Shown: one piece after another, positions 1 through 64,000 of the stretch
Layout of the letters: each line of letters opens with the position of its first letter
How positions within the stretch are numbered: position 1 is the first letter of the stretch
Source of the DNA: Lachnospiraceae bacterium MD335
GTDB taxonomy: Bacteria; Bacillota; Clostridia; Lachnospirales; Lachnospiraceae
DNA: 64,000 nucleotides
Direction of reading: 5' to 3'
Assembly (NCBI GenBank): GCA_000403335.2
Contig: KE159629.1
Span: 693,736 to 757,735, forward strand
Made by a program: the position numbers and the translations under genes
The notes under the pieces: generated by a model
What the model was told of the DNA's origin: nothing
Databases searched by the model: none
Seen by the model: only the letters and a program-made list of their open reading frames with translations

Positions 1-95
1 CGTATTGCGGTGGTCTGTTTGTGGTACTTATTTTTCAACCTGTATAAAATTTTCAAAGTTCACAAATTTCTGCTTGACTTTTTATTTGCAGACTG
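1..95 (+). mobile_element. Right end of an IS110-family element (copy cut by window edge)
   Basis: The first 95 bases match, with a few substitutions, the sequence downstream of the complete IS110 transposase gene (about 47500-47594). Both stretches end with the same bases up to ACTG and then diverge completely. This marks the right boundary of a second copy of the same element. Its transposase gene lies outside the window. The last part carries TTGACT (73-78), a -35-like box pointing out of the element, as in the other copy. Confidence 0.8.
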
Positions 96-271
96 ATTTT
101 ATAATATCACGAGAAACACCATATTCAAGAAACACTCCGCTGAAATGTTAAACGCTGCATCGGATTTATGCAGAAATAACTTCCCGTTTGTTGCATTCAG
201 TTTAGCATATTTATAGAATATCTACAAGATTCCGTGTGTGAAAAAGCAAAAAGAATGAATTCTTCATTTGA

Positions 272-547
272 CAATGTGGCAAAGAGCTTATGACACAAGA
301 CGAGATCGCCGTTATAGACGGGGGCAAGTGCATTTTACAGGTGCGCGGTGTGCGCCCGTTCTTTTCGGATAAATTTGACATCACAAAGCACCCGAAATAC
401 AAGTACCTTTCCGACGCAGACCCGAAAAACGCCTTTGACATGGAAAAGCACATCAAACGCCGCTCCGTCATTGTGAAGCCGGAGAAAGAATTTGACTACT
501 ACAAGATTGACGGGGCAGATTTACAGGAGGACACAGAGAATGAATAG
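272..547 (+). pseudogene. VirD4/TraG-type coupling protein, C-terminal remnant
   Basis: The open frame begins right after a stop at 269-271 and reads about 91 residues. From the ATG at 290 it contains DEIAVIDGGKCILQVRGVRP and a KYLSDADPKNAFDMEKH stretch. These match my memory of the C-terminal end of the VirD4/TraG coupling ATPases of Firmicutes conjugative transposons. The Walker A and B domains, several hundred residues, are missing; the IS110 end lies just upstream and probably marks the deletion. The fragment cannot act as an ATPase. The downstream small gene overlaps its stop, as in an intact transfer operon. Confidence 0.7.
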
Positions 548-707
548 ACGTATCAAGAAAAAAGTCGCTATCCGCAAATGCGAGAAATCATGTGATACAA
601 TGCTGAAAATTTGGCGTGAAGCCAAAGTAGAGGAAGAATTTTTACAGGCAAAGAAAAATATGTATGCCCGCAGGATTGCGATAATTCGAAAAGGCGGGCT
701 GAAATAA
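540..707 (+). CDS. Small basic protein of a conjugative-element operon
   Basis: A 55-residue ORF starting at ATG 540, which overlaps the stop of the VirD4 remnant. GGAGG at 526-530 precedes it. It is Lys/Arg-rich (starts MNRRIKKKVAIRK) and predicted helical, with no membrane segment. I do not recognise the family. A longer reading from 492 would bury the ribosome binding site inside the gene, so 540 is preferred. The frame continues open after its stop (see next entry), so it may itself be a shortened gene. Confidence 0.5.
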   Translation: MNRRIKKKVAIRKCEKSCDTMLKIWREAKVEEEFLQAKKNMYARRIAIIRKGGLK

Positions 708-944
708 CCGCCGATAAAAGATTATTCCTGTCGGGAATGGACGCAGGAAGATGTAGACGCTCTTTATACGGAATGGCAGGAACAACTTGAATTGATGAAA
801 CAGCGGTATCAATTTACGAAGTCTATTCCATACTCTATTGACGGAGTAATTTCTGGTGTGTTTGGTCTAGAATCTAATGACCCACCTGTATCTGCTCTTG
901 GTTCTACTATCATTACTTTGCCAAACGGCTCTATGACCGTTTAA
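708..944 (+). pseudogene. Open frame without a start, transfer-gene remnant
   Basis: Immediately after the stop at 705-707 the same frame stays open for 78 codons. It contains DYSCREWTQEDVDALYTEWQ (from about 720), which looks like real protein sequence, and ends with LPNGSMTV before TAA. There is no ribosome binding site or start codon near its beginning. The likeliest explanation is a conjugative-element gene broken by a point stop or a deletion. The family is not recognised. Confidence 0.35.
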
Positions 945-1049
945 GGTCACGGCTTATGCAGGCTGTCCTATTATATTTTACTGTTCACCTTTCTTCTTGG
1001 ATATATCTACACTGTTCTATCAGTTAGCTAAAATAATTCATATTATCTG

Positions 1050-1078
1050 TTGAAAGGTTCGCATAGAAATGTTATAAT
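1050..1078 (+). promoter_or_regulatory. Sigma-A promoter of the MerR-ABC operon
   Basis: TTGAAA (1050-1055), 17-bp spacer, TATAAT (1073-1078). It lies 68 bp before the MerR start. The motif ACCCTACA follows directly (1081-1088) and ACCCTACACTTTG recurs after the merR stop (about 1890), which could be a regulator-linked element. Confidence 0.75.
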
Positions 1079-1146
1079 GAACCCTACATTTTAACACTAG
1101 ACTTTTCGGCTATGGTATATTTTAGGGAACATGGAGGTGAGAAGCA

Positions 1147-1890
1147 ATGAATACTTATAAAACAGCGGAAGTTGCTGCTATAATCGGAATACACCCTAAT
1201 ACAGTACGGTTATACGAAAAACTGAATTTGATACCTAAACCGGAGCGTCTACCAAATGGTTATCGTGTATTTACAGAGTTTCATGTAAAGCAATGTAAAC
1301 TAATACGTCTTGCATTTCAGATAGAGGTATTACAAAACGGGCTACGAAAGAAAATCGCACAAATGCTTACGGTATCGGCAACAGGAGATTTTGATACTGC
1401 AATTACAATTACCAAAGAATACCTAAAACAGATTAAGCAGGAACGCCAGAACGCAGAAGAAGCAATTGAAATTGTGAAAGATATTTTATCCAGTGAAGTT
1501 CGTGAAAGCTCAACACAGCTAAAAAGAAAAGATGTATCAGAGCTACTCGATATTTCTATGGACACATTACGAAATTGGGAAATGAATGGTCTACTTACTG
1601 TAAAGCGAAAAGATAATGGGTATCGTGTCTATACTGATGAAGATATACAACGCCTAAAAATTATTCGCTCATTAAGATGTGCTAATTATTCCTTACAAGC
1701 AATCTTGCGGCTATTACAGCAACTATCAAAAAATCCCAATACGAATATTCGCATTGTCTTAAATACTCCAAAACAAACTGATGACATTATTTCAGTTTGT
1801 GACCGGCTTATCATTTCGCTTTTAGCGGCAGAAAAAAATGCAAATGCCCTTTCCTCTATGTTGCATGATATGAAAGAAAAATTTTCTTAA
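1147..1890 (+). CDS. MerR-family regulator with two HTH domains
   Basis: 247 residues, start preceded by GGAGGTG (1134-1140). Residues 1-70 form a MerR DNA-binding domain (TAEVAAIIGIHPNTVRLYEK, then NGYRVFTE). Residues about 122-195 form a second one (KDVSELLDISMDTLRNWE, NGYRVYTDED). A helical linker lies between and a helical C-terminus follows. MerR proteins usually have one such domain and an effector region; the tandem form is a known variant beside ABC exporters. It lies 71 bp upstream of the exporter genes on the same strand and most likely controls them, probably in response to a toxic compound; the ligand cannot be told. Confidence 0.85.
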   Translation: MNTYKTAEVAAIIGIHPNTVRLYEKLNLIPKPERLPNGYRVFTEFHVKQCKLIRLAFQIEVLQNGLRKKIAQMLTVSATGDFDTAITITKEYLKQIKQERQNAEEAIEIVKDILSSEVRESSTQLKRKDVSELLDISMDTLRNWEMNGLLTVKRKDNGYRVYTDEDIQRLKIIRSLRCANYSLQAILRLLQQLSKNPNTNIRIVLNTPKQTDDIISVCDRLIISLLAAEKNANALSSMLHDMKEKFS

Positions 1891-1902
1891 CCCTACACTT
1901 TG

Positions 1903-1931
1903 CCACCAATGTTTTCATTGGTGGTATTCTT
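1903..1931 (+). terminator. Hairpin between merR and the ABC genes
   Basis: CCACCAATG (1903-1911) and CATTGGTGG (1916-1924) pair perfectly around TTTT and are followed by TATTCTTATTT. The T-tract is weak, so it may be a partial terminator or attenuator that lowers exporter expression relative to the regulator. Confidence 0.6.
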
Positions 1932-1961
1932 ATTTCACGAAAACAAAAAGGAGGACTTATC

Positions 1962-2687
1962 ATGCAGACTGTAATCAATGTGGAGCAGTTGTCAAAATCC
2001 TACGGCAATCTGCTTGCGGTAGACAAACTTAGTCTATCTGTAAAATGTGGGACTGTTTACGGGCTTCTTGGCGCAAACGGAGCGGGAAAAAGCACAACGA
2101 TTGAATGTATCTTAGGCACAAAAAATGCCGACAGCGGAACAGTATCAGTCTTGGGGTGCGACCCCAAAAAAGACAGACACCGCCTGTTTCAGAACGTCGG
2201 CGTTCAGTTTCAGGAGGGCGATTATCAACCGGAAATTAAAGTTTCAGAACTATGTGAAGAAACCGCTTGTCTTTATGAAGCGCCTGCTGACTGGAAAAAA
2301 CTTTGTGAACAATTTGGAATAGGAGGTAAGACTGCTCACGCGGTAAAGAGTTTGTCCGGCGGGGAGCGTCAACGCTTATTTATCGTGCTTGCCTTAATCC
2401 CAAACCCGGAATTAGTATTCCTTGATGAATTGACTACCGGGCTTGACGCAAAAGCTCGGCGTGATGTTTGGAAAATATTATCTGAATTAAAAAGCAAGGG
2501 ATTGACTATCTTTTTAACTTCTCACTTTATGGACGAAGTGGAGACCCTATGTGATGAAATCTGTATTTTGAGAAATGGAAAAGCCGTATTTTTCGGAACT
2601 GTTGAACAGGCAAAGGAAGCCAGTAAGTGCGAAAACTTTGAGGACGCTTATCTTATACTTTCCGGCGAGGAGGTGGAGAAAGAATGA
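1962..2687 (+). CDS. ABC transporter ATP-binding protein
   Basis: 241 residues, GGAGG at 1951-1955. Walker A GANGAGKST (about residues 36-44), signature LSGGERQR, Walker B LVFLDELTTGLD, and the switch His in LTSHFMDE are all present, so it should hydrolyse ATP. It is the DrrA/CcmA-like type that energises an ABC-2 membrane partner. It overlaps the downstream permease gene by 4 bp (ATGA), a translational-coupling arrangement. Drug or peptide export is the usual role of such pairs beside MerR regulators; the substrate is unknown. Confidence 0.9.
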   Translation: MQTVINVEQLSKSYGNLLAVDKLSLSVKCGTVYGLLGANGAGKSTTIECILGTKNADSGTVSVLGCDPKKDRHRLFQNVGVQFQEGDYQPEIKVSELCEETACLYEAPADWKKLCEQFGIGGKTAHAVKSLSGGERQRLFIVLALIPNPELVFLDELTTGLDAKARRDVWKILSELKSKGLTIFLTSHFMDEVETLCDEICILRNGKAVFFGTVEQAKEASKCENFEDAYLILSGEEVEKE

Positions 2688-3427
2688 AATCATTTAGAAT
2701 ACTCTTAAAAAACGAATTGAAATTGAACATCAGAAACATGAATATGGTCATTTTCGCTGTCATTATGCCATTGATTGTTTTGATTATTCTAGGCTTCATT
2801 TACGGAACAAAACCAGCCGCAGACGGAGCAGCATATACTTTTATGGAACTGTCCTTTGGCGCACTATGCTGCATCTCCATTTGTGCGGGTGGGCTGATGG
2901 GCTTACCCCTTGTCGTATCAGAATATCGGGAACGAAAAATTTTGAAACGCTTTCAAGTTACCCCTATTAGTCCGGCAAAATTACTTTTGATAGAATTTTT
3001 GATTTACGTTATCTATTGCATTGTGTCAATGCTTACCCTGTTCCTTGCCGCCATGCTGTTTTGGAAAATAAAAATACATGGTTCTTTCCTCTTGTTTTTG
3101 GGAAGTTGGCTTTTAACTATGGTATCGACTTTGAGTATAGGATTGTTAGTTGGGGGGATTGCGAAAAACATGAAAAGCGCAAGTGTGATTGCCTGTATTC
3201 TGTATTTCCCCATGCTGATGTTTTCGGGAGCGACACTTCCCTTTGAGGTTATGCCTATTATTATGCAGAAGATTATTAGTGTCTTGCCATTGACACAGGG
3301 TATGCAGCTAATGAAAGCAGCATTTCTTGGAATACCGCTTGAAAACGCATTGCTTCCAGTTATTATCATGAGTGCTGTCACTCTAATTTGTTTTGGTATC
3401 TCTATCAAATGTTTCAAGTGGGAATAA
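2684..3427 (+). CDS. ABC-2 type membrane permease
   Basis: 247 residues with about six hydrophobic segments: about 20-42, 55-80, 105-130, 137-160, 168-190 and 222-240. The order and the loop REYRERKILKRFQVTPISP fit the ABC-2 exporter permease family. It starts inside the last codons of the ATPase gene and is the last gene of the operon. Downstream lies debris of IS66 and IS30 on the opposite strand, so the operon ends at a rearrangement point. Confidence 0.88.
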   Translation: MKSFRILLKNELKLNIRNMNMVIFAVIMPLIVLIILGFIYGTKPAADGAAYTFMELSFGALCCISICAGGLMGLPLVVSEYRERKILKRFQVTPISPAKLLLIEFLIYVIYCIVSMLTLFLAAMLFWKIKIHGSFLLFLGSWLLTMVSTLSIGLLVGGIAKNMKSASVIACILYFPMLMFSGATLPFEVMPIIMQKIISVLPLTQGMQLMKAAFLGIPLENALLPVIIMSAVTLICFGISIKCFKWE

Positions 3428-3544
3428 TTCTCCAGAGGGGTTCCCATGCATCTGGGTGCTTTCTGCGGCTGGCGTTTCTGACAATACTGCATCACTTCCT
3501 GATGGGATAAAACAGGGAAAAATTTTCTCTGTTTTTCACAAATA

Positions 3545-3780
3545 TCAACATACCTTCCCAGAAGAAACCTCCTTTATCTTCGGCTCAAGCGGATTGAGTC
3601 CGAGCATTAGATAACGGAACTGTTCTTCCGTAAGTTCTGCCGCCTGTGCTGTAGTGCGCGGCCAAGAAAAGGAACCAGCCTCATGACGCATATACAGGAG
3701 GCAAAAACCGTACCCATCCAGAGCAATCCTTTGATTCGGTCAGACCTGCGCCCGCAGAAAAGAAAAAGTGTCCCTCTCCA
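3545..3780 (-). pseudogene. IS66 TnpB-type protein, C-terminal remnant with frameshift
   Basis: On the minus strand one frame reads LFLFCGRRSDRIKGLLW. A second frame, shifted by one, continues GYGFCLLYMRHEAGSFSWPR and then AELTEEQFRYLMLGLNPLEP. Joined together they match the C-terminal half of the IS66 accessory protein TnpB. A one-base frameshift near 3735 breaks it and the N-terminus is missing. At about 3781 it abuts the IS30 remnant, so one element was inserted into or recombined with the other. Confidence 0.75.
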
Positions 3781-4211
3781 GGGATAAATGATATACTGTT
3801 TAAGATACTGTGGATTGGTTTTCTAATCCTGCCACACAGATGGTTGACACCCTGTCTAAAAGCCACCAGGGTAGTGCGGTAATCCATCTGTGCATCTTTT
3901 GGGCAGTACTGGTATTTGTCAAAACGGCAGTGGGACCAGTTGGAGCAGCGGAAAGGACTGTACTTCGGACAGTCAGAGGTACACTGGCGGTCAAAGGGGC
4001 ATTTGCGGTAGTTGCTGCACTCCAGGGGTATCTTACATTTATGTGTAAGAGAGCGGTGGAGTTTGATCTCCTTGCCGACAGTAGATTTATCTTTGCCAAT
4101 GGTCTGTGCAATAGCTGTTTTTGTAGAACCATTGATGATCCCGGTAAGGATGATGCGTCTTTCTACGAGAGTCAGATGGGAAAAAGCATTCGTATTATTA
4201 GTATTATTCAT
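3781..4211 (-). pseudogene. IS30-family transposase, N-terminal remnant
   Basis: The first about 140 residues resemble the N-terminal part of IS30-type transposases: HLTLVERRIILTGI, then an HTH region KTAIAQTIGKDKSTVGKEI, then a Cys-rich segment (CSNYRKCPFDRQC, CRFDKYQYC). The DDE catalytic domain is absent. The open frame runs on to 3681, but that tail is the IS66 remnant read in another frame. Not functional. Confidence 0.75.
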
Positions 4212-4382
4212 ATGCTGCCTGCCTTTCCGGCAACTGTCAGGCAGATAAAGTGTAAGACAAAATGCAGCATTTGAGCAAGCGGAAACGGTGAAAGACTAAA
4301 ATCCACTTCGCCCCTTTCAAAGTGGAAATAAACTTTTCACTTCAGTTATTAAAAAAGAATTGAAAAAGAATAAGAAAACTAC

Positions 4383-4411
4383 TTGACTTTATATATGGTA
4401 TTTGATATAAT
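4383..4411 (+). promoter_or_regulatory. Promoter of ssrA
   Basis: TTGACT (4383-4388), 17-bp spacer, TATAAT (4406-4411), 38 bp before the mature 5' end of tmRNA. It is a near-consensus sigma-A promoter, suitable for a strongly expressed stable RNA. Confidence 0.85.
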
Positions 4412-4449
4412 AACAAAACCTTTAGCAGCCTGACGGTGAAGATTGTCAA

Positions 4450-4793
4450 GGGGCAGTAAAGGTTTCGACAGGGAACTTGAAGATGGAGAAGCAGGCCGCA
4501 GGTATGCGTTAATTCCAAAATTAAAATTAAACGCTGAAGACAATTTAGCATTCGCAGCCTAATGGCTGCTGTCTGACCTGATGCACCTACACATCAGGAC
4601 CCAGGCATCGATTTTGTAGGAAACGACACATGCAAAGCTTTGCGCATGCGGGCGTATTATGAAGCTACTGACCGTTTAGGGGTGTTGGTTCGCCTATCCG
4701 GAAGGGAAACGGGCTTGCCCAAAACAGCCGACTAAGCTTGTAGAAGTACATGGGATGGTTTTTTGGACACGGGTTCGACTCCCGTCTGCTCCA
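4450..4793 (+). ncRNA. ssrA: Transfer-messenger RNA (tmRNA)
   Basis: It rescues stalled ribosomes by acting as tRNA-Ala and then mRNA for a degradation tag. The 5' end GGGGCAG (4450-4456) pairs with CTGCTCC (4786-4792); A4793 is the discriminator and CCA is not encoded. A TTCGACTC T-loop lies near 4773-4780. The tag frame runs from the resume codon GCG at 4506 to TAA at 4560-4562 and reads ALIPKLKLNAEDNLAFAA, ending in the hydrophobic residues recognised by Clp proteases. The gene is complete although mobile-element remnants lie on both sides; ssrA is a well-known integration target. Confidence 0.95.
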
Positions 4794-4795
4794 TT

Positions 4796-4843
4796 GAGAG
4801 AAATGCTTGAAAACGTTAATTTTTTGGGTATTTCTCTTTTTTA
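4796..4843 (+). terminator. Rho-independent terminator of ssrA
   Basis: AGAGAAAT (4797-4804) pairs with ATTTCTCT (4830-4837), followed by a run of Ts. It starts directly after the tmRNA 3' end. Confidence 0.75.
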
Positions 4844-4954
4844 TATTTGAGAAATAATGCATTTCAAACCATTTGAAATTTTTTTAAATCATTATAATTG
4901 GGGTCAAAAAAATTGTATATTAATTAGTTAGTGTAATGGTAATTTGGATATGAA

Positions 4955-6086
4955 TTATTTGTCATAAGATGATTGAGAAATATGAGCATTTTGAGAGCGA
5001 TCGATATTATTATAAAACAAAACGAGACTATGAAAAAGCGGAAAATCCGGACAGTTTTTACATTGTTTCTTTGAACGGCTATATAAACGGTAATAATTCT
5101 GTGTTGACGTTTTATAAATTAATTTCTGAAATGCTAAATATTCTCCCTGTCTACATACAAAGCGATCTGTTTCTTCCTCATAACAAAATCCTTTTTTCAT
5201 TGCATTGTTCTGATATTCACGGATAGCTGTATAACCTTGAACCCCTAATAACTCCAGCCCTCTGTGTACTGCTCCTATATCGTATCCGCCGTCTAATCCA
5301 ATTTCCTGATATTTACAAGGCTGTCCTTTTAAATGTTCCAGGATAATATCACTTTCCCTCCGGTTAGCAGGGTAGCAATCCACACCGGTAATAATTCCAT
5401 GACTGGTATCCACTGTCATCTCCGTCAGATAACCCAGCCCCTTTTTACGAGCCTGATGGATATAACCACACTCTGGATCTGTCCGGCTTTTTAAAGACTC
5501 TTTTTCTCTTTTTACATTTTCCGGTTCTTTATATCCAGGCATGGATGAAAGCTCTGCTTCCAGTTCTTCCATATATTTTACAGTGGATTGTCGGACTGTT
5601 TCAACTGCCTCATAGCGACTGTCCCAGGATACATTGGACGGAAGGAATGAAACCATCCGCAACACCGGTTTCACCCGATACGATCCCAAACTCTATACAC
5701 TTCAGTACGATCTCATTAAAAATTTCCCGGAATATGTCGGCCTCCTGAAAACGCCTTCTTCTATTCTGGCTAAATGTTGAATGGTCCGGTACTTTATGCA
5801 TGAGATCAATTCCGCAAAACCAGCGGTAAGCAAGGTTAAGAGATACTTCTTCCCCAAGTCTCCGTTCTGATTTGATCCCATAAAGATAACCAATCAGAAG
5901 CATTTTTATCAGAACAACGGGATCAATCGATTTTCTGCCAACAGGAGAATAATAGGGAGCCGCCTTTTCGTATATGAAATCAAAATTTACACAGTTTTTA
6001 ATCCGTCTCAGAAGATGATTCTCTGGAATCATAGAATCTATGTCAAGGATTACCATCTGGATTTGTCCGCTTTGTTTTCCCATCAT
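4955..6086 (-). pseudogene. IS1182/IS5-type transposase, frameshifted and truncated
   Basis: The N-terminal part (6086 down to about 5650) begins MMGKQSGQIQMVILDIDSMI with GGAGGTC upstream and contains GRKSIDPVVLIKMLLIGYLY and PDHSTFSQNRRRRF. The C-terminal part continues in another frame from about 5640 (NVSWDSRYEAVETVRQS) and holds DTSHGIITGVD and GLDGGYDIG. Together they match an IS1182-like DDE transposase. The frameshift falls after VADGFIPS, and the protein ends early after a CKNCP motif. Non-functional. Confidence 0.8.
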
Positions 6087-6228
6087 AAAAAATGACCTCC
6101 TGCAATTGGTATAATAAGTATACCATACAGAAAGCCATTTTTCTTTAGTTTGTCAACAAGTCCAAAGTTTCACACTCTCCTCTTAAAAAATTTCATTATT
6201 ATACCTCTATTCTAAAACAGCATTTCAA

Positions 6229-6900
6229 CTATATAATTTTGTGTTCTGTTATTAATTTGTAAAACACTTTTCCTTCGCCAGTTATATGTCCTCGTTCAGT
6301 TTTTACTTTTCCAGATATGGCATTTTTTGAGGTTTGTCTTACATAACCATCGTGGAAAACTACCAGTCCTAAACTTTGCAACCTTAACATACTTGCAAAT
6401 GGAGGATGACTATCCTCGGTATATTTATATATTTTATAAATTTCTTTCAAATTTTCTATGTCATACAATGTAATTTGGCTCAATATATCCGTATAAAGCA
6501 TTAATTCATTCCATTCAATTTTTTTATAAATATATGCAATATACAAATTTCCAAAATACTTACTTTTTTCTAAATCCGTCCAACTATTTATTTTAACTAA
6601 AATATAATTTACTTCTTTTTCAAGTTGTTCCTTATCTGATTTGAGTTGATCTAAATGGATTTTAATGTCTCCTGGTGTAGCCACACCAGAATTTACAGTA
6701 TTAATAAATTGTTCAATCATTTTTAACTGGTATGTACTTCGAATGCCAACAATCCCTTTTGCAAGAGTTGCAATTATTTTAATCTTCGGTATAGGAAGCA
6801 GCGCACCAAGCTTTATAAAAGTATTCAGTTTATCTTCTGCCAACTCCATAAATATATCTGCGACATCTTCTTTCACTTCAATCAATTCATTAGTACCCAT
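6229..6900 (-). CDS. Hypothetical protein, 223 aa
   Basis: Not recognised with confidence. Residues about 25-52 are hydrophobic (TFIKLGALLPIPKIKIIATL, amphipathic or a short membrane segment). A charged helical middle follows (about 75-105). The last 50 residues (SMLRLQSLGLVVFHDGYVRQ, then GHITGEGKVFYKL) resemble a winged-helix C-terminus seen in proteins of the DUF4393 type; that assignment is tentative. It is followed on the same strand by two short overlapping ORFs and lies between a broken transposase and a Uma2 gene. Confidence 0.5.
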   Translation of the reverse strand: MGTNELIEVKEDVADIFMELAEDKLNTFIKLGALLPIPKIKIIATLAKGIVGIRSTYQLKMIEQFINTVNSGVATPGDIKIHLDQLKSDKEQLEKEVNYILVKINSWTDLEKSKYFGNLYIAYIYKKIEWNELMLYTDILSQITLYDIENLKEIYKIYKYTEDSHPPFASMLRLQSLGLVVFHDGYVRQTSKNAISGKVKTERGHITGEGKVFYKLITEHKII

Positions 6901-6934
6901 TTTTTATCCTCACTTGAAAGCAACATTTTATTGC

Positions 6935-7111
6935 CTAAATCTTCTCAATAGTTATTGTAAATTTTTCTCCAGCCTGTGTTTGACGGTCAAGAATCTCATC
7001 TATTGCAGAACATATACCACTACTCAAAGAATCATCCTTTGTATCAAAACTCCAATCATTATTAGAATCATCATTACAGATCACAATACTTTCAATAATT
7101 TTCTTTTTCAT
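6935..7111 (-). CDS. Small acidic hypothetical protein, 58 aa
   Basis: ATG at 7111 with GGAGGAAAT right upstream; stop at 6935-6937. It begins MKKKIIESIVICND and ends GEKFTITIEKI. It overlaps the end of the upstream frame by 4 bp (ATGA, 7108-7111), so it is probably translated together with it. The family is not recognised. Confidence 0.5.
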   Translation of the reverse strand: MKKKIIESIVICNDDSNNDWSFDTKDDSLSSGICSAIDEILDRQTQAGEKFTITIEKI

Positions 7112-7452
7112 ATTTCCTCCGTTTTAATCTCATTCAAAGCACCTCTCAATTCCTTTGTGATCCGTTTCACTTCTTTTACTTCACCAAATCTTAACTGCTG
7201 GTATATCTTATCACCAATCACCACATATCTTTTACCTATAAAATGCATTCCACTTGTATCACCAAAGTAATTTACAATCTTATAGTCGATACTTATGTAA
7301 TACAACAGTTTAGATATTGGCTCAGACTTATTTTCTTCTGTTTCATATCCCTTATAGATGATAATTCCAATGGTGTCCTTATTGAAAAAATCTTTATCCT
7401 TTAATTTTATAGCAGACCCTTCATCGGTATATAGCCATCTTTGTTTTCCATC
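7108..7452 (-). pseudogene. Frame open after the Uma2 stop; start codon missing
   Basis: Directly after the Uma2 stop codon (7453-7455) the same frame stays open for 114 codons. It begins DGKQRWLYTDEGSAIKLK and ends GALNEIKTEEI. No ATG or GTG occurs near the beginning; the only usable start seen is TTG at 7305, which would give 65 residues and has no good ribosome binding site. It is either a C-terminal gene remnant fused behind uma2 or a gene with an unusual start. The sequence looks coding. Confidence 0.4.
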
Positions 7453-7986
7453 TTACTGTACTTTAATAGAAAAACCCTCATATATTCCAACTGGTATATC
7501 TTTATCAAAAGAATATTCTTCCATACTGTCTTTTTCAAAGTCATATATTGTTACAAGTTCTTTTTCAGGATCTACTACCCAATATTCTCTGACTCCTGCT
7601 GTCCGATACTTAAACAGCTTCTTATAATAATCCATCTGTTTACTGCTTGGTGAAACAATCTCAATAATCCAATCAGGAGCACCATGACACCCTTTGTCTG
7701 AAATCTTGTTCTTATCACAAATAACTGATATATCCGGTTCTACATAATTTGTGTCATTTTCATTAAGAAACACAGCGAATGGAGCTGGAAATACTTCACA
7801 TTCACCATGCTTACTTTGAATATAATTTCCAATTTCTCTATCAAAAAAATGCACTAATCTTTGATGCTTTGTATTTGGCGGAGCCATATAATATATTTTT
7901 CCATCAATCAATTCCGCCCTCTCTCCGTTTGGCAAAGCATAAATATCTTCTATTGTATAAACCTCTTCTTTCCTCAATACATCCAT
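7453..7986 (-). CDS. Uma2-family putative endonuclease
   Basis: About 177 residues. Start chosen at ATG 7986 because GGAGGTG lies 6 bp upstream; the ATG at 8001 would overlap that site. It shows the Uma2 (DUF820) PD-(D/E)XK core: YTIEDIYALPNGERAELIDG, ETD-like VEPDISVICDKN, then APDWIIEIVSPSS and the KYRTAGVREYWVVDP block with catalytic-type D, E and K. Members are widespread, often in many copies; the cellular role is unknown. A partial gene with the same C-terminal motifs lies at the right edge of the window. Confidence 0.85.
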   Translation of the reverse strand: MDVLRKEEVYTIEDIYALPNGERAELIDGKIYYMAPPNTKHQRLVHFFDREIGNYIQSKHGECEVFPAPFAVFLNENDTNYVEPDISVICDKNKISDKGCHGAPDWIIEIVSPSSKQMDYYKKLFKYRTAGVREYWVVDPEKELVTIYDFEKDSMEEYSFDKDIPVGIYEGFSIKVQ

Positions 7987-8071
7987 AACATTCACCTCCA
8001 CTCCTAATGCTATTATATCTTGTCATTTCTGATAATACAGTTAAATTCTTGAATATCTAATTTCATTGATT

Positions 8072-8159
8072 ACTTTTTATAAAGCAAATCCTTCAATTCC
8101 GTTGTAATATAATGGAGTTCATCAATTTTCCATCGTTGCCTCCCTAAATGAAATGAAAC
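8072..8159 (-). pseudogene. Short C-terminal gene scrap after fic
   Basis: In frame directly behind the Fic stop codon, about 28 codons are open and read GRQRWKIDELHYITTELKDL before a stop. The beginning recalls the DGKQRW start of the frame behind uma2. Probably the end of a lost gene; too short to assign. Confidence 0.25.
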
Positions 8160-8777
8160 TTAGATTTTATCCTTTAATTCTTCTGCCTTAAAGGTATTAT
8201 ATCCCTCATAATAATAGCTTACGTCAATACCTTTCATATATACTTCTCTATCATCTATCTGATCTGTTAATGCGTTCTTCAGTAAAAGCTTAATTTCTAC
8301 ATCCTTAATTGGGCTTCTTTCCATTGCAAGCAAGTAGTCTTCTTTGTCAACTCTGTTCCAGTCTACAACCAACTTTAATTCCTTTTTAAGAATCAAATCT
8401 AACCATATGCGTGTACTTCTTCCATTCCCCTCCCTAAAAGGATGCGCCACATTCATTTCCACATATTTTTCAATTATTTCATCAAATGTTGATTGAGGCA
8501 TATCATCAATATGCTTTAATGCAGTCTCCAGATACATTACAGGAGCAAATCTAAAGTTTCCTTTTGCAATATTTACTGTTCTTATTTTTCCAGCAAAATC
8601 ATATAACTCATCAAACAAAAATTTATGAATTTTAGCAAGTCCAGAAAATTTTCCAACTACAAAATCTTCAACAATGTTACTTTCATATAACTTAATGGCT
8701 TTAGTCTTGCTTATTCTCTCCTCTACTCTTGCAAGTTCTGCCGAGTCATTAATACCTAATTTATTTTCCAAAGCCAT
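8160..8777 (-). CDS. Fic-domain AMP-transferase-type protein
   Basis: 205 residues. It carries the Fic active-site motif HPFREGNGR (about residue 116-124) with catalytic His, so NMPylation of a target protein is likely. Start is ATG 8777 because GGAGGG sits 5 bp upstream; the ATG at 8789 overlaps that site. No clear (S/T)xxxE(G/N) inhibitory helix is obvious in the N-terminus. It lies just upstream of nothing else in its own operon but directly downstream of mazEF on the same strand (33 bp gap), so it may be co-transcribed with the toxin-antitoxin pair. The first 81 bp of this locus recur at 53279-53359. Confidence 0.85.
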
Positions 8778-8810
8778 ATTACCCTCCATAAATCTATTAT
8801 TTCAACCGTT

Positions 8811-9140
8811 CTATTTGAAAAACGCCTTAACATATGCCAACGTCTTCTCCAACAAATCTTCAGGTATTTTCTCCACAAACTGAATATTCCTACTGATTAA
8901 ATCCAAACACTTCATATGTTCCGTCAGTATCACACCTGTCGTTTTCGTTCTATCGTCTAAAGGGATATGCAGCGGAAATTTGTTGCTTCTATTTGTAATC
9001 GGACACACCACAGCAAATTTAGTTCTCGCAAAAAACTGCTCATTACTAATAACTACTCCAGGTCTTCTTCCTGCTTGTTCATATCCTGATTGTTGGCTAA
9101 AATCCAAAAATACAATATCTCCTTGTTTCGGATTATACAT
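8811..9140 (-). CDS. mazF: MazF-type mRNA interferase toxin (copy 1)
   Basis: About 109 residues. GDIVFLDF at the start, GRRPGVVISN, VVCPITN and HIPLDD are classic MazF/PemK motifs; the family cleaves mRNA. Start is ATG 9140, overlapping the TAA of mazE (TAATG), with GGAAG upstream; GTG 9146 is too close to that site. Nearly identical to the copy at 53994-54320 (about 9 residue differences). Confidence 0.92.
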   Translation of the reverse strand: MYNPKQGDIVFLDFSQQSGYEQAGRRPGVVISNEQFFARTKFAVVCPITNRSNKFPLHIPLDDRTKTTGVILTEHMKCLDLISRNIQFVEKIPEDLLEKTLAYVKAFFK

Positions 9141-9385
9141 TACCACACTTCCTTTCCAACAGGAGAACCCCAGTCAAATTCCTCAGCTACATATTCTCCG
9201 TCATAATCTTTGAATATATCTTCTAATGTCAATTCCTTTTTCTCTTTGACTTTTGTAATTACAATATTATCATCGACACGGTTAAGTTCCACAAGGTCAT
9301 TTTCCATCATTCCTAATGCTTCAAGAAATGCTTTTGGTATTCTTATCCCCTGTGAATTTCCCCATTTCTGAATTGTTGCTTGCAT
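9140..9385 (-). CDS. mazE: MazE-type antitoxin, AbrB-like (copy 1)
   Basis: 81 residues starting ATIQKWGNSQGIRIPKAFLE, the swapped-hairpin AbrB/MazE DNA-binding domain, with an acidic C-terminal tail that would bind MazF. Start is ATG 9385 with GGAAGGAGA upstream; the longer frame to 9460 would run through the promoter. It neutralises MazF and should repress its own promoter. Confidence 0.92.
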   Translation of the reverse strand: MQATIQKWGNSQGIRIPKAFLEALGMMENDLVELNRVDDNIVITKVKEKKELTLEDIFKDYDGEYVAEEFDWGSPVGKEVW

Positions 9386-9409
9386 AAAATCATCTCCTTC
9401 CATACATTT

Positions 9410-9438
9410 AGTATATACAATAGTATATACATTGTCAA
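9410..9438 (-). promoter_or_regulatory. mazEF promoter with repeat operator (copy 1)
   Basis: Minus strand: TTGACA (9438-9433), 17 bp, TATACT (9415-9410). The spacer and -10 contain two direct repeats of TGTATATACTA spaced 12 bp, each holding the palindrome GTATATAC, a probable MazE operator. The same site is conserved at 54590-54618. Confidence 0.8.
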
Positions 9439-9497
9439 TGACTTTATACGAAAAATGCACTAACCATAGATTAGCGCATTTAACTTTATTCTAATAT

Positions 9498-9965
9498 TTA
9501 ACCTAACTCCTTAAATTCCCCCTCCTGAATAGAAATTTCAATATCAAATTTTGTGTTCTCGCCCGCAACTATCTTAATTCTATTGTTTCCACTTTCTACA
9601 TTCAAAGTGCTTTGAATAGGCTCTGACATTTCGGTGTCACATTCAGCAATGATTGAAACATCTCCCTTTGGATTTATCAATACCAGTTTCATCTTTCCAG
9701 AGGAAACATTTATTGTGTATGTTATATCTAAAGATTTATCTTCCTCTGCGTCAAAAACCCATATGGTGTCCATACCCTCCATTTTTTCAACGCTTGCCGT
9801 AAAATGTCCGTCCTCTGCTGTTTGTTCATAATTATTAAGGTTATATGAATTTGTATTACTTGCTATTTTTATATCGTTGTCATATATGGCAACCATAGGA
9901 TTTGCACAACCTGTCATTAAACAAACAGCAATCATTCCTGCACCAAGCATTTTTTTAATTTTCAT
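9498..9965 (-). CDS. Predicted lipoprotein, 155 aa
   Basis: Starts MKIKKMLGAGMIAVCLMTGC: a positively charged N-terminus, hydrophobic stretch and lipobox LMTGC, so it should be lipid-anchored outside the membrane after residue 19. The rest is beta-rich (DITYTINVSSGKMKLVLINP, then RIKIVAGENTKFDIEIS), without a known catalytic motif. GGAGGT precedes the ATG. Function not recognised. Confidence 0.7.
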   Translation of the reverse strand: MKIKKMLGAGMIAVCLMTGCANPMVAIYDNDIKIASNTNSYNLNNYEQTAEDGHFTASVEKMEGMDTIWVFDAEEDKSLDITYTINVSSGKMKLVLINPKGDVSIIAECDTEMSEPIQSTLNVESGNNRIKIVAGENTKFDIEISIQEGEFKELG

Positions 9966-10041
9966 AATGTACCTCCATAAGCTACGATTTATTCAATTAA
10001 GATACTACCACAATCACGCCTATATTTCTATCACATTTTCA

Positions 10042-10874
10042 TTAAATTTCTTCCTCCCTCCGCTTAATCTTGCCTTGTTGCCTGTTATGCTGTCGGCTCT
10101 CGTTCTGAAGCTCCCTTTCAAGGTTCTTTTTGTTATAACTGATAACTTCCGCATACGCTAATTCTGTGGCGGTCTTAGTCTGCTCTTTGCCGATACTGTC
10201 ATACTCGGACTGCAAAGACTGTATTTCCGTTTTCCACTGTTTCGGCGTTATCTTTTCGCCGTTCTGTAAAAGGCTCTGCATACGCTCCTTTAATTTGGGG
10301 TATTTCGATAAGCTGTCTTTATGCTCCTTATCGTATCGCATTTTCGCAAACCCTTTGAGTGACTGGCTCTCCTTATAGGTGGCTTGGATCGGCGCAAAGA
10401 GGGCATACATTTTTGACAGTTCCTTTAATCGGCTTAGTTTCTGTCCCTTTGAAAGATGTACCGTTTCCAACTGCTGATATTTCTGCTCTCTGTCCTCTGT
10501 GAATTTCGCAAGGCTCTCAAAGCTGTCTATCTTCCTTGTCGTGATAAACTTCTCCGCATTGTCGGCTGACTGCGAATCCAATGCAGTTGCATTGGATTTG
10601 CGGTTACGGTCGGATATTTTTCTTAGGCGCTTTCCGCTGACAATCGGCAAGTCAAGTCTGCCTTTGCGCTCCCTTACCTTTGCAATCATCTCCATGGCTT
10701 CATTCTTCACGCTGACCACTGTATTCTTAATCTGCGTACTTTTGTACGTTGCGTACTGTGCGCTGTGAAGTTCCTGCTTGGCAAGCATGAGCATTTCTTT
10801 TACCTGTTCCAACAGCATATTGTTCTTGATGATTTCCCGATTGATGTTGCCCCTCTCTGTCTGTATACCTGGAT
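10042..10874 (-). pseudogene. Mobilisation relaxase, C-terminal remnant
   Basis: The frame is open from the IS3 boundary (about 10874) and reads QTERGNINREIIKNN, then a long charged helical tail ending RQQGKIKRREEEI. RGNINREI lies right after the catalytic domain in MobA/MobL-like relaxases of Firmicutes elements, so this is the C-terminal half of such a gene. The catalytic Tyr and His-triad part was cut off by the IS3 element. An internal ATG at 10818 gives 258 residues, but no DNA-nicking activity is expected. Confidence 0.65.
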
Positions 10875-11830
10875 TGTCAACACTTTTTTAGACAACTTTT
10901 TTAAGGTTGTTTTCCCTGTATTGCACTGGGGTTTGATACCCCAAAGAGGAGTGGATTCTGTGATGGTTATACCAGTGTACATAATCCCATAACTTCTGTT
11001 TCAGTTCTGATAAATCTACAAATGTTTCATTCCATACGAATTCTGTTTTTATGATCTTAAATGTCGCTTCTGCTACTGCATTGTCATAAGGGCATCCTTT
11101 CTGGCTCAGGGAACGCTCTATGTGAAGCGTTTCCAGCAGTTCCTCAATTGTCTGGTTTTTGAATTCATTTCTACGATCTGTGTGGAACAGGCGGATATCT
11201 TCAACGCCTTCTTCCACGCTTTGGAATGCTGCTTTTACAAGTTCCCCTGTTTTATGCTCGCCCGCACTGTAGCCTATGATTTCCCAGTTAAACAGGTCAA
11301 CAAGTACACATATGTAATTCCACTGTGCTCCCACTCTTACATATGTTAAATCGCTTACCACAACATTTCTATATTCCCTTCCATGAAATTGGAGGTCCAG
11401 AACATTTTCTGTTTTAGATTCATTGCAGGTGTCTTTATGTGGCTTGAATTGCGCGGTTGTGTAATTGGAAACAAGTCCTTCCTGCCTCATGAACCGCCCG
11501 ATTCGGCGTCTGGATACCTGCTTCCCTGCGTTCATCAGCTCCTTCTTTATCTTGCGTGTGCCATAATTCTCGCGACTCGCCCGGAATATTTCTGTAATTT
11601 CGGATGCAGGCTCGGATTTGTCGGGCTTTTGTTTTGCTTCGTAATAATAAGTGCTTCTGTTTGCCTGTAGGACGCGGCACAGTGCTGATACAGAGTATTT
11701 GTGGGCATTTGCCTTGATCACATTTACTTTCGTCCTAAGATCAGCGCCGCTTGTTTTAAAATATCGTTCTCCATTTTGCTATCCAGTGTTAGCGCAAGTT
11801 CAATGTGCTACAACTTTTTAGTTGTTTTCT
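10875..11830 (-). mobile_element. IS3-family element, internally damaged
   Basis: One end begins TGTCAACACTTTTTTAGAC at 10875. The element contains a full-length OrfB but only the last residues of OrfA (LDSKMENDILKQAALILGRK, about 11727-11785), followed by sequence that no longer codes for OrfA. The far end is therefore uncertain. It interrupts the relaxase gene on one side and abuts the decayed sigma/HTH genes on the other. Confidence 0.7.
10888..11721 (-). CDS. IS3-family transposase OrfB
   Basis: 277 residues, typical length. HTH_21 region (YSVSALCRVLQANRSTYYY, RENYGTRKI) and an rve-type DDE domain: D in VVSDLTYVR, D in FHTDRRNEF, E in NAVAEATFKIIK. The usual HTDRGNEF is HTDRRNEF here, a substitution beside the second catalytic Asp. 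OrfB is normally made by frameshifting from OrfA, which is missing, so the element is probably immobile. Confidence 0.88.
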   Translation of the reverse strand: MIKANAHKYSVSALCRVLQANRSTYYYEAKQKPDKSEPASEITEIFRASRENYGTRKIKKELMNAGKQVSRRRIGRFMRQEGLVSNYTTAQFKPHKDTCNESKTENVLDLQFHGREYRNVVVSDLTYVRVGAQWNYICVLVDLFNWEIIGYSAGEHKTGELVKAAFQSVEEGVEDIRLFHTDRRNEFKNQTIEELLETLHIERSLSQKGCPYDNAVAEATFKIIKTEFVWNETFVDLSELKQKLWDYVHWYNHHRIHSSLGYQTPVQYRENNLKKVV

Positions 11831-11895
11831 TTGTAAATGCCCAAACAGGAAATCGAATCCTGTGTGTGTTGCTTGCTCCTGCCGGGCAGTTCTTG

Positions 11896-12087
11896 TTATG
11901 CTATACTATCCAGCATTTCATCGGTAATCTCATTAATTGATGTCACAAGAAAATTGACAACGTAAATATCAATGACGGCGATTCGGATTCGCTTGCTGTA
12001 ATGCCATAAAACCTTGTCTACGGCTTCCGGCTCTCCGCTGGTCGCCCAAACAATCGTTTCATAGGGTAAAAGGTTCGGATTCCCCAT
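11896..12087 (-). pseudogene. Conjugative-transposon HTH protein, N-terminal remnant
   Basis: ATG at 12087 starts MGNPNLLPYETIVWATSGEP and continues EAVDKVLWHYSKRIRIA, which matches the beginning of the small HTH protein encoded after the sigma-like gene in Tn916-like elements. After RIRIA the reading changes to unrelated sequence up to the stop at 11896. Truncated by a deletion. Confidence 0.6.
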
Positions 12088-12347
12088 GTGAAAGCACCTC
12101 CATTTCTTTGCGCAGAAGTTCTGACCGCATACCGTAATGGTGTGTTCTTCATAGGGTGCTTCAAAATATTCATCCGTTGTGCCTAAAGGGTAAAACTTTT
12201 CTTCTGTGAGGTATTCAAGGGATATTTCTCTTTTGTGCCGCCTGTGCTGGTCACGCCATGCTATAATAGCTGCATTGGGATAACAATTCTGCAAGAGCCG
12301 TGAAACGTATACATGATGTGTTCCTTGTATGCTTCCGTGCAAGGCAT
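12059..12347 (-). pseudogene. Conjugative-transposon sigma-70-like protein, decayed
   Basis: From ATG 12347 (behind AAAGGGGGAA) the frame reads MPCTEAYKEHIMYTFHG and stops. One frame over it continues AAIIAWRDQHRRHKREISLE and YLTEEKFYPLGTTDEYFEAP. After CGQ a further jump leads to ELLRKEMEVLSHGESEP and a stop at 12059-12061. Together these are the start, middle and end of the sigma-like regulator of Tn916-type elements, with a frameshift near 12290 and an internal deletion near 12115. Confidence 0.65.
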
Positions 12348-12466
12348 AAATAATTCCCCCTTTCCTCTACTGGAAATAGTGTCAACGGGTTACTTATACT
12401 GAAAAGGGGCGGTAGCATTTTTACTGTCCTCCCCTTAACTGCCTATCAAAAATTATTGATGATATA

Positions 12467-13105
12467 TCATTTCTCATTGTTAGATGGTAATGTTTGCATG
12501 AGGGCAAAGAAAGATTCCGCCTTCCCGGTACTAAAATACTCATACCAAAATTCCAGTGTGTCTGATTGAAAAACTCCTAAACGCTCAATGATTTGTTTTG
12601 CCCACAACAGAGATCCTGTAGAATTTGCAGTAATAAGGTTATTATCTGCTACAGATGGCTCATCAATATAGAAATTCTGTCCTTTATAGGTGGGTGAAAA
12701 CATTTCAAGAAAACCCTGTCCATTACTGGTATGCCGACGATTATCCAGCCATCCAAAATTAGCAAGTGCAGTAGTAGCCCCACAAATTGCCCCAACCGTA
12801 GCTCCTATAGAGAGAAATTCGCTTGCCTTTTTCATGATTGCACCATGTTTTGGGTCATTCCATGTATCTGCACCTGGTAACAGCAATACGCTTGTTTCAC
12901 TTACAACAACATCATCAATCAAACAATCGGGTATGACGGTTAGCCCTCCCATTGTATGGATCGGTTCTTTTGAATAACTGACAGTTTTAAGCGATACACA
13001 CTCAGCGTCCTTTTTGAAAAACCGCCCGGAATGCAGCTCCGAAGTAACATAACCCAATTCCCAATCGGCTAAAGTTTCAAGAACATAAACATAGATTGTA
13101 AACAT
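12467..13105 (-). CDS. DJ-1/PfpI-family (class I glutamine amidotransferase-like) protein
   Basis: 212 residues. Nucleophile elbow GAICGATTAL (Cys about 108) and nearby His in NRRHTSNG match the DJ-1/PfpI fold; SVLLLPGADTWN is the glycine turn before it. Members act as peptidases, glyoxalases or stress chaperones; the exact activity cannot be told. GGAGA precedes the ATG. Divergent from the WYL regulator at 13224, with 118 bp between the starts, so that protein probably controls it. Confidence 0.85.
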   Translation of the reverse strand: MFTIYVYVLETLADWELGYVTSELHSGRFFKKDAECVSLKTVSYSKEPIHTMGGLTVIPDCLIDDVVVSETSVLLLPGADTWNDPKHGAIMKKASEFLSIGATVGAICGATTALANFGWLDNRRHTSNGQGFLEMFSPTYKGQNFYIDEPSVADNNLITANSTGSLLWAKQIIERLGVFQSDTLEFWYEYFSTGKAESFFALMQTLPSNNEK

Positions 13106-13223
13106 AAATCTCCTCCATTTTCATTGCTTCATTGATTTGTTTGCCTTTTTATTGTATCATGTAATTGCTGACAACATTATGGCAACAATATTTGGAATAA
13201 ATAATTTTGAAAGGCGGCTCAAA

Positions 13224-14156
13224 ATGAAAATTGACAGGCTCGTTAGCATTATCATGGTGCTTCTTGATAAAGAGCGTATAGGGGCGCAAGAATTAGCGGA
13301 TATGTTTGAAGTATCTCCCCGCACAGTTTACCGGGATATAGATACTATCAACATGGCGGGGATTCCTATTCGTTCAATATCGGGAGTGGGCGGCGGCTTT
13401 GAAATTATGCAAAAATATAAAATTGATAAAAATGTTTTTTCAACTGCTGACCTTTCCGCTATCCTGACGGGGCTTTCAAGCCTTTCAGACATGATACGGG
13501 GGAATGAGCTAATAAACGCCCTTGCAAAAGTCAAAAGTTTTATCCCTGCTGATAAAGCAAATGACATAGAATCAAGAACAAATCAGATGTGTATAGATTT
13601 AAGCACTTGGATTGGCAACCAGAATACACAATCATATTTGGAGATTATCAAAACAGCTTTACAGGATTGCAGACTGGTTTCCTTTGAATATATAGCACAT
13701 CAAGGAAAGAAAACTATACGGACAGTTGAGCCGTACCAGCTTGTTCTAAAAAGCGGTCATTGGTATTTTCAAGGATATTGCCTTATACGAAATGATTTTC
13801 GTTTATTTAGATTATCCCGCATATCAAATTTACATATGGAAAAGGAAAATTTTACACCACGGGATTATCAAAAACCGATTTTAGACTTTGAGGAAACTCT
13901 GAAATCCATGCAAATATCAATAAAAATTCGTATTCATAAATCTATCATGGACAGGGTTCTTGATTATTGTACTTATGAACACTTTTCTCCCGATGACGGC
14001 GAATATTACATTGTTGATTTCCCATTTATAGAGAATGAATATTACTACGATATTCTTCTTAGTTTTGGTGATAAATGTGAGTGCTTGGAGCCCTTAAATA
14101 TTCGTGCCAAAATGAAGCGTAGAATACATGATGTAGCTGCCATATATGAAAATTAG
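13224..14156 (+). CDS. YafY-type WYL-domain transcriptional regulator
   Basis: 310 residues from ATG 13224. An N-terminal HTH_11 domain (GAQELADMFEVSPRTVYRDI) is followed by a WYL domain (about 140-215: VSFEYIAHQGKKTIRTVEPY, GHWYFQGYCLIRNDFRLFRL) and a C-terminal WCX extension. The frame is open further upstream to 13137, but MKIDRLVSIIMVLL is the normal family start. WYL proteins respond to small ligands or nucleic acid. It likely regulates the divergent PfpI gene. Confidence 0.88.
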   Translation: MKIDRLVSIIMVLLDKERIGAQELADMFEVSPRTVYRDIDTINMAGIPIRSISGVGGGFEIMQKYKIDKNVFSTADLSAILTGLSSLSDMIRGNELINALAKVKSFIPADKANDIESRTNQMCIDLSTWIGNQNTQSYLEIIKTALQDCRLVSFEYIAHQGKKTIRTVEPYQLVLKSGHWYFQGYCLIRNDFRLFRLSRISNLHMEKENFTPRDYQKPILDFEETLKSMQISIKIRIHKSIMDRVLDYCTYEHFSPDDGEYYIVDFPFIENEYYYDILLSFGDKCECLEPLNIRAKMKRRIHDVAAIYEN

Positions 14157-14247
14157 AATATTTTTAGCTATCTTAACAAGATATAAATGATGAGCGGGCT
14201 TCCGCCGACATAGGCACTGTGGGAATGTGCATATCTTATGGGGTTGT

Positions 14248-14318
14248 GGGAAAGTCTGTTTGCAGAATGTGAAAAAGCTGCACTTTAGCTTTTCCATGTT
14301 CTGTGAACGGACTTTCCC
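14248..14318. repeat. Long imperfect inverted repeat
   Basis: GGGAAAGTCTGTT at 14248 pairs with the region ending GAACGGACTTTCCC at 14318. Inner arms AAAAAGCT and AGCTTTT also pair, giving about 30 bp of stem with a short loop. It lies between the WYL gene and a truncated tetR, and may be the end of a lost element or a bidirectional terminator. Confidence 0.5.
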
Positions 14319-14401
14319 ATCATTTCTGTATTTACTTGTTTCGGACATAAAATCCTGAAGTATGTCTTTTATGTCTGCTGATTTCTCAATCCATGCACTT
14401 G

Positions 14402-14662
14402 CTATAAACTGTGAAATGTAGGGTGCTTTTTCAGGCTTTCTGCTTCCATTATGCTCGATGTCAAAACCCGGTCAAATAAATCCGATTTTTCACTAAATGC
14501 CCCTTGCTGAAAAGACTCCGTGATGACTTTTTCGGAATATGCAAGCAGGTGCGCATATAGTTTTTTCTTATTCCCGAAATATTGAAAAACAGATGCTTTT
14601 GAAATATCAGCAGCAACAGCAATATCATTGAAAGATGCCTTGTTATAGCCGTAAGATCCCAT
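14402..14662 (-). pseudogene. TetR-family regulator, truncated at both ends
   Basis: GSYGYNKASFNDIAVAADIS plus KASVFQYFGNKKKLYAHLL is the TetR HTH with its signature second half. The first helix is missing (a stop lies 23 codons before the ATG), and the ligand domain is absent after SLKKHPTFHSL. Probably a relic at the border between the accessory patch and the core chromosome. Confidence 0.7.
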
Positions 14663-14733
14663 TCCCCGATACGCTCTGTTTCCTTCTTTCTATGAACGGA
14701 AATACGCTTCGGCAGAAATAGATGATTTCTCCC

Positions 14734-16401
14734 TTATTTCTCCCACTGCTGCAGCACGGAAACAAACGCCGGAATCAGCTGTTTCTTTCTCGACACCAAA
14801 TTTTTCAGCACAAACACTTTCTGCTCTTTGGGCATCCGAAATGCCTCCCGTACAAGCGCATTCGCACGCTCACCAAAGCAAAGAAGTTCTGTCTTTTCAT
14901 ATACGATATTCGTAAGCATGAAAAAGCACATATCCACCTCAAGCTCTGAAAACTTCTCCTTAATATAAGGCACAATTTTTTCTTTGATTTCGTCCAGCTC
15001 AATACTGTTCATCGAATTAATCTGACCAACCCTGAATTCAAAACCATTTGCCGAAAAGCTCTTATTGTCCTGCTTAAAAATTTCGTCCGCATCCTTATCG
15101 CCCAAATTACTTCCCGCACCAAACATGTCAAGCGCAAACTCCTCCGGCTCCACACCACAAATTTCCGCCAGTCTGTATGCCGCCGCCTTGTCAACCTCCG
15201 TCACCGTCGGGGAGCGGAACATCAGTGTATCCGAAATAATTGCCGCCATCATAAGCCCTGCGATATTTTGGGGAACCTCCACACCCTTTTCCTGATACAT
15301 CTGATAAATAATTGTCGCCGTACAGCCAAGCGGCTGATTCCTGAAATATACCGGTGCCACCGTCTCAAGCGTACCAATCCTGTGGTGGTCAATCACCTCC
15401 AAAATATCTGCAAACTCAATGCCGTCCACCGTTTGGGATACCTCATTATGATCTACAAGAATCAACTGTTTCCGGCGCAGATTAAGCAGCATCCGGCGGG
15501 AAATCATACCTACATAATTCTCTTCCTCATCCAATACGGGAAAATCGTGGTACCGCTTCTTTTTCATTATTGCACGGATGTCCTCCGTCTTATCCGTAAT
15601 TTTAAAGGTGGTCAGCTTTTCCCGCCTCATAAAATACCCAATTGGCATACTCTGATTGACAAATCTTGCCACCGTAGCCGTATCATAAGGCGTACTGATA
15701 ATCACACAGTTGTGCTCTGCCGCAAAAATCTGAATGGTCTTTGACACCTTCGCCCCCATCGTAATCAGTACGCACGCCGCTCCCATCTCAATTGCACAAA
15801 GCTGCGTCTCATAGCGGTTCCCCAAAATGACCATATCCCCCGTATGAATATAGTCCTCTAACACGTCCGGATTTGCCGTTGCTATTACCACGTCACCGCT
15901 CTCAAAATAACCGCTCTCATCACCTACAACCATCTGTGCGTCAAGCGTCTCCAGTATATTTTTATAAGAAGTCCTCGCCCGCGACAAAATCGCATTGTCA
16001 TACACGTCCATATAGGCATTGGCAATATCCCCGATTGTGATAATGCCGACAAGCTTTTTTCCCTCTATGACGGGCAGTGTCACATCGCCTCTGTCACGCA
16101 TCAAATGCCATGCCTTTTTCAGAGACACATCCTGTGTCACACCCTCCACGTCATTCATGTCAATATCGCGCACATCCGTCATAACATCATGCAGATAAAC
16201 GGGCGACTCCGCATGAAATGCATTCAGCACATACTGTGTCTCCTGATTCACCTGCCCAGCTCTCGCCGGAATATAATCACAGCCGTCATCACACGCATTT
16301 TTCAAATATGCATACGCAACCGCGGAACAAATCGAATCCGTATCGGGATTTTTGTGCCCCACTATGTATACAGGTCTTCTTGCACTTTCTGAATTTTCCA
16401 T
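14734..16401 (-). CDS. ppaC: Family II inorganic pyrophosphatase with CBS and DRTGG regulatory insert
   Basis: About 555 residues, versus about 310 for the short form. GHKNPDTDSICSAVAY is the DHH metal site. CBS domains are at about 70-125 and 255-305, with a DRTGG-type segment between. The catalytic domain resumes with VDHNEVSQ, IDHHRIG and IISDTLMF, and the C-terminal DHHA2 domain follows. It hydrolyses pyrophosphate in the cytosol with Mn or Co; the insert binds adenine nucleotides in known homologues. Start ATG 16401 follows GGAGGTC; the upstream TTG overlaps that site. Confidence 0.93.
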   Translation of the reverse strand: MENSESARRPVYIVGHKNPDTDSICSAVAYAYLKNACDDGCDYIPARAGQVNQETQYVLNAFHAESPVYLHDVMTDVRDIDMNDVEGVTQDVSLKKAWHLMRDRGDVTLPVIEGKKLVGIITIGDIANAYMDVYDNAILSRARTSYKNILETLDAQMVVGDESGYFESGDVVIATANPDVLEDYIHTGDMVILGNRYETQLCAIEMGAACVLITMGAKVSKTIQIFAAEHNCVIISTPYDTATVARFVNQSMPIGYFMRREKLTTFKITDKTEDIRAIMKKKRYHDFPVLDEEENYVGMISRRMLLNLRRKQLILVDHNEVSQTVDGIEFADILEVIDHHRIGTLETVAPVYFRNQPLGCTATIIYQMYQEKGVEVPQNIAGLMMAAIISDTLMFRSPTVTEVDKAAAYRLAEICGVEPEEFALDMFGAGSNLGDKDADEIFKQDNKSFSANGFEFRVGQINSMNSIELDEIKEKIVPYIKEKFSELEVDMCFFMLTNIVYEKTELLCFGERANALVREAFRMPKEQKVFVLKNLVSRKKQLIPAFVSVLQQWEK

Positions 16402-16448
16402 AACCGACCTCCGCAAACTTCTTAAATTCTTTGACTTTTTATATGAAT

Positions 16449-16477
16449 ATCCTACATATATTATTGCTTAAAGTCAA
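16449..16477 (-). promoter_or_regulatory. Promoter of the pyrophosphatase gene
   Basis: Minus strand TTGACT (16477-16472), 17 bp, TAGGAT (16454-16449), 48 bp before the start. It overlaps the oppositely oriented promoter at 16464-16492. Confidence 0.6.
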
Positions 16478-16492
16478 GCAACTTGTTATAAT
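16464..16492 (+). promoter_or_regulatory. Promoter of the 16565-17021 genes
   Basis: TTGCTT (16464-16469), 17 bp, TATAAT (16487-16492). The two divergent promoters share their -35 region, so polymerase binding to one should hinder the other. Confidence 0.65.
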
Positions 16493-16564
16493 AATGTAAT
16501 AATTGGGTAACAGTTTAGCAACAACCCACCATTGAGAATACTACGACAAAGGGGCAAATGAGAA

Positions 16565-16768
16565 ATGAAAAGATTTGAAAAATACACTGTGTTAGAGCTT
16601 GAACAGCTTGAAAAGGTCAAAAAAATCGGCGAATACTACGGAAATTCTCCGGAGCTCAAATCCGCATGTCAGGAAGCATACCAGCTATACCGCTCGGGAA
16701 AAATCTCCGCAGAATGCTACGGCAGCATTTATTCAGACGCTTTTGATAATTATTTGGCACAGATTTAA
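16565..16768 (+). CDS. Small hypothetical protein, 67 aa
   Basis: Mostly helical and charged: FEKYTVLELEQLEKVKKIGE, then SACQEAYQLYRSGKISAECY. No membrane segment and no known motif. AAGGGGC lies upstream. It is followed after 10 bp by another small gene and a terminator, so the two form an operon. Family not recognised. Confidence 0.6.
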   Translation: MKRFEKYTVLELEQLEKVKKIGEYYGNSPELKSACQEAYQLYRSGKISAECYGSIYSDAFDNYLAQI

Positions 16769-16778
16769 AGAGGTACTT

Positions 16779-17021
16779 ATGGATATACATGACACAATAA
16801 AACAGGCTTCGACTACGCCCGCAAAGCCAAAAAGCAAAAAGATTGACACCATGCGAATGAAGGATATTATTGCACAGCTCTCGGACGTCATCTATCTGTT
16901 GTGCAATGCCAAATCGGCAAACATCACCACCATATTTGACCAGTTTACCAATATTACCCGTGAAGAACGCGAAGCACTGAATATTATATTTCCAAATGAT
17001 GAAGACGAGGAAGACAATTAA
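16779..17021 (+). CDS. Small hypothetical protein, 80 aa
   Basis: Start at ATG 16779 behind GAGGT; a longer frame to 16599 overlaps the upstream gene and is rejected. It has a basic N-terminus (TTPAKPKSKKIDT), a helical middle (MKDIIAQLSDVIYLLCNAKS) and a very acidic end (NDEDEEDN). Family not recognised; it may bind protein or RNA. Confidence 0.6.
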   Translation: MDIHDTIKQASTTPAKPKSKKIDTMRMKDIIAQLSDVIYLLCNAKSANITTIFDQFTNITREEREALNIIFPNDEDEEDN

Positions 17022-17030
17022 TCAGACATA

Positions 17031-17066
17031 TAAAACCCCCAAGCCATACGGTTTAGGGGTTTTCTT
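17031..17066 (+). terminator. Rho-independent terminator
   Basis: AAAACCCCCAAGCC pairs with GGTTTAGGGGTTTT and is followed by CTTTTTC. It ends the two-gene operon and may also work for the convergent DUF6465 gene. Confidence 0.85.
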
Positions 17067-17075
17067 TTTCTGAAA

Positions 17076-17594
17076 TTAATACAGACTGATACCTGACGCG
17101 TAGCCGTCAATCACATAATAAGCCATATTCTCCTCCGGCTTAATATAAACTTCAATATTCTTTACGGAAGCTGCCGAATGACCTTCTGCTGCATAAGCAT
17201 CCTTTACACGGTTGATAATGTCTTCCATAGACAAATCACCCTTGCCGCCCAACTGCAAAACAATCTTCTGTGAAGCTGCCGCCTTTGTTGTCTTTGCAGC
17301 TTTCGGCTCTGTCTCTTTCTTTGCCGCTGCCTTTGTTGTCTTCTTTGCCGCTGCAGTCTTTGTTGTCTTTTTCGCCGCTGCTTTCGGTGCAGGCTTTGCT
17401 TCTGCCTGAACCTCTGCCTCCGCTGCCTTTACTTCCGGTTTTTCCTCCGCCTTTACGGCGCTGACTGTCTCTGCCGCTACAGCCTCAGGCGCTGCCTCCG
17501 CCTTTACTTCAGTCTCTGCCGGCTTTACGGCGCTGACTGCCTTTTTTTCTACTGCTCTCTTTGCTGCTGTGTTTTTTTCTACTTTTTTTCTCAC
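17076..17594 (-). CDS. DUF6465 protein with histone-like Ala/Lys-rich tail
   Basis: 172 residues. Residues 1-107 are low-complexity Ala/Lys/Glu with KKTTKTAAAKKTTKAAAKKE repeats, like bacterial histone-H1-like tails. The last 65 residues (ASQKIVLQLGGKGDLSMEDI to the end, GYASGISLY) are a folded domain found in Lachnospiraceae (DUF6465). Start is GTG 17594 with GGAGAGGT upstream. The tail could bind nucleic acid; function unproven. Confidence 0.8.
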   Translation of the reverse strand: MRKKVEKNTAAKRAVEKKAVSAVKPAETEVKAEAAPEAVAAETVSAVKAEEKPEVKAAEAEVQAEAKPAPKAAAKKTTKTAAAKKTTKAAAKKETEPKAAKTTKAAASQKIVLQLGGKGDLSMEDIINRVKDAYAAEGHSAASVKNIEVYIKPEENMAYYVIDGYASGISLY

Positions 17595-18029
17595 TTCTAA
17601 CCTCTCCTGAACTTATCCTCTGATTTTATCTTTCTGCGCGTTCCAACCGCATTGTTCCATTCTGTCTTCTCCCTTGCTTCGACAGGTTAAAAACAACCGC
17701 CTCGCCTCTGCCATTGCGCTGTTGTCCACAGACTTTACAATGCATCTCTATTAATATACCCACATTTATCGGTTTTGTCAATACCTGCGGCAATTGAAAT
17801 ACACAAAATCCGTTCACAGTTATCGTATCACAAAACTCCCATTATTTCAATTTTATATGTGAAGTTTATGAAATTATCACAGCTTTTACTGCCATTTCCA
17901 TAAAATATTAATGCATTCCTATAAAGAATTACAGCGTCTGCGCATAATTTCTTCATTTTTTTACCACACTATTTTTGAGGAGACAGCATTTGCTGCTCCT
18001 GTCATATTATCACAGCATGGAGGCAAAAT
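17595..18029. other. 435-bp gene-free region
   Basis: It holds the promoter and 5' leader of the DUF6465 gene (17753-17781) and, near 18015, the ribosome binding site GGAGG of the DUF378 gene. AT-rich; no further gene or clear hairpin was found. Confidence 0.6.
17753..17781 (-). promoter_or_regulatory. Promoter of the DUF6465 gene
   Basis: Minus strand TTGACA (17781-17776), 17 bp, TATATT (17758-17753). The predicted leader of about 150 nt is long for such a gene and may be folded. Confidence 0.7.
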
Positions 18030-18245
18030 ATGGGCAATAAATTAATTGACGGCATCGCATTGACCATCGCCATCGTCGGCGCCGTAAACTGGGGATTAAT
18101 CGGATTTTTCGATTTCAACTTAGTCGCATCCGTTTTTGGAAGCATGAGCTGGATTTCCCGAATCGTTTATGCCTTGGTAGGAATCTGCGGACTTTATCTC
18201 ATATGCTTTTATATGCGTCTTGGCAGTTCGGCAGACGAGGCATAA
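18030..18245 (+). CDS. DUF378 small membrane protein
   Basis: 71 residues with two membrane segments (about 6-28 and 42-62). ALTIAIVGAVNWGLIGFFDF is the DUF378 signature. GGAGG precedes the ATG. Found in many Firmicutes; function unknown. Confidence 0.88.
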   Translation: MGNKLIDGIALTIAIVGAVNWGLIGFFDFNLVASVFGSMSWISRIVYALVGICGLYLICFYMRLGSSADEA

Positions 18246-18254
18246 AACATCTAA

Positions 18255-18303
18255 CTAAAAACCTCATGCAGTCATACAAAAACACTGCGTGAGGTTTTTA
18301 TAT
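18255..18303 (+). terminator. Rho-independent terminator after DUF378 gene
   Basis: AAAAACCTCATGCAGT pairs with ACTGCGTGAGGTTTTT. It may serve both this gene and the convergent hflC. Confidence 0.85.
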
Positions 18304-18315
18304 TATATCATTTTC

Positions 18316-19185
18316 TTAATAATTATAAAAAATCTGTGTAATCGGCGAATCCTTGTCCAAAATAATGGTCTTATCACCACCCTGCACCGCATTCTGCAGC
18401 GCGTCAAGGCTTCTGATAAAACTGTAAAACTCTGCTTTCTGCGGACTGTCATAGGACTCCGCCATAATCTGCATATATTGCGCTTCACCTTCGGCTCTTA
18501 AGATTTCCGCCTTCTTTTGGGCCTCCGACACCAAAAGCGCCGCATCTTTATCCGTCGTATTCCGAATCACCTGAGCTTCTGAATTTCCCTCTGCCGTATA
18601 CGTAGCCGCCATATTCCCGCGCTCTGAAATCATTCGCTCAAACACCGCGTCCTTATTGTCTTCAGGAAGGTCAAGCAGCTTAATTTCAATGCTTGCAATT
18701 TCTATGCCGTATTGATTCATCCCCGTTACATTCTGCATAATATAGTCCGTAAGCTCACGCCCCCTTGCTGCAATAATATCTGATTGCGCCATGCTGCTTA
18801 TGACGTTCTTTATGGCATTGTAAACGGCAACATTAATACGCGCCTCTGCGTTTGTCGCAGAAGTATTCAAGGTCTGTGCAAACGCTTTTGGATCCGTCAC
18901 CCTCCAAAGCACAAAGCTGTCCACAATCATAGACTTTTTGTCCTTCGTAATTACATCGGATTTTGCAATGTCATAAAGCAGCAGCTCCTTCGTTACCGTA
19001 TCCTTCTCCTGTATAAACGGCGCCTTGAAATATAATCCGGGCTTTGAAATCACCCGCTCAATTCTTCCGAATTCCCGCACGAGTCCATACTGGTTTTCCT
19101 TGATTACGAATACGGAATTAACTCCTGCAAATAACGCTGCCAGCACAATCACCAGTATCAGTATCTTTCTGAATGTTTTTTTCAT
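18316..19185 (-). CDS. hflC: HflC, membrane SPFH protein modulating FtsH
   Basis: 289 residues. N-terminal membrane anchor (about 7-25), then an SPFH/PHB domain (YGLVREFGRIERVISKPGLY to about 190) and a coiled-coil region (EAQKKAEILRAEGEAQYMQI). With HflK it forms the ring around FtsH that restrains membrane protein degradation. GGAGG lies at the end of hflK; the gap is 6 bp, so translation is probably coupled. Confidence 0.92.
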   Translation of the reverse strand: MKKTFRKILILVIVLAALFAGVNSVFVIKENQYGLVREFGRIERVISKPGLYFKAPFIQEKDTVTKELLLYDIAKSDVITKDKKSMIVDSFVLWRVTDPKAFAQTLNTSATNAEARINVAVYNAIKNVISSMAQSDIIAARGRELTDYIMQNVTGMNQYGIEIASIEIKLLDLPEDNKDAVFERMISERGNMAATYTAEGNSEAQVIRNTTDKDAALLVSEAQKKAEILRAEGEAQYMQIMAESYDSPQKAEFYSFIRSLDALQNAVQGGDKTIILDKDSPITQIFYNY

Positions 19186-19191
19186 ATTTGC

Positions 19192-20241
19192 CTATTCCTC
19201 CTGTTCCTGTGCCTGTGCGTCCTGTGTACTCTCCGGTCTTTGCGTAATATCCTCCAACTGCAATTCATCGAGATACAGTGTCTTATTTAAGTTTCCGCTG
19301 CCGTCGTCAATAATCAGTTTTACGCCGGGAAGAACGTTCTCCATCGCTTCGTAAAACATGCGCTGCTTTGTGATGACAGGATTTTTTTCATATTCCGCAT
19401 ATATCTTTTCAAACCGCACCTGCTGAGCGGTCGCCTCGTTTATGCGCTCCTGCTTTTCCGCTTCCGCTTTCTGTATAATTTGGTCTGCCGATGCATTTGC
19501 CTCGGGAATTTTTTGGTTCCTGTATTTATTTGCGTTGTTAATCGCCGTCTCTTTTCCCTGCTTTGCCGTCTCCACTGCCTTAAATGCTTCTATAACCGTA
19601 TCCGTTGGCGGCTCCGCATCCTGCATGGAGATATTAACCAGCATCAATCCAATGTCCTGCTCTTCAAGCTTTTCTATCATAATTTCTCTGATTGCAGCCT
19701 GTATCTCACTCTTTCCTGTCGTAATCACGTCATCCACCGCATAATTGCTGATAATATTGCGGATGCTCGACTGCGCAATATTTTTGAGTATCTCCTGCGG
19801 TTCTTTGGAGTGATACAGATATTTTACAGGATCCGATACCTTGTATTCCACATAAAAATCGACATTGACAAAATTAAAATCCGAGGTTATCATCAGGGAC
19901 TCTGCCGCAAGCTCCTCCATGTCTGCATTCTGTTCATCCAGCCGATACCCTATCGGAAAACCAAGTATTGTCGTGTTTACCTTTGTCACATCCTGCACAA
20001 AGGGTATTTTAACATGAAGCCCTGACGTTGTGACAGCCGTCGCTTTGCCAAAGGTCGTCACAACGCCCTGTTCCTGCTCTCCTATGGAATAAAGCGATTC
20101 CAGGGTCAAAATCACGATTACAAGCACTGCAGCCGCAATCATCGCAATTTTGCGAAACGAACCGCTGATTTTATTCCTTTTCTCTTTTTTACTTTCATTT
20201 TGATGGTTATCTCCATGAAATTCTCTATAATTGTTTTCCAT
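19192..20241 (-). CDS. hflK: HflK, membrane SPFH protein modulating FtsH
   Basis: 349 residues. A charged cytoplasmic start is followed by a membrane segment (about 33-53) and an SPFH domain (GEQEQGVVTTFGKATAVTTS, GLHVKIPFVQDV). A coiled coil (EAEKQERINEATAQQ) and a Glu/Gln-rich tail end the protein. First gene of the hflKC operon; GGAGA precedes the ATG. Confidence 0.92.
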   Translation of the reverse strand: MENNYREFHGDNHQNESKKEKRNKISGSFRKIAMIAAAVLVIVILTLESLYSIGEQEQGVVTTFGKATAVTTSGLHVKIPFVQDVTKVNTTILGFPIGYRLDEQNADMEELAAESLMITSDFNFVNVDFYVEYKVSDPVKYLYHSKEPQEILKNIAQSSIRNIISNYAVDDVITTGKSEIQAAIREIMIEKLEEQDIGLMLVNISMQDAEPPTDTVIEAFKAVETAKQGKETAINNANKYRNQKIPEANASADQIIQKAEAEKQERINEATAQQVRFEKIYAEYEKNPVITKQRMFYEAMENVLPGVKLIIDDGSGNLNKTLYLDELQLEDITQRPESTQDAQAQEQEE

Positions 20242-20274
20242 TTATTCTCCATTCTAAAGGGATTGTACCGTAAC

Positions 20275-21735
20275 TTATTTCTGTTTTAAAATCTCCAGCA
20301 GATAATTCCACATCCGTGCCGTCGATGAAATGCTGAGCCGCTCCTGCGTCGTGTGAATATCAAAAATATCCGGTCCAAACGACACGCAGTCAAGTCCCGG
20401 TATTTTAGAAATCATAACACCGCATTCAAGCCCTGCATGAAGCGCTTCCACCTTAACCTCCTGACCAAACATTTCTTTGTATATCCTTACCATATCCGCT
20501 CTCAGTCTGGAGTCCGGATTGTACTGCCACCCCGGATAATCGCCGTGCGCTTGGGTATAACCGCCGAATACCTTGGTGAGCGTGTCAAGCTGTAACTTCA
20601 GTTTCTCTTTTGCCGTTTCTATCGCGCTTCTGACTGCAAGGTTTACAACAACCTCCTTTTGCGCGCCGTACACGCATTTCATCACGCCTGCGTTAAGCGA
20701 GGTCTCTACAAGTCCTTCAATGTCCGCACTCATCGCCATTACACCGTTTGGCATTGTGGTTAAAAATCCCGCAACTCTCTCCGTGCTTTCATTGTCAAAC
20801 ATTTGTTCTTCACATGTATCACAAGACACAATACCGATACACAGATTTTTTTCCTTGGACCGAAACTCCTTTTTGGTTTCTTCCGCAATGCGCGCCACTT
20901 GTGCTTCAAGCGTTTTTTGTTTGTCTTTTTTTACACATACAACGGCATGCGCCGCGATTGGAATGGCGTTATCCTTCTCTCCTCCTGCAATATCAACAAT
21001 ATTCAATTCCAAGCGCCCCAAAAGCTGCTGCAATGTTACGCCCAAAAGCTTTATGGCGTTTCCGCGCTCCTTGTTAATTTCCGTGCCGGAATGCCCCCCC
21101 GTAAGCCCGCCTACATTCAAATTCAGGCAGATTGTATCGGCAGGTCTGTCCGTTAGCGATACAGGAAGATGGCAGTCTGTCCGAAGCCCTCCCGCACAGC
21201 TTGTCAGAAGGATTCCTTCCTCTTCCGAATCAATATTCAGCATTCTTTTTGCCGTAAGCATGGACAAATCAATTGCCACGGCGCCATCCATGCCAACCTC
21301 CTCGTCCGTCGTAATTACCGCCTCAATACGCGGGTGCGGTATTTCATCGGAATCAAGCAATGCAAGTATATAGGCAACCGCAATGCCGTCGTCCCCTCCA
21401 AGGCTTGTCCCCTCAGCAGACACATAATCTTTGTCCACCGTTAACCGCAGTCCGTCCTGCTCAAGGTCAATCGCACAGTCCTTTTCCTTAACCGCCACCA
21501 TGTCCATATGCCCCTGCAAAATAACCGGCTCTGTCTTTTCATATCCGGCAGTTGCTTCTTTTACAATAATGACATTGTTTGCCTTATCCCGGATATGAAA
21601 AAGTCCCCTATCCTTTGCAAACTGTTCAAGATAACCGCTTATCCTGTCAAGATTTCCCGAGCCGTGCGGAATTTGGCATATCTCTTCAAAATAATAAAAT
21701 ACTTTCTTCGGTTCTAAATTTTCTAATACTCTCAT
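20275..21735 (-). CDS. pepD: Cytosolic aminoacyl-histidine dipeptidase (M20)
   Basis: 486 residues. Metal ligands in LQGHMDMV (His, Asp), GGDDGIA (Asp) and TTDEEVGM (catalytic Glu) mark an M20 peptidase; the length and the inner lid domain fit PepD, which cleaves Xaa-His and other dipeptides. Start ATG 21735 follows GGAGG; the longer frame to 21789 runs through that site. Confidence 0.92.
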   Translation of the reverse strand: MRVLENLEPKKVFYYFEEICQIPHGSGNLDRISGYLEQFAKDRGLFHIRDKANNVIIVKEATAGYEKTEPVILQGHMDMVAVKEKDCAIDLEQDGLRLTVDKDYVSAEGTSLGGDDGIAVAYILALLDSDEIPHPRIEAVITTDEEVGMDGAVAIDLSMLTAKRMLNIDSEEEGILLTSCAGGLRTDCHLPVSLTDRPADTICLNLNVGGLTGGHSGTEINKERGNAIKLLGVTLQQLLGRLELNIVDIAGGEKDNAIPIAAHAVVCVKKDKQKTLEAQVARIAEETKKEFRSKEKNLCIGIVSCDTCEEQMFDNESTERVAGFLTTMPNGVMAMSADIEGLVETSLNAGVMKCVYGAQKEVVVNLAVRSAIETAKEKLKLQLDTLTKVFGGYTQAHGDYPGWQYNPDSRLRADMVRIYKEMFGQEVKVEALHAGLECGVMISKIPGLDCVSFGPDIFDIHTTQERLSISSTARMWNYLLEILKQK

Positions 21736-21895
21736 GATTAACCTCCATTTGGCTGCTGCCTGCAAGTTTCCTTTCATATATTCCCGCAAAAACGTTCCTT
21801 TCTTTATGGATTATATCATACATTTTTGCTTTCATACGGAATTTGTTAATTTTTTTACAATTTTTTACAAACATTTCACGACTTTTCATACGAAT

Positions 21896-21982
21896 CGAGT
21901 GGAGAAGATTTATCTTCCCCTACTCGCGCGCCGGACGCGGGCAGCTTTAGCTGCATATTTCCTCTCCGCGTCCGTGTGCATA
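21896..21982 (-). repeat. Two-hairpin structured repeat, copy A
   Basis: Minus strand order: TTTTATGCACA, hairpin 1 (GGACGCG 21973-21967 with CGCGTCC 21939-21933, inner stem GCAGC/GCTGC and bulge AGAGGAAATAT), linker GCGCG, hairpin 2 (21926-21896, CGAGT/ACTCG). It directly follows the T-tract of the rplT terminator. Copies B (23368) and C (40505) keep the bulge and both stems with changed bases on both sides, which suggests a conserved RNA fold. A family name is not known to me. Confidence 0.7.
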
Positions 21983-21983
21983 A

Positions 21984-22014
21984 AAAAATTGAGCACATCA
22001 GCGCTCAATTTTTT
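21984..22014 (-). terminator. Terminator of infC-rpmI-rplT
   Basis: AAAATTGAGC (arms 22012-22003 and 21994-21985) around TGATGT, followed by a T-run. It lies 26 bp after the rplT stop. Confidence 0.9.
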
Positions 22015-22039
22015 ACTCATTTCTCTTTTGTTGACAATC

Positions 22040-22396
22040 TTATGCAACACTGCTCTTTGCAAGCTCTGCAAGTGTCTTAAAGCCCTCCGCGTCATTGACT
22101 GCCATCTCTGCAAGCATTTTCCTGTTAATTTCAACACCGGCAGTCTTCAAACCGTACATCATCTTGCTGTAAGATAAACCATTCATTCTTGCCGCAGCGT
22201 TGATACGTGCAATCCAAAGTCTTCTGAACTGACGCTTTCTCTCTTTTCTGCCTGCATATGAAGATGCAAGCGCTCTCATTACGGACTGCTTTGCCACTCT
22301 GTACTGCTTTGAGCGTGCCCCTCTGTAACCTTTTGCGAGCTTTAACACTCTGTTATGTCTTTTTTTTGCGTTTAAACCGCCTTTAATTCTTGCCAT
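22040..22396 (-). CDS. rplT: Ribosomal protein bL20
   Basis: 118 residues, standard length. [20 protein letters not shown], then [20 protein letters not shown], are diagnostic. A 23S rRNA-binding assembly protein of the large subunit; in Firmicutes it also represses this operon by binding the leader. Last gene of the operon. Confidence 0.98.
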
Positions 22397-22449
22397 TTTC
22401 TTTTCCTCCTAACAAATTCACATTCCTTTACCGTTTCCGAAAACTTAAA

Positions 22450-22647
22450 TTATGCGTATGGTAAAATCTTTTTCATATTCTTAACGTTGGTTGCATCTGT
22501 GATAGCCGGTTTTCTGAGATTTCTTTTTCTCTTCGCTGACTTCTTTGTCAGGATATGGCTCTTGTAAGCTTTTGCTCTCTTTAATTTACCTGTTCCTGTT
22601 ACCTTAAAGCGCTTTGCTGCTGACTTGCTTGTTTTCATTTTTGGCAT
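22450..22647 (-). CDS. rpmI: Ribosomal protein bL35
   Basis: 65 residues. [20 protein letters not shown] and [14 protein letters not shown] are typical. GGAGGAAA precedes the start. 53 bp lie between its stop and rplT. Confidence 0.98.
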
Positions 22648-22751
22648 ATCTGTTTCCTCCTAAATCATACTGTTTTGTAACTGTCCAATACGGAACAGCT
22701 GCTCATTGTCTATATTTTAACTGACATAAACCGTTTTGTGGGAATAACAGC

Positions 22752-23258
22752 TTATCGTTTTTCAGCTAAAAACATTGTCATGCTTCTGCCCTCAACCTTC
22801 GGCTCCTTCTCGACAACGGCAATATCGCTTAAGCTCTCGCCGAAATCCACAAGAATATGCTTGCTGTTCTGCATATGAGCCATCTCGCGTCCGCGAAAAC
22901 GCAATGTCACTTTAACCTTATCTCCCTTGGTCAAGAACTTGCGGGCAGCATTTATTTTTGTGTTCAGGTCATTCGTGTCAATATTTGGAGATAAGCGGAT
23001 TTCTTTCACGTCAATAATCTTCTGCTTTTTCTTCGCTTCCTTCTCCTTCCTTGTCTGCTCATACTTGAATTTTCCATAATCAACAATCTTACATACAGGT
23101 GGTTTTGCCGTAGGGGCAATCTTTACCAAATCAACGCCGGCCTCCTCTGCAAGTTTCATTGCCTCCCTTGACGACATGATACCGAGCTGCTCGCCGTCCA
23201 CGCCGATTACACGCACCTCTCTGTCTCTAATCTGTTCGTTAATCATTAAATCGCTAAT
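22752..23258 (-). CDS. infC: Translation initiation factor IF-3, probable AUU start
   Basis: 168 residues. N-domain (INEQIRDREVRVIGVDGEQL), linker (KQKIIDVKEIRLSPNIDTND) and C-domain (KVTLRFRGREMAH) are complete. It dissociates ribosomes and checks the start codon. GGAGGTG (minus strand, about 23274-23268) is 9-10 bp before ATT 23258 but over 20 bp from the ATG at 23246. The start is therefore probably AUU, the known autoregulatory start of infC (ISDLMINEQ). Confidence 0.95.
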   Translation of the reverse strand: MSDLMINEQIRDREVRVIGVDGEQLGIMSSREAMKLAEEAGVDLVKIAPTAKPPVCKIVDYGKFKYEQTRKEKEAKKKQKIIDVKEIRLSPNIDTNDLNTKINAARKFLTKGDKVKVTLRFRGREMAHMQNSKHILVDFGESLSDIAVVEKEPKVEGRSMTMFLAEKR

Positions 23259-23367
23259 AACCTTACACCTCCATAAAATAAATCATAAGAAAATAAATTG
23301 TGTGCCAGCGTACTCAATAGCAAAAAGCTTCGCTTTTTGTCTAAATATTGAACACTGCTGCATTAAT

Positions 23368-23453
23368 CGAGTAAGGAAGAGCCATCTTTCCGTACTCGCG
23401 CCCCCCGTGCACCACTTCAATGGTATATTTCCTCTGCACGGATCTGTGCATAA
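23368..23453 (-). repeat. Two-hairpin structured repeat, copy B (infC leader)
   Basis: Minus strand: TTTATGCACAGA, hairpin 1 (CCGTGCA 23441-23435 with TGCACGG 23411-23405, inner ACCA/TGGT, bulge AGAGGAAATAT), linker, hairpin 2 (23398-23368, CGAGTA/TACTCG). It follows the T-tract of the leader terminator and lies 110 bp before infC, so it is inside the infC mRNA. See copies at 21896 and 40505. Confidence 0.7.
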
Positions 23454-23456
23454 AAA

Positions 23457-23484
23457 AAGTGGATAATCACAGAATTATCCACTT
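23457..23484 (-). terminator. Attenuator-like terminator in the infC leader
   Basis: AAGTGGATAAT and ATTATCCACTT form an 11-bp perfect stem with loop CACAGA-type bases, followed on the minus strand by a run of Ts. It stands between the promoter (23655) and infC, so transcription must read through it. Confidence 0.85.
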
Positions 23485-23683
23485 CATTTTCTATCTTTAT
23501 ATCATTATCTTATCTACTGCATATCTTTCAAATACGCACACAAAACATAACAACATAAAATTCAAAAATATAAACGCCTATAAGCCCGATTGCCATAGGG
23601 TGAGAGCGGATACTCTGCTTTATTGTATCTGTCTGAGCTGCCTCAAACAATAATACACTATCACATACGCTCCGCTCTGTCAA
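23485..23683 (-). promoter_or_regulatory. Promoter and leader of infC-rpmI-rplT
   Basis: TTGACA (23683-23678), 17 bp, TAGTGT (23660-23655), then about 170 nt of leader before the terminator. The leader contains GAGTATCCGCTC and CCTATGGCAATCGGGCTTA with ATAGG, which can pair. Firmicutes regulate this operon by L20-dependent attenuation; the position fits, but I did not match the L20-binding consensus base by base. Confidence 0.6.
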
Positions 23684-23693
23684 TAGTTTTTAC

Positions 23694-24008
23694 TTATTTT
23701 TCCTTAAAAGTCGCACAAAGTGTCTCCATACTTGTTCCTGCGTTTCCGCCCTTGATGTCAACATGGTCTGCATGGCAGCGGTAATCGCTGTTGTAAACAC
23801 ATTTTACCGCCTCACAGTCTATGCTGATGGTCTTGCTCGGATGCGAAACCGCGCTTGTAAAACTGTCACCGCTTCTCTTGTGAAAACTTTCACAACATGT
23901 ATTATCGCAGTCACAGGCATGCTTTCCGCCCACCATAATGTCACCCTTACAGCAGCAGCAGTCTTTGTTATAGGTACAATTTGATACACCACAGGTTAAT
24001 TCTGACAT
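23694..24008 (-). CDS. DUF1540 Cys-rich protein
   Basis: 104 residues with two DUF1540 repeats: CGVSNCTYNKDCCCCKGDI (residues 6-24) and CEAVKCVYNSDYRCHADHVD (about 69-88), probable metal-binding Cys clusters. GGAGG precedes the ATG. Common in Clostridia, function unknown. Confidence 0.85.
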   Translation of the reverse strand: MSELTCGVSNCTYNKDCCCCKGDIMVGGKHACDCDNTCCESFHKRSGDSFTSAVSHPSKTISIDCEAVKCVYNSDYRCHADHVDIKGGNAGTSMETLCATFKEK

Positions 24009-24124
24009 CGTTTTCCTCCATTCTGAAGCCTCAAAATACGCTTCCCTGTCAATATGATCCGGTCCCGCCTACAATATGGACCTATGGTTAGTATGTCATG
24101 ACTTTACCTGTGTTATTCTTTTTT

Positions 24125-26089
24125 TTATTGATTTTCTTGCGATTGCATTTCCGGGCGGATTTGCTTTGTCCGGATTTCTTCCGTAATATCCGCGATAAAG
24201 CTGTCAAGCGTTTTCACGCCCTCGTCACCCGCAAAGCGGCTGCGCACGGAAACAGTATTATCCGCCTCCTCCTGCTGCCCTACGACAAGCATGTACGGCA
24301 GCTTGTCAAGTCTTGCCTCACGGATTTTAAAACCGATTTTCTCCGAACGGCTGTCAACCGTCGCGTCAATGCCTGCTTTTTTCAGCGTTTTGCAAACCTT
24401 CTGTGCATAATCCTCATATTTATCCGAAATCGGGAGCACACGCACCTGCTCTGCGCACATCCATGTCGGGAACTTACCCGCATACTTTTCAATCAGCCAT
24501 GCAAGCGTACGCTCATAGCAGCCCATTGACGTCCTGTGAATAATGTAAGGACGGACCTTCTCGCCGTTTTGGTCGATATAGTACATGTCAAACTGCTCCG
24601 CAAGCAGCGCATCCCACTGTACGGTAATCATCGTATCTTCCTTGCCGTAGACGTTCTTTGCGTTGATGTCTACCTTTGGTCCGTAGAACGCCGCCTCTCC
24701 GACATCCTCGACAAACGGGATTTCAAGCTCTGTCAGCACGTCTCTGATATGCTGCTCCGTTTCGTTCCAAACTTCCGGCTCGCCGATATATTTTTCCTTA
24801 TTCTCAGGGTCCCATTTCGAAAGATGATACGTCACGTCATCATTCACGCCAAGCGTTTCCAAACAATATTTTGCAAGCGCGAGACAGTTTTTAAACTCCT
24901 CCACCATCTGATCCGGTCTGACAATCAAATGCCCTTCCGTAATCGTAAACTGGCGTACGCGTGTCAAGCCGTGCATCTCCCCTGAATCCTCGTTTCTAAA
25001 AAGCGTAGAGGTTTCGCTGTATCTGCATGGCAGATCACGGTAAGATTTCTGCGAATTTTTATAAACATAATACTGGAACGGGCAGGTCATCGGACGAAGC
25101 GCATAGACTTCCTTATCCTTCTCCTCATCGCCGAACACAAACATACCTTCTTTATAATGATCCCAATGTCCCGAAATTTTATACAAATCCGATTTTGCCA
25201 TTAAGGGCGTTCTCGTGCGCATATAGCCCCACTCATTGTCCTCCAGGTCCTCCATCCAACGCTGGAGCTTCATAATCATTTTTGTTCCCTTTGGTGTAAA
25301 TAACGGCAGTCCCTGACCGATTACGTCTACGGTCGTAAACAAATCCATCTCCCGTCCGAGACGGTTATGGTCACGCCGTTTTGCGTCCTCCATGCGCTCT
25401 AAGTGTGCCGCAAGCTCCTCTTTCTTATTATAAGCAGTTCCATAAATACGCTGTAAGCGCGCCTTGTTCGAATCACCTCTCCAGTACGCCATTGAAGATG
25501 AGGTCAGTTTAAATGCTTTAACGCCTTTCGTGCTCATCAAATGCGGTCCTGCACATAAATCCACGAAACCGCCCTGATCGTAAAAGCTGATTTCGGAATC
25601 CTCCGGCAAATCCTGTATCAGCTCCACTTTATACGGCTCGCCTTTTTCCTCCATATATTTTATCGCCTCCGCCCTTGGAAGCGTAAAACGTGTGATTTCA
25701 TGTCCTTCCTTGATGATTTTCTTCATCTCCGCCTCAATTTTGTCCAAATCCTCTCTTGAAAACGGCTCTGCATCAAAATCGTAATAAAAGCCTTCGTCAA
25801 TCGCAGGTCCGATTGTCACCTTTGCGTTCGGGAACAGACGCTTTACCGCTTCTGCAAGCACATGCGATGCCGTGTGGCGAATCACATAAAGCGCCTTCGG
25901 ATCAGTCGCAGTAATGATATTTAATTCACAATCCTTGTCAAGCACCGTTCTTAAATCAACCGTTTCGCCGTCTACCTCTCCCGCACATGCCACACGCGCA
26001 AGTCCCTCGCTGATGTCCTTTGCAATATCGATAATTGCTTTTGCCTCGCCATACTCCTTTACGGAGCCGTCTTTTAACATAATTTTCAT
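24125..26089 (-). CDS. thrS: Threonyl-tRNA synthetase
   Basis: 654 residues. TGS domain (1-60), editing domain with HTASHVLAEAVKRLFP (the HxxxH zinc-like motif) and a later C/H pair, class II catalytic core (motif 1 near LEDNEWGYMRTRTPL, motif 2 CRYSETSTLFRNEDSGE, motif 3 GCYERTLAWLIEKY) and the C-terminal anticodon-binding domain. It charges tRNA-Thr in the cytosol. A T-box leader lies upstream; a 69-aa gene lies between. Confidence 0.98.
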   Translation of the reverse strand: MKIMLKDGSVKEYGEAKAIIDIAKDISEGLARVACAGEVDGETVDLRTVLDKDCELNIITATDPKALYVIRHTASHVLAEAVKRLFPNAKVTIGPAIDEGFYYDFDAEPFSREDLDKIEAEMKKIIKEGHEITRFTLPRAEAIKYMEEKGEPYKVELIQDLPEDSEISFYDQGGFVDLCAGPHLMSTKGVKAFKLTSSSMAYWRGDSNKARLQRIYGTAYNKKEELAAHLERMEDAKRRDHNRLGREMDLFTTVDVIGQGLPLFTPKGTKMIMKLQRWMEDLEDNEWGYMRTRTPLMAKSDLYKISGHWDHYKEGMFVFGDEEKDKEVYALRPMTCPFQYYVYKNSQKSYRDLPCRYSETSTLFRNEDSGEMHGLTRVRQFTITEGHLIVRPDQMVEEFKNCLALAKYCLETLGVNDDVTYHLSKWDPENKEKYIGEPEVWNETEQHIRDVLTELEIPFVEDVGEAAFYGPKVDINAKNVYGKEDTMITVQWDALLAEQFDMYYIDQNGEKVRPYIIHRTSMGCYERTLAWLIEKYAGKFPTWMCAEQVRVLPISDKYEDYAQKVCKTLKKAGIDATVDSRSEKIGFKIREARLDKLPYMLVVGQQEEADNTVSVRSRFAGDEGVKTLDSFIADITEEIRTKQIRPEMQSQENQ

Positions 26090-26111
26090 GTTCTCTCATT
26101 CTCCTTTCATT

Positions 26112-26321
26112 TTATCTGCTCTTTTGACCGCCCATCAATATGTCTGCGGCGCTGTTTTTGCTGCCATTGTTTGATCCGATTGTATTGCCGCTAAGAAGCG
26201 TTACCCTGCCGCTTTTCACCGGCGATAACAAAAAGCCGATTAAAATTCCTGTCACAAAGCATAACGCCGGCAACAGAAACTGCCCGTATTTTGCTGCTCC
26301 TTCTGTTCGCAATTCTTCCAT
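26112..26321 (-). CDS. Small membrane protein between T-box and thrS
   Basis: 69 residues. One strong membrane segment (about 14-33, FLLPALCFVTGILIGFLLSP), then a basic, Gly/Asn/Ser-rich tail with SGNTIGSNNGSKNS. AAAGGAGATGG precedes ATG 26321. A longer frame to 26549 runs back through the T-box and is rejected. It overlaps no other gene, ends 22 bp before thrS and must be under the same T-box. The membrane segment followed by Gly residues recalls YtxH-like anchors, without proof. Confidence 0.65.
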   Translation of the reverse strand: MEELRTEGAAKYGQFLLPALCFVTGILIGFLLSPVKSGRVTLLSGNTIGSNNGSKNSAADILMGGQKSR

Positions 26322-26334
26322 TAATCCATCTCCT

Positions 26335-26575
26335 TTTCCAATTAAAAAATCCCATACACTACATATCCGTAATGCATGGGACGTATCAACGCGGTTCCAC
26401 CCTGCTTGCCTGCTTTCCATACCACAAAAAAGCAGACCACTTATGATTATAACGTAATCAACGGACCGGATTGGGGTCACTCGGAGGTAGTTTTCAGATA
26501 TTTCCTGTAAGAATACTTTCAGCACAAACGGTATTCCTCTCTGATACATTACAATATCGTACTCGTCTCGTCATC
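26335..26575 (-). ncRNA. T-box leader, probably tRNA-Thr responsive
   Basis: Minus strand contains the T-box core GGGTGGAACCGCG (26402-26390) and, after it, a terminator hairpin (CCCATGC with GTATGGG, 26381-26344, plus T-run). A Stem I region with GAGAGGAATACC and a CTACCTCC segment lies upstream; ACC at 26488-26486 is a candidate Thr specifier. Uncharged tRNA-Thr would stabilise the antiterminator and allow transcription of the small membrane gene and thrS. Confidence 0.9.
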
Positions 26576-26639
26576 GTGTTTGATATTTCCAGTTTTTATT
26601 TTCTATCATTTTAATCCTATTTTTTGCAATTGTAAAGCA

Positions 26640-27155
26640 CTATTTTTTACCACAGCATTTTTTATACTTTTTACCGCTTCCGCAGGGACACGGATCGTTT
26701 GGATAAATCTTTGCCTCTTTTACGATTGTCGTCGAAGATTTCTGCTCCTTGTAAAGCTCCTTCTTGCGCTCCTCGCCCAAAATTTCGTCCCATGCCTCCA
26801 AGCCGTAAAGCCAGTCTGCCTCCGCTGCCACCATGTTTTTGTACAACAGCTCTTTTTCAAACGCAAGGCTGACCTGTGTATCCTCGTCCATCTCCTCAAT
26901 CGGATTCGGCGTCTTTAAGCTGTCGTTAATGCCGTCAAGAAAGCCTGTCATTGTCATGATGTCTATGTTATATTTTTCTGCAAGCTCTTTTACCGTACCC
27001 TTGACTTCCTCGTCAGGATTTTCCAAAAGCTGCTGGTATACTTCCTTCTCCTTCTGAAAATAGTCAATCCAAAGCTTCTGAAGTGTGTTTTTATCGGTAT
27101 TTTCATTGTATGCCACACTTCTCCACTGATCCAATAATGTCTTGTTCTCTGCCAT
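26640..27155 (-). CDS. SEC-C motif protein
   Basis: 171 residues. The C-terminus [16 protein letters not shown] is the zinc-binding SEC-C motif also found at the end of SecA. The rest (about 1-140) is helical and acidic without a known domain. AAAGGATG precedes the ATG. Probably a zinc-dependent adaptor; role unknown. Confidence 0.85.
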
Positions 27156-27355
27156 GATTTATACATCCTTTCATCTTTATCGCATCTTTTCGTGCGGTCT
27201 GAATGCCTGTATCCGCTATGCATTCACACGGACTTAGCAGTAATTAGTATATACCAAAGTTTGCGGAAAGTCAAAGGAAACGGTTGCATTTCTTATAATT
27301 TCTTATTATAATCAGTTTTAATACTTTTATGAAAATTTGGAAAGGACTGACATCT

Positions 27356-27613
27356 ATGAAAAAAAATCCGAAACAGCTTGTGGCAATTGCTGCACTCGCA
27401 GCGATTGCCTTACTGATTATTGCCTTTGTAATTTCCGCCTTTACAGCAGGTCCCGGCGAAGCAGGAAACCGTTTTATGGCGCTTTTGTTCTGTATTATTG
27501 CCGTTCCTATTTTGGCGTGGCTGATTTTATTTTGCATCGGAAGAATGCAGGGGAAGCATACAATGGCAGAATTTTTACCGGAACAGGATACGGAGACGGA
27601 AAAAGACAACTGA
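27356..27613 (+). CDS. Small two-pass membrane protein
   Basis: 85 residues, ATG 27356 behind AAAGGACT. Two hydrophobic stretches (QLVAIAALAAIALLIIAFVI and MALLFCIIAVPILAWLILFC), charged C-terminus (EFLPEQDTETEKD). The antisense ORF 27271-27609 mirrors it and is a shadow. Family not recognised. Confidence 0.65.
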   Translation: MKKNPKQLVAIAALAAIALLIIAFVISAFTAGPGEAGNRFMALLFCIIAVPILAWLILFCIGRMQGKHTMAEFLPEQDTETEKDN

Positions 27614-27766
27614 CCATTTTGTGCCCCCCTTTTTCTTTCAATATATACCGCACATTTTATTTTATCAATACTTTAGCTGTGCAATGCACGGCTGGCACCG
27701 TACAGCTAAAGCACAAAATACCGAGAAAAACAGAGATTGGCAAAATACCGGCATTGTTCAGGCAAA

Positions 27767-29779
27767 TCAGTGAACACGCCCGTTTTTACCCGTTATGGCT
27801 GTCGGCAGGATTTTGAACTGCACCTTCTTTTCGCCCGCATAGTCTCCAATCCCTTTGAATATAACTGTTGCCGTACCTTTTTTTACATTGTTGCGATAGG
27901 CTGCGATTTCATAATCCGTTCCAAGCTTCAATGTCTTTTTTGTCTTTCCGTCTTTTATTACGGCAGATGTAATGTCCGAACCTTCTATTTCAACACAGCT
28001 CCCAGTGTAGAATTGCGGAGCTATTTTTATAACAGCCTTTGAAAGACTGATCCCTTTTAACATGTACGTTGCTTTTATTGTTCCAGTATAATTGCCCGTT
28101 CCTTTTAATGTAACAGTGATTTCCGTTCCTTCTTTTGGACTACTGTTATTGCCCAGCTTCTCTTTGCCCGCAGAATACGCCTCAATTGTATAATCTTTAT
28201 TTTTTACAAGTATCCCGCCATCACTGTCAGTTATTACCGGATTGCTCTGATATTGATTGGCTTTTCCGTTATATGCTACGTTCGGAAGATGTATGGAGAT
28301 ATCGGAACTTGTCAAATCTTTTGATTTAATGTTAAAAGGTATTGTAAGGCTTCCGGTATAATTTCCCAATCCCTTTATTATAATGATTCCAGTGCCTGTC
28401 TGTTTATTATTTTTATAAGACAGAACATAATCCTTTCCTTCTATAAGTGTGTGACTGTTCTCTGCAAGCCTTGGTTTAGGCATCACTCCGTTCTTTTGCA
28501 TTTTGACAGTGCTTATCTTATATTTATTTGTAATCATGCTTTGTGTCAAAACGGTGGGAGTGCGTTTTATGGTAAAGCTTACCTTCTTTGTTCCTGCATA
28601 TTCTCCCTTACCTTTTATAATCAGCGTGGCTTTGCCGGGATAAATGTTGTTGACATAGCTGACGGTATAATCAACATCTTTTTTTAGTACCGTCTTTGCA
28701 AGTGTGACTTTAATCAATTTGTCAGGGAGTTTTATCTCCGCTCCGTTTTGGTATTCCTGTACTGGTATTTTTTCGAGCGTGGCTTGGCCAATATTTTTGT
28801 CTTTGTCAACAATAATGATTTGGGCATTGGACACGCTTCCTTTAAAGTTTCCAATTCCCTTAATCGCCGCGGTATATGTGCCTGCCGACGTGTAATTGCC
28901 TTTGCCAAAGCTTGTAACTTCGAAATCCTTTTTTTCTTTTAGCGCTTTTCCTCTGTAAGTTACTTTGGGAGCTTTCTTATGTGCTTTATTGTCATGGATA
29001 TATACCGTGTCTTCAATTATGACATCTCTGTCATTTATTTCTCTTGGTTCGATGGTAAAGCTTTTCGTAACGGAACCGGAAAGATTGCCTTTTGCTTTTA
29101 TCGTAAGGAGTGCGGTTCCGGCGTTTTTATTGTTTTTGTAGGATACTGTGTAGTCTTTTCCCGCTTTTAACGGGACTTTGTTGTAGTATACCTTTATATC
29201 CTGCTTTATCACGCTTCCGGTGTATGTTTTGGTCTGCAAACCGGAAATGTACAGACCGTCTGATATATCACCCTCTTCTTCGGATGAGGCATCTTCAGAT
29301 GTGCTCTCTTCTGAATCACTTTCTTCAACACCGCTGCTTTCCTCCGTTTCGCCCCATTCCCCTGAATGCAGCTCATTAGAAAGCACACTTACCGGATAAT
29401 ATTTTTCATTGGTAGCCAAATCTATTGATTCATTTGCTTTTGCGCGTATTCTGTAATAATATATGATACCTTTGTCCATATGTTCCACTACAATACTATG
29501 ACTCTTATTATCGGTAAATTCTTCATAAAGTATATAGTCAGCATCAATACCGATACGTTTGCGGTATAATTCATAGGTTTTGGCATGTTGGACGGGTTCA
29601 TATGTAATGACGTCATAACCTTCCATTTTGTCGGATAATTTGGTGATTTTAGGGGACTGTGGTACCGTGTATACATAAATATCATAATTATGGTCTGTTG
29701 CAAAAGCGTTATTTTTAGCAGTCCATTCAAAACTAAATTTATTGCATCCTGGCTGAGTTCCCTTTATAATCGCTTTCAT
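27767..29779 (-). CDS. Repetitive surface-protein-like ORF lacking a signal peptide
   Basis: 670 residues. An Fn3-like region (about 1-120), an acidic Ser/Glu linker (ESDSEESTSEDASSEEEGD), then about six repeats of an Ig/MBG-like unit. Each unit has a signature such as KDYTVSYKNNKNAGTA and IKAKGNLSGSVTKSFTI, KDYTVSYVNNIYPGKA, and KDYVLSYKNNKQTGTG. These units occur in Clostridial cell-surface proteins. No signal peptide or sorting signal is present: the frame is closed by a stop just 8 codons before ATG 29779. The start QIKTVDKGMKAIIKGTQP looks like the middle of an Fn3 domain, so this is probably a 5'-truncated gene. Confidence 0.65.
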   Translation of the reverse strand: MKAIIKGTQPGCNKFSFEWTAKNNAFATDHNYDIYVYTVPQSPKITKLSDKMEGYDVITYEPVQHAKTYELYRKRIGIDADYILYEEFTDNKSHSIVVEHMDKGIIYYYRIRAKANESIDLATNEKYYPVSVLSNELHSGEWGETEESSGVEESDSEESTSEDASSEEEGDISDGLYISGLQTKTYTGSVIKQDIKVYYNKVPLKAGKDYTVSYKNNKNAGTALLTIKAKGNLSGSVTKSFTIEPREINDRDVIIEDTVYIHDNKAHKKAPKVTYRGKALKEKKDFEVTSFGKGNYTSAGTYTAAIKGIGNFKGSVSNAQIIIVDKDKNIGQATLEKIPVQEYQNGAEIKLPDKLIKVTLAKTVLKKDVDYTVSYVNNIYPGKATLIIKGKGEYAGTKKVSFTIKRTPTVLTQSMITNKYKISTVKMQKNGVMPKPRLAENSHTLIEGKDYVLSYKNNKQTGTGIIIIKGLGNYTGSLTIPFNIKSKDLTSSDISIHLPNVAYNGKANQYQSNPVITDSDGGILVKNKDYTIEAYSAGKEKLGNNSSPKEGTEITVTLKGTGNYTGTIKATYMLKGISLSKAVIKIAPQFYTGSCVEIEGSDITSAVIKDGKTKKTLKLGTDYEIAAYRNNVKKGTATVIFKGIGDYAGEKKVQFKILPTAITGKNGRVH

Positions 29780-29978
29780 TCCCTTATCTACTGTTTTTAT
29801 TTGTTTAATTTTTAGCTTTTAAGTTTCCAGTCCTCCTCTCCATTTTGTTTTTCATATCGTTTCAGTATATTTTTATAATAGCATAATACCATATCGGTAT
29901 TTTTACAATACTTTAAGTACCAATTCGACAATAAAAATAATGCCGGTTTGGTATTATAATAGTATTGGAGGTGCTCCT

Positions 29979-30287
29979 ATGCGTTTGAAAGAAATTCGAT
30001 TACAAAAGGGATTATCACAAAAAAAAATTGCTGATGAGCTTGGCTGCTCTCCAAATGTATATTCACGTTATGAAACGGGAGACCGCCAACCTTCTATTGA
30101 AATTCTAATAAGATTATCCGAAATTTTGGGTGTTACTGTAGATTATATTATTGAAAACTGCAACGTTGCTTCTTATGCGCTCACTTCATACGAAACAGAG
30201 TTATTATTTGCCGCGCGCAGTGCAGATATACGTGCCAAAGAAGATGCGTTGATGATATTACAAAACCATTCTGTAAAAAATAAATAA
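29979..30287 (+). CDS. XRE-family transcriptional regulator
   Basis: 102 residues. HTH_3 domain: MRLKEIRLQKGLSQKKIADE, then SPNVYSRYETGDRQPSIEIL (residues about 1-55), with a short C-terminal tail. Start ATG 29979 follows GGAGG. TATTATAATAG lies 25 bp upstream and TACC-ATATC-GGTA (about 29888) forms a palindrome, a possible operator. It stands alone beside the truncated surface gene, divergently. Confidence 0.8.
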   Translation: MRLKEIRLQKGLSQKKIADELGCSPNVYSRYETGDRQPSIEILIRLSEILGVTVDYIIENCNVASYALTSYETELLFAARSADIRAKEDALMILQNHSVKNK

Positions 30288-30489
30288 GAACCAAATGCTT
30301 CTCTTGGTTACGAAAATTCAGAAGAATGATGCCACCACATCTAATAACAGAAAAGAACACTTACCTAAAATATTAAAGAGCCAGTATGGAGAATTAGGAA
30401 AATTTAAATTAATTTACACACATTACATGACAAACCCTGAATTTCCCTCTTATGCCTTTACTTCAATGCCATAAATCTTATCTTTTTAA

Positions 30490-30558
30490 TAAGAAACAAC
30501 CTTGTAGAAATCGAAAAATGTTCCAAAAACATCTCCACTCCCATAAGGTTGTTTTTAA
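30490..30558. repeat. Inverted repeat, possible bidirectional terminator
   Basis: AAACAACCTT (30494-30503) and AAGGTTGTTT (30545-30554) pair with a 41-base loop; both ends border T- or A-runs. Long loop, so a terminator function is uncertain. Confidence 0.4.
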
Positions 30559-30559
30559 T

Positions 30560-30862
30560 ATGTTCTTTCCATGATTAAAATTCCCACGTTCTCCTGCCAG
30601 CGCCAGCAGCCTCTGCGTATACCCGATAATCGAAAACAATACAAAAGTCGCCTTTCTGTCCTCCCTGTTCCATAACACCTTTTTTGACTTCTCAACCAAA
30701 TCATAAAATACGTCTACATCCACCAAAAATAAAACGGTATCCGATTTTTTGAAACAGCATTTCCCTGCATATATCCTCATAAATAAACGCCGCATGACTG
30801 CGCACAAAACTCTTTTTTATCCTCTCTATCACATACTCTGTATTTCCGCGCTCAACATCCCT
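30560..30862 (-). pseudogene. DUF234-type AAA ATPase, C-terminal remnant
   Basis: Minus strand, first frame: VIERIKKSFVRSHAAFIYED then ICREMLFQKIGYRF. After a frame change near 30715: DVDVFYDLVEKSKKVLWNRE and FVLFSIIGYTQRLLALAGERG. The two halves match the nuclease-like C-terminal domain (DUF234) of the archaeal-type ATPase family. The ATPase domain is absent and a frameshift splits the rest; non-functional. Confidence 0.6.
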
Positions 30863-30878
30863 TTAACTTTCACACAAA

Positions 30879-30917
30879 AACAAGCAGCACTCCCAAAATG
30901 CTGCTTGTTTTTTATTT
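30879..30917 (-). terminator. Terminator of the NlpC/P60 gene
   Basis: AAACAAGCAGCA pairs with TGCTGCTTGTTT around CTCCCAAAA; runs of A and T flank both sides, so it could work in either direction. Confidence 0.85.
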
Positions 30918-30929
30918 CTTCTTATTCTT

Positions 30930-32180
30930 TTACAAAAATCTCCTCGCCCACGCCGGTGTACGGTAATTCACACTCGAAATCTTAATACCCGTCTTCGGAC
31001 TTGACGCATGGATAACCTGTCCGTTCCCTATGTAAATCGCCACATGGTTAATATTGCCGTTCTTCGCATAGAACACCAAATCGCCCGGCTGTATCTCACT
31101 CATAGAGACTTTAGTACCCATCTGCGCCTGTGACGCCGCATGATGCGGCAGGGACACATTATACTTCTTATAAATACTCAGCGTAAAGCCTGAGCAGTCC
31201 GCTCCGTTTGTAAGGCTCGTACCGCCCCACACGTACGGATTTCCGACAAACTGCTTTGCATACTGTACAAGATCAACGCGCACGTCGGAAACACCCTGTC
31301 CGTATAAAAGCTCCGTCAGCGTTACTGCCTTCTCCAAACGCTCCTCAACATCTACAAATTCTCCCGAAACATATGCTTCCTCATCATCAAGCAAAAATTT
31401 TACCCAGCCGTTGTCCATCACCTCAACAACCTCAAGCTCTTCCTCCTGCGGAATCAGCGTAATCACAACGCTGTCCGTATTCGGCTCTTCCCTGACTTTT
31501 AAGGTCTGCGTATTGACAATCGCAATCATTGATGCCACTTCCTGACCTCTTCTTAATGCCTCGGAACCTGTATAAAGATAATCCGTGCTGCAATACCCTT
31601 CAACCTTTCCGGACTTAATATGCGCCCATCCGTTTTCTATGCCAAGGATTTCACAAGCCGCATCCTTTGGAAGCTTGCCGACAAGCTTTCCGTTCTCGTT
31701 CGGCTCCTGTCTGATATTGAGATGGTTATCAACATGGGCGATACCAAGATTTGTATACCCCCAATGGTTCTGCGGTTTTTCTTCCTCTGCCGCCAAAACA
31801 CCTGCCTGTACCGCAGGTTCTCCTTCCTGCGTCTGCTGTTGTGTTTCGGTTTCCGCATTCTGCTCTGTCAACGGTTCAGCGTTTTCGGTTTCCGCATCCT
31901 GCACTTCACCGCTTTCACTCCCCACAGTTTCCATATCTATGTTTTCAAGTTCAATATCCCGTCCTGCACCTGCCGCTCTTCCGCTGTCAGCCGACGGCGC
32001 AAAATCAGAAAAATCAACAACTTCTATTCCCGATTCTTCCTCCCAATTTTCAGCTTCCGTACGCTCCTCATCCACATCGCTCTCCTTCGGATTTGCGTAT
32101 GCGCCGTTTCCCAAAAGCACAACCGCAAGTCCCATACCTGCCACTACCCCCATGTATCTGAGTCTGTTTATCCTTTTCAT
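30930..32180 (-). CDS. Secreted NlpC/P60 cell-wall hydrolase with SH3 domains
   Basis: 416 residues. Signal peptide (1-29, MGVVAGMGLAVVLLGNGAYA), a disordered acidic linker (30-140), two bacterial SH3 domains (about 142-200: HLNIRQEPNENGKLVG; about 215-275: LKVREEPNTDSVV) and a C-terminal NlpC/P60 domain. Its catalytic Cys is in GADCSGFTLSIYKKY, His in NINHVAIYIG and polar residue in HASSP. It should cleave stem peptides of peptidoglycan outside the cell. Confidence 0.93.
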   Translation of the reverse strand: MKRINRLRYMGVVAGMGLAVVLLGNGAYANPKESDVDEERTEAENWEEESGIEVVDFSDFAPSADSGRAAGAGRDIELENIDMETVGSESGEVQDAETENAEPLTEQNAETETQQQTQEGEPAVQAGVLAAEEEKPQNHWGYTNLGIAHVDNHLNIRQEPNENGKLVGKLPKDAACEILGIENGWAHIKSGKVEGYCSTDYLYTGSEALRRGQEVASMIAIVNTQTLKVREEPNTDSVVITLIPQEEELEVVEVMDNGWVKFLLDDEEAYVSGEFVDVEERLEKAVTLTELLYGQGVSDVRVDLVQYAKQFVGNPYVWGGTSLTNGADCSGFTLSIYKKYNVSLPHHAASQAQMGTKVSMSEIQPGDLVFYAKNGNINHVAIYIGNGQVIHASSPKTGIKISSVNYRTPAWARRFL

Positions 32181-32290
32181 ATAAATAACAATCCCTTTTA
32201 TTACAAACTTGTTACATTTTTGTTACATTTATAATATAACATCATATTCCAAACCTGTCAACAAAAACCGGAATACAAATTTTTCCACTT

Positions 32291-32448
32291 GTAACAGTTC
32301 AGCCTTCGGCTTCCTGTTACAAGCATCAAGCCATGCAAAAATCATAAAATGATTTTTTTACCACCTTCGTGGTGGCTTGATGCATCTCTTCCACTACGCT
32401 GTTACACGGACTTTGCAGCAAGTGCAAAGTCCTGGGCTGAACTGTTAC
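32291..32448. repeat. Multi-branched inverted-repeat element after ribF
   Basis: Outer arms GTAACAGTTCAGCC (32291-32304) and GGCTGAACTGTTAC (32435-32448) pair over 14 bp. Inside are GCATCAAGCCA/TGGCTTGATGC (32323-32333, 32373-32383) enclosing two small hairpins, and GGACTTTGCA/TGCAAAGTCC (32408-32417, 32423-32432). GTAACAG can alternatively pair with CTGTTAC at 32314-32320. No ORF. It lies between ribF and the NlpC gene and could be a mobile repeat or a structured RNA on the ribF transcript. Confidence 0.7.
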
Positions 32449-32466
32449 TTCCACTTCCGTTTTCTG

Positions 32467-33414
32467 TCAAATCCCATGATACCGTCTGCCTGCCGCAAGA
32501 TCCTCCTGCATCTGCGCTTTCAGCTCCTCCACGCTGCCAAAACGCATCTCAGGTCTTTTATGCTCCAACAAATATACCTCTATGTTTTCACCATATACAT
32601 CGGCGTTAAAATCATAAAGATACGTCTCCACACCCATTTGGCGCACATCATCAACCGTGGGTTTAAAACCGATATTTGTAATCGAAGGGAGCTGTACACC
32701 GTCATAAGGTCTGTTGCTCTCCCTGCTGTGCAGATACACATAGGAATAATACACCCCCTTTGGCGGCAGCAGCTTTTGGGGCGGCGGCAATAAGTTCACG
32801 GTAGGCATTCCAAGCGTTCTTCCAAACTTTTTTCCATGCACGATCTCACCGCATACACAATACGGCGTTCCAAGCAACGCAGACACCAGCTCCATACGTC
32901 CCTCTTTTACCGCCTCCCGCACATACGTAGAGCTGACTTCTCTTCCGTTATAAAGCACCTTGTTAATAATTTTCACGTCATAACCGCCTTGCGCCGCCTG
33001 CTTTTTTAAAAGCGCACAGTCACCCGCACCGCGCCTTCCGTATGACACGTCTTCCCCTGCCACCACACACTTTGCATGCAGCATATCAACCAGCACATCA
33101 CGGATAAACACTTCCGGCTCCATATCGGCAATCTCCTGAACAAACGGAAACTCAATCAGATAATCAATACCCGCCTGCGCAAAAATCCTGCGCTTTTCTG
33201 CCGCAGTTGATAAATCCCGAAGCGGTTCTCTGCTGAAAAATGCCGCGGGCGAGGGCACAAAAGTAAAGACAGCCGACGAAAGTCCCCTGTCCTTTTGTTC
33301 TCTAAGCTGTCCTAATAGCTTCTGATGTCCCTTGTGAAAACCGTCAAATTTTCCAATGGCGACAGCAGTCGGCTCCTCAATATGAAATTTCGTTGTATGT
33401 TCTATAATTTTCAT
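32467..33414 (-). CDS. ribF: Bifunctional riboflavin kinase / FAD synthetase
   Basis: 315 residues. N-terminal nucleotidyl-transferase domain (AVAIGKFDGFHKGHQKLL, and SSTYVREAVKEGRME) and C-terminal riboflavin kinase domain (GRTLGMPTVNL, GVYYSYVYL, and EVYLLEHKRPE). It makes FMN and FAD in the cytosol. ATG 33414 is chosen over TTG 33420; no strong ribosome binding site is visible, so it may depend on truB translation. Confidence 0.95.
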   Translation of the reverse strand: MKIIEHTTKFHIEEPTAVAIGKFDGFHKGHQKLLGQLREQKDRGLSSAVFTFVPSPAAFFSREPLRDLSTAAEKRRIFAQAGIDYLIEFPFVQEIADMEPEVFIRDVLVDMLHAKCVVAGEDVSYGRRGAGDCALLKKQAAQGGYDVKIINKVLYNGREVSSTYVREAVKEGRMELVSALLGTPYCVCGEIVHGKKFGRTLGMPTVNLLPPPQKLLPPKGVYYSYVYLHSRESNRPYDGVQLPSITNIGFKPTVDDVRQMGVETYLYDFNADVYGENIEVYLLEHKRPEMRFGSVEELKAQMQEDLAAGRRYHGI

Positions 33415-33445
33415 GTGCAACTTGTCCGAACCCTTCCCTGGAACA

Positions 33446-34348
33446 CTACAAAAACATTTTATAAGGTTTAAAACAGTCCTCGTCCCTTACAAATACATAC
33501 ACTGCCTTAAACTCCCGTTTGCCATTGTATACGCGAATGAAATCTCCGTCATGCAAATCCGCCTGCCTTTCTCGGTCAAGATGCCCTGACGACAGCTTAT
33601 TTCCGTTTAAAAGTGCATGCTCTGCCTCCGGTTTGACGACCGCGCCCTCATACTCCATAAAAATACTGTCAGGCGTTATGATATATTTTTCACAATCGCC
33701 CGTCTCCACAAGCCGCTCCACCTCACGAAGCGTTACGGCATCCTCTATTTTAAAATTTCCTACTCTTGTACGCTTGAGCGACTCCATCGCCGCACCGCAC
33801 CCTAGACGCGCCCCAATATCCGCGCACAATGCACGGATATACGTGCCTTTTGAGCATTCCACCACAAAGCGCACACAGGGAATGCCTATCTCTATTATCT
33901 TAATATTGGGAATATCCACATGACGCGGCTGCCGTTCAATTTCTTTGCCCTGTCTTGCAAGCTCGTAAAGCTTTTTTCCGTTCACCTTCAAAGCGGAATA
34001 CATTGGAGGGATTTGCTCATACCCTCCCACAAAGCTCATAATCGCATCCCGAACCTGCGCTTCGTCCGCCGTCACTTCCTGCTCGCTTTGCAGCGTTCCG
34101 CTCATATCCTGTGTGTCTGTCGTAACGCCAAGCCGCATGCACGCCTCATACTCCTTGCTTTTATCAGTCATCATATCGCAGAGCTTTGTCGCATTCCCGA
34201 AGCAAACCGGAAGCACCCCTACCGCATCGGGGTCAAGCGTTCCCGTATGCCCGATTTTTCTCTGTTTTACAATGCCCCGAAGCTTTGCCACCACATCATG
34301 CGAAGTGTATCCGGCTTCCTTATAGATATTCATGATACCGTTTATCAT
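33446..34348 (-). CDS. truB: tRNA pseudouridine-55 synthase
   Basis: 300 residues. KIGHTGTLDPDAVGVLPVC contains the catalytic Asp; YEQIPPMYSALKVNGKKLYE and GTYIRALCADIGARLG are family motifs. It modifies U55 in the T-loop of tRNAs. GGAGA precedes ATG 34348. Part of the nusA-infB operon. Confidence 0.96.
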   Translation of the reverse strand: MINGIMNIYKEAGYTSHDVVAKLRGIVKQRKIGHTGTLDPDAVGVLPVCFGNATKLCDMMTDKSKEYEACMRLGVTTDTQDMSGTLQSEQEVTADEAQVRDAIMSFVGGYEQIPPMYSALKVNGKKLYELARQGKEIERQPRHVDIPNIKIIEIGIPCVRFVVECSKGTYIRALCADIGARLGCGAAMESLKRTRVGNFKIEDAVTLREVERLVETGDCEKYIITPDSIFMEYEGAVVKPEAEHALLNGNKLSSGHLDRERQADLHDGDFIRVYNGKREFKAVYVFVRDEDCFKPYKMFL

Positions 34349-34410
34349 ACTTCTCCATTCTTAACATACCTGCTAATATATGTCTATGCACAAATCCAAG
34401 CTGTAAAAAT

Positions 34411-35379
34411 TTACTGCTCACAGTATTCTTCCATCTGACGCGCAATCTGTGCCGAAATATTGTTAATGACATCATAAAAATTACCGTTCATGCTGCACCC
34501 TGCCGCGCGCACATGACCGCCGCCGCCAAAATAAGACGCAACCTTGCTGACATCGACATATTTGCACGAACGAAGACTCACTTTGTATTCCTGACTTCCC
34601 GTCTCGTACATAAAAATTGCACACTCCACGCCCTTAATAATACGCAGCTGGTTCACAATCCCGTCCAAATCCTTCGGCTGGGCATTGTAAAAGGCAAGCG
34701 TCTTTTGATTGATTGCGCTCACAATACACTTTCCATGCATAAAGACAATACTCTCCAAAAGCGCCCTTCCCAAAAGCTGGTTCTGAACATATGTTTTTTC
34801 ATAAAATGTTTCATCAATAATTGCCGGAAAATCAAAGCCGTATTCAATCAGCTCCGCCGCAATCCGCAATGTCTTCGGCGATGTGTTTGAGTATTTAAAA
34901 ATCCCCGTATCGTGGATAATTCCTATGTATACCGCCTTTGCAATCTCCGCATCCAAATATTCCTTATCCATCAGCTCATAGACAAGCTCCGCCGTAGAGC
35001 TGATGCCCGGCACAACGTAATTAACGTCGCCGCACCCGCGCACGTTGCTCACATGATGATCAATGTTGATGCGCTTTTTGGCATTGTCAAAAAGCGTTTC
35101 CGCCTCTCCAAGCCTTGATTTCTCACAGTCAAGCGCAAGAAATACATCCGGCGCCTGTACGCGAAAACTGCTGTCAATACAGTCAAAATCCTTGATACAT
35201 GCAAAAATATCGGCGGGCTGTTCAAGGCAAATCACAACCTCGGCATCCGCAAGCGCCTTTTTTAAATAAAGGTACATTGCCATGCAGGAACCCACACAGT
35301 CACCGTCAGGTCTGATATGCCCCGAAACCACAATTCTTTTTGCATCCTTACATTCTTCCAACAAATTTATTTTTTCCAT
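34411..35379 (-). CDS. nrnA: DHH/DHHA1 phosphoesterase (NrnA type)
   Basis: 322 residues. GHIRPDGDCVGS and NIDHHVSNV (DHH motif), plus C-terminal GGGGHVRAAGC (DHHA1). It degrades nanoRNAs and 3'-phosphoadenosine phosphate in known homologues. Start ATG 35379 follows GGGGGAG; the longer frame to 35499 overlaps the intergenic site and is rejected. Confidence 0.93.
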   Translation of the reverse strand: MEKINLLEECKDAKRIVVSGHIRPDGDCVGSCMAMYLYLKKALADAEVVICLEQPADIFACIKDFDCIDSSFRVQAPDVFLALDCEKSRLGEAETLFDNAKKRINIDHHVSNVRGCGDVNYVVPGISSTAELVYELMDKEYLDAEIAKAVYIGIIHDTGIFKYSNTSPKTLRIAAELIEYGFDFPAIIDETFYEKTYVQNQLLGRALLESIVFMHGKCIVSAINQKTLAFYNAQPKDLDGIVNQLRIIKGVECAIFMYETGSQEYKVSLRSCKYVDVSKVASYFGGGGHVRAAGCSMNGNFYDVINNISAQIARQMEEYCEQ

Positions 35380-35443
35380 TTCAGTCTCCCCCATTCCTGC
35401 CAAAACCACGAATTCCTGACACGGAAAAGCGCAGCACAAAATT

Positions 35444-35830
35444 CTAGTCCTCGTCTGTCTCCACGTGTTTCGCGTCATCCTCACGATTAATATCATCAAT
35501 CTTTTTTGTCATTGAAACGCCATACGCGATAGACTGATCCAATATAAACTTCACTTCGGGCGTATTCCTCATATTGATCTTCTTTGCAAGAAGTGTTCGG
35601 ATATACCCCTCGGCGCTTTTTAAACCCGCGAGCGTATTCTTCTGCGATTCCTCGTCACCCAATACGCTGATCCACGCCTTACAGGTTTTTAAATCCGGCG
35701 CCACCTCCACGGTGACAACCGAGGTCATCGGATGAATGCGCGGATCTTTTATCTCGCTTCTGATAATTTCCGCAAGCACGCGATGCACCTCACCGTTTAC
35801 CCGTGTATTTTTCACGCTGTTTTTTCTCAT
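35444..35830 (-). CDS. rbfA: Ribosome-binding factor A
   Basis: 128 residues. RVNGEVHRVLAEIIRSEIKD, DPRIHPMTSVVTVEVAPDLK and the KH-type fold fit RbfA, which matures the 5' end of 16S rRNA on the 30S subunit. Its first base overlaps the infB stop, so it is translationally coupled. Confidence 0.96.
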   Translation of the reverse strand: MRKNSVKNTRVNGEVHRVLAEIIRSEIKDPRIHPMTSVVTVEVAPDLKTCKAWISVLGDEESQKNTLAGLKSAEGYIRTLLAKKINMRNTPEVKFILDQSIAYGVSMTKKIDDINREDDAKHVETDED

Positions 35831-38646
35831 TAACGCGGTACCTCCACCATGATATATGCCTCTACAATATCAAGCTCCTGCATGCTGTCAAAGCCTTCAA
35901 ACACAAGACCGCACTCAAAGCCCGTACGAACCTCTTTCACGTCATCCTTAAACCGCTTGAGCGATGCAAGTTCACCCTCATAAATCTGCTCGCCTTCCCG
36001 GCTGATACGGATTTTACAGCCTCTTTGGAAAATACCGTCAAGCACATACGAGCCTGCGATATTGCCGACTGCCGATGCCTTGAAAATCTGCCTTACTTCG
36101 GCATGACCGATTACCTTCTCCTCAAATACAGGATCCAGCATACCCTTCATTGCCGCTTCAATATCCTCAATCGCCTGATAAATTACCTTATACAGTCTTA
36201 CATCCACGCCCTCGCGCTCTGCCGTAGTCTTCGCCTGTGCATCGGGACGCACGTTAAAGCCGATAATAATCGCATTCGATGCCGACGCCAAAATAACATC
36301 CGACTCATTAATCGCTCCGACACCGCCGTGAATACATTTTACGACAACCTCCTCATTTGAAAGCTTCACAAGGCTCTGCTTCACTGCTTCCACGCTGCCC
36401 TGTACATCCGCCTTGATAATTAAGTTCAGCTCCTTCAGATTGCCTGCCTGTATCTGCGAGAACAGATCGTCAAGCGACATCTTTGCCTTCGTATCCTCCA
36501 AAAGCTTCTCTTTATTCTGTGCAACAAACGTCTCTGCATAGTATTTCGCTTCTTTGTCGTTTTCATGCGCAATAAAAATTTCTCCCGCATTCGGCACATC
36601 GCCCAGTCCGAGAATTTCAACCGGCGTAGACGGTCCCGCTTCCTTGACACGTCTTCCCTTATCATCGACCATTGCACGCACCTTGCCGCTTGCCGCGCCT
36701 GCCGATACGAAATCTCCAACCTTCAGCGTACCCTTCTGCACAAGAATTGTCGCAACAGGACCGCGTCCCTTGTCAAGCTCCGCCTCGATAACAAGACCTC
36801 TTGCGCGCCTCTTCGGATTTGCCTTCAGCTCCAGCACCTCTGCCGTCAGAAGAATCATCTCAAGAAGCTGTTCGATACCCTCGCCGCTCTTTGCCGAAAC
36901 AGGTACAAACACCGTACTTCCGCCCCAGTCCTCGGCAATCAGCTCATACTCCGTAAGCTCCTGCTTCACGCGCTCAATATTGGCTCCCGGCTTATCAATC
37001 TTATTTACGGCTACAATAATTTCAATCCCTGCCGCCTTCGCATGATTAATCGCCTCAACCGTCTGCGGCATCACGCCGTCGTCCGCTGCCACGACCAAAA
37101 TCGCAATATCCGTCGAGTTTGCACCGCGCATACGCATCGCCGTAAACGCCTCATGTCCGGGCGTATCAAGGAACGTAATCTTTTGATCGTTGATGTTGAC
37201 CGTATAAGCGCCGATATGCTGCGTAATTCCGCCTGCTTCCTTGTCAATCACGTTTGTCTTTCTGATTGCGTCAAGAAGCGATGTCTTACCGTGGTCAACG
37301 TGACCCATAACGCAGATAACGGGCGGTCTTGCAATCATTGATGCCGGATCTTCCTCATCCTCCTTCAAAAGCTCCTCAATCACATCAACCTTTACTTCCT
37401 GCTCACAGAGAATATCATATTCCATTGCAATATTCTCTGCCGTCTCATACGCAATCTCCTGATTGACCGTGACAATCTGTCCCTGTAAAAAGAGCTTCTT
37501 TACGATTGCGGAAGGCTGAATTTTCATCTTATCCGCAAGCTCCTTTATTGTAATCATCTCCGGAAGCGTAATCACCTTAATCTGTTCTTCCACCTGCTCT
37601 ACCGGCTTCTTCTCAGGCTTGATAAATTTTCCGGGCTTATTTTTGCCTTTTGCATTTTTCGCCGCATTATCGTCCTCCTCATACATGAAGTCCTTGCGGT
37701 TTCTCTTATCCTTCTCCTGACCGATACGGCGCTTTTCCTCGTCTCTATGCTTTTCCGCATCTTTTACCGGGCTCTCCGGCACAAAACCACTGTTTTTCCC
37801 GGAACCTTTTCCGGCAAAACCGCCCCGGTTATCACGACCGCTGTTAAATCCCTGTCCCGGTCTGCCGCCCTGATTGTCGCGTCTGTTGTTATTGTCACGC
37901 GAACCGTCACGGCGCTGACCGCCCCGGTTATCACTCCTGTTGTTGTCTCTGCTATTATCTCTTCCGTCGCCTCTGTTATTGTCACGCGAACCGTCACGGC
38001 GCTGACCGCCCCGGTTATCACTCCTGTTGTTGTCTCTGCTATTATCCCTGTTCGTATCCCTGTTCTCTGCTCTGTTTTCCGGTTTTACTGCTACAGGCTT
38101 CTCCTGCTCTGGACGTTCTTTTACTTCCTGTACCGGTGCAGGCTTCGGCGCTTCCTGTACCGATGCAGGCTTCGGCGCTTCCTGTGCCGGTGCGGGTGCA
38201 GGCTTCGGTGTTTCCTGTACCGGCACAGGTGCAGGCTTTACCGTATTGACAGGTTTTGCCGCTGCTGCAGGCTCTGCCTTTTTCTCGACAGGATGGGCAG
38301 GCTTTCTCGGTATCTGCGCCCCCTTCATCCTTGAATTATCGGGATTGCTTACAAAGATAATGCTCTTCTTCTTTTTAATCGGTGCAGTTTTGGGCGCGTC
38401 CGCCGCCTTGGGCGTTTGGGCGGGCTTTGCCGCTGCCGCATCCTGTGCGGGCTTTGGCGCCTCCGCTGCCTTGATCGGTGTGGATTTTGGCGTTTTCATC
38501 GCGTTTCGTACCTCCGCAATCTGTTCGTCCTCCAATACACTCATGTGACTTTTTACCTCGATACCTTTACTTTTTAATACTGTCAGGATTTCAGCGCTCT
38601 TTACGCCAATCTCCTGTGCAAGCTCATATACTTTCATTTTTGCCAT
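35830..38646 (-). CDS. infB: Translation initiation factor IF-2, long form
   Basis: 938 residues. IF2_N domain ([20 protein letters not shown]), long disordered N-region rich in Pro/Ala then Arg/Asp/Asn (60-330), second IF2_N, G domain ([21 protein letters not shown]) and domains II-IV. The disordered part holds a perfect 29-residue (87-bp) tandem duplication. It binds fMet-tRNA and GTP on the 30S subunit. RBS GGTATG is weak; 6 bp after ylxQ. Confidence 0.97.
37887..38046. repeat. 87-bp tandem repeat inside infB
   Basis: The stretch 37887-37959 recurs at 37974-38046 without a visible mismatch, period 87 bp = 29 codons. It encodes the unit around [20 protein letters not shown]. Being in frame, copy-number change would keep IF-2 intact. 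Confidence 0.85.
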
Positions 38647-38652
38647 ATTTTA

Positions 38653-39000
38653 TCATACCCTTTCCAAATGCGAATTTGCGTTGTTATCAATCTGTTTTCC
38701 TGCCTGCTCCAATCGTTTGGATATTGCTCTTGCAAAATTTTCATCCGTTACTGCAAGAGACGCGCGCATCGCTTTTCCAACCGCAGTCCCAAGTTCCTCT
38801 TTCGTGCCGCAAATGCACCTTGGCACTTCGTAAAACGCGCACATATTCGAAAACATCTTCTTTGTATTATCAGACGCGTCCTCCGACACAATCACCAGCT
38901 GTGCCTGACCGCCCTTTACGCTCTTTTCTGTGGAAAATTCCCCGCTTGCCACTTTACCTGCCTTCATCGCCATTCCCAGCATTGCGTACACTTTTTTCAA
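38653..39000 (-). CDS. ylxQ: L7Ae-family protein YlxQ
   Basis: 115 residues. KVYAMLGMAMKAGKVASGEF and AQLVIVSEDASDNTKK mark the L7Ae/L30e RNA-binding family. It probably binds K-turn RNA. Its start lies 47 bp inside the end of rnpM, an overlap common in this operon. Confidence 0.9.
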   Translation of the reverse strand: MKKVYAMLGMAMKAGKVASGEFSTEKSVKGGQAQLVIVSEDASDNTKKMFSNMCAFYEVPRCICGTKEELGTAVGKAMRASLAVTDENFARAISKRLEQAGKQIDNNANSHLERV

Positions 39001-39259
39001 ATATCCCTATCTCCTTTGTCAGACTGTCATATATTTCATCCGCTATCTTCATTTTAAATGACCGCTCAAGCCCCTTTGACTTTTTTGCTCTTTTGAGACA
39101 CTCTGCATTCGGACATATGTAAGCGCCTCTGCCGTTTTTTCTGCCCGTCGCATCAAGGATTACTTCCTCGTCCTGCGTGCGGAGAATGCGCAGCAGCTCC
39201 TTTTTGCCCTTCATCTCACCACAGCCTATGCATTGCCTCATCGGAATTTTTTTTGCCAT
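38954..39259 (-). CDS. rnpM: RNase P modulator RnpM (YlxR, DUF448)
   Basis: 101 residues. MRQCIGCGEMKGKKELLRIL and GRGAYICPNAECLKRA are the YlxR motifs. In B. subtilis the protein binds RNase P RNA and inhibits it. It starts directly behind the nusA stop codon. Confidence 0.92.
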   Translation of the reverse strand: MAKKIPMRQCIGCGEMKGKKELLRILRTQDEEVILDATGRKNGRGAYICPNAECLKRAKKSKGLERSFKMKIADEIYDSLTKEIGIFEKSVRNAGNGDEGR

Positions 39260-40477
39260 TTACGCCAACGTCTCCTCTTCCTCTTCGTACTGCGTCTGCT
39301 CCGCGTCTTCGGCATCTATGCCTTCATACGCTTCTTCGTATTCCGCCTCGTACTCGCCGTCCTCATATTCCTCTTCGTAGTAGACATCTCCGTCCTCGTC
39401 GTACATGTAATCCTCATACCTAAAGCCTTCCGCATCTTTTGCCTGCGTCTCCGACTTGATGTCAATCTTATACCCCGTAAGCCTTGCCGCAAGTCTCGCA
39501 TTCTGTCCTTCCTTACCGATTGCAAGCGAAAGCTGGTAGTCCGGCACGACAACCTTTGCCGTCTTTTCATCCGGGTCGGCAAACACGGCAACAATCTTTG
39601 CAGGAGAGAGCGCATTTTGGATAAAGTTTCCGGGGTTTTCATCCCAGTTCACAATATCAATCTTCTCACCGCGCAGCTCCTCGACAATCGCGTTCACTCT
39701 TGCACCGTTCATACCGACACATGCGCCGACCGCATCCACATTTGGATTGTTTGTTTTTACCGCAAGCTTTGTTCTGCTCCCTGCCTCACGCGCAATGCTC
39801 ATAATCTCAACCGTTCCGTCCTTAATTTCAGTAACCTCTGCCTCAAAAAGCCGCTTTACCAGCTCTGGGTGCGTGCGGCTCACCATAATGCGCGGTCCCT
39901 TAGGAGTGTTTTTGACTTCAAGGATATACACTTTAATACGCTCGGTAGGCTTAAACTCTTCGCCCTTTACCTGCTCCGCCTCATTTAAGATTGCATCCGC
40001 CTTTCCTAAATTAATGCTGATGTTTCTGCCCGTGTAGCGCTGTACAATTCCCGTCACCACATCCTTTTCCTTCTCAAAGAACTGATTGTACACAACGCTA
40101 CGCTCCTCCTCGCGGATTTTCTGCAAAATCACGTTCTTCGCATTCTGCGTGGCAATACGTCCGAACTCTTTCGACTTAATCTCCACATTAATCGTATCCC
40201 CGATCACCGCATCCTTGGAAATGTTCACCGCATCGTCAATACAGATCTGCACGACATCATCTTCCACCTCGTCAGGCGACGCCACAATCTCCTTCGTGGC
40301 ATACACAAGAAAATCACAGGTCTCCCTGTCAATCTGCACCGTGATGTTATCTGCTTTTCCAAAATGGTTTTTGCAGGCTGTCAGAAGCGAATTTTCAATC
40401 GCTTCAAAAAGAGTCTCCTTGCTGATTTCCTTCTCCTTTTCGAGAATGTTAAGTGCTTCCATTAATTCCTTGTTCAT
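39260..40477 (-). CDS. nusA: Transcription factor NusA
   Basis: 405 residues. N-terminal domain, S1 domain ([18 protein letters not shown] region onward), and KH1/KH2 ([52 protein letters not shown]). The end is a highly acidic Tyr/Glu tail (about 350-405). It controls pausing, termination and antitermination with RNA polymerase. Followed without a gap by rnpM. Confidence 0.97.
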
Positions 40478-40504
40478 TTTTCCTTTACCCTCCTATCATT
40501 GTAT

Positions 40505-40594
40505 CGAGCAGAAAAATACCTTCTTCCCTACCCGTCGCGCGACCTGTGTTCTGCTTTAACGGCATATTTCCTCTGAACAGGTCTGTGCATAAAA
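40505..40594 (-). repeat. Two-hairpin structured repeat, copy C (rimP-nusA)
   Basis: Minus strand: TTTTATGCACAGA, hairpin 1 (GACCTGT 40583-40577 with ACAGGTC 40547-40541, bulge AGAGGAAATAT), linker GCGCG, hairpin 2 (40534-40505, CGGGTAG/CTGCTCG). It fills most of the 168-bp gap between rimP and nusA, 28 bp before nusA. No terminator-type stem with a clear T-tract precedes this copy. See 21896 and 23368. Confidence 0.7.
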
Positions 40595-40645
40595 GCAACG
40601 CAAAAGCCTCTGTCTTCGTATTTTCATCCATGCCCCGTCCGCCTG

Positions 40646-41122
40646 CTAAAAATCAAGCGTAAGCCTGATAATCGCAATGTCGGACTTTGCAAAGACCATA
40701 TCCTTCTTTCCGGAGCTCTCCTCCATTTCAATGGTAACGGTATCCTTATCGTATGCCTCTAAGATGCCGATAAACTCCTTTTGCCTGTCAACCGGTTTAT
40801 AGGTTTTAACCTCCACTTCCTCCCCTAAGCTCTTTTCAAGATGCCGGTCCTTTTTCAGCGCCCGCCCAAGTCCGGGACTTGACACCTCAAGAATATAGGC
40901 ATCCGGAATAAAATCCTCCTCGTCAAGCCGCTCCGAAAACGTACGGCTTACATTCTCACAGTCCACAATGCCAACGCCCTCCGGCTTATCAATATACGCC
41001 CGCAGATACCACTCACTGCCTTCCTTCACATACTCCACATCGTAAATCTCACAGCCGTTCGCCTGTACTATCGGCTCTAAGAGCGCCTCCGCGCGCTCCT
41101 CATAAACATCTTTTTTTGCCAT
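40646..41122 (-). CDS. rimP: Ribosome maturation factor RimP
   Basis: 158 residues. YDVEYVKEGSEWYLRAYIDK and EVSSPGLGRALKKDRH are diagnostic. It matures the 30S subunit. First gene of the operon; promoter not resolved. Confidence 0.95.
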   Translation of the reverse strand: MAKKDVYEERAEALLEPIVQANGCEIYDVEYVKEGSEWYLRAYIDKPEGVGIVDCENVSRTFSERLDEEDFIPDAYILEVSSPGLGRALKKDRHLEKSLGEEVEVKTYKPVDRQKEFIGILEAYDKDTVTIEMEESSGKKDMVFAKSDIAIIRLTLDF

Positions 41123-41162
41123 CTGCCCACCTCATACGATACAATTGCCTATTACAGTAATA

Positions 41163-41195
41163 AAAGAGTGAACTCGCAAGCTCACTCTCTATCAT
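41163..41195 (-). terminator. Terminator of gltA
   Basis: AGAGTGA and TCACTCT pair around GCTTGCGAGT-type loop; TTTTATT follows on the minus strand. It lies 82 bp after the citrate synthase stop. Confidence 0.8.
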
Positions 41196-41276
41196 CCAAC
41201 ACTATGTTAACTTTAATCATTCTAGCACTTTTATGCACAAAATGCAATAGGTTTTTCAAAAAACTTCCAAAAGCGC

Positions 41277-42695
41277 CTAATTCATGGGTAGCTTATACAC
41301 CGTCTCGTCTCGTCCGTTCAATTTCGGCATAGACCGCTCCTGAAGCGTTTCATATGTTTTGAGCGACGCAACGCTCTTATATGCAGGACGGATAATCTTA
41401 TCAACATTAATCAGCTCCTCCATCCGGTGTGCACTCCAGCCGACAATTCTCGCTATTGCAAAAATCGGCGTGTAAAGCTCAAGCGGAATGTCCAGCATAC
41501 TGTACACAAAACCGCTGTAAAAATCCACATTTGCACTGACGCCCTTGTAAATCCGGCATTTCTCAGCGATAACCTCCGGCGCAAGCCGCTCGATCATTGA
41601 GTACAAATCAAAGTCATCATGACGCTTCTTTTCTGTGGCAAGCCGTTCCACAAAGGTTTTAAACACCAATGCTCTTGGATCCGAAATCGAGTAAACCGCA
41701 TGTCCCATTCCGTAAATCAGTCCGCTTCTGTCAAATGCTTCTTTATTGAGCAGCCGGTACAAGTATGACCTTACCTGATCCTCATCCGTCACATCATCAA
41801 CATTACGCCGCAAATCCTCCATCATTTGGACAACCTTAATATTCGCGCCGCCGTGCTTTGGTCCTTTCAGGGAAGAAAGCGCCGCCGCAATCACTGAATA
41901 TGTATCGGAACCTGCACTTGTTACTACTCTCGTCGTAAAGGTCGAATTGTTACCGCCGCCGTGCTCCATATGAAGCACCAAAGCCGCATCAAGCACCTTA
42001 GCCTCAGTCATCGTATAAGACATATCCGGTCTTAACATCCGAAGCAGATTTTCTGCCGTTGACAGATTCGGGTCAGGTCTGTGAATATATAAACTATCGT
42101 CACATTCATAATGGTTGTATGCATGATAACCGTACACGGAAAGCATCGGAAATACACTGATGAGCATCAGACTTTGACGAAGCACGTTGTCAAGCGACAC
42201 GTCCTTTACCGTATCGTCATACGAGGCAAGCGTCAGAACACTTTTTGTCAGCGAATTCATAATATCATGGCTTGGCGCCTTCATAATGACGTCGCGCACA
42301 AAGTTTGTCGGAAGCGTCATGCTGCAGCCCAGTGTCCGCTTAAAATCGATAAGCTGCTCCTTGTTTGGCAGACTGCCGAACAAAAGCAGATACGCACACT
42401 CGTCAAATCCAAAACGGTTATCCTGTTTAAATCCTCTAACCAAATCAAAAATATTATAGCCTCTGTAATAGAGCTGTCCGTCGCAGGGAACGCTTTTTCC
42501 GTCAATCTCCTCCGAAGACTTGATCATGGAAATATTTGTAAGTCCCGACAGCACACCCTTGCCATTTTTATCGCGCAGCCCTCTTTTTACACCATATTGT
42601 TCAAACAGCTCCGGCTCAATGGCGCTGTTATCCACACACACTTTGGAATACTTATCCGTAAATGCTTTAATTGTATCTTCTATCTTTGTTCCCAT
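41277..42695 (-). CDS. gltA: Citrate synthase (citrate/2-methylcitrate family)
   Basis: 472 residues. Active-site His in LKGPKHGGAN and GMGHAVYSISDPRA, Asp in NVDFYSGFVYSML. The first 60 residues extend beyond the usual bacterial start, as in other Clostridial forms. It condenses oxaloacetate and acetyl-CoA. Single gene with its own terminator. Confidence 0.95.
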   Translation of the reverse strand: MGTKIEDTIKAFTDKYSKVCVDNSAIEPELFEQYGVKRGLRDKNGKGVLSGLTNISMIKSSEEIDGKSVPCDGQLYYRGYNIFDLVRGFKQDNRFGFDECAYLLLFGSLPNKEQLIDFKRTLGCSMTLPTNFVRDVIMKAPSHDIMNSLTKSVLTLASYDDTVKDVSLDNVLRQSLMLISVFPMLSVYGYHAYNHYECDDSLYIHRPDPNLSTAENLLRMLRPDMSYTMTEAKVLDAALVLHMEHGGGNNSTFTTRVVTSAGSDTYSVIAAALSSLKGPKHGGANIKVVQMMEDLRRNVDDVTDEDQVRSYLYRLLNKEAFDRSGLIYGMGHAVYSISDPRALVFKTFVERLATEKKRHDDFDLYSMIERLAPEVIAEKCRIYKGVSANVDFYSGFVYSMLDIPLELYTPIFAIARIVGWSAHRMEELINVDKIIRPAYKSVASLKTYETLQERSMPKLNGRDETVYKLPMN

Positions 42696-42941
42696 CTCCT
42701 ACACCTGAATAATTATTCAGCACGCTCCTGTCAGATCCCGTTAAAATCCGTGCTTCATAACTATTTCCTTTCCTGATTATTTCTGCATGAACACATCTGC
42801 TTATCTTCTATTATATCTGAAAACAGATTGCATAACAAGTGAATTAAGTATTAACTTTTTTTTAACTTTATAAATTTCTGAAAAAATTTGTGACAATACG
42901 AACTTCAGAATCGCTTTGACAGACACTCTGATTTTAGAAAA

Positions 42942-42972
42942 TAAAAAGCACCTGAAACTTCGTCAAGCGCTT
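42942..42972 (-). terminator. Terminator hairpin near the island border
   Basis: Minus strand AGCGCTTGA and TCAGGTGCT form a 9-bp stem with loop CGAAGTT, then TTTTTATTTT. It ends transcription coming from the island side. Confidence 0.75.
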
Positions 42973-42984
42973 TCTCGGGTTGGG

Positions 42985-43030
42985 CTGTTTTAAACAGTCA
43001 ACAGCTCGTAGGGGAATCGAAAACCTACAC
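42985..43030 (-). other. Candidate attachment-site region (T-arm-like)
   Basis: Minus strand GTAGGTTTTCGATTCCCCTAC resembles the T-arm of a tRNA, but no complete tRNA can be folded. It lies 75 bp downstream of the integrase gene, where an attL of a tRNA-3'-end integrating element would be expected. No second copy was found in the window. Confidence 0.35.
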
Positions 43031-43103
43031 TGCCTCTCAAACCCCTTATTTTACGCCATTTAATGGATACACTTTATCAAATACCCACAAAATACCCACA
43101 CGA

Positions 43104-44294
43104 CTACACAACGCCTACATATCTTTTTACGTCTGAAACATGAATCAAATTTACTGCTTCGGCTTTCATTTCATTTATGACATGGATATACCTGTCGTAT
43201 GTGAATTGCACAGTACTATGTCCAAGCATTTCACTTATAACCTTGATGTCAACCCCTTTTTTAACAAGAACAGAGCCAAATGTATGTCTCAGTGCATGTA
43301 CTCCCTTATACTCTATAAAATTTTCTTCACATATCCTGCTAAATGTCTGTTCCAATACACGTACCAACATTGGATTTCCTTCTTTTGCCGCGATAACATA
43401 ATCGGATTTGATACCCATTTCTTTCTGCCTTTTTTCAAGCTCTTTCAAAACCAAAAGCGCAGTTTCGTTCATTGGAATTACCCGATTGCTCTTCTTTGTT
43501 TTTGTCGTCGTTATAACATTTACTTTTTTATTATCGCTCTCAAAACGGTTTCTGTTCATAATGGTGGAGACTGTTTTACTTATACGGATTATTTTTCTGT
43601 CGTAATCAACGTCCTTCCATGATAATGCAGCAAGTTCTCCCACTCTCATCCCTGTATTTAGCAATAATATATATGCTGGTGCATAACGATATCTTTTGGT
43701 ATTACGTGTATTTGTCCCATAAAAACTCATGCAAACCTCTGTAATTTTTTCAATTTCTTCGGTTGTATACATTTGTTCTTTTTCTTCGTCTTCCATTCCG
43801 ATAATTATATTTTTCTTTGGCATTACTACAAAATCTAATGGATTGAACCGCATTTTCTGTTCTATGACTGCTTTTTTAATGCTTGGTTTTAATATTTCCA
43901 TTACCTTTTTCACAATGGAGATCGAATAGTTTTTCGCAATATCATCTATAAATGCCTGCATATCATCTATTGTGATATCCTTCATCTTTTTTTGCCCGAC
44001 CTCAGAATATCTTATCTGATTATTGAATACTCGTTCCAAAATATCATATGAAGAGTCTTTTATCTTACCAAATTTAGACATAGTAAGCCAATTCTCGATA
44101 TATCCTGAAAGGTATTCTTCGGAATATTTAATATTTTCTTCATTCAATTTTATAGACTTTCGGAACTCACGCAGTTTTTTTCTGGCTTCTGCTTCACTCC
44201 TCCCATAAAATGAATATTGTTTTCCATCAATCCTAACCCGAAGTTCAATTCTCCCTCCTCGTTCTCTTATACTTCCTTCCTTCATACTTTTCAC
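43104..44294 (-). CDS. Tyrosine integrase
   Basis: 396 residues. Arm-binding start (IRERGGRIELRVRIDGKQYS), SAM-like core-binding domain (about 60-150), catalytic domain with Arg in NTGMRVGELAALSW, HALRHTFGSVL (H-R), GHSTVQFTYDRYIH (His and Tyr nucleophile). All catalytic residues present, so it should be active. GGAAGG precedes the ATG. It marks the edge of the island; a decayed excisionase-like gene lies upstream. Confidence 0.95.
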   Translation of the reverse strand: MKSMKEGSIRERGGRIELRVRIDGKQYSFYGRSEAEARKKLREFRKSIKLNEENIKYSEEYLSGYIENWLTMSKFGKIKDSSYDILERVFNNQIRYSEVGQKKMKDITIDDMQAFIDDIAKNYSISIVKKVMEILKPSIKKAVIEQKMRFNPLDFVVMPKKNIIIGMEDEEKEQMYTTEEIEKITEVCMSFYGTNTRNTKRYRYAPAYILLLNTGMRVGELAALSWKDVDYDRKIIRISKTVSTIMNRNRFESDNKKVNVITTTKTKKSNRVIPMNETALLVLKELEKRQKEMGIKSDYVIAAKEGNPMLVRVLEQTFSRICEENFIEYKGVHALRHTFGSVLVKKGVDIKVISEMLGHSTVQFTYDRYIHVINEMKAEAVNLIHVSDVKRYVGVV

Positions 44295-44372
44295 TCCTTT
44301 TCATGACAAAAAGGAATGCCAATTGATAACAATCATATTATAACATTCCTTTTATGTCACTTTCAAGTAATT

Positions 44373-44519
44373 TTAATAAAATAATTCTTGTCCTATATTA
44401 TCAGTTATCCATTTTTCTACAGCACTTTCGGTGGTAATATAATCATTACCTATTTTCATGAGTGGCAACTCCCCAGCCTTTAATAATTGATTAAATTTTG
44501 TTTTACCGAATGGCAACAT
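44373..44519 (-). pseudogene. Excisionase-like HTH fragment
   Basis: ATG 44519: MLPFGKTKFNQLLKAGELPL, then MKIGNDYITTESAVEKW. It resembles the small winged-helix excisionase/HTH proteins encoded just before integrases of this type. The normal N-terminal helix seems to be missing (frame open upstream as LHELLE). No ribosome binding site; probably truncated. Confidence 0.5.
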
Positions 44520-44529
44520 TTCAAGCAAC

Positions 44530-45540
44530 TCATGGAGTAAAATATCCTTCTAACCTTGTACCATAATCTTTCCTATACTCAGAAATATCTTCCTGCAAAT
44601 CTTCGTATTTTTTATTGACAGACTCTAATCTATTTTTGCGTTCCATCTCTAATTTTTCCTGTTTAACTCTTTTATGTTCTAATTTCTGTTCATACTCTAA
44701 ACATTCCTGTTCTGTTTTAAATACTTCCTTTGTATGACGATCAGCGTCAATGCTATTCCAGTCTTCTCCATCTATCTTTTTGAATTTTAATTCGTTAGCA
44801 AAAGTATTTAGGAATTCGCCAAATTTATCATCTGACACATTGAGTTTAGAAAATCTGTCAAAAACCATCATCCATACAAATAAATTTTTAGAAGTAAATA
44901 ATGTTGCTATCTCACTATTTTTTATTTTGTCACAATATGGAATAAGTCTATTGAAATATTCCTCTATGTCTTTATATTCATCAGAAGATGAATTATAGTT
45001 AAGATAGTCACACATATCTTTCGGAGTTTTTTCCAATTGTCAAAATGATTAATTCCCATGACACATTCAGAAATAACCCTCTCCCAAATACCATTCTTCT
45101 TTTCATTCTCAGACAGGACTGTACAATCCATTAAAAATCTATTTGTATCTTTAATTCTTTTTATTTCATCAGCATATTTCCCTATGTATGTAAGTGATTT
45201 TTGAGATGCATTCATTCCAATATGATTATTGTAGAGTAATACCAGTTCTGATGTTTCCTCAGTCGTACAGCTTTGATAAACTACCGTGGTTAATGGACAT
45301 CCATTAAATTTATTTTTTAGTTCCTGCGGTAGCTCGTCATAAGTTTTGTTTCTAATATCATATTGTTCTATTTCGCATTGAATATTCCCATATTCATCTC
45401 TCACATAATCGCCATTTTCACTTATTTTTTTCTTCGTATAGGGAATAATATAACTCCTAAGTTTACTGGTAATCTTATACCCACAATATTTAAATTGATA
45501 CAAAGTTTCTGTTCTCTGACCTCCATCCACAACATAAGTT
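44530..45540 (-). pseudogene. DUF262 (GmrSD-like) protein, N-truncated and frameshifted
   Basis: First part (45540 to about 45030) begins VDGGQRTETLYQFKYCGYKI, the DUF262 core that normally follows about 50 missing residues. It continues TVVYQSCTTEETSELVLLYN. At a run of six A (about 45030) the frame shifts; the rest reads KTPKDMCDYLNYNSSSDEYK to the stop at 44530. DUF262 is the nuclease domain of GmrSD-type phage-defence proteins; this copy is broken. Confidence 0.7.
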
Positions 45541-45544
45541 TGTT

Positions 45545-45963
45545 GCTACCCATGATTGTTGTAGCATCATCCCAATTCTCAAAACCGCACGTTTACTAAA
45601 TGCTTTTAATCCTCTGTTATTTATAGTTACTATCTGACCATCTTCGAATGTATACGTAACAGAAGTTTGCTTAATATCAACGGAAATACTTTTTTCATTA
45701 CTTCCGTTATAGAAATCCCTTGGTAACATTTTTGTTCCGTCACCGTCAATTTCTTCTTTATTTTGGGAATACAAATTTTTTATGCCTTGTGAACTAACTT
45801 CATAAAAATCTGCAACCTGATCAATTGACATCAAATCTGTTCCTGGTAAAAGCAATAATTTCTTTACCTTTTCCAAAACCTCATAACGTCCTATACATTT
45901 ATCTCTAATGCTCCTATCAGAGATAATATTTTCCTGTTCCATTTTCTTCTTTGTTAATCTCAT
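45545..45963 (-). pseudogene. Antirepressor-like N-terminal domain, truncated
   Basis: Starts MRLTKKKMEQENIISDRSIR with GAAAGGAA upstream. EKVKKLLLLPGTDLMSIDQV and ITINNRGLKAFSKRAVLRIG resemble phage antirepressor-type proteins; not certain. After RIGMMLQQSW the sequence is that of the DUF262 remnant in another frame, so its end was lost in the same deletion. Confidence 0.45.
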
Positions 45964-46011
45964 ATTCTAATTTCCTTTCTACTACAATATATTTATGGTT
46001 AATACCCCTTA

Positions 46012-46252
46012 CTGCCAGTAAGGAATTATCCATCTTGTTGCTTAAGCTGTTAGAATGAGTAAGGCAATAGGTCTGGCCGTTTCCTCCCAGGACTTTACGT
46101 CCGTAGAACAGTCTGCCAACCAGCCCTCATTCGCAGCATTCGTTTTACGCAGGTTGAACCCATAGGCGTTCGTGTGATACCCAGTAGATTGAACAGGCAA
46201 TGAGTAAATCTGGTATTGACCATTGCTAATACATTCCAAAGGAGTACCTGTT
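46012..46252 (+). ncRNA. Candidate bridge-RNA region of IS110
   Basis: IS110-group elements encode a target/donor-pairing bridge RNA in the non-coding left end. This stretch contains pairable segments such as CTTACTGCCAGTAAG (46009-46023) and no ORF on the plus strand. The right end carries TTGACT (47573-47578), which in the circular form would point into this region. The exact RNA was not folded. Confidence 0.45.
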
Positions 46253-47470
46253 ATGAACGCTGTTGGTATTGATGTTTCCAAAGGTAAGAGCACTGTCACA
46301 ATCCGCAGGCCGGGCGATGTTGTTGTCATGCCTCCCCGCGACATCCCCCACACACAGTCCGAAATTAACGCCTTGATTGAGCAAATAAAAGGGCTTGATG
46401 GTGAAACAAAGGTCTGCATGGAGCACACCGGAAGGTATTTTGAACCGGTTGCCACATGGCTCTCTGGCGCCGGTATCTTTGTCAGCGCCGTAAACCCTGT
46501 CCTCATCAGGGACTTCGGGGATGATTCCCTGCGCACTCCCAAAACCGACAAGGCCGATTCCAAAAAGATTGCGCGCTATACCCTTGACCGGTGGACAAAA
46601 TTAAGGCAGTATGGAAACATGGATAAAATACGAAACCAGTTAAAAACCATGAACCGCCAGTTCGGTTTCTATATGAACCAAAAAACTGCCATGAAGAACA
46701 ACCTTATTGCCCTCATTGACCAGACCTATCCGGGCGCCAATGATTTCTTTGACAGCCCTGCACGCAGTGACGGCAGCCAGAAATGGGTGGATTTCGTCCA
46801 CACCTACTGGCATGTGGACTGTGTCCGCTCTAAATCACCGGTTGCCTTTACAGAGCATTACCGGAACTGGTGCAGACGAAAGGGCTATAACTTCAGCGCC
46901 GCTAAAGCAGAGAATATCTACCGGCTCTCCTCTGACATGATCGCCGTATTCCCAAAGGATGACAGCACGAAACTGCTGATACGGCAGGCCGTGGCAATGC
47001 TGAATGCCGCATCTGCGACCGTGGAATCCCTGCGCCTCAAAATGGATGAGACCGCTTCCTCGCTGCCTGAATACCCTGTCGTCATGGCAATGAATGGTGT
47101 TGGTCCTACCCTTGGCCCACAGCTTATGGCTGAGATTGGGGATGTGACACGTTTCACGCACCGCGGGGCACTGACTGCCTTTGCCGGCGTTGATCCTGGA
47201 AAGAACGATTCCGGGCAGCATATCCAGAAAAGTGTGCCTACCACAAAGAAAGGTTCCCCCTATCTGCGCAAGACCCTTTTCCAGATCATGGACGGGCTCA
47301 TCAAGCGTTCCCCTGCTGATGATGCCGTTTACGCTTTCATGGATAAAAAGCGGGCGCAGGGCAAGCCCTACTATGTCTACATGACTGCCGGTGCAAACAA
47401 GTTCCTCCGCATTTATTACGGGCGGGTAAAGGAATATCTTTCCACGGTTGCAGAAACCGAAGAAACTTAA
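46253..47470 (+). CDS. IS110-family transposase (DEDD type)
   Basis: 405 residues. N-terminal RuvC-like domain (AVGIDVSKGKSTVTIRRPGD, KVCMEHTGRYFEPVATWL, KTDKADSKKIARY: the D, E, D, D residues) and C-terminal Tnp20 domain (GVGPTLGPQLMAEIGDVTRF, AFAGVDPGKNDSGQ with Ser). Complete and probably active. ATG 46253 follows AAAGGAG; the longer start at 46223 lies upstream of it. Confidence 0.92.
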   Translation: MNAVGIDVSKGKSTVTIRRPGDVVVMPPRDIPHTQSEINALIEQIKGLDGETKVCMEHTGRYFEPVATWLSGAGIFVSAVNPVLIRDFGDDSLRTPKTDKADSKKIARYTLDRWTKLRQYGNMDKIRNQLKTMNRQFGFYMNQKTAMKNNLIALIDQTYPGANDFFDSPARSDGSQKWVDFVHTYWHVDCVRSKSPVAFTEHYRNWCRRKGYNFSAAKAENIYRLSSDMIAVFPKDDSTKLLIRQAVAMLNAASATVESLRLKMDETASSLPEYPVVMAMNGVGPTLGPQLMAEIGDVTRFTHRGALTAFAGVDPGKNDSGQHIQKSVPTTKKGSPYLRKTLFQIMDGLIKRSPADDAVYAFMDKKRAQGKPYYVYMTAGANKFLRIYYGRVKEYLSTVAETEET

Positions 47471-47745
47471 ATAAATGTTCCCACTTTCCATAAGGCCAGC
47501 GTTCTGCGGTGGTCTTTTTGTAGTGCTTATTTTTCAACCTGTATAAAATTTCCAAAGTTCACAAATTTCTGCTTGACTTTTTATTTGCAGACTGTAAATA
47601 AGTTTTAGCCAATAGTTCCAATAACTATTTCTCCAAAACTTTTTACATTTTCTCAAAAAAATACATCAACGATACTCAATATTAAGTTGTCAATGTACGA
47701 TTTTAAGGAAAATCGACTTGAAATAGTCCAGAAAATGTTGTAGAA

Positions 47746-47830
47746 TATAATAACACTATGGATTTATCCAAGTGGCTCGAATGGCAGCTTATTACTTTCT
47801 CAGGGTAGGAGCTGCTATTCTTATTTTTCC
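47746..47830 (+). ncRNA. Small-RNA-like locus 1 (promoter box plus hairpin)
   Basis: TATAAT (47746-47751), about 30 nt, then GCAGCT (47784-47789) pairing with AGCTGC (47810-47815) and TATTCTTATTTTT. The loop contains ATTACTTTCTCAGGGTAGG. Locus 2 at 62527 has the same layout and a similar loop with a different but again complementary stem. The -35 box is weak. Overlaps the 3' end of the RHH gene on the other strand. Confidence 0.45.
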
Positions 47831-48000
47831 TCTAATTGATTTTTTTCATACTGGATTTCTGTCTTAAATCTTCCGTTTGCATATGCTCTCATAAATAATT
47901 CCATAACCGTATTCATTGGAATATTATTTTGAGCACAAGCAACTTTAAAATCCTGTATGATCTTTTCATCAATAGAGGTTCCAAAAGTTTTCTTTGCCAT
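47821..48000 (-). CDS. Ribbon-helix-helix protein, 59 aa
   Basis: ATG 48000, stop at 47821-47823, GGAGATAAAAG upstream. MAKKTFGTSIDEKIIQDFKV, then MNTVMELFMRAYANGRFK, is the beta-strand, helix, helix pattern of RHH (CopG-like) repressors. No toxin partner follows. It lies behind a promoter with a TTGACAAT...ATTGTCAA palindrome and probably represses itself. Confidence 0.75.
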   Translation of the reverse strand: MAKKTFGTSIDEKIIQDFKVACAQNNIPMNTVMELFMRAYANGRFKTEIQYEKNQLEEK

Positions 48001-48018
48001 CTTCTTTTATCTCCTCTC

Positions 48019-48058
48019 TTGACAATATAACTATAACATATAGATATATGATTGTCAA
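48019..48058 (-). promoter_or_regulatory. Promoter and operator of the RHH gene
   Basis: Minus strand TTGACA (48058-48053), 17 bp, TATAGT (48035-48030). Inverted arms TTGACAAT (48019-48026) and ATTGTCAA (48051-48058) flank the promoter, a likely RHH operator. Confidence 0.75.
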
Positions 48059-48130
48059 CTAGATTTCTAAAAATTTTTAAGCTGATCTTCCACCAAAAAA
48101 GCACTGTATATTTCTATACAATGCCTATAT

Positions 48131-48238
48131 AATAAAAGCACAATTTATTTTTGGCTGGGCGGTGTATCCAGCATCTCAGGTACTCTTACGAGTGTGTCGG
48201 GAACCATTTCCGACCTCAAAAATAATTGTGCTTTTATT
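48131..48238. repeat. Cloverleaf-like inverted-repeat element
   Basis: AATAAAAGCACAATT (48131-48145) and AATTGTGCTTTTATT (48224-48238) are perfect 15-bp inverted repeats; flanking bases extend the pairing to ATTTTTG/CAAAAAT. Three hairpins lie inside: GCTGG/CCAGC (48154-48158, 48168-48172), ACTC/GAGT (48182-48185, 48190-48193) and GTCGG/CCGAC (48196-48200, 48210-48214). The right arm touches the stop codon of the PemK-like gene. Confidence 0.65.
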
Positions 48239-48648
48239 CACAAATTTTCTGTTATCTGCCTAAATATAACACCATCACTAACTAATTTTTGTATAAAATC
48301 TATCAGTAGATTGAATATTTCCACGTCAAGTTTTCCAATAACCTTATATGGAATTTTCTCTTTATTAAAATAATAGAATTGTTCAGCTTTTATGTATCCA
48401 GATTCCCCATTATCTCCATCATATATCTCTTGATCATCAGGAGTAATTGGAAAGTTACCAGGATAAGATAATTTTCTCTTTTTCTGTTCTTCATCCTTAA
48501 AAGAAGACATAACCAAACCTACAAAATCAAAATCTATTCCTTGAATTTGTCCGTTGTTATCATCTAACACAACAAATGAATGTGTAGGCAATGTCTTATT
48601 TCCATCTTTATAACGATAAACAACTATAATATCACCAATTTGGCACAT
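48238..48648 (-). CDS. PemK/MazF-like putative toxin
   Basis: 136 residues. CQIGDIIVVYRYKDGNKTLP, THSFVVLDDNNGQIQGIDFD recall the beta-barrel start of PemK/MazF toxins, but the Arg-Pro motif is not conserved, so the call is tentative. A small gene 12 bp upstream would be the antitoxin. Confidence 0.5.
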   Translation of the reverse strand: MCQIGDIIVVYRYKDGNKTLPTHSFVVLDDNNGQIQGIDFDFVGLVMSSFKDEEQKKRKLSYPGNFPITPDDQEIYDGDNGESGYIKAEQFYYFNKEKIPYKVIGKLDVEIFNLLIDFIQKLVSDGVIFRQITENL

Positions 48649-48660
48649 AAAATTACACCT

Positions 48661-48834
48661 TTACTTTTGTTTACTTATAATAACTTTCTTCTTACCGTTT
48701 AATACATCATCAGACCAATGAATAGGAATAATATCTTTTAATGATTCTTCCATAGACATTGTTTTATCTGAAAACTTTAGTTTAGACATATCTAATCTAC
48801 GATAATTACTTCTATCATTTAAAACAGCTTCCAT
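48661..48834 (-). CDS. Small protein, possible antitoxin of the PemK-like gene
   Basis: 57 residues. ATG 48834 behind AAGGAGGAC; the longer frame to 48885 runs over this site. MEAVLNDRSNYRRLDMSKLK and SMEESLKDIIPIHWSDDVLN. Charged, no known fold. Spacing of 12 bp to the toxin-like gene supports an operon. Confidence 0.5.
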   Translation of the reverse strand: MEAVLNDRSNYRRLDMSKLKFSDKTMSMEESLKDIIPIHWSDDVLNGKKKVIISKQK

Positions 48835-48894
48835 ATCATTGTCCTCCTTCTTATTCTTTATATCGTCAACTTTGTTTGATTTCATTATAGCACC

Positions 48895-49149
48895 TCAATC
48901 TACATTGCACAAGTCACTTTCTAAATCCTTTATTAATATTCTCTCCCGAGATTGTTCTCTCATACATTTAATTGTTGGTAATCCGTACTTTTTACCGAAT
49001 TTACACAATCCACAACCACAATGTATTTTTCCTTTAGAATACTGACCATCATGCTTATACCAATCAAAACCATATACAGAATTGCTTATGCGTTTCTTTC
49101 TCTGTATATTTTTTCTTCTCATATCTCTAAGATATGCTCTATTCCTCAA
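48895..49149 (-). CDS. Cys-containing basic hypothetical protein
   Basis: 84 residues from TTG 49149, chosen because GGAGG lies 7 bp upstream (GGAGGATATAATTTG); the ATG at 49200 has none. Basic start (MRRKNIQRKKRISN), then YSKGKIHCGCGLCKFGKKYG, a likely metal-binding Cys/His cluster. Small proteins with KGKIHC-C-C occur in Clostridial genomes; function unknown. Confidence 0.5.
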   Translation of the reverse strand: MRNRAYLRDMRRKNIQRKKRISNSVYGFDWYKHDGQYSKGKIHCGCGLCKFGKKYGLPTIKCMREQSRERILIKDLESDLCNVD

Positions 49150-49183
49150 ATTATATCCTCCACTTAAAATTTCACTTTTAAGT

Positions 49184-49402
49184 CTATATAAATAATCCAA
49201 TTATCTGAAATATACTCCCTACAACAATTAAAGAGGTTCCTATAATAACCTTCATCTTATCTTTTTTGAAGCTTTCTTGCTGATGATCAAACCAATGAGC
49301 AGTGCCCACATAATTACCTTTAGTACTAAGTATAGACCACAAACTGAAAATTGTGCCAGCCACGACCAAAATAATTCCTATTGAACTCAATATCTCACTC
49401 AT
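49184..49402 (-). CDS. Small two-pass membrane protein
   Basis: 72 residues. Hydrophobic segments at about 5-25 (ILSSIGIILVVAGTIFSLWS) and 52-72 (VIIGTSLIVVGSIFQIIGLF), with a charged loop between. Ends close to the start of the next gene. Not recognised. Confidence 0.55.
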   Translation of the reverse strand: MSEILSSIGIILVVAGTIFSLWSILSTKGNYVGTAHWFDHQQESFKKDKMKVIIGTSLIVVGSIFQIIGLFI

Positions 49403-49441
49403 ATTAATACCTCAAATTCTATGAAACTGAACATTTATATC

Positions 49442-50176
49442 CTACATAAAATATTTGCACTTCTCAAAATAAAACTGCTGCTCTTTTTCAAAAAGTGTAA
49501 TCAATTTATCCAGACTTTTTTCTTCTCTATATTCTTTCAATGCCTCTAGATACTCATTTCTATTTGCATCTTCAATCACAACCGGCACAACACCATTCTT
49601 CAAGCACTCTCTGAAAAGAATCAATCTTCCTGTCCTACCGTTTCCGTCCTGAAATGGATGAATACTCTCATACCTCGCATGAAACTCAGCCAATACGGAA
49701 ATCTTTACTTTCTGGCTACTATACCAATCCATAAGTAAATACATTTCCTGTTTAACATTTTTTGGCCTTACAGTTTGGTACATTCCAATCATATTGGGAC
49801 GCTGCTTATAATCACCGATTGCATATCCGTTAGCACGATCCTCAAACACACCAGACTTCAACTCATAATGAAATTTCTTTATTAGTTCTTGTGTCAATGA
49901 CTCATCCAAAGTGTCCAGCATTTTATTAAACATCAGGAAATGACCATTCATCTCCTCAACATCTTTTGCTCTATAATAATCATCTGATTTCGGCAAAGTT
50001 CCATTATCAAACAAAGAAACTGTTTGCTCCTCAGTAAGTGTGCTGCCTTCAATCTTATTTGAGTTATAAGCAAGTAGACGCTGTGTGTATGCATATACAC
50101 CCGATCTGTCAAATCGCTCTCTTTCTATTTTAAATCGTTCCAGAAGAAACTTTAAGAATTCTTTATCGTTACTCAT
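49442..50176 (-). CDS. Fic-domain protein with inhibitory helix
   Basis: 244 residues. N-terminal inhibitory motif NSNKIEGSTLT (S-x-x-x-E-G, about 39-49) and active-site motif HPFQDGNGRTGR (about 173-184). A class II Fic AMP-transferase, held inactive by its own helix. GAGGTG precedes the ATG. Complete and probably functional. Confidence 0.9.
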   Translation of the reverse strand: MSNDKEFLKFLLERFKIERERFDRSGVYAYTQRLLAYNSNKIEGSTLTEEQTVSLFDNGTLPKSDDYYRAKDVEEMNGHFLMFNKMLDTLDESLTQELIKKFHYELKSGVFEDRANGYAIGDYKQRPNMIGMYQTVRPKNVKQEMYLLMDWYSSQKVKISVLAEFHARYESIHPFQDGNGRTGRLILFRECLKNGVVPVVIEDANRNEYLEALKEYREEKSLDKLITLFEKEQQFYFEKCKYFM

Positions 50177-50224
50177 ATCACACCTCTTCTCTGTCCATAA
50201 ACCATCAAACTAGAATTTCATGTT

Positions 50225-50413
50225 TTATATTGGTATTATAATTATATCAACTACATTTTCACAATCAACAGTAATAATTCCCACATCTGTTTCCACATCA
50301 AAACATTGAAATACTCCGCCAACTTCAATTAACGTTCCTTGAAAAATATCTCCTGTCGATAATCTCACTTTTAAATTCTCTCCTTCAGAAATATGAAACT
50401 CACTTCCACCCAT
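50225..50413 (-). CDS. Small beta-rich hypothetical protein
   Basis: 62 residues: GENLKVRLSTGDIFQGTLIE, VGIITVDCENVVDIIIIPI. The strand pattern and KVRLSTGDIFQG resemble an Sm-like fold, a guess. No strong ribosome binding site. Not recognised. Confidence 0.4.
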   Translation of the reverse strand: MGGSEFHISEGENLKVRLSTGDIFQGTLIEVGGVFQCFDVETDVGIITVDCENVVDIIIIPI

Positions 50414-50539
50414 TTTGAATTTGTATTCTTGATATATTTTTAGTGTTTCTATTATATTCTCCTATCTGGCTTAAATCCAGCCTTTTATTGTATCATGATT
50501 AAATAAATAGTATTTTAAATCACAAAATATATTCATCCA

Positions 50540-50803
50540 TCAGTCATTATAATGTCCTTTACAAGATTTCACAATAATTTGACCATCCAAAACCTCATAA
50601 ACCAACCGATTTGCATCATCTATTCGTCTACTAAATGATCCTGATTTTCCATATTTTAATGGTTCTGGTTTACCTATGCCTTGTAATACTCCATCTCGTT
50701 CTATACTTTGTAACAATTGGTTTATCTTCTTTACTATCTTTTTATCCTGAGTCTGCCAATAGAGATATTCTCTCCATCCATCTTCTGCAAAAGTGATTTT
50801 CAT
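50540..50803 (-). CDS. yoeB: Txe/YoeB-family toxin (pair 1)
   Basis: 87 residues. FAEDGWREYLYWQTQDKKIV, GKPEPLKYGKSGSFSRRIDD, RLVYEV and KSCKGHY contain the YoeB catalytic set (Glu, Arg, His-Tyr). A ribosome-dependent mRNA endonuclease. 3 bp after its antitoxin. Confidence 0.93.
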   Translation of the reverse strand: MKITFAEDGWREYLYWQTQDKKIVKKINQLLQSIERDGVLQGIGKPEPLKYGKSGSFSRRIDDANRLVYEVLDGQIIVKSCKGHYND

Positions 50804-50806
50804 AGA

Positions 50807-51064
50807 CTAATCCTCCATTGCTAGAAGCTCATCTATGGTTTTCGTTACTACTTGACCATTTCTAATCTGCTCATCTGCTTTATTCAATTTTGCCAAATAC
50901 TCAGCATTCTGTTTAGCTTTTACTAATTCGTTATATTCCGCTTCAGAAATTATAACAACATTCTTATTCTCTTTACGGGAAACAATCACCGGTTCTCCAT
51001 TAAATGCCATATCAAAATACTTTTTTATATTCGCTCTTACATCCATCTGTTTTGTTGCAATCAT
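50807..51064 (-). CDS. yefM: YefM/Phd-family antitoxin (pair 1)
   Basis: 85 residues. ANIKKYFDMAFNGEPVIVSR and NVVIISEAEYNELVKAKQ are the Phd/YefM N-domain. The acidic end (DELLAMED) binds the toxin. GAGGTG precedes the ATG. Confidence 0.92.
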   Translation of the reverse strand: MIATKQMDVRANIKKYFDMAFNGEPVIVSRKENKNVVIISEAEYNELVKAKQNAEYLAKLNKADEQIRNGQVVTKTIDELLAMED

Positions 51065-51395
51065 AACGCACCTCTTTCCGTACTCAAAACCGTACTATTT
51101 ACTGTACTTATATTATATGCTGCTATTATGCACAAGTCAACAGAATTATACTCATTACTGTCTACTCTTCCATTTTCTTTAATTTTCTTCTTGCTGTTCT
51201 CCGATTACTTCTTTTATATTTTCTCCAGCCCGTCTTTAGGATTTAGCACTATAATTCTTTAGTAGCAATTTAATACCATACACTATGCCAGCCAGCACAA
51301 ATGCTGACTTTTTTCGTCTTTAGAAAACTTGACAAATTTCTTTTTTACCCTTGAATATATAGTGCTATAGTGCTATAATAAAAAGGGTGATTTTT
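51065..51395. other. 331-bp gene-free region before the IS1634-type fragment
   Basis: AT-rich upstream region of yefM (TATTATATGC near 51110) and the left end of the truncated IS1634-type element, including CTTGACAAATT (51329) and two TATAGTGCTA repeats (51357-51373). No ORF with coding character. Confidence 0.5.
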
Positions 51396-52121
51396 ATGGC
51401 TTATTTTCTTAAAAAAACAAATAACAAAAAAGGGACTTACCTGCAGATCTATGAGAGTTTCTATGATCCGCAGCGCAGGGGCGGTGCCCATCGTTCCTAC
51501 AAACCCATTGGGTACGTCCACGAACTCCAGCAAAAGGGAATCGATGATCCCATTGCCTTTTACACGGATGAAGCCAAAAAACTGAACCAGGAACTCAAAA
51601 CCAGAAAGCAGCAGGAAAAACAACGCCTGATTTCAGATGAGTCCCCGGAAAAGCTTCTTGGCTATTTCCCCTTAAAAAACATCAATGATGCCCTTGGCTG
51701 TAAAAAATATATGGATCTTATGCAGACCGCCACTGATTTCCGCTTTAACGTCTTTGATATGATGTCTGCCCTTATTTATGCAAGGGCCGTCCATCCCTGC
51801 TCCAAATCCAAAACCTATGACGAAGTCATTCCAAAGCTGTTTGAAAGATATGGCTTTTCCCTGGATCAGCTGTATTCCGGCCTAGAATATCTGGGCCTCG
51901 AATATGAGAAGGTCATGGAAATCTACAACCACCAGGTTAATCAGAAATATAAATTTGATACGTCACATACCTACTTCGACTGCACTAACTTTTATTTTGA
52001 GATTGACCGGGAAGATGCTTTCCGCCGCAAAGGTCCTTCCAAAGAAAACAGGAAAGAATCTATTGTCGGCCTGGGCCTGCTCCTTGATGCCCGTCAGATT
52101 CCCATCGGCATGAAACTGTAA
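51396..52121 (+). pseudogene. IS1634-type transposase, 3'-truncated
   Basis: About 241 residues of a normally about 550-residue protein. YLQIYESFYDPQRRGGAHRS, IYARAVHPCSKSKTYDE and TYFDCTNFYFEIDRED (first catalytic Asp region) match IS1634/IS4-like transposases, and the last motif equals YYDCTNYYFEIEQED of the intact element at 60561. It breaks off after IPIGMKL; the second half of the DDE domain is lost. Confidence 0.85.
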
Positions 52122-52326
52122 TATCAGAAATATTATCTTTTCTTATATCATTTCTCTCAATACACCACAGCAAAAAATTTTTTATAGTTCCCCAATAATT
52201 TAATTTTCCAGCCTCACTGTTCATAAAAGCAAAATAATCCCTGATAAAAGCAGGAGCATTATCTTCTTCAAATTTCCTCTGCAACTTCTCCGCATTTTTC
52301 TTTTGAACTTCATCTTTATAACACAT
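52122..52326 (-). pseudogene. Tyrosine recombinase, N-terminal remnant
   Basis: ATG 52326: CYKDEVQKKNAEKLQRKFEE, APAFIRDYFAFMNSEAGKLN is like the SAM-like N-terminus of Firmicutes recombinases. The catalytic domain is missing because the IS1634-type fragment ends in it at about 52121. Confidence 0.6.
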
Positions 52327-52432
52327 AATAAATTCATCCTTTCTAAAAGATTTCCTCTACACTATACTTCTACATTCAAAAAGAAAAAGCACTAACGTTT
52401 TACGTCAATGCTCTTCAACCAACTCACAAATA

Positions 52433-52687
52433 TCAATAATGATATCTGCAAGCGAACACTATTAAATTGTTTCCTTCTACCTGATAAACCAATCTATGTT
52501 CATCCGTTATTCTTCTGCTCCACTTTCCAGCTAAATCATATTTTAACGGTTCTGGTTTTCCAACTCCTTCAAATGGGCTTCTTTTTATATCCTTAATCAA
52601 TTCGTTGATTCTTTTGACAATTTTCTTGTCCATCTTCTGCCAATAAAGATAATCCTCCCAGGCATTTTCCGTGAAAGATACATTCAT
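52433..52687 (-). CDS. yoeB: Txe/YoeB-family toxin (pair 2)
   Basis: 84 residues. FTENAWEDYLYWQKMDKKIV, GKPEPLKYDLAGKWSRRITD, FACRYHY: the YoeB set of residues is intact. Clearly divergent from pair 1 (about half identical), so the two pairs are separate acquisitions or an old duplication. 3 bp after its antitoxin. Confidence 0.93.
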   Translation of the reverse strand: MNVSFTENAWEDYLYWQKMDKKIVKRINELIKDIKRSPFEGVGKPEPLKYDLAGKWSRRITDEHRLVYQVEGNNLIVFACRYHY

Positions 52688-52690
52688 AAA

Positions 52691-52942
52691 CTAATCCTCC
52701 ACTTCAAAACTTACAAGTTTTCCGTCCTCAGCCTGCTTGATGGATTCTTTTAACCATTCATAGTTTGCCTTACTTTCTCTTATATGAAGATTTTCCATCA
52801 AATTATTATACTGTGCTTGTGACATAAGCACAACATTTTCATCATTTTTCCTTGTAATTATTGCGATATCAGAATCATGTACAACCCGATCACAAACTTC
52901 TTTGAAATTATTCCTCACATTGGAAAAATTCGTTGCTATCAT
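52691..52942 (-). CDS. yefM: YefM/Phd-family antitoxin (pair 2)
   Basis: 83 residues. NVRNNFKEVCDRVVHDSDIA and NVVLMSQAQYNNLMENL are the DNA-binding and dimer region; the end LVSFEVED is the toxin-binding tail. GAGCG precedes the ATG; TATTCTATACTCTTAGTATTG upstream is a palindromic candidate operator. Confidence 0.92.
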   Translation of the reverse strand: MIATNFSNVRNNFKEVCDRVVHDSDIAIITRKNDENVVLMSQAQYNNLMENLHIRESKANYEWLKESIKQAEDGKLVSFEVED

Positions 52943-53045
52943 ACAATCACGCTCCTTTGAATATAGTATATTCTATACTCTTAGTATTGTCAATATTTCG
53001 TACAACATTCTGTACCAATATAGTGTGCAAGTTAAAACGATGATT

Positions 53046-53276
53046 TTATTGAACAATTTCCATTTTTTCAACCGCATGTTTCTCATAATAATCTTCAAAT
53101 TCATGAAAATATTTTGCTCCAAAAGAGAAAATTTTACTTTCATCTTCGTATTGTTTATTTGCTAATACAACACCATTATTATCTGAAAACAATAAAAATT
53201 TATCTTCTGCTATTCCTCCAATTTTCGCAAAATCCTCAATATTGTATAAATATAAAGGTATTAGTTTATTTTTATT
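53046..53276 (-). pseudogene. Hypothetical C-terminal fragment joined to the fic scrap
   Basis: Minus frame reads LIPLYLYNIEDFAKIGGIAE, then DNNGVVLANKQYEDESKIFS and a stop at 53046-53048. It looks coding but has no start; its upstream end meets the 81-bp fic fragment at about 53278. A gene cut by the rearrangement that brought the fic-mazEF duplicate. Confidence 0.5.
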
Positions 53277-53278
53277 AA

Positions 53279-53359
53279 TACTCTTGCAAGTTCTGCCGAG
53301 TCATTAATACCTAATTTATTTTCCAAAGCCATATTACCCTCCATAAATCTATTATTTCA
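53279..53359 (-). repeat. 81-bp duplicate of the start of fic
   Basis: Identical to 8724-8804: the ribosome binding site and first 18 codons of the fic gene ([17 protein letters not shown]). It ends within an unrelated frame, so no Fic protein results. Together with the mazEF copy at 53994 it shows a segmental duplication. Confidence 0.9.
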
Positions 53360-53923
53360 TTCAAATAAATATCCACCTGTTTCCACATCAATATTTACAA
53401 CAATTTCTTCTTCATCCTCAGATTCCATATTCCCTCTCACAGCAACAATATCCGTTCCATTCTTATCAAAAACAGTAGGCATCGTATGTAAATTAATTTT
53501 TGCTTGTGACACAAATCTTAGTAAGTGATTCTTGTCCGCATTTATTCCAACAATAACCACTTTTTTATTTGTATCTTTGTCTCGTAATCTTGCACATAAT
53601 TTTCCTTCATCATTTTTATACTCTTCAATATAACAATTCCATTTTTTAATCTCTTGTATAATACTTTCTCCAATCAGCGATAAAATATCATTCTTATCAA
53701 AACCGCTAATTCCACTCTCTGAAATAATATCTATTAACTTATTTGCAATTACTTTTTGTGCTTCAATATCCCAATTATTTAACTCAGCCTTAATCCTATT
53801 TACACCGTCCATTTTGGTAATATAATAATCCTCTAATGTTGCAAATAGAAACTTATACTGGCTTCCAAATGGAATCATACTTTTGTTTTTCATTGCCTCT
53901 AAATCTTCAAGTGTCTTTTTCAT
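53357..53923 (-). CDS. Hypothetical protein inserted between fic scrap and mazEF
   Basis: 188 residues. KTLEDLEAMKNKSMIPFGSQ and NGTDIVAVRGNMESEDEEEI. A predominantly helical first half and beta-rich second half, no motif I recognise. GGAGGATATTTT precedes the ATG. It stands exactly where the first locus has only 6 bp between fic and mazF. Confidence 0.55.
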   Translation of the reverse strand: MKKTLEDLEAMKNKSMIPFGSQYKFLFATLEDYYITKMDGVNRIKAELNNWDIEAQKVIANKLIDIISESGISGFDKNDILSLIGESIIQEIKKWNCYIEEYKNDEGKLCARLRDKDTNKKVVIVGINADKNHLLRFVSQAKINLHTMPTVFDKNGTDIVAVRGNMESEDEEEIVVNIDVETGGYLFE

Positions 53924-53993
53924 AAAATATCCTCCTACGTTCTAACTATATTTCCAATAGCTTCCTCAACAGCAACATTCAAATCCTATTTTA

Positions 53994-54320
53994 TCAGAAA
54001 AATGCCTTAACATATGCCAATGTCTTTTCCAATAAGTCCTCTGGCATCTTTTCTACAAATTGAATATTCTTGCTGATCACATCCAAGCATTTCATATGTT
54101 CTGTCAGTATCACACCTGTCGTTTTCGTTCTATCGTCTAAAGGGATATGCAGCGGAAATTTGTTGCTTGTATTTGTAATCGGACACACCACGGCAAATTT
54201 AGTTCTCGCAAAAAACCGCTCATTACTAATAACTACTCCAGGTCTTCTTCCTGCTTGCTCATGTCCGGATTGTGGACTGAAATCCAAAAATACAATATCT
54301 CCTTGCTTCGGATTATACAT
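53994..54320 (-). CDS. mazF: MazF-type toxin (copy 2)
   Basis: 108 residues, near-identical to 8811-9140. Changes include SQQSGY to SPQSGH, NEQFF to NERFF, TNRSN to TNTSN and loss of the last Lys. All catalytic regions are intact. Start ATG 54320 overlaps the mazE stop. Confidence 0.92.
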   Translation of the reverse strand: MYNPKQGDIVFLDFSPQSGHEQAGRRPGVVISNERFFARTKFAVVCPITNTSNKFPLHIPLDDRTKTTGVILTEHMKCLDVISKNIQFVEKMPEDLLEKTLAYVKAFF

Positions 54321-54565
54321 TACCACACTTCCCTTCCAACAGGAGAACCCCAGTCAAATTCCTCTGCTACATATTCTCCGTCATAATCTTTGAATATATC
54401 TTCCAGTGTCAATTCCTTCTTTTCTTTAACTTTTGTAATCACAATATTATCATCAACACGGTTAAGTTCCACAAGGTCATTTTCCATCATTCCTAATGCT
54501 TCAAGAAATGCTTTTGGTATTCTTATCCCCTGTGAATTTCCCCATTTCTGAATTGTTGCTTGCAT
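54320..54565 (-). CDS. mazE: MazE-type antitoxin (copy 2)
   Basis: 81 residues, identical to copy 1 except GKEVW to GREVW. Start ATG 54565 behind GGAAGGAGA. Because the antitoxins are nearly identical, each should neutralise either toxin. Confidence 0.92.
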   Translation of the reverse strand: MQATIQKWGNSQGIRIPKAFLEALGMMENDLVELNRVDDNIVITKVKEKKELTLEDIFKDYDGEYVAEEFDWGSPVGREVW

Positions 54566-54589
54566 AAAATCATCTCCTTCCATACATTT

Positions 54590-54618
54590 AGTATATACAA
54601 TAGTATATACATTGTCAA
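54590..54618 (-). promoter_or_regulatory. mazEF promoter with repeat operator (copy 2)
   Basis: Same TTGACA, 17 bp, TATACT with paired GTATATAC sites as at 9410-9438. Upstream identity with locus 1 ends about 17 bp beyond the -35 box. Confidence 0.8.
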
Positions 54619-54652
54619 TGACTTTATACGAAAAAGAAGAACCTCTTACGTA

Positions 54653-55123
54653 TTATTCCAACGGTTGTTCTTCTGTATTTCCCGTCAAATAATCCAACAA
54701 ATCAGTTCTTCCACCATACATACAATGTACTTTTTCCATTTTCCCCTGATCATGTAACCACATAGCAGCCATAAACCTATGATTTCCATCTACAATTACA
54801 GGTATTGGACAAATGTACTTTCCATTACAAATATTATCAATTTCAATATCTCTAATTTCATCTGGATTCTTTATAAAATACAAAATCCTTCCTATATGCC
54901 ATTCAGTAGGCTTGCTTTCCCAACATACATGTTTCCAGTTATCACCAAATGGTTCTGACTCTTCCGCTTGCCCATCATGAATTGCACAAGCAATATCATC
55001 AAGTTCTACAACCTCACCTTCATTCCATGACCAACTATTGACAGGAAAAAATTCTGATAATCTATCTATCAGGATCATGTCGCCTGTGTAATCATCAATC
55101 GGTGTAAAATCTCCATGTTTCAA
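54653..55123 (-). CDS. ParB/Srx-domain-like protein
   Basis: 156 residues from TTG 55123, which has GGGGGTG 6 bp upstream; the ATG-like start at 55150 has none. DYTGDMILIDRLSEFFPVNS and CPIPVIVDGNHRFMAAMWLH, with DGNHR as the ParB nucleotide-binding type motif. Such stand-alone domains are DNA-binding or CTPase enzymes, or occur in phage. Role unknown. Confidence 0.6.
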   Translation of the reverse strand: MKHGDFTPIDDYTGDMILIDRLSEFFPVNSWSWNEGEVVELDDIACAIHDGQAEESEPFGDNWKHVCWESKPTEWHIGRILYFIKNPDEIRDIEIDNICNGKYICPIPVIVDGNHRFMAAMWLHDQGKMEKVHCMYGGRTDLLDYLTGNTEEQPLE

Positions 55124-55161
55124 TATTTTCACCCCCAAGGAAACAATCATTTTAAAGTATA

Positions 55162-55359
55162 TTATCTCTCATAATAACTACATGGTGCTTCACATTCTCC
55201 AGTCGATGTTGCTCTCTTTTTACAATGCCCATCACCTGTCATATGTCTACATCCATCTTTTCTTTTCCCTAAATTACGAGATCCACAATTATTACAATGA
55301 TACGATTTTTCTTTTTCATCATATCCAATATCCATATTACCACAATCCAAACAAATCAT
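55162..55359 (-). CDS. Small zinc-ribbon protein
   Basis: 65 residues with CLDCGN, CNNCGS (two CxxC, a zinc ribbon), then CRHMTGDGHC and CEAPCSYYE, a second Cys cluster. GGAGGAAAA precedes the ATG. No catalytic domain; may be an RNA- or DNA-binding regulator. Confidence 0.65.
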   Translation of the reverse strand: MICLDCGNMDIGYDEKEKSYHCNNCGSRNLGKRKDGCRHMTGDGHCKKRATSTGECEAPCSYYER

Positions 55360-55391
55360 GTAATTTTCCTCCGATGAAATAATCCTTTTAA

Positions 55392-56021
55392 CTATATCTC
55401 CAACGTTCTAATACATTTTCTTAAACAATCCTTTAATGGTTGCAATTCATTTTTTAAATACCAATTATTTAGGGTTACATTAAATTCTTCTGCATTATCT
55501 TTTCCAATTGTCAAGATGCCCTCGCCATTTTCTATTAATATTTTACTGGCTACCATTGTAGAAGTTCTCTTGTTTCCATCCCAAAATAACTGTTGCTTAC
55601 AAGCATATGCAAAATATTCTAACGCTTTATCAATAGGATTATTTATCCCATTTATCCGTTCAATTTCCTTTAGAACATTTTCTTTAATTGGAATACTTGG
55701 TATAAAATCACCAACTCCTACAGTTCCTTTTCTTAATACTCCCCATTCAAGACTTTCATTTCTTGACACATACTCGTTTATCTTACAAATATATTCTAAT
55801 GTTAAAGTCGCATCCACTGAATTTATAACAAATTTCCATCCATCACGCAAGTTTAAAACTGTTTGTATATCATCCACAGATATACCACTTACAACAGCTC
55901 CATCAATAATAGTTTGTGTTTGTGGAAAAGTTACATTGCAGCCTTCTATATATGCGGTATTAAATACAAGTTCTGTAAATGTTTTTTTCGCCAAAAAAAT
56001 ATTTTGCTGCCTTGTAAGCAT
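55392..56021 (-). CDS. Fic-domain protein with degenerate active-site motif
   Basis: 209 residues. Overall Fic fold: inhibitory-helix-like TAYIEGCN (about 22-29) and motif CKQQLFWDGNKRTST (about 141-155). The usual HPFxxGN(G/K)R is QLFWDGNKR: the catalytic His is Gln and Pro is Leu. Phosphate-binding DGNKR is kept. It may be inactive, or use another chemistry. GGAGGG precedes the ATG. A 68-residue gene lies just upstream. Confidence 0.85.
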   Translation of the reverse strand: MLTRQQNIFLAKKTFTELVFNTAYIEGCNVTFPQTQTIIDGAVVSGISVDDIQTVLNLRDGWKFVINSVDATLTLEYICKINEYVSRNESLEWGVLRKGTVGVGDFIPSIPIKENVLKEIERINGINNPIDKALEYFAYACKQQLFWDGNKRTSTMVASKILIENGEGILTIGKDNAEEFNVTLNNWYLKNELQPLKDCLRKCIRTLEI

Positions 56022-56036
56022 AAAATCCCTCCCATT

Positions 56037-56243
56037 TTAAGATACATCTTTCTTATTATATTCAATTCGTGGCATAAATCTATTCCAATCAACCTTAGTT
56101 CTCCATTTCTCCTGATGGTTTCTTCCATAGACTTTACGCCATTCCTCTAAACTCATCACATGTGCAGCGTTTCCGATTCTAACCGTCACCATTTGTTTCC
56201 CGTGACAACAAAATTCAGAAATCACTTTAAAATCATCACTCAT
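56037..56243 (-). CDS. Small conserved-looking protein upstream of the Fic gene
   Basis: 68 residues, ATG 56243 behind GGAGGAC; the ATG at 56258 lies before that site. DDFKVISEFCCHGKQMVTVR and HVMSLEEWRKVYGRNHQEKW. It resembles small Clostridial proteins that accompany Fic or toxin genes; 15 bp before fic, so it could be its antitoxin. Confidence 0.5.
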   Translation of the reverse strand: MSDDFKVISEFCCHGKQMVTVRIGNAAHVMSLEEWRKVYGRNHQEKWRTKVDWNRFMPRIEYNKKDVS

Positions 56244-56336
56244 ATTTATGTCCTCCATATTATATCATTTCTTCATCATAAAAGCCACCAGATTTTATTA
56301 CTGATGACTCTATTTATCCCATATTCAGTTTACCCC

Positions 56337-56537
56337 TTATCTCTTATCATACTTTCCCGAAATAATATTCTGATTCACCTGCGAATTAGATAAGTCATTA
56401 AGAATCCTATCCTCGTTCATCTTTCCATAATCAATTTTCCCAACATGCGAATTTAGATGATTGCTTGCTCTGCCATCTTGTAATTTAAACCATCCAATAA
56501 TTGCTGCAATAAAAAGTGCACTTAAAATAATTTCCAT
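56337..56537 (-). CDS. Small single-pass membrane protein
   Basis: 66 residues. Hydrophobic start (MEIILSALFIAAIIGWFKLQ) and a hydrophilic Asn/Asp-rich tail. GGGAGAT precedes the ATG. Not recognised. Confidence 0.5.
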   Translation of the reverse strand: MEIILSALFIAAIIGWFKLQDGRASNHLNSHVGKIDYGKMNEDRILNDLSNSQVNQNIISGKYDKR

Positions 56538-56642
56538 ACAATCTCCCTTCTATCTACTATTTAGCATTTCCATCAATTTTATTTATATTTTCCATTATAT
56601 CATTATTTGTGTCCCATTCCAAGGAAAGGTACATTTCAAAGA

Positions 56643-57212
56643 CTATGAGTTTAAACACTTTTCATAGAACTTTGGTAAGTATTTTTTCACATACATTTTG
56701 GCAAATAATTTTTCCAATATATCTTTTGAATGAAGTACAACTTCTAAATCTCTTAAAATATAGTGGTCGTTCCAATATGCCATATACCACTTATTTTCCT
56801 CGACATCAAAAACATATGTAAAATCCTGTCCTAACACCTCTGAAAGATATTCTGTCTCAATAGGTTTTTCATCTTCCCATTCGCAATGTTCGCTGCAATC
56901 TTCCCATCTGTTTATATCTCTAAAATTTGCAACAGTCCCTCTGTCTTCCAATGGTTTATTTAAATGTTCCTGATATGTTTTACTTCCCCCTTCTTCAACT
57001 GTTGCTCCAATACTTGAAGTGTTTCCAAGTGAAATTAATTCCCTTACATATCTAATATCATGTTCTTTTATATGTTCCTTTTCACGGTCTGAAATTTCCA
57101 TAAAATCCAGTAAAGAAAAATCAAATATATTCTCCTTATCTTTAAATACAAGTTTGTTTTCCTTTGCGGTCTTGGCTGCTGTTTTAAAAATTTTATATTC
57201 TTTTACTTTCAT
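56643..57212 (-). CDS. Hypothetical protein, 189 aa
   Basis: MKVKEYKIFKTAAKTAKENK, then WEDCSEHCEWEDEKPIETEY and YVFDVEENKWYMAYWNDHYI. Acidic and aromatic C-terminal half. Overlaps the end of the upstream gene by 4 bp (ATGA) and has GGAGGGGA upstream, so the two are coupled. Not recognised; possible anti-restriction or toxin pair, no proof. Confidence 0.5.
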   Translation of the reverse strand: MKVKEYKIFKTAAKTAKENKLVFKDKENIFDFSLLDFMEISDREKEHIKEHDIRYVRELISLGNTSSIGATVEEGGSKTYQEHLNKPLEDRGTVANFRDINRWEDCSEHCEWEDEKPIETEYLSEVLGQDFTYVFDVEENKWYMAYWNDHYILRDLEVVLHSKDILEKLFAKMYVKKYLPKFYEKCLNS

Positions 57213-57433
57213 GTATTTTCCCCTCCATACTTTTTGATAGATTTATAAGCACTATAAAAGCCGTCTATTTCTTCACAACATAAATCAAAGAAATATTCAC
57301 CGTTTATATCAATGTCGGCAATATCTTCACTTGCAATCTCTACGGCTCTATCAAATGTATAACCTTCTTCAATTGCATCTTTCGCTATCTGTAATTCGTT
57401 TGCAAATTTTTTTAATGCTTGTTCTTTCGTCAT
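57209..57433 (-). CDS. Small acidic protein, coupled to 56643-57212
   Basis: 74 residues: MTKEQALKKFANELQIAKDA, IEEGYTFDRAVEIASEDIAD. Helical and acidic, like many antitoxins or immunity proteins. GGAGGT precedes the ATG. First gene of a two-gene operon. Confidence 0.5.
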   Translation of the reverse strand: MTKEQALKKFANELQIAKDAIEEGYTFDRAVEIASEDIADIDINGEYFFDLCCEEIDGFYSAYKSIKKYGGENT

Positions 57434-57605
57434 TGTCCTTACCTCCTTTTGCTTGATTGCTGTTTAGTTATTTTTAATTCCTTTATCGTTATACATACTA
57501 TATCATAACCATTTGGTTATGTCAATACTGTTTTGAAATTTTTTATAACTTTTTAGTTATGCATTTTGGCATAGAAAAAGCACCTTGCAATATATGCAAA
57601 ATGCT

Positions 57606-57818
57606 TTATTCTACCTTATTACCATCCGGGAAATAAAAACCAGATTTATATTGCGCTCCTAGAGCTTTCCCCATTGCTTCCAGTTCTTCTTGTGTAAACT
57701 TGCCAACTTTTAACCTTTTTGAAATATTAGCTTGTGACATTCCAACACGCCGCCCTAACTCAGTAACGGTTATTCCAGCCATTGCACAAGCAGATTCTAT
57801 TTTTTGTTTTATAGTAAT
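57606..57818 (-). CDS. XRE-type HTH protein with probable AUU start
   Basis: 70 residues. TIKQKIESACAMAGITVTEL, GRRVGMSQANISKRLKVGKF is an HTH_3 domain. The frame continues straight from the upstream TAG, with no ATG, GTG or TTG before the conserved first helix. AGGGGG lies 8 bp before ATT 57818, which is the likeliest start. Third gene of the RelE-type operon. Confidence 0.65.
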   Translation of the reverse strand: MTIKQKIESACAMAGITVTELGRRVGMSQANISKRLKVGKFTQEELEAMGKALGAQYKSGFYFPDGNKVE

Positions 57819-57830
57819 CTTTATCGCCCC

Positions 57831-58043
57831 CTAATCCCAATTTATAGCATCATGTGATATTGTTCCATTCTCTGCAATATCTTTTTCAGCATCTTCTAAT
57901 GCTTTTCTTTCTGCATGTGTAACCTTTGTATAATCTGGATCCCATGCAAGAACAAGTTTCTTTATAAATTCAAGTGCAAAATTCTGATCACTTTCTGGTA
58001 AGATTTCCATAAGGTTTATAGCTTCCTTTGTTGCCGCACTCAT
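57831..58043 (-). CDS. Antitoxin-like partner of the RelE gene
   Basis: 70 residues: MSAATKEAINLMEILPESDQ, NFALEFIKKLVLAWDPDYTK, then an acidic end. Resembles antitoxins that stand after a RelE toxin. GGAAGTG precedes the ATG. 15 bp after the toxin gene. Confidence 0.6.
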   Translation of the reverse strand: MSAATKEAINLMEILPESDQNFALEFIKKLVLAWDPDYTKVTHAERKALEDAEKDIAENGTISHDAINWD

Positions 58044-58058
58044 ACAAACACTTCCTTT

Positions 58059-58319
58059 CTACTTATAAATATCGCCCCTTGTGTCAACATCCACAATATA
58101 TAATACTTTAATTTCCCCATTCTGACTATAATTATATATTATTCTGTATTTCCCTATTCTCAACCGTTTTCTGCCGTCTGAATAGCCTTGCATCATCTTT
58201 ATATCGCCTTTTGGCGGATTTTCTGTTAAACCTTCAATGCTTTGTTTAATCCGTTGTTTTGTCGGTTTATCCAACGATTCAATATATTTTACTGCCTTTT
58301 TAGCATATTCAATTTTCAC
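58059..58319 (-). CDS. RelE/ParE-family toxin
   Basis: 86 residues. IEYAKKAVKYIESLDKPTKQ, RKRLRIGKYRIIYNYSQNGE, VLYIVDVDTRGDIYK: the RelE fold with Arg-rich strand (RLRIGKYRI). In this operon the toxin comes first, the reverse of the usual order. Confidence 0.85.
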   Translation of the reverse strand: MKIEYAKKAVKYIESLDKPTKQRIKQSIEGLTENPPKGDIKMMQGYSDGRKRLRIGKYRIIYNYSQNGEIKVLYIVDVDTRGDIYK

Positions 58320-58472
58320 GTTGCCAACCTCCCAACTCTATTATATTATATCAGATTTTACGCTTTTTTCAAGTATTTATCCACACTATGAGAAACACCG
58401 CCTATATGGTCAAAATACGGCTTTACAAGCGGTATTCCTTTACTATGGATAAAATATCCCTTTTATTGGGTT

Positions 58473-58676
58473 CTAATGTTTTGTATATGTATAATCCATT
58501 GCGATTTTCCACGCTTCACAGCCTGCATACTTAACAAGTTTGTTTGCAAGATTAGCTTTTATATAATTATCAGGGCATCCCCAAAACGAATCTACTACTG
58601 ATAATACTTTTCTGTCACTTTCTGTAAGTTCTCCTATTGATTTTATTCTTTCTTTAAGTTCTACTATATTAAACAT
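58473..58676 (-). CDS. Small hypothetical protein, 67 aa
   Basis: Start ATG 58676 behind GAAGGAGGAAA; the upstream ATG at 58718 precedes that site. FNIVELKERIKSIGELTESD, SFWGCPDNYIKANLANKLVK. Not recognised. Confidence 0.5.
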   Translation of the reverse strand: MFNIVELKERIKSIGELTESDRKVLSVVDSFWGCPDNYIKANLANKLVKYAGCEAWKIAMDYTYTKH

Positions 58677-58710
58677 GTCGTTTCCTCCTTCAAATAATTG
58701 TTTTATTGTA

Positions 58711-58878
58711 CTATTCAATTCTGCAAATTTTATTTTGATTATTTGAATAATACATAAGATGCTCTTTACCTTTCCATTCGCAATAAATCATATTAAAGGC
58801 ATCACCTTCCACAACTTCTGTAACTGTCCATGCAAAACCTTGATTATTTACAATTTTCTGTGCTTGTTCTTTTGTCAT
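58711..58878 (-). CDS. Small hypothetical protein, 55 aa
   Basis: ATG 58878 behind GGAGGTATAAAG; stop at 58711-58713. MTKEQAQKIVNNQGFAWTVT, EVVEGDAFNMIYCEWKGKEH. It begins like the 74-aa protein at 57209 (MTKEQA-KK), a possible shared fold. Upstream of the 58473 gene with a 34-bp gap. Confidence 0.5.
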   Translation of the reverse strand: MTKEQAQKIVNNQGFAWTVTEVVEGDAFNMIYCEWKGKEHLMYYSNNQNKICRIE

Positions 58879-59062
58879 ATTCTTTATACCTCCATCAACT
58901 TTTTATTACTTATCCATGCCCACAAAAGAGACTTTTCAAGGGATACGGCTAAATGCTTCTGGCTTTAATGGCTATGTCCTCATTGTATTGAGTGGTTCAC
59001 CAGCTTTCTACATCGCCTCACGTTTGATTCTGTTTTTATGGGTATGGTAAATAATAAAACGT

Positions 59063-59902
59063 TCATCCACAAATATACTGAAAAGCTATTGTTGCTAACA
59101 GATTCATGAATTTTCTGCCGTCATATGATACAGTGCCGTCTTTGCTTTCTTTGCGTGTAATCGCAAATTTACAGTTATAACCGTTAAATTCTGTAGTGCC
59201 TGCCTTTTTGCTGAAACTTACCATTGCACTTATACCATTTGTATAGCATTCATGAAGCGCGCCCATATCAGTGGCGTTGAACTTGACATTTACTTTCTTT
59301 GTATACTCATTCTCAATTGAGATTGAAAACATTTTCTTGATAAGTGCCTGAATCTCTCTCTCAATTGTCTTGAACGCCTGACCATTATTGTCGTTATACT
59401 TGCGTTTTCCGCAACTCTCAAATGCATCGTCATCAATCTTATGCAATGCATAAAAGTTATCATAAAGCTGTGCAAAATTGTCACATGATGTCAAAATGGC
59501 ATAGCTGAAAAATTTACGATTGTCTGCACATGCCGTTAAACGCAATACATTACGCACAGCAGTTTCATCATTTGTTGCAACTGTCTTTTCACCGTCTTTT
59601 TCAAACTCTTTACTTGTTCCTGAAATAGCAGCAATGACAGATTCCCAATTTGCATAAAGTGTGCCGTTCTCTTCCTTGAGCTTTCTATTGCTCTTTTCAA
59701 GGTCTGCTTTCTTTGCCTTTTCAGCTTCGATCTGTATTTCTGTAAGCTTTCCTGATTTGTTTTCTATCTTTTTGTCACAAATTGCTATCGCATCATTGTT
59801 AACCGCGATCATCATTGTGTTTGATTCATAATGAATGGCATTAAAAAGACCGTCCATTTTTTCTTTATTGCTTATATCAGCAGCATAGTTAATCTTTAAC
59901 AT
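59063..59902 (-). CDS. Hypothetical protein with coiled coil, 279 aa
   Basis: LKINYAADISNKEKMDGLFN, a coiled-coil segment (about 60-80, EAEKAKKADLEKSNRKLKEE), then KFNATDMGALHECYTNGISA and FAITRKESKDGTVSYDGRKF. Similar proteins occur in phage- or plasmid-like elements, as far as I recall, but no function is known. The 184 bp downstream hold small hairpins but no gene. Confidence 0.5.
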   Translation of the reverse strand: MLKINYAADISNKEKMDGLFNAIHYESNTMMIAVNNDAIAICDKKIENKSGKLTEIQIEAEKAKKADLEKSNRKLKEENGTLYANWESVIAAISGTSKEFEKDGEKTVATNDETAVRNVLRLTACADNRKFFSYAILTSCDNFAQLYDNFYALHKIDDDAFESCGKRKYNDNNGQAFKTIEREIQALIKKMFSISIENEYTKKVNVKFNATDMGALHECYTNGISAMVSFSKKAGTTEFNGYNCKFAITRKESKDGTVSYDGRKFMNLLATIAFQYICG

Positions 59903-60022
59903 TATGCCCTCTTTCTCTGTACCTTTTGTTTTGGTGTTGATACAGTACCATTATATGTAAGGGAATGACAATATTTATTGCCACTCCCTGATATTTTCTT
60001 ATATATTTGTTATCCCGCTTTT

Positions 60023-60217
60023 TTATAAGTCCTTGTTGCCTATATTAGCGGCAACATACCATTTACGGATTTCAACGTCTGCTACGTGGTATGTCATGCG
60101 TACAGCAATTACAGTATTGCCAAACCTTTTCACATAATATCCTTTATAACAACCGTTTGCTATCCCTATTCTACAGCCCGGCAAATGTGCCGTTTTTGCG
60201 GAACCTACAATCAACAT
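60023..60217 (-). CDS. Short hypothetical protein, uncertain
   Basis: 64 residues: KTAHLPGCRIGIANGCYKGY, NTVIAVRMTYHVADVEIRKW. It reads like a genuine beta-rich protein but has a poor ribosome binding site. TTGACA upstream (about 60341, minus) with TTTTATA could drive it. Confidence 0.4.
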   Translation of the reverse strand: MLIVGSAKTAHLPGCRIGIANGCYKGYYVKRFGNTVIAVRMTYHVADVEIRKWYVAANIGNKDL

Positions 60218-60389
60218 ATGAGTTGCTTTTTCACTTCTTTTTGAGTGGCGTTGTTGGCTTTACCCTGCTGCTTTTTACCCTTCACACCTAGACGCTCTCG
60301 CGTTGCTGATATAAAAGATACTATATATTTGATTGTCAATGTACTGTATCTGATAAAACCCTTGTTAGCTCATTTAAGAACTTTTAAAT

Positions 60390-60470
60390 AATCAATTAAG
60401 ATCATGTAAGGTTTTATTATTTTCGTTTTGGGATTTCACGACTTGACATAGCCTGGATAGATGATATAAT
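60390..60470. repeat. 81-bp direct repeat, left of the IS1634-type element
   Basis: Identical to 62452-62532. Contains a promoter TTGACA (60443-60448), 16 bp, TATAAT (60465-60470), pointing into the element. Interpreted as a long target duplication. Confidence 0.9.
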
Positions 60471-62451
60471 CCCGAGTTTGACACTTGTGAAATCAAAAAG
60501 TGGCTACAAACCCAGTAGTTATGCTGGCTGTAGCCACTTTCTCTGTGGAACCGATTTGTGCTATTTTTTCCCTTCTTCTGTTTTGGTACTTTTTATTATG
60601 CTCCGCATGGCTGATTTTGAAATAAATTCATAATCCGTATGAAAGCCAAATGCCTTGTGTAAATCATCCGTCAGAACTGTTCTCTTGTAAGAAGGGATAT
60701 AGCCGCTTTCCTTTGACAAAAGTGTTACCTGCATGGAACGAAGTGTACTTAGAATCTCATTACAGGTATAATTATTTCCGACCTTTTTCTCAAGCAGGCG
60801 ATACACAAGCAGGCTGATGTAACAGGTGAGGAAATGTGCTTTGATGCGGTCTTCCCGCCTGACATAGACAGGACGTGCTTCAAAATCTGTTTTCATAATG
60901 CGGAAGTTTTCTTCTATTTCCCAACGCTGCCGGTTGATTTTTAAAATCCCGCCTATATCGCCTTCGAGGTTTGTGATGACAGCATAAAAGCCATCGTATT
61001 TTTCTTCATCCCTGATTTTGTCTGAATCAAGTTCACAGACTTTCTTTTCTGCGATCTCTCCATCATTTGTCACATTTGTGGTTTTTATAAAACGGGCAGG
61101 ATCGTTTTGATTTTTGCTTTTGCGTTTTCTTCCGGGCTGTCCGATCATCTTCATGGCGCGTGATATCTGCTGCTCACGGATCCGTTTCTGGTATGCCTTG
61201 TATTTGGGGGAGTAGGTAACTATAACTGTTTCATCCATGTTTCCATTTACAACAGGGATCTCCTTGTAATAAATGGTTTCGTAAACTTCCGGGGCAGATT
61301 CATCCAGTGTGGAGATGTCGATCCATTTATCAAAGCCGGGTTTTTTAAACTGTGTAGGTTTCAGGGCAATTTCCCGGTCTTCCTTCCGCATCTTTTTTAA
61401 AGACTGGGTGATAACGTAGGAACGGTTTGCAAGGCTGTTAAATCTGCGGTTTGCTCTGCTTCCAAGCCCCGCATCAGAGCAGAAGATAAATTCACTGCAG
61501 CCAAAATCTTTTATTACCTTTGATTCAAGAGGTTTTAAGGTTGTCTGTTCATTCTGGTTTCCGGGGAAGATGTCAAAAGCCAGAGGAATTCCATCAGCAT
61601 CCATAAACAATCCCATTGTAACGATGGGATTAGGGCGGTGTTCCTTACTCTTTCCATAGCGCCTGAGTTCATCTTCCTGTTCAATCTCGAAGTAGTAGTT
61701 TGTGCAGTCGTAGTAGAGCACTTTTTTGTTTCTGGGATGAACAAAGTTTGAGTTTTTGTAGAGTTCCGCCTGAATAAGATCAGATTCCCCAGCCATAACC
61801 GAGAGTGCACGGTATACATTTGGCAGTTCATACTTTGGCGGTTCAAGCAGTGTTTTACAGTAAGAGAAACTGCTGAGTCTGCTGGAAGGGGAAAGGATCC
61901 TTGCATAGATCAGGTCAGTTAAGATGGCTCCCAGGTCATAAGTGTATTTGTGGCGTTTAGAGATTTTTCGACAGATGGCATCGATTTTTAATTCCGTGCA
62001 CAGTTTTTGGAGGAACAAATATCCGATCTGAAAACAACGTTCTTCATTCTTAGGTATGTAAGCTTTTCTAGAAAGAGAAACCGACACATCGCAGGTTTTG
62101 GCATTGTATTCGGCTGTGTCTTTTTCGGCTTCAGATTTTGCCCAGACCATCATGGCATCAAAGTCACCATCAAACTGTCGGAGCAGCTCATTGAGTTTTC
62201 CGAGTTTTCGGTAGATCCGGGAAGAAGTCTTACCGTTTTCTTTCCGGTAGGATTGGTTGATATAAACATCTTTGTTATTCTCTACACCAGTAATGGAAAC
62301 ATACATAAAAATCACCTCATAAGTATTATAACACAACTAGTGTAAACTAGCACGTATTATTTTTTCAAATTTGACAAAAAAATAAGCCCAAAGCAGGCTT
62401 AAATACAAGATTTGTGTGTTATGAGGTTTAAAAGGAAGTGTCAAACTCCCG
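60471..62451 (-). mobile_element. IS1634-type insertion sequence
   Basis: 1981 bp. Terminal inverted repeats: GAGTTTGACACTT at the left (about 60474-60486) and its complement at the right (about 62436-62448). One complete transposase gene inside. Flanked by perfect 81-bp direct repeats. Confidence 0.88.
60561..62306 (-). CDS. IS1634-type transposase
   Basis: 581 residues. Catalytic motifs: VLYYDCTNYYFEI (Asp), FIFCSDAGLGSRANRR (Asp), and the YREK-like region NRQRWEIEENFRIMKTDFEA (Glu). Start ATG 62306 follows GAGGTG. Complete and probably active; a truncated relative lies at 51396. Confidence 0.93.
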   Translation of the reverse strand: MYVSITGVENNKDVYINQSYRKENGKTSSRIYRKLGKLNELLRQFDGDFDAMMVWAKSEAEKDTAEYNAKTCDVSVSLSRKAYIPKNEERCFQIGYLFLQKLCTELKIDAICRKISKRHKYTYDLGAILTDLIYARILSPSSRLSSFSYCKTLLEPPKYELPNVYRALSVMAGESDLIQAELYKNSNFVHPRNKKVLYYDCTNYYFEIEQEDELRRYGKSKEHRPNPIVTMGLFMDADGIPLAFDIFPGNQNEQTTLKPLESKVIKDFGCSEFIFCSDAGLGSRANRRFNSLANRSYVITQSLKKMRKEDREIALKPTQFKKPGFDKWIDISTLDESAPEVYETIYYKEIPVVNGNMDETVIVTYSPKYKAYQKRIREQQISRAMKMIGQPGRKRKSKNQNDPARFIKTTNVTNDGEIAEKKVCELDSDKIRDEEKYDGFYAVITNLEGDIGGILKINRQRWEIEENFRIMKTDFEARPVYVRREDRIKAHFLTCYISLLVYRLLEKKVGNNYTCNEILSTLRSMQVTLLSKESGYIPSYKRTVLTDDLHKAFGFHTDYEFISKSAMRSIIKSTKTEEGKK

Positions 62452-62532
62452 AATCAATTAAGATCATGTAAGGTTTTATTATTTTCGTTTTGGGATTTCA
62501 CGACTTGACATAGCCTGGATAGATGATATAAT
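62452..62532. repeat. 81-bp direct repeat, right of the IS1634-type element
   Basis: Identical copy of 60390-60470. Here the promoter (TTGACA 62505-62510, TATAAT 62527-62532) reads into its natural downstream sequence, the small RNA-like hairpin. Confidence 0.9.
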
Positions 62533-62612
62533 AAAGATGCAATGGCTATATGCTGTTGTGAAGGTTAGGAAAGCGGTGATTACTTTGGTCGGTAGAACCG
62601 CTTTTCTTTATT
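62533..62612 (+). ncRNA. Small-RNA-like locus 2 (promoter plus hairpin)
   Basis: Just behind the TATAAT box; AAAGCGGT (62570-62577) and ACCGCTTT (62597-62604) form the stem, loop GATTACTTTGGTCGGTAGA, then TCTTTATT. Layout and loop resemble locus 1 at 47746. Probably a short stable transcript of about 70 nt; such RNAs can be antitoxins of type I systems, but no toxin ORF was identified. Confidence 0.55.
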
Positions 62613-62690
62613 CCCTTAACTTGATTATATCTTACCATAAATAAAAGTACTTGTCAACACTTTTTCAAGATTTTCTTGAATTTTTCAAGA

Positions 62691-62891
62691 TTATTCTTCA
62701 ACCCATTCTATCAGATCACCCGGTTGACACTTTAAAACATTACAGATTTTGTCTATTACTTTAAGTGAGACAGGCTCATTATTGTTAATTGCTTTAATTG
62801 CATTAGTTGTAATGCCTGCTTGAATTCTTAATTCTTCCCTTGTCATTCCTTTACGATTTAACATATCTAATAATTTATAATAAGTAATCAC
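62691..62891 (-). CDS. XRE-family small regulator
   Basis: 66 residues from GTG 62891 (AAAGGAG upstream). KLLDMLNRKGMTREELRIQA, TTNAIKAINNNEPVSLKVID: Cro/C1-type HTH. Repeats of TTCAAGATT downstream (62665-62694) overlap its end. Confidence 0.8.
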   Translation of the reverse strand: MITYYKLLDMLNRKGMTREELRIQAGITTNAIKAINNNEPVSLKVIDKICNVLKCQPGDLIEWVEE

Positions 62892-62903
62892 TTTGCATCT
62901 CCT

Positions 62904-63119
62904 TTATCTATAACAATATGTTACTGATACATATGCGTTGATCCCTTTTAATATTTTATTTGCATCATCAATAGAAAAAGATTCTTTTTGTAAAAGTATA
63001 TCATACTCTTTTTCTGTTAGTTCGATTTTTTGCAATAATTCTTCTTTTGATATTTTAGAATCTTGTATTGCTTTAATAACAGATTGTGCAAGTTCCCTAT
63101 TTGTTGTAATTGTTATCAC
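62904..63119 (-). CDS. Small HTH-like hypothetical protein
   Basis: 71 residues from GTG 63119 with GGAGGTAA 8 bp upstream; the frame start at 63152 has none. NRELAQSVIKAIQDSKISKE, ELLQKIELTEKEYDILLQKE. Helical; likely a regulator operon with the XRE gene. Divergent from the MazF-like gene. Confidence 0.55.
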   Translation of the reverse strand: MITITTNRELAQSVIKAIQDSKISKEELLQKIELTEKEYDILLQKESFSIDDANKILKGINAYVSVTYCYR

Positions 63120-63257
63120 TATGTTTACCTCCTGATATTGAATGATAAACATATTATACCAAATATTTCTCTATTTGTAAAAGAACATATTTTCTGATGG
63201 AAAATAATAGTATTTTGTCGTATAATGTATATAAATTTGTAGAAAGGTAATGATATA

Positions 63258-63659
63258 ATGGCAAAAGCAAAAAATATCAATTTCCACATTTTCAACAACT
63301 TTATTTATTGGACAAGGCTAGATAATCCACCATTTGGACATGAACAAGGCTTAAACCGTCCATGTTTAGTAATACATACTACTAAAGAAGCTGGTACTTG
63401 TATAGTTATACCTTTGACATTAGAGCGATTAAATGACAATATTCCTTATCATATTGATCTTGATAATGGCAAAAGCACAGCATTAATAGAGCATATCAAA
63501 TCAATAGACAAGAAACGCATATATGCTAAATTATATCTTAATAAAGAACATGCTACTATTACAGAAAATGACCGGACGCGAATAAATGAACAATTGGCAA
63601 AAGTAATTTGCATAAAACCGATTTTCAAAAAAGGTGTTGACAATTCCGGCAATGCGTAG
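63258..63659 (+). CDS. MazF/PemK-like protein, solitary
   Basis: 133 residues. FIYWTRLDNPPFGHEQGLNR, RPCLVIHTTKE and CIVIPLTLERLND fit the MazF/PemK barrel. AAAGG precedes the ATG. No antitoxin follows; the divergent HTH genes could serve that role. Confidence 0.75.
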   Translation: MAKAKNINFHIFNNFIYWTRLDNPPFGHEQGLNRPCLVIHTTKEAGTCIVIPLTLERLNDNIPYHIDLDNGKSTALIEHIKSIDKKRIYAKLYLNKEHATITENDRTRINEQLAKVICIKPIFKKGVDNSGNA

Positions 63660-63730
63660 TATTATAATATTAAATAAATCAACTTTTGGACTTCTAGCGA
63701 AAGCTGGTAATTATATTGATTTATGGACTT

Positions 63731-63757
63731 GGAGTAGATACAATCTACTCCTTTTTT
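63731..63757 (+). terminator. Terminator after the MazF-like gene
   Basis: GGAGTAGA (63731-63738) and TCTACTCC (63744-63751) around TACAA, followed by TTTTTT. Confidence 0.9.
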
Positions 63758-63821
63758 ATTCCCCAAAACAAAAAGGACTGGAAAACCAATCCTTTTATAC
63801 CACCAATACTGTTAGTTACCA

Positions 63822-64000
63822 CTATTCAACATTTATTCCAGCAAAGTCGATTTCAAAGTCTTCATATATTCCAGCTTTCACCTTGTCTGAAAAAGAATAT
63901 TCTTCATAAGTATCATGTTCAAAATTGTAAACTATAATCTGTTGTTTTATTGGATCAACAATCCAATATTCCCTAACTCCTGCTGTGCGATATTTGAATA
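63822..64000 (-). CDS. Uma2-family protein, C-terminal part (cut by window edge)
   Basis: Minus frame: KYRTAGVREYWIVDPIKQQI, then EEYSFSDKVKAGIYEDFEID and stop at 63822-63824. Same C-terminal layout as the Uma2 gene at 7453. The N-terminal part lies beyond the window. Confidence 0.85.
   Translation of the reverse strand, partial: FKYRTAGVREYWIVDPIKQQIIVYNFEHDTYEEYSFSDKVKAGIYEDFEIDFAGINVE

Follow-up and report, generated by a model that had tools for sequence, protein, structure and literature searches.

A dispersed mobile element of ~87 bp behind intrinsic terminators in Lachnospiraceae, probably related to group IIC introns

Spliceosomal introns are believed to descend from group II introns. 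In the passages of a review on which we draw (PMC4424553), group IIC introns are described as inserting at intrinsic terminators, bacterial group II introns that lack an ORF as non-autonomous and in need of their protein in trans, and the group III introns of Euglena chloroplasts as stretches of 90–120 nt, sometimes with domain I and VI motifs only, that are thought to depend on trans-acting factors. The same passages point out that a search relying on domain V would have missed any bacterial derivative in which that domain is no longer recognisable (PMC4424553). Among short repeats, bcr1 and others of Bacillus cereus are reported, in the parts of that account used here, to be dispersed, structured and tied to a TTTAT motif (PMC6542083), and REP sequences to carry a GTAG or CGTC tag at the hairpin foot, with the RAYT gene flanked by repeats (excerpts of PMC3733652). 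The element described here shares with group IIC introns its target (the T-tract behind an intrinsic terminator), its orientation, the lack of a target duplication, a 3′ end of the form CTAC[TC][CT]GAT with a domain-VI hairpin, and tandem copies. Those introns are ~1.8 kb long and have domain V and a reverse transcriptase (RT), whereas the element is ~87 bp long and has neither, and its hairpin 1, with a purine bulge, has no recognised counterpart in them.

The window, meaning the whole 64,000-nt stretch of Lachnospiraceae bacterium MD335 that was analysed, holds three copies of the element (Table 1). A preliminary description made from the letters alone had noticed all three on the minus strand, and each lies within a few bases of where it had been placed; the stem pairs of both hairpins, the bulge and the linker are present in the copies as given there, and the gene names of the setting (L20, IF3, RimP and NusA) match Pfam. 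A covariance model finds no fourth copy in the window at E ≤ 0.001. A terminator T-tract precedes two of the copies, as had been said, namely those 3′ of rplT and in the infC leader; the copy between rimP and nusA follows a TTTTA that lacks a strong terminator hairpin, the best upstream hairpin reaching −4.1 kcal/mol. The observation was thus sound and its setting too narrowly drawn, the three copies being part of a dispersed family.

Table 1. Element copies, their targets, neighbouring genes and other known RNAs in the 64,000-nt window (G numbers are our labels for genomes)
Feature	Coordinates	Strand	Evidence
Element copy 1, 3′ of rplT, TGCACA...CTCGAT	21894..21980	-	Model match 21893-21985; empty site in G011; single-copy fold z -5.27
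Copy 1, hairpin 1	21932..21974	-	Purine-rich bulge 21955-21965
Copy 1, hairpin 2	21896..21926	-	
Intrinsic terminator hairpin and T-tract behind rplT, target of copy 1	21982..22010	-	By eye; hairpin test; same terminator without element in G011
Element copy 2, infC leader, between leader terminator and infC	23366..23450	-	Model match 23365-23455; same terminator occupied in G021 and G045
Copy 2, hairpin 1	23402..23444	-	
Copy 2, hairpin 2	23368..23398	-	
infC leader hairpin and T-tract, target of copy 2	23452..23484	-	By eye; hairpin test
Element copy 3, between rimP and nusA	40503..40589	-	Model match 40502-40594; sites without element in G041 and G047; decayed copy in G011
Copy 3, hairpin 1	40541..40583	-	
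Copy 3, hairpin 2	40505..40534	-	
rplT (ribosomal protein L20), upstream neighbour of copy 1	22040..22396	-	Pfam PF00453
infC (IF-3), downstream of copy 2	22752..23246	-	Pfam PF00707 and PF05198
rimP, upstream of copy 3	40646..41122	-	Pfam PF02576
nusA, downstream of copy 3	39260..40477	-	Pfam PF08529 and PF13184
Skipping-rope RNA	48146..48224	-	Rfam scan
tmRNA	4450..4796	+	Rfam scan

That the repeat is a dispersed mobile element of ~87 bp is strongly supported. Comparison with empty sites, from which the borders in Table 1 were set, reveals an insert running from TGCACA to CTCGAT, in fixed orientation between TTTTA and T, with no target duplication at the sites compared. At the rplT site, G011 reads CTCAATTTTTTTG followed directly by TCGTATG, and the source genome reads CTCAATTTTTTTA, the element and then TCGTATG, the base before the insert being the A at 21981. 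Among 29 readable rplT loci of the genus, three carry a copy or remnant (the source genome, G040 and G045) and 26 do not (by eye); at nusA, two of 30 loci have a copy (that of the source genome and a decayed one in G011) and 28 have none (by eye); the border drawn there from G041 and G047 may be off by about one base. At the terminator of the infC leader, G021 has a different subfamily and G045 a decayed copy, which indicates independent insertions at one terminator. Copies 95%–99% alike lie in unrelated flanks, and near-identical copies stand at unrelated sites in G236 and G518. Tandem elements are joined as CTCGAT/TGCACA, the joint that would arise from a second insertion at one and the same site between TTTTA and T. 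Across 53 copies the sequence is T-rich from −6 to −2, has A at −1 in 50 and continues with TGC, and the 3′ side is CTCGAT; with ends TGCACA and CTCGAT, the terminal inverted repeats and target duplication of a MITE of a DDE transposon are absent. The suggestion of a mobile hairpin family in the preliminary description is borne out by these empty sites, by the near-identical copies in unrelated flanks and by the dispersal. One copy (~2046-2112 of locus L018; G000:C12:61945-62011, minus strand) appears by eye to have the 5′ part of the element within the reading frame of an EamA-type transporter. A strand bias of the element was considered from the positive GC skew at 41 of 50 loci and set aside, since coding sequence is skewed likewise (113 versus 39 kb), which makes the skew of the element strand uninformative.

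The covariance model finds the family at 57 places in the source genome at E ≤ 0.01 and at 67 at E ≤ 0.1; blastn with copy 1 as query finds 24 at E ≤ 0.001, the query included. Of 23 other genomes of the genus, 22 have model matches, with up to 106 copies, as does one of 16 genomes of other families. Even draws that include the source genome gave four carriers among 196 genomes of the order and, with stricter filters and 14 matches scored per genome, 29 among 299 genomes of the family (28 of 298 genera). A consensus pattern hit 32 stretches in GTDB contigs, whose titles name Lachnospiraceae or Lachnotalea and, once, an "uncultured bacterium". A looser pattern added seven viral contigs, three without a model match and four holding copies with a common flank; in the four (L186, L187, L188 and L190) a single insertion with the same flank is followed by a degenerate second unit. 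Phages and plasmids searched by blastn with copy 1 gave no match. An Rfam scan of the window and 11 element loci returned nothing for the element at gathering score (the best sub-threshold match near copy 1 has E 1.1), in keeping with the preliminary description, which knew no named family. Nor does the open-access literature that we consulted, in the portions available (including PMC4424553, PMC3733652, PMC6006769, PMC6542083 and PMC2267715, most subscription papers lying outside it), describe this element family or any bacterial group II derivative without domain V. The bcr1 and other B. cereus repeats resemble it as dispersed structured repeats of Firmicutes and differ in size, host group and sequence class, a separation drawn from their description (PMC6542083); the parts of that account consulted describe no link of bcr1 to terminators or introns.

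Pairing in the element is conserved. Folded singly, copy 1 beats its shuffles (z −5.27), and copies 2 and 3 show no gain over theirs (z −1.06 and −0.65). In a MAFFT alignment of 14 copies, tested against the fold of copy 1, double compensatory changes occur at all nine pairs of the outer stem of hairpin 1, and four of the five inner pairs have changes on both sides. Paired cells amount to 94.7% versus at most 49.2% in slid controls. In covariation score, paired cells and double changes the alignment surpasses all of the 500 shuffles and each of the slid controls, whereas 78 of the 500 shuffles reach its count of further pair types. In 56 model-aligned copies, double changes are found at 26 of 27 pairs, in an alignment that itself leans toward the structure. 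In some copies the base of hairpin 1 is extended by pairing between GCGC in the leader and GCGC in the linker. Variation on this plan includes an extra hairpin inside the bulge region of hairpin 1 (L230 1552-1678 and L235 1482-1607), a long subfamily with ~16 additional bases in hairpin 1 (L012, L015, L017, L020, L024 and L026), near-identical copies of which differ mainly in the outer stem, and a subfamily with a deviating hairpin 2 and 3′ end (L234 and L237, and partly L236 and L238), two copies of which end in CCTATA instead of CTCGATT and some of which sit in ribosomal protein operons.

The preliminary description read such compensating changes as a sign of selection on RNA structure or of a mobile hairpin family. 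The conservation of pairing holds, but with G-U pairs exceeding A-C pairs across the copies by only a small margin (169 versus 111) it falls short of showing that the RNA is selected where it stands. The same weak excess would suit compensatory changes that arose as a by-product of mutation, through template switching that repairs imperfect palindromes, with no structural selection; this we judge very unlikely, as the bulge, linker and ends stay alike across distant subfamilies while the stems change together, and it would account for the covariation and not for the mobility. The idea of an RNA that regulates translation operons in cis and is maintained at its sites by selection would draw on the strong covariation, the position of copies 2 and 3 in mRNA leaders and the excess of G-U over A-C. 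We give it almost no weight: most orthologous loci of the genus lack a copy, the empty sites already contradict it, the borders are those of a mobile element, and the copies stand behind terminators of diverse genes. Neighbours by eye range from gapA-pgk and sugar transport to some translation genes such as rpsD and ffh-rpsP. A link to translation finds no support in this gene context or in the nusA and rplT loci that do without a copy, and a translation-specific regulator was rejected on these grounds.

Most of the sites have a terminator in common. A hairpin stands directly upstream of 44 of 53 copies in the source genome and 36 of 38 in other genera, compared with 84 of 500 control sites, when a terminator is taken as a single hairpin of −8 kcal/mol or lower whose end lies no more than 12 nt from the point of insertion. 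The 53 copies are 56 rows minus three that were partial, duplicate or weak, about five weaker ones of the 57 places being left out; the 38 are 40 regions minus two duplicate contig ends, come from seven genomes and were chosen by score from the family draw; the controls were sampled from 1,189 TTTTA sites in the retrieved DNA of the source genome. Cruder hairpin tests gave 34 of 53 (with 293 of 2,620 TTTT[AG] sites as control) and then 29 of 53 and 24 of 38; their 32-base fold cut long hairpins, and the test given above was used for this reason. The gene upstream of the element is on the same strand in 43 of 51 cases.

This target leads to group IIC introns, a link that lay outside what the reader of the preliminary description could see. 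We take the introns discussed here to be putative members of this class from their target and ends, which are typical of it. A hairpin and T-tract precede all eight introns with the 5′ end in view (by eye); three of these are from the genus and five from plasmids of Lysinibacillus, Roseburia, Tetragenococcus, Peribacillus and Pediococcus. One group II intron of the genus (locus L305 of G007, identified by Rfam D1-D4 models and an RT of TIGR04416) has as its left flank a hairpin with TTTTTTTA, and its right end, CTACTTGAT, adjoins TGCGCAG of one element, which a second follows; flanked in this way, the intron entered a position used by elements. The end of a decayed intron (L253 of G022) likewise adjoins an element, so that two of the seven such introns in the genus with the 3′ end in view do so. 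On a Peribacillus plasmid (L323), one group II intron directly follows another, and the two meet at CTCGAT/GTGTGCC in the manner of tandem elements.

The ends agree as well. Ten intron 3′ ends fit CTAC[TC][CT]GAT, a form that the search pattern itself required, and other kinds of group II intron in these data have different ends. Elements end exactly in CTACTCGAT in 22 of 53 cases here and 25 of 40 elsewhere, and fit CT[AG]C[TC][CT]GAT in 36 of 53 and 32 of 40, respectively. Aligned with domain VI, hairpin 2 scores 36.5 compared with 22.3 ± 0.5 for stem-preserving shuffles (maximum 23.9, n = 300), the comparison using 35 hairpins picked by pattern, nine domain VI sequences and the foot (GCGAGTAGGGG versus GTGAGAGGGG). 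Searches with a model of hairpin 2 miss the domain VI of the introns at E ≤ 1, which leaves this alignment as the basis of the likeness. The 5′ end of the element is of RTGCRC type (ATGCACA in 32 of 53, GTG in three of 53) and resembles GUGYG only loosely. No Rfam intron match that would indicate a catalytic domain V is present in the window or the 11 element loci, and an insert of ~87 bp, in which there is no RT or maturase gene, leaves no room for one. Hairpin 1 was considered as a degenerate domain V and rejected: its bulge and variable outer stem fit domain V poorly, and a short match in one subfamily is lost in others (by eye). From these comparisons of sequence we think it probable that the elements are non-autonomous relatives of group IIC introns, without domain V or RT, that are moved in trans. 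They would share non-autonomy and dependence on a protein in trans with ORF-less group II introns, which retain the ribozyme that the elements lack.

Movement as single-stranded DNA by a Y1 HUH transposase of the IS200/IS605 or RAYT type, which would recognise the two hairpins and insert 3′ of TTTTA, is quite unlikely. It would fit the hairpins near both ends, the oriented T-rich target and the absence of inverted repeats and target duplication, and Y1_Tnp is present in 20 of 38 genomes of the genus. However, none of 31 Y1 loci is flanked by half-elements, the sole element nearby being ~500 bp from a broken Y1 gene (L206); four genomes with 37 to 58 copies (G012, G006, G014 and G005) have no Y1_Tnp match; and the intron-like 3′ end and the shared position would be left unexplained. 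Half-models detect no separated element halves in the source genome, and so no autonomous parent built of such halves was found there. No link to a Y1/RAYT mobiliser emerges in the source genome or the 38 genomes of the genus, and Y1 transposases track element copy number no better than the maturase does. REP/RAYT systems are similar in being short, palindromic, non-autonomous repeats outside genes; they differ in the repeat-flanked RAYT gene, and the hairpin feet of the element (RTGCRCA and GCGCG, by eye) bear no REP-type tag, GTAG occurring solely inside the hairpin 2 stem.

It is also conceivable, if unlikely, that the element has its own mobiliser, shares with group IIC introns only the terminator target, and acquired its 3′ end by recombination or convergence. 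Copy number is tracked by no mobiliser, and nothing recognisably akin to hairpin 1 is seen in full introns (by eye), both of which would agree with such an origin. Against it, the position, the 3′ end, the hairpin foot and the tandem joint are all common to introns and elements.

Under the proposed relationship to group IIC introns, we infer that a group IIC ribonucleoprotein, acting in trans, copies the RNA of the element into DNA. In such a scheme hairpin 2 would take the part of domain VI and the 3′ splice site, the bulge of hairpin 1, rich in purines, would pair with the target T-tract as EBS1 does, and a full intron would supply the reverse transcriptase and the catalytic core, which, in an element without domain V, must come from elsewhere. 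The bulge (AGAGGAAA) is 80%–98% purine at its first eight positions in 91 copies. True pairs of bulge and target bind slightly better than reassigned ones, a level reached by two of 500 reassignments in the source genome and by nine of 500 for the other genera. This advantage shrinks when the targets are restricted to T-rich ones (32 of 500) or when G236 is dropped from the other genera (57 of 500), and among three control stretches one comes to 30 of 500. Bulge-target pairing as a guide is a hint only. The main weakness of the group IIC model is the lack of a detectable maturase in copy-rich genomes: of 18 genomes, 10 give no PF08388 match, among them six with 44 to 99 copies, and the source genome shows only a 5′-truncated intron of IIC-like type plus one of another kind. 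Incomplete assemblies, or loss of the intron after a burst, could explain this.

A further reading, which we offer tentatively and regard as somewhat doubtful, is that the elements are a bacterial counterpart of Euglena group III introns, core-less mini-introns of ~87 nt inserted, and perhaps spliced, by a group IIC ribozyme and RT in trans by way of the guide bulge, much like a bacterial SINE/LINE pair and a spliceosome-like division between intron and machinery. The length and the domain-VI-like end fit this comparison, and a domain I motif in the element is conjectural; group III introns interrupt genes and are spliced, whereas the elements are bacterial, mobile and mostly outside genes. 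On the group IIC reading, the copies in the window would be mostly neutral passengers, with copies 2 and 3 placing a structured stretch in the infC and nusA mRNAs. More widely, that reading would explain an unannotated repeat that is widespread behind the terminators, and sometimes in the leaders, of many genes, and a large core-less, domain-VI-tailed family in gut bacteria would make the action of group II ribozymes in trans directly testable.
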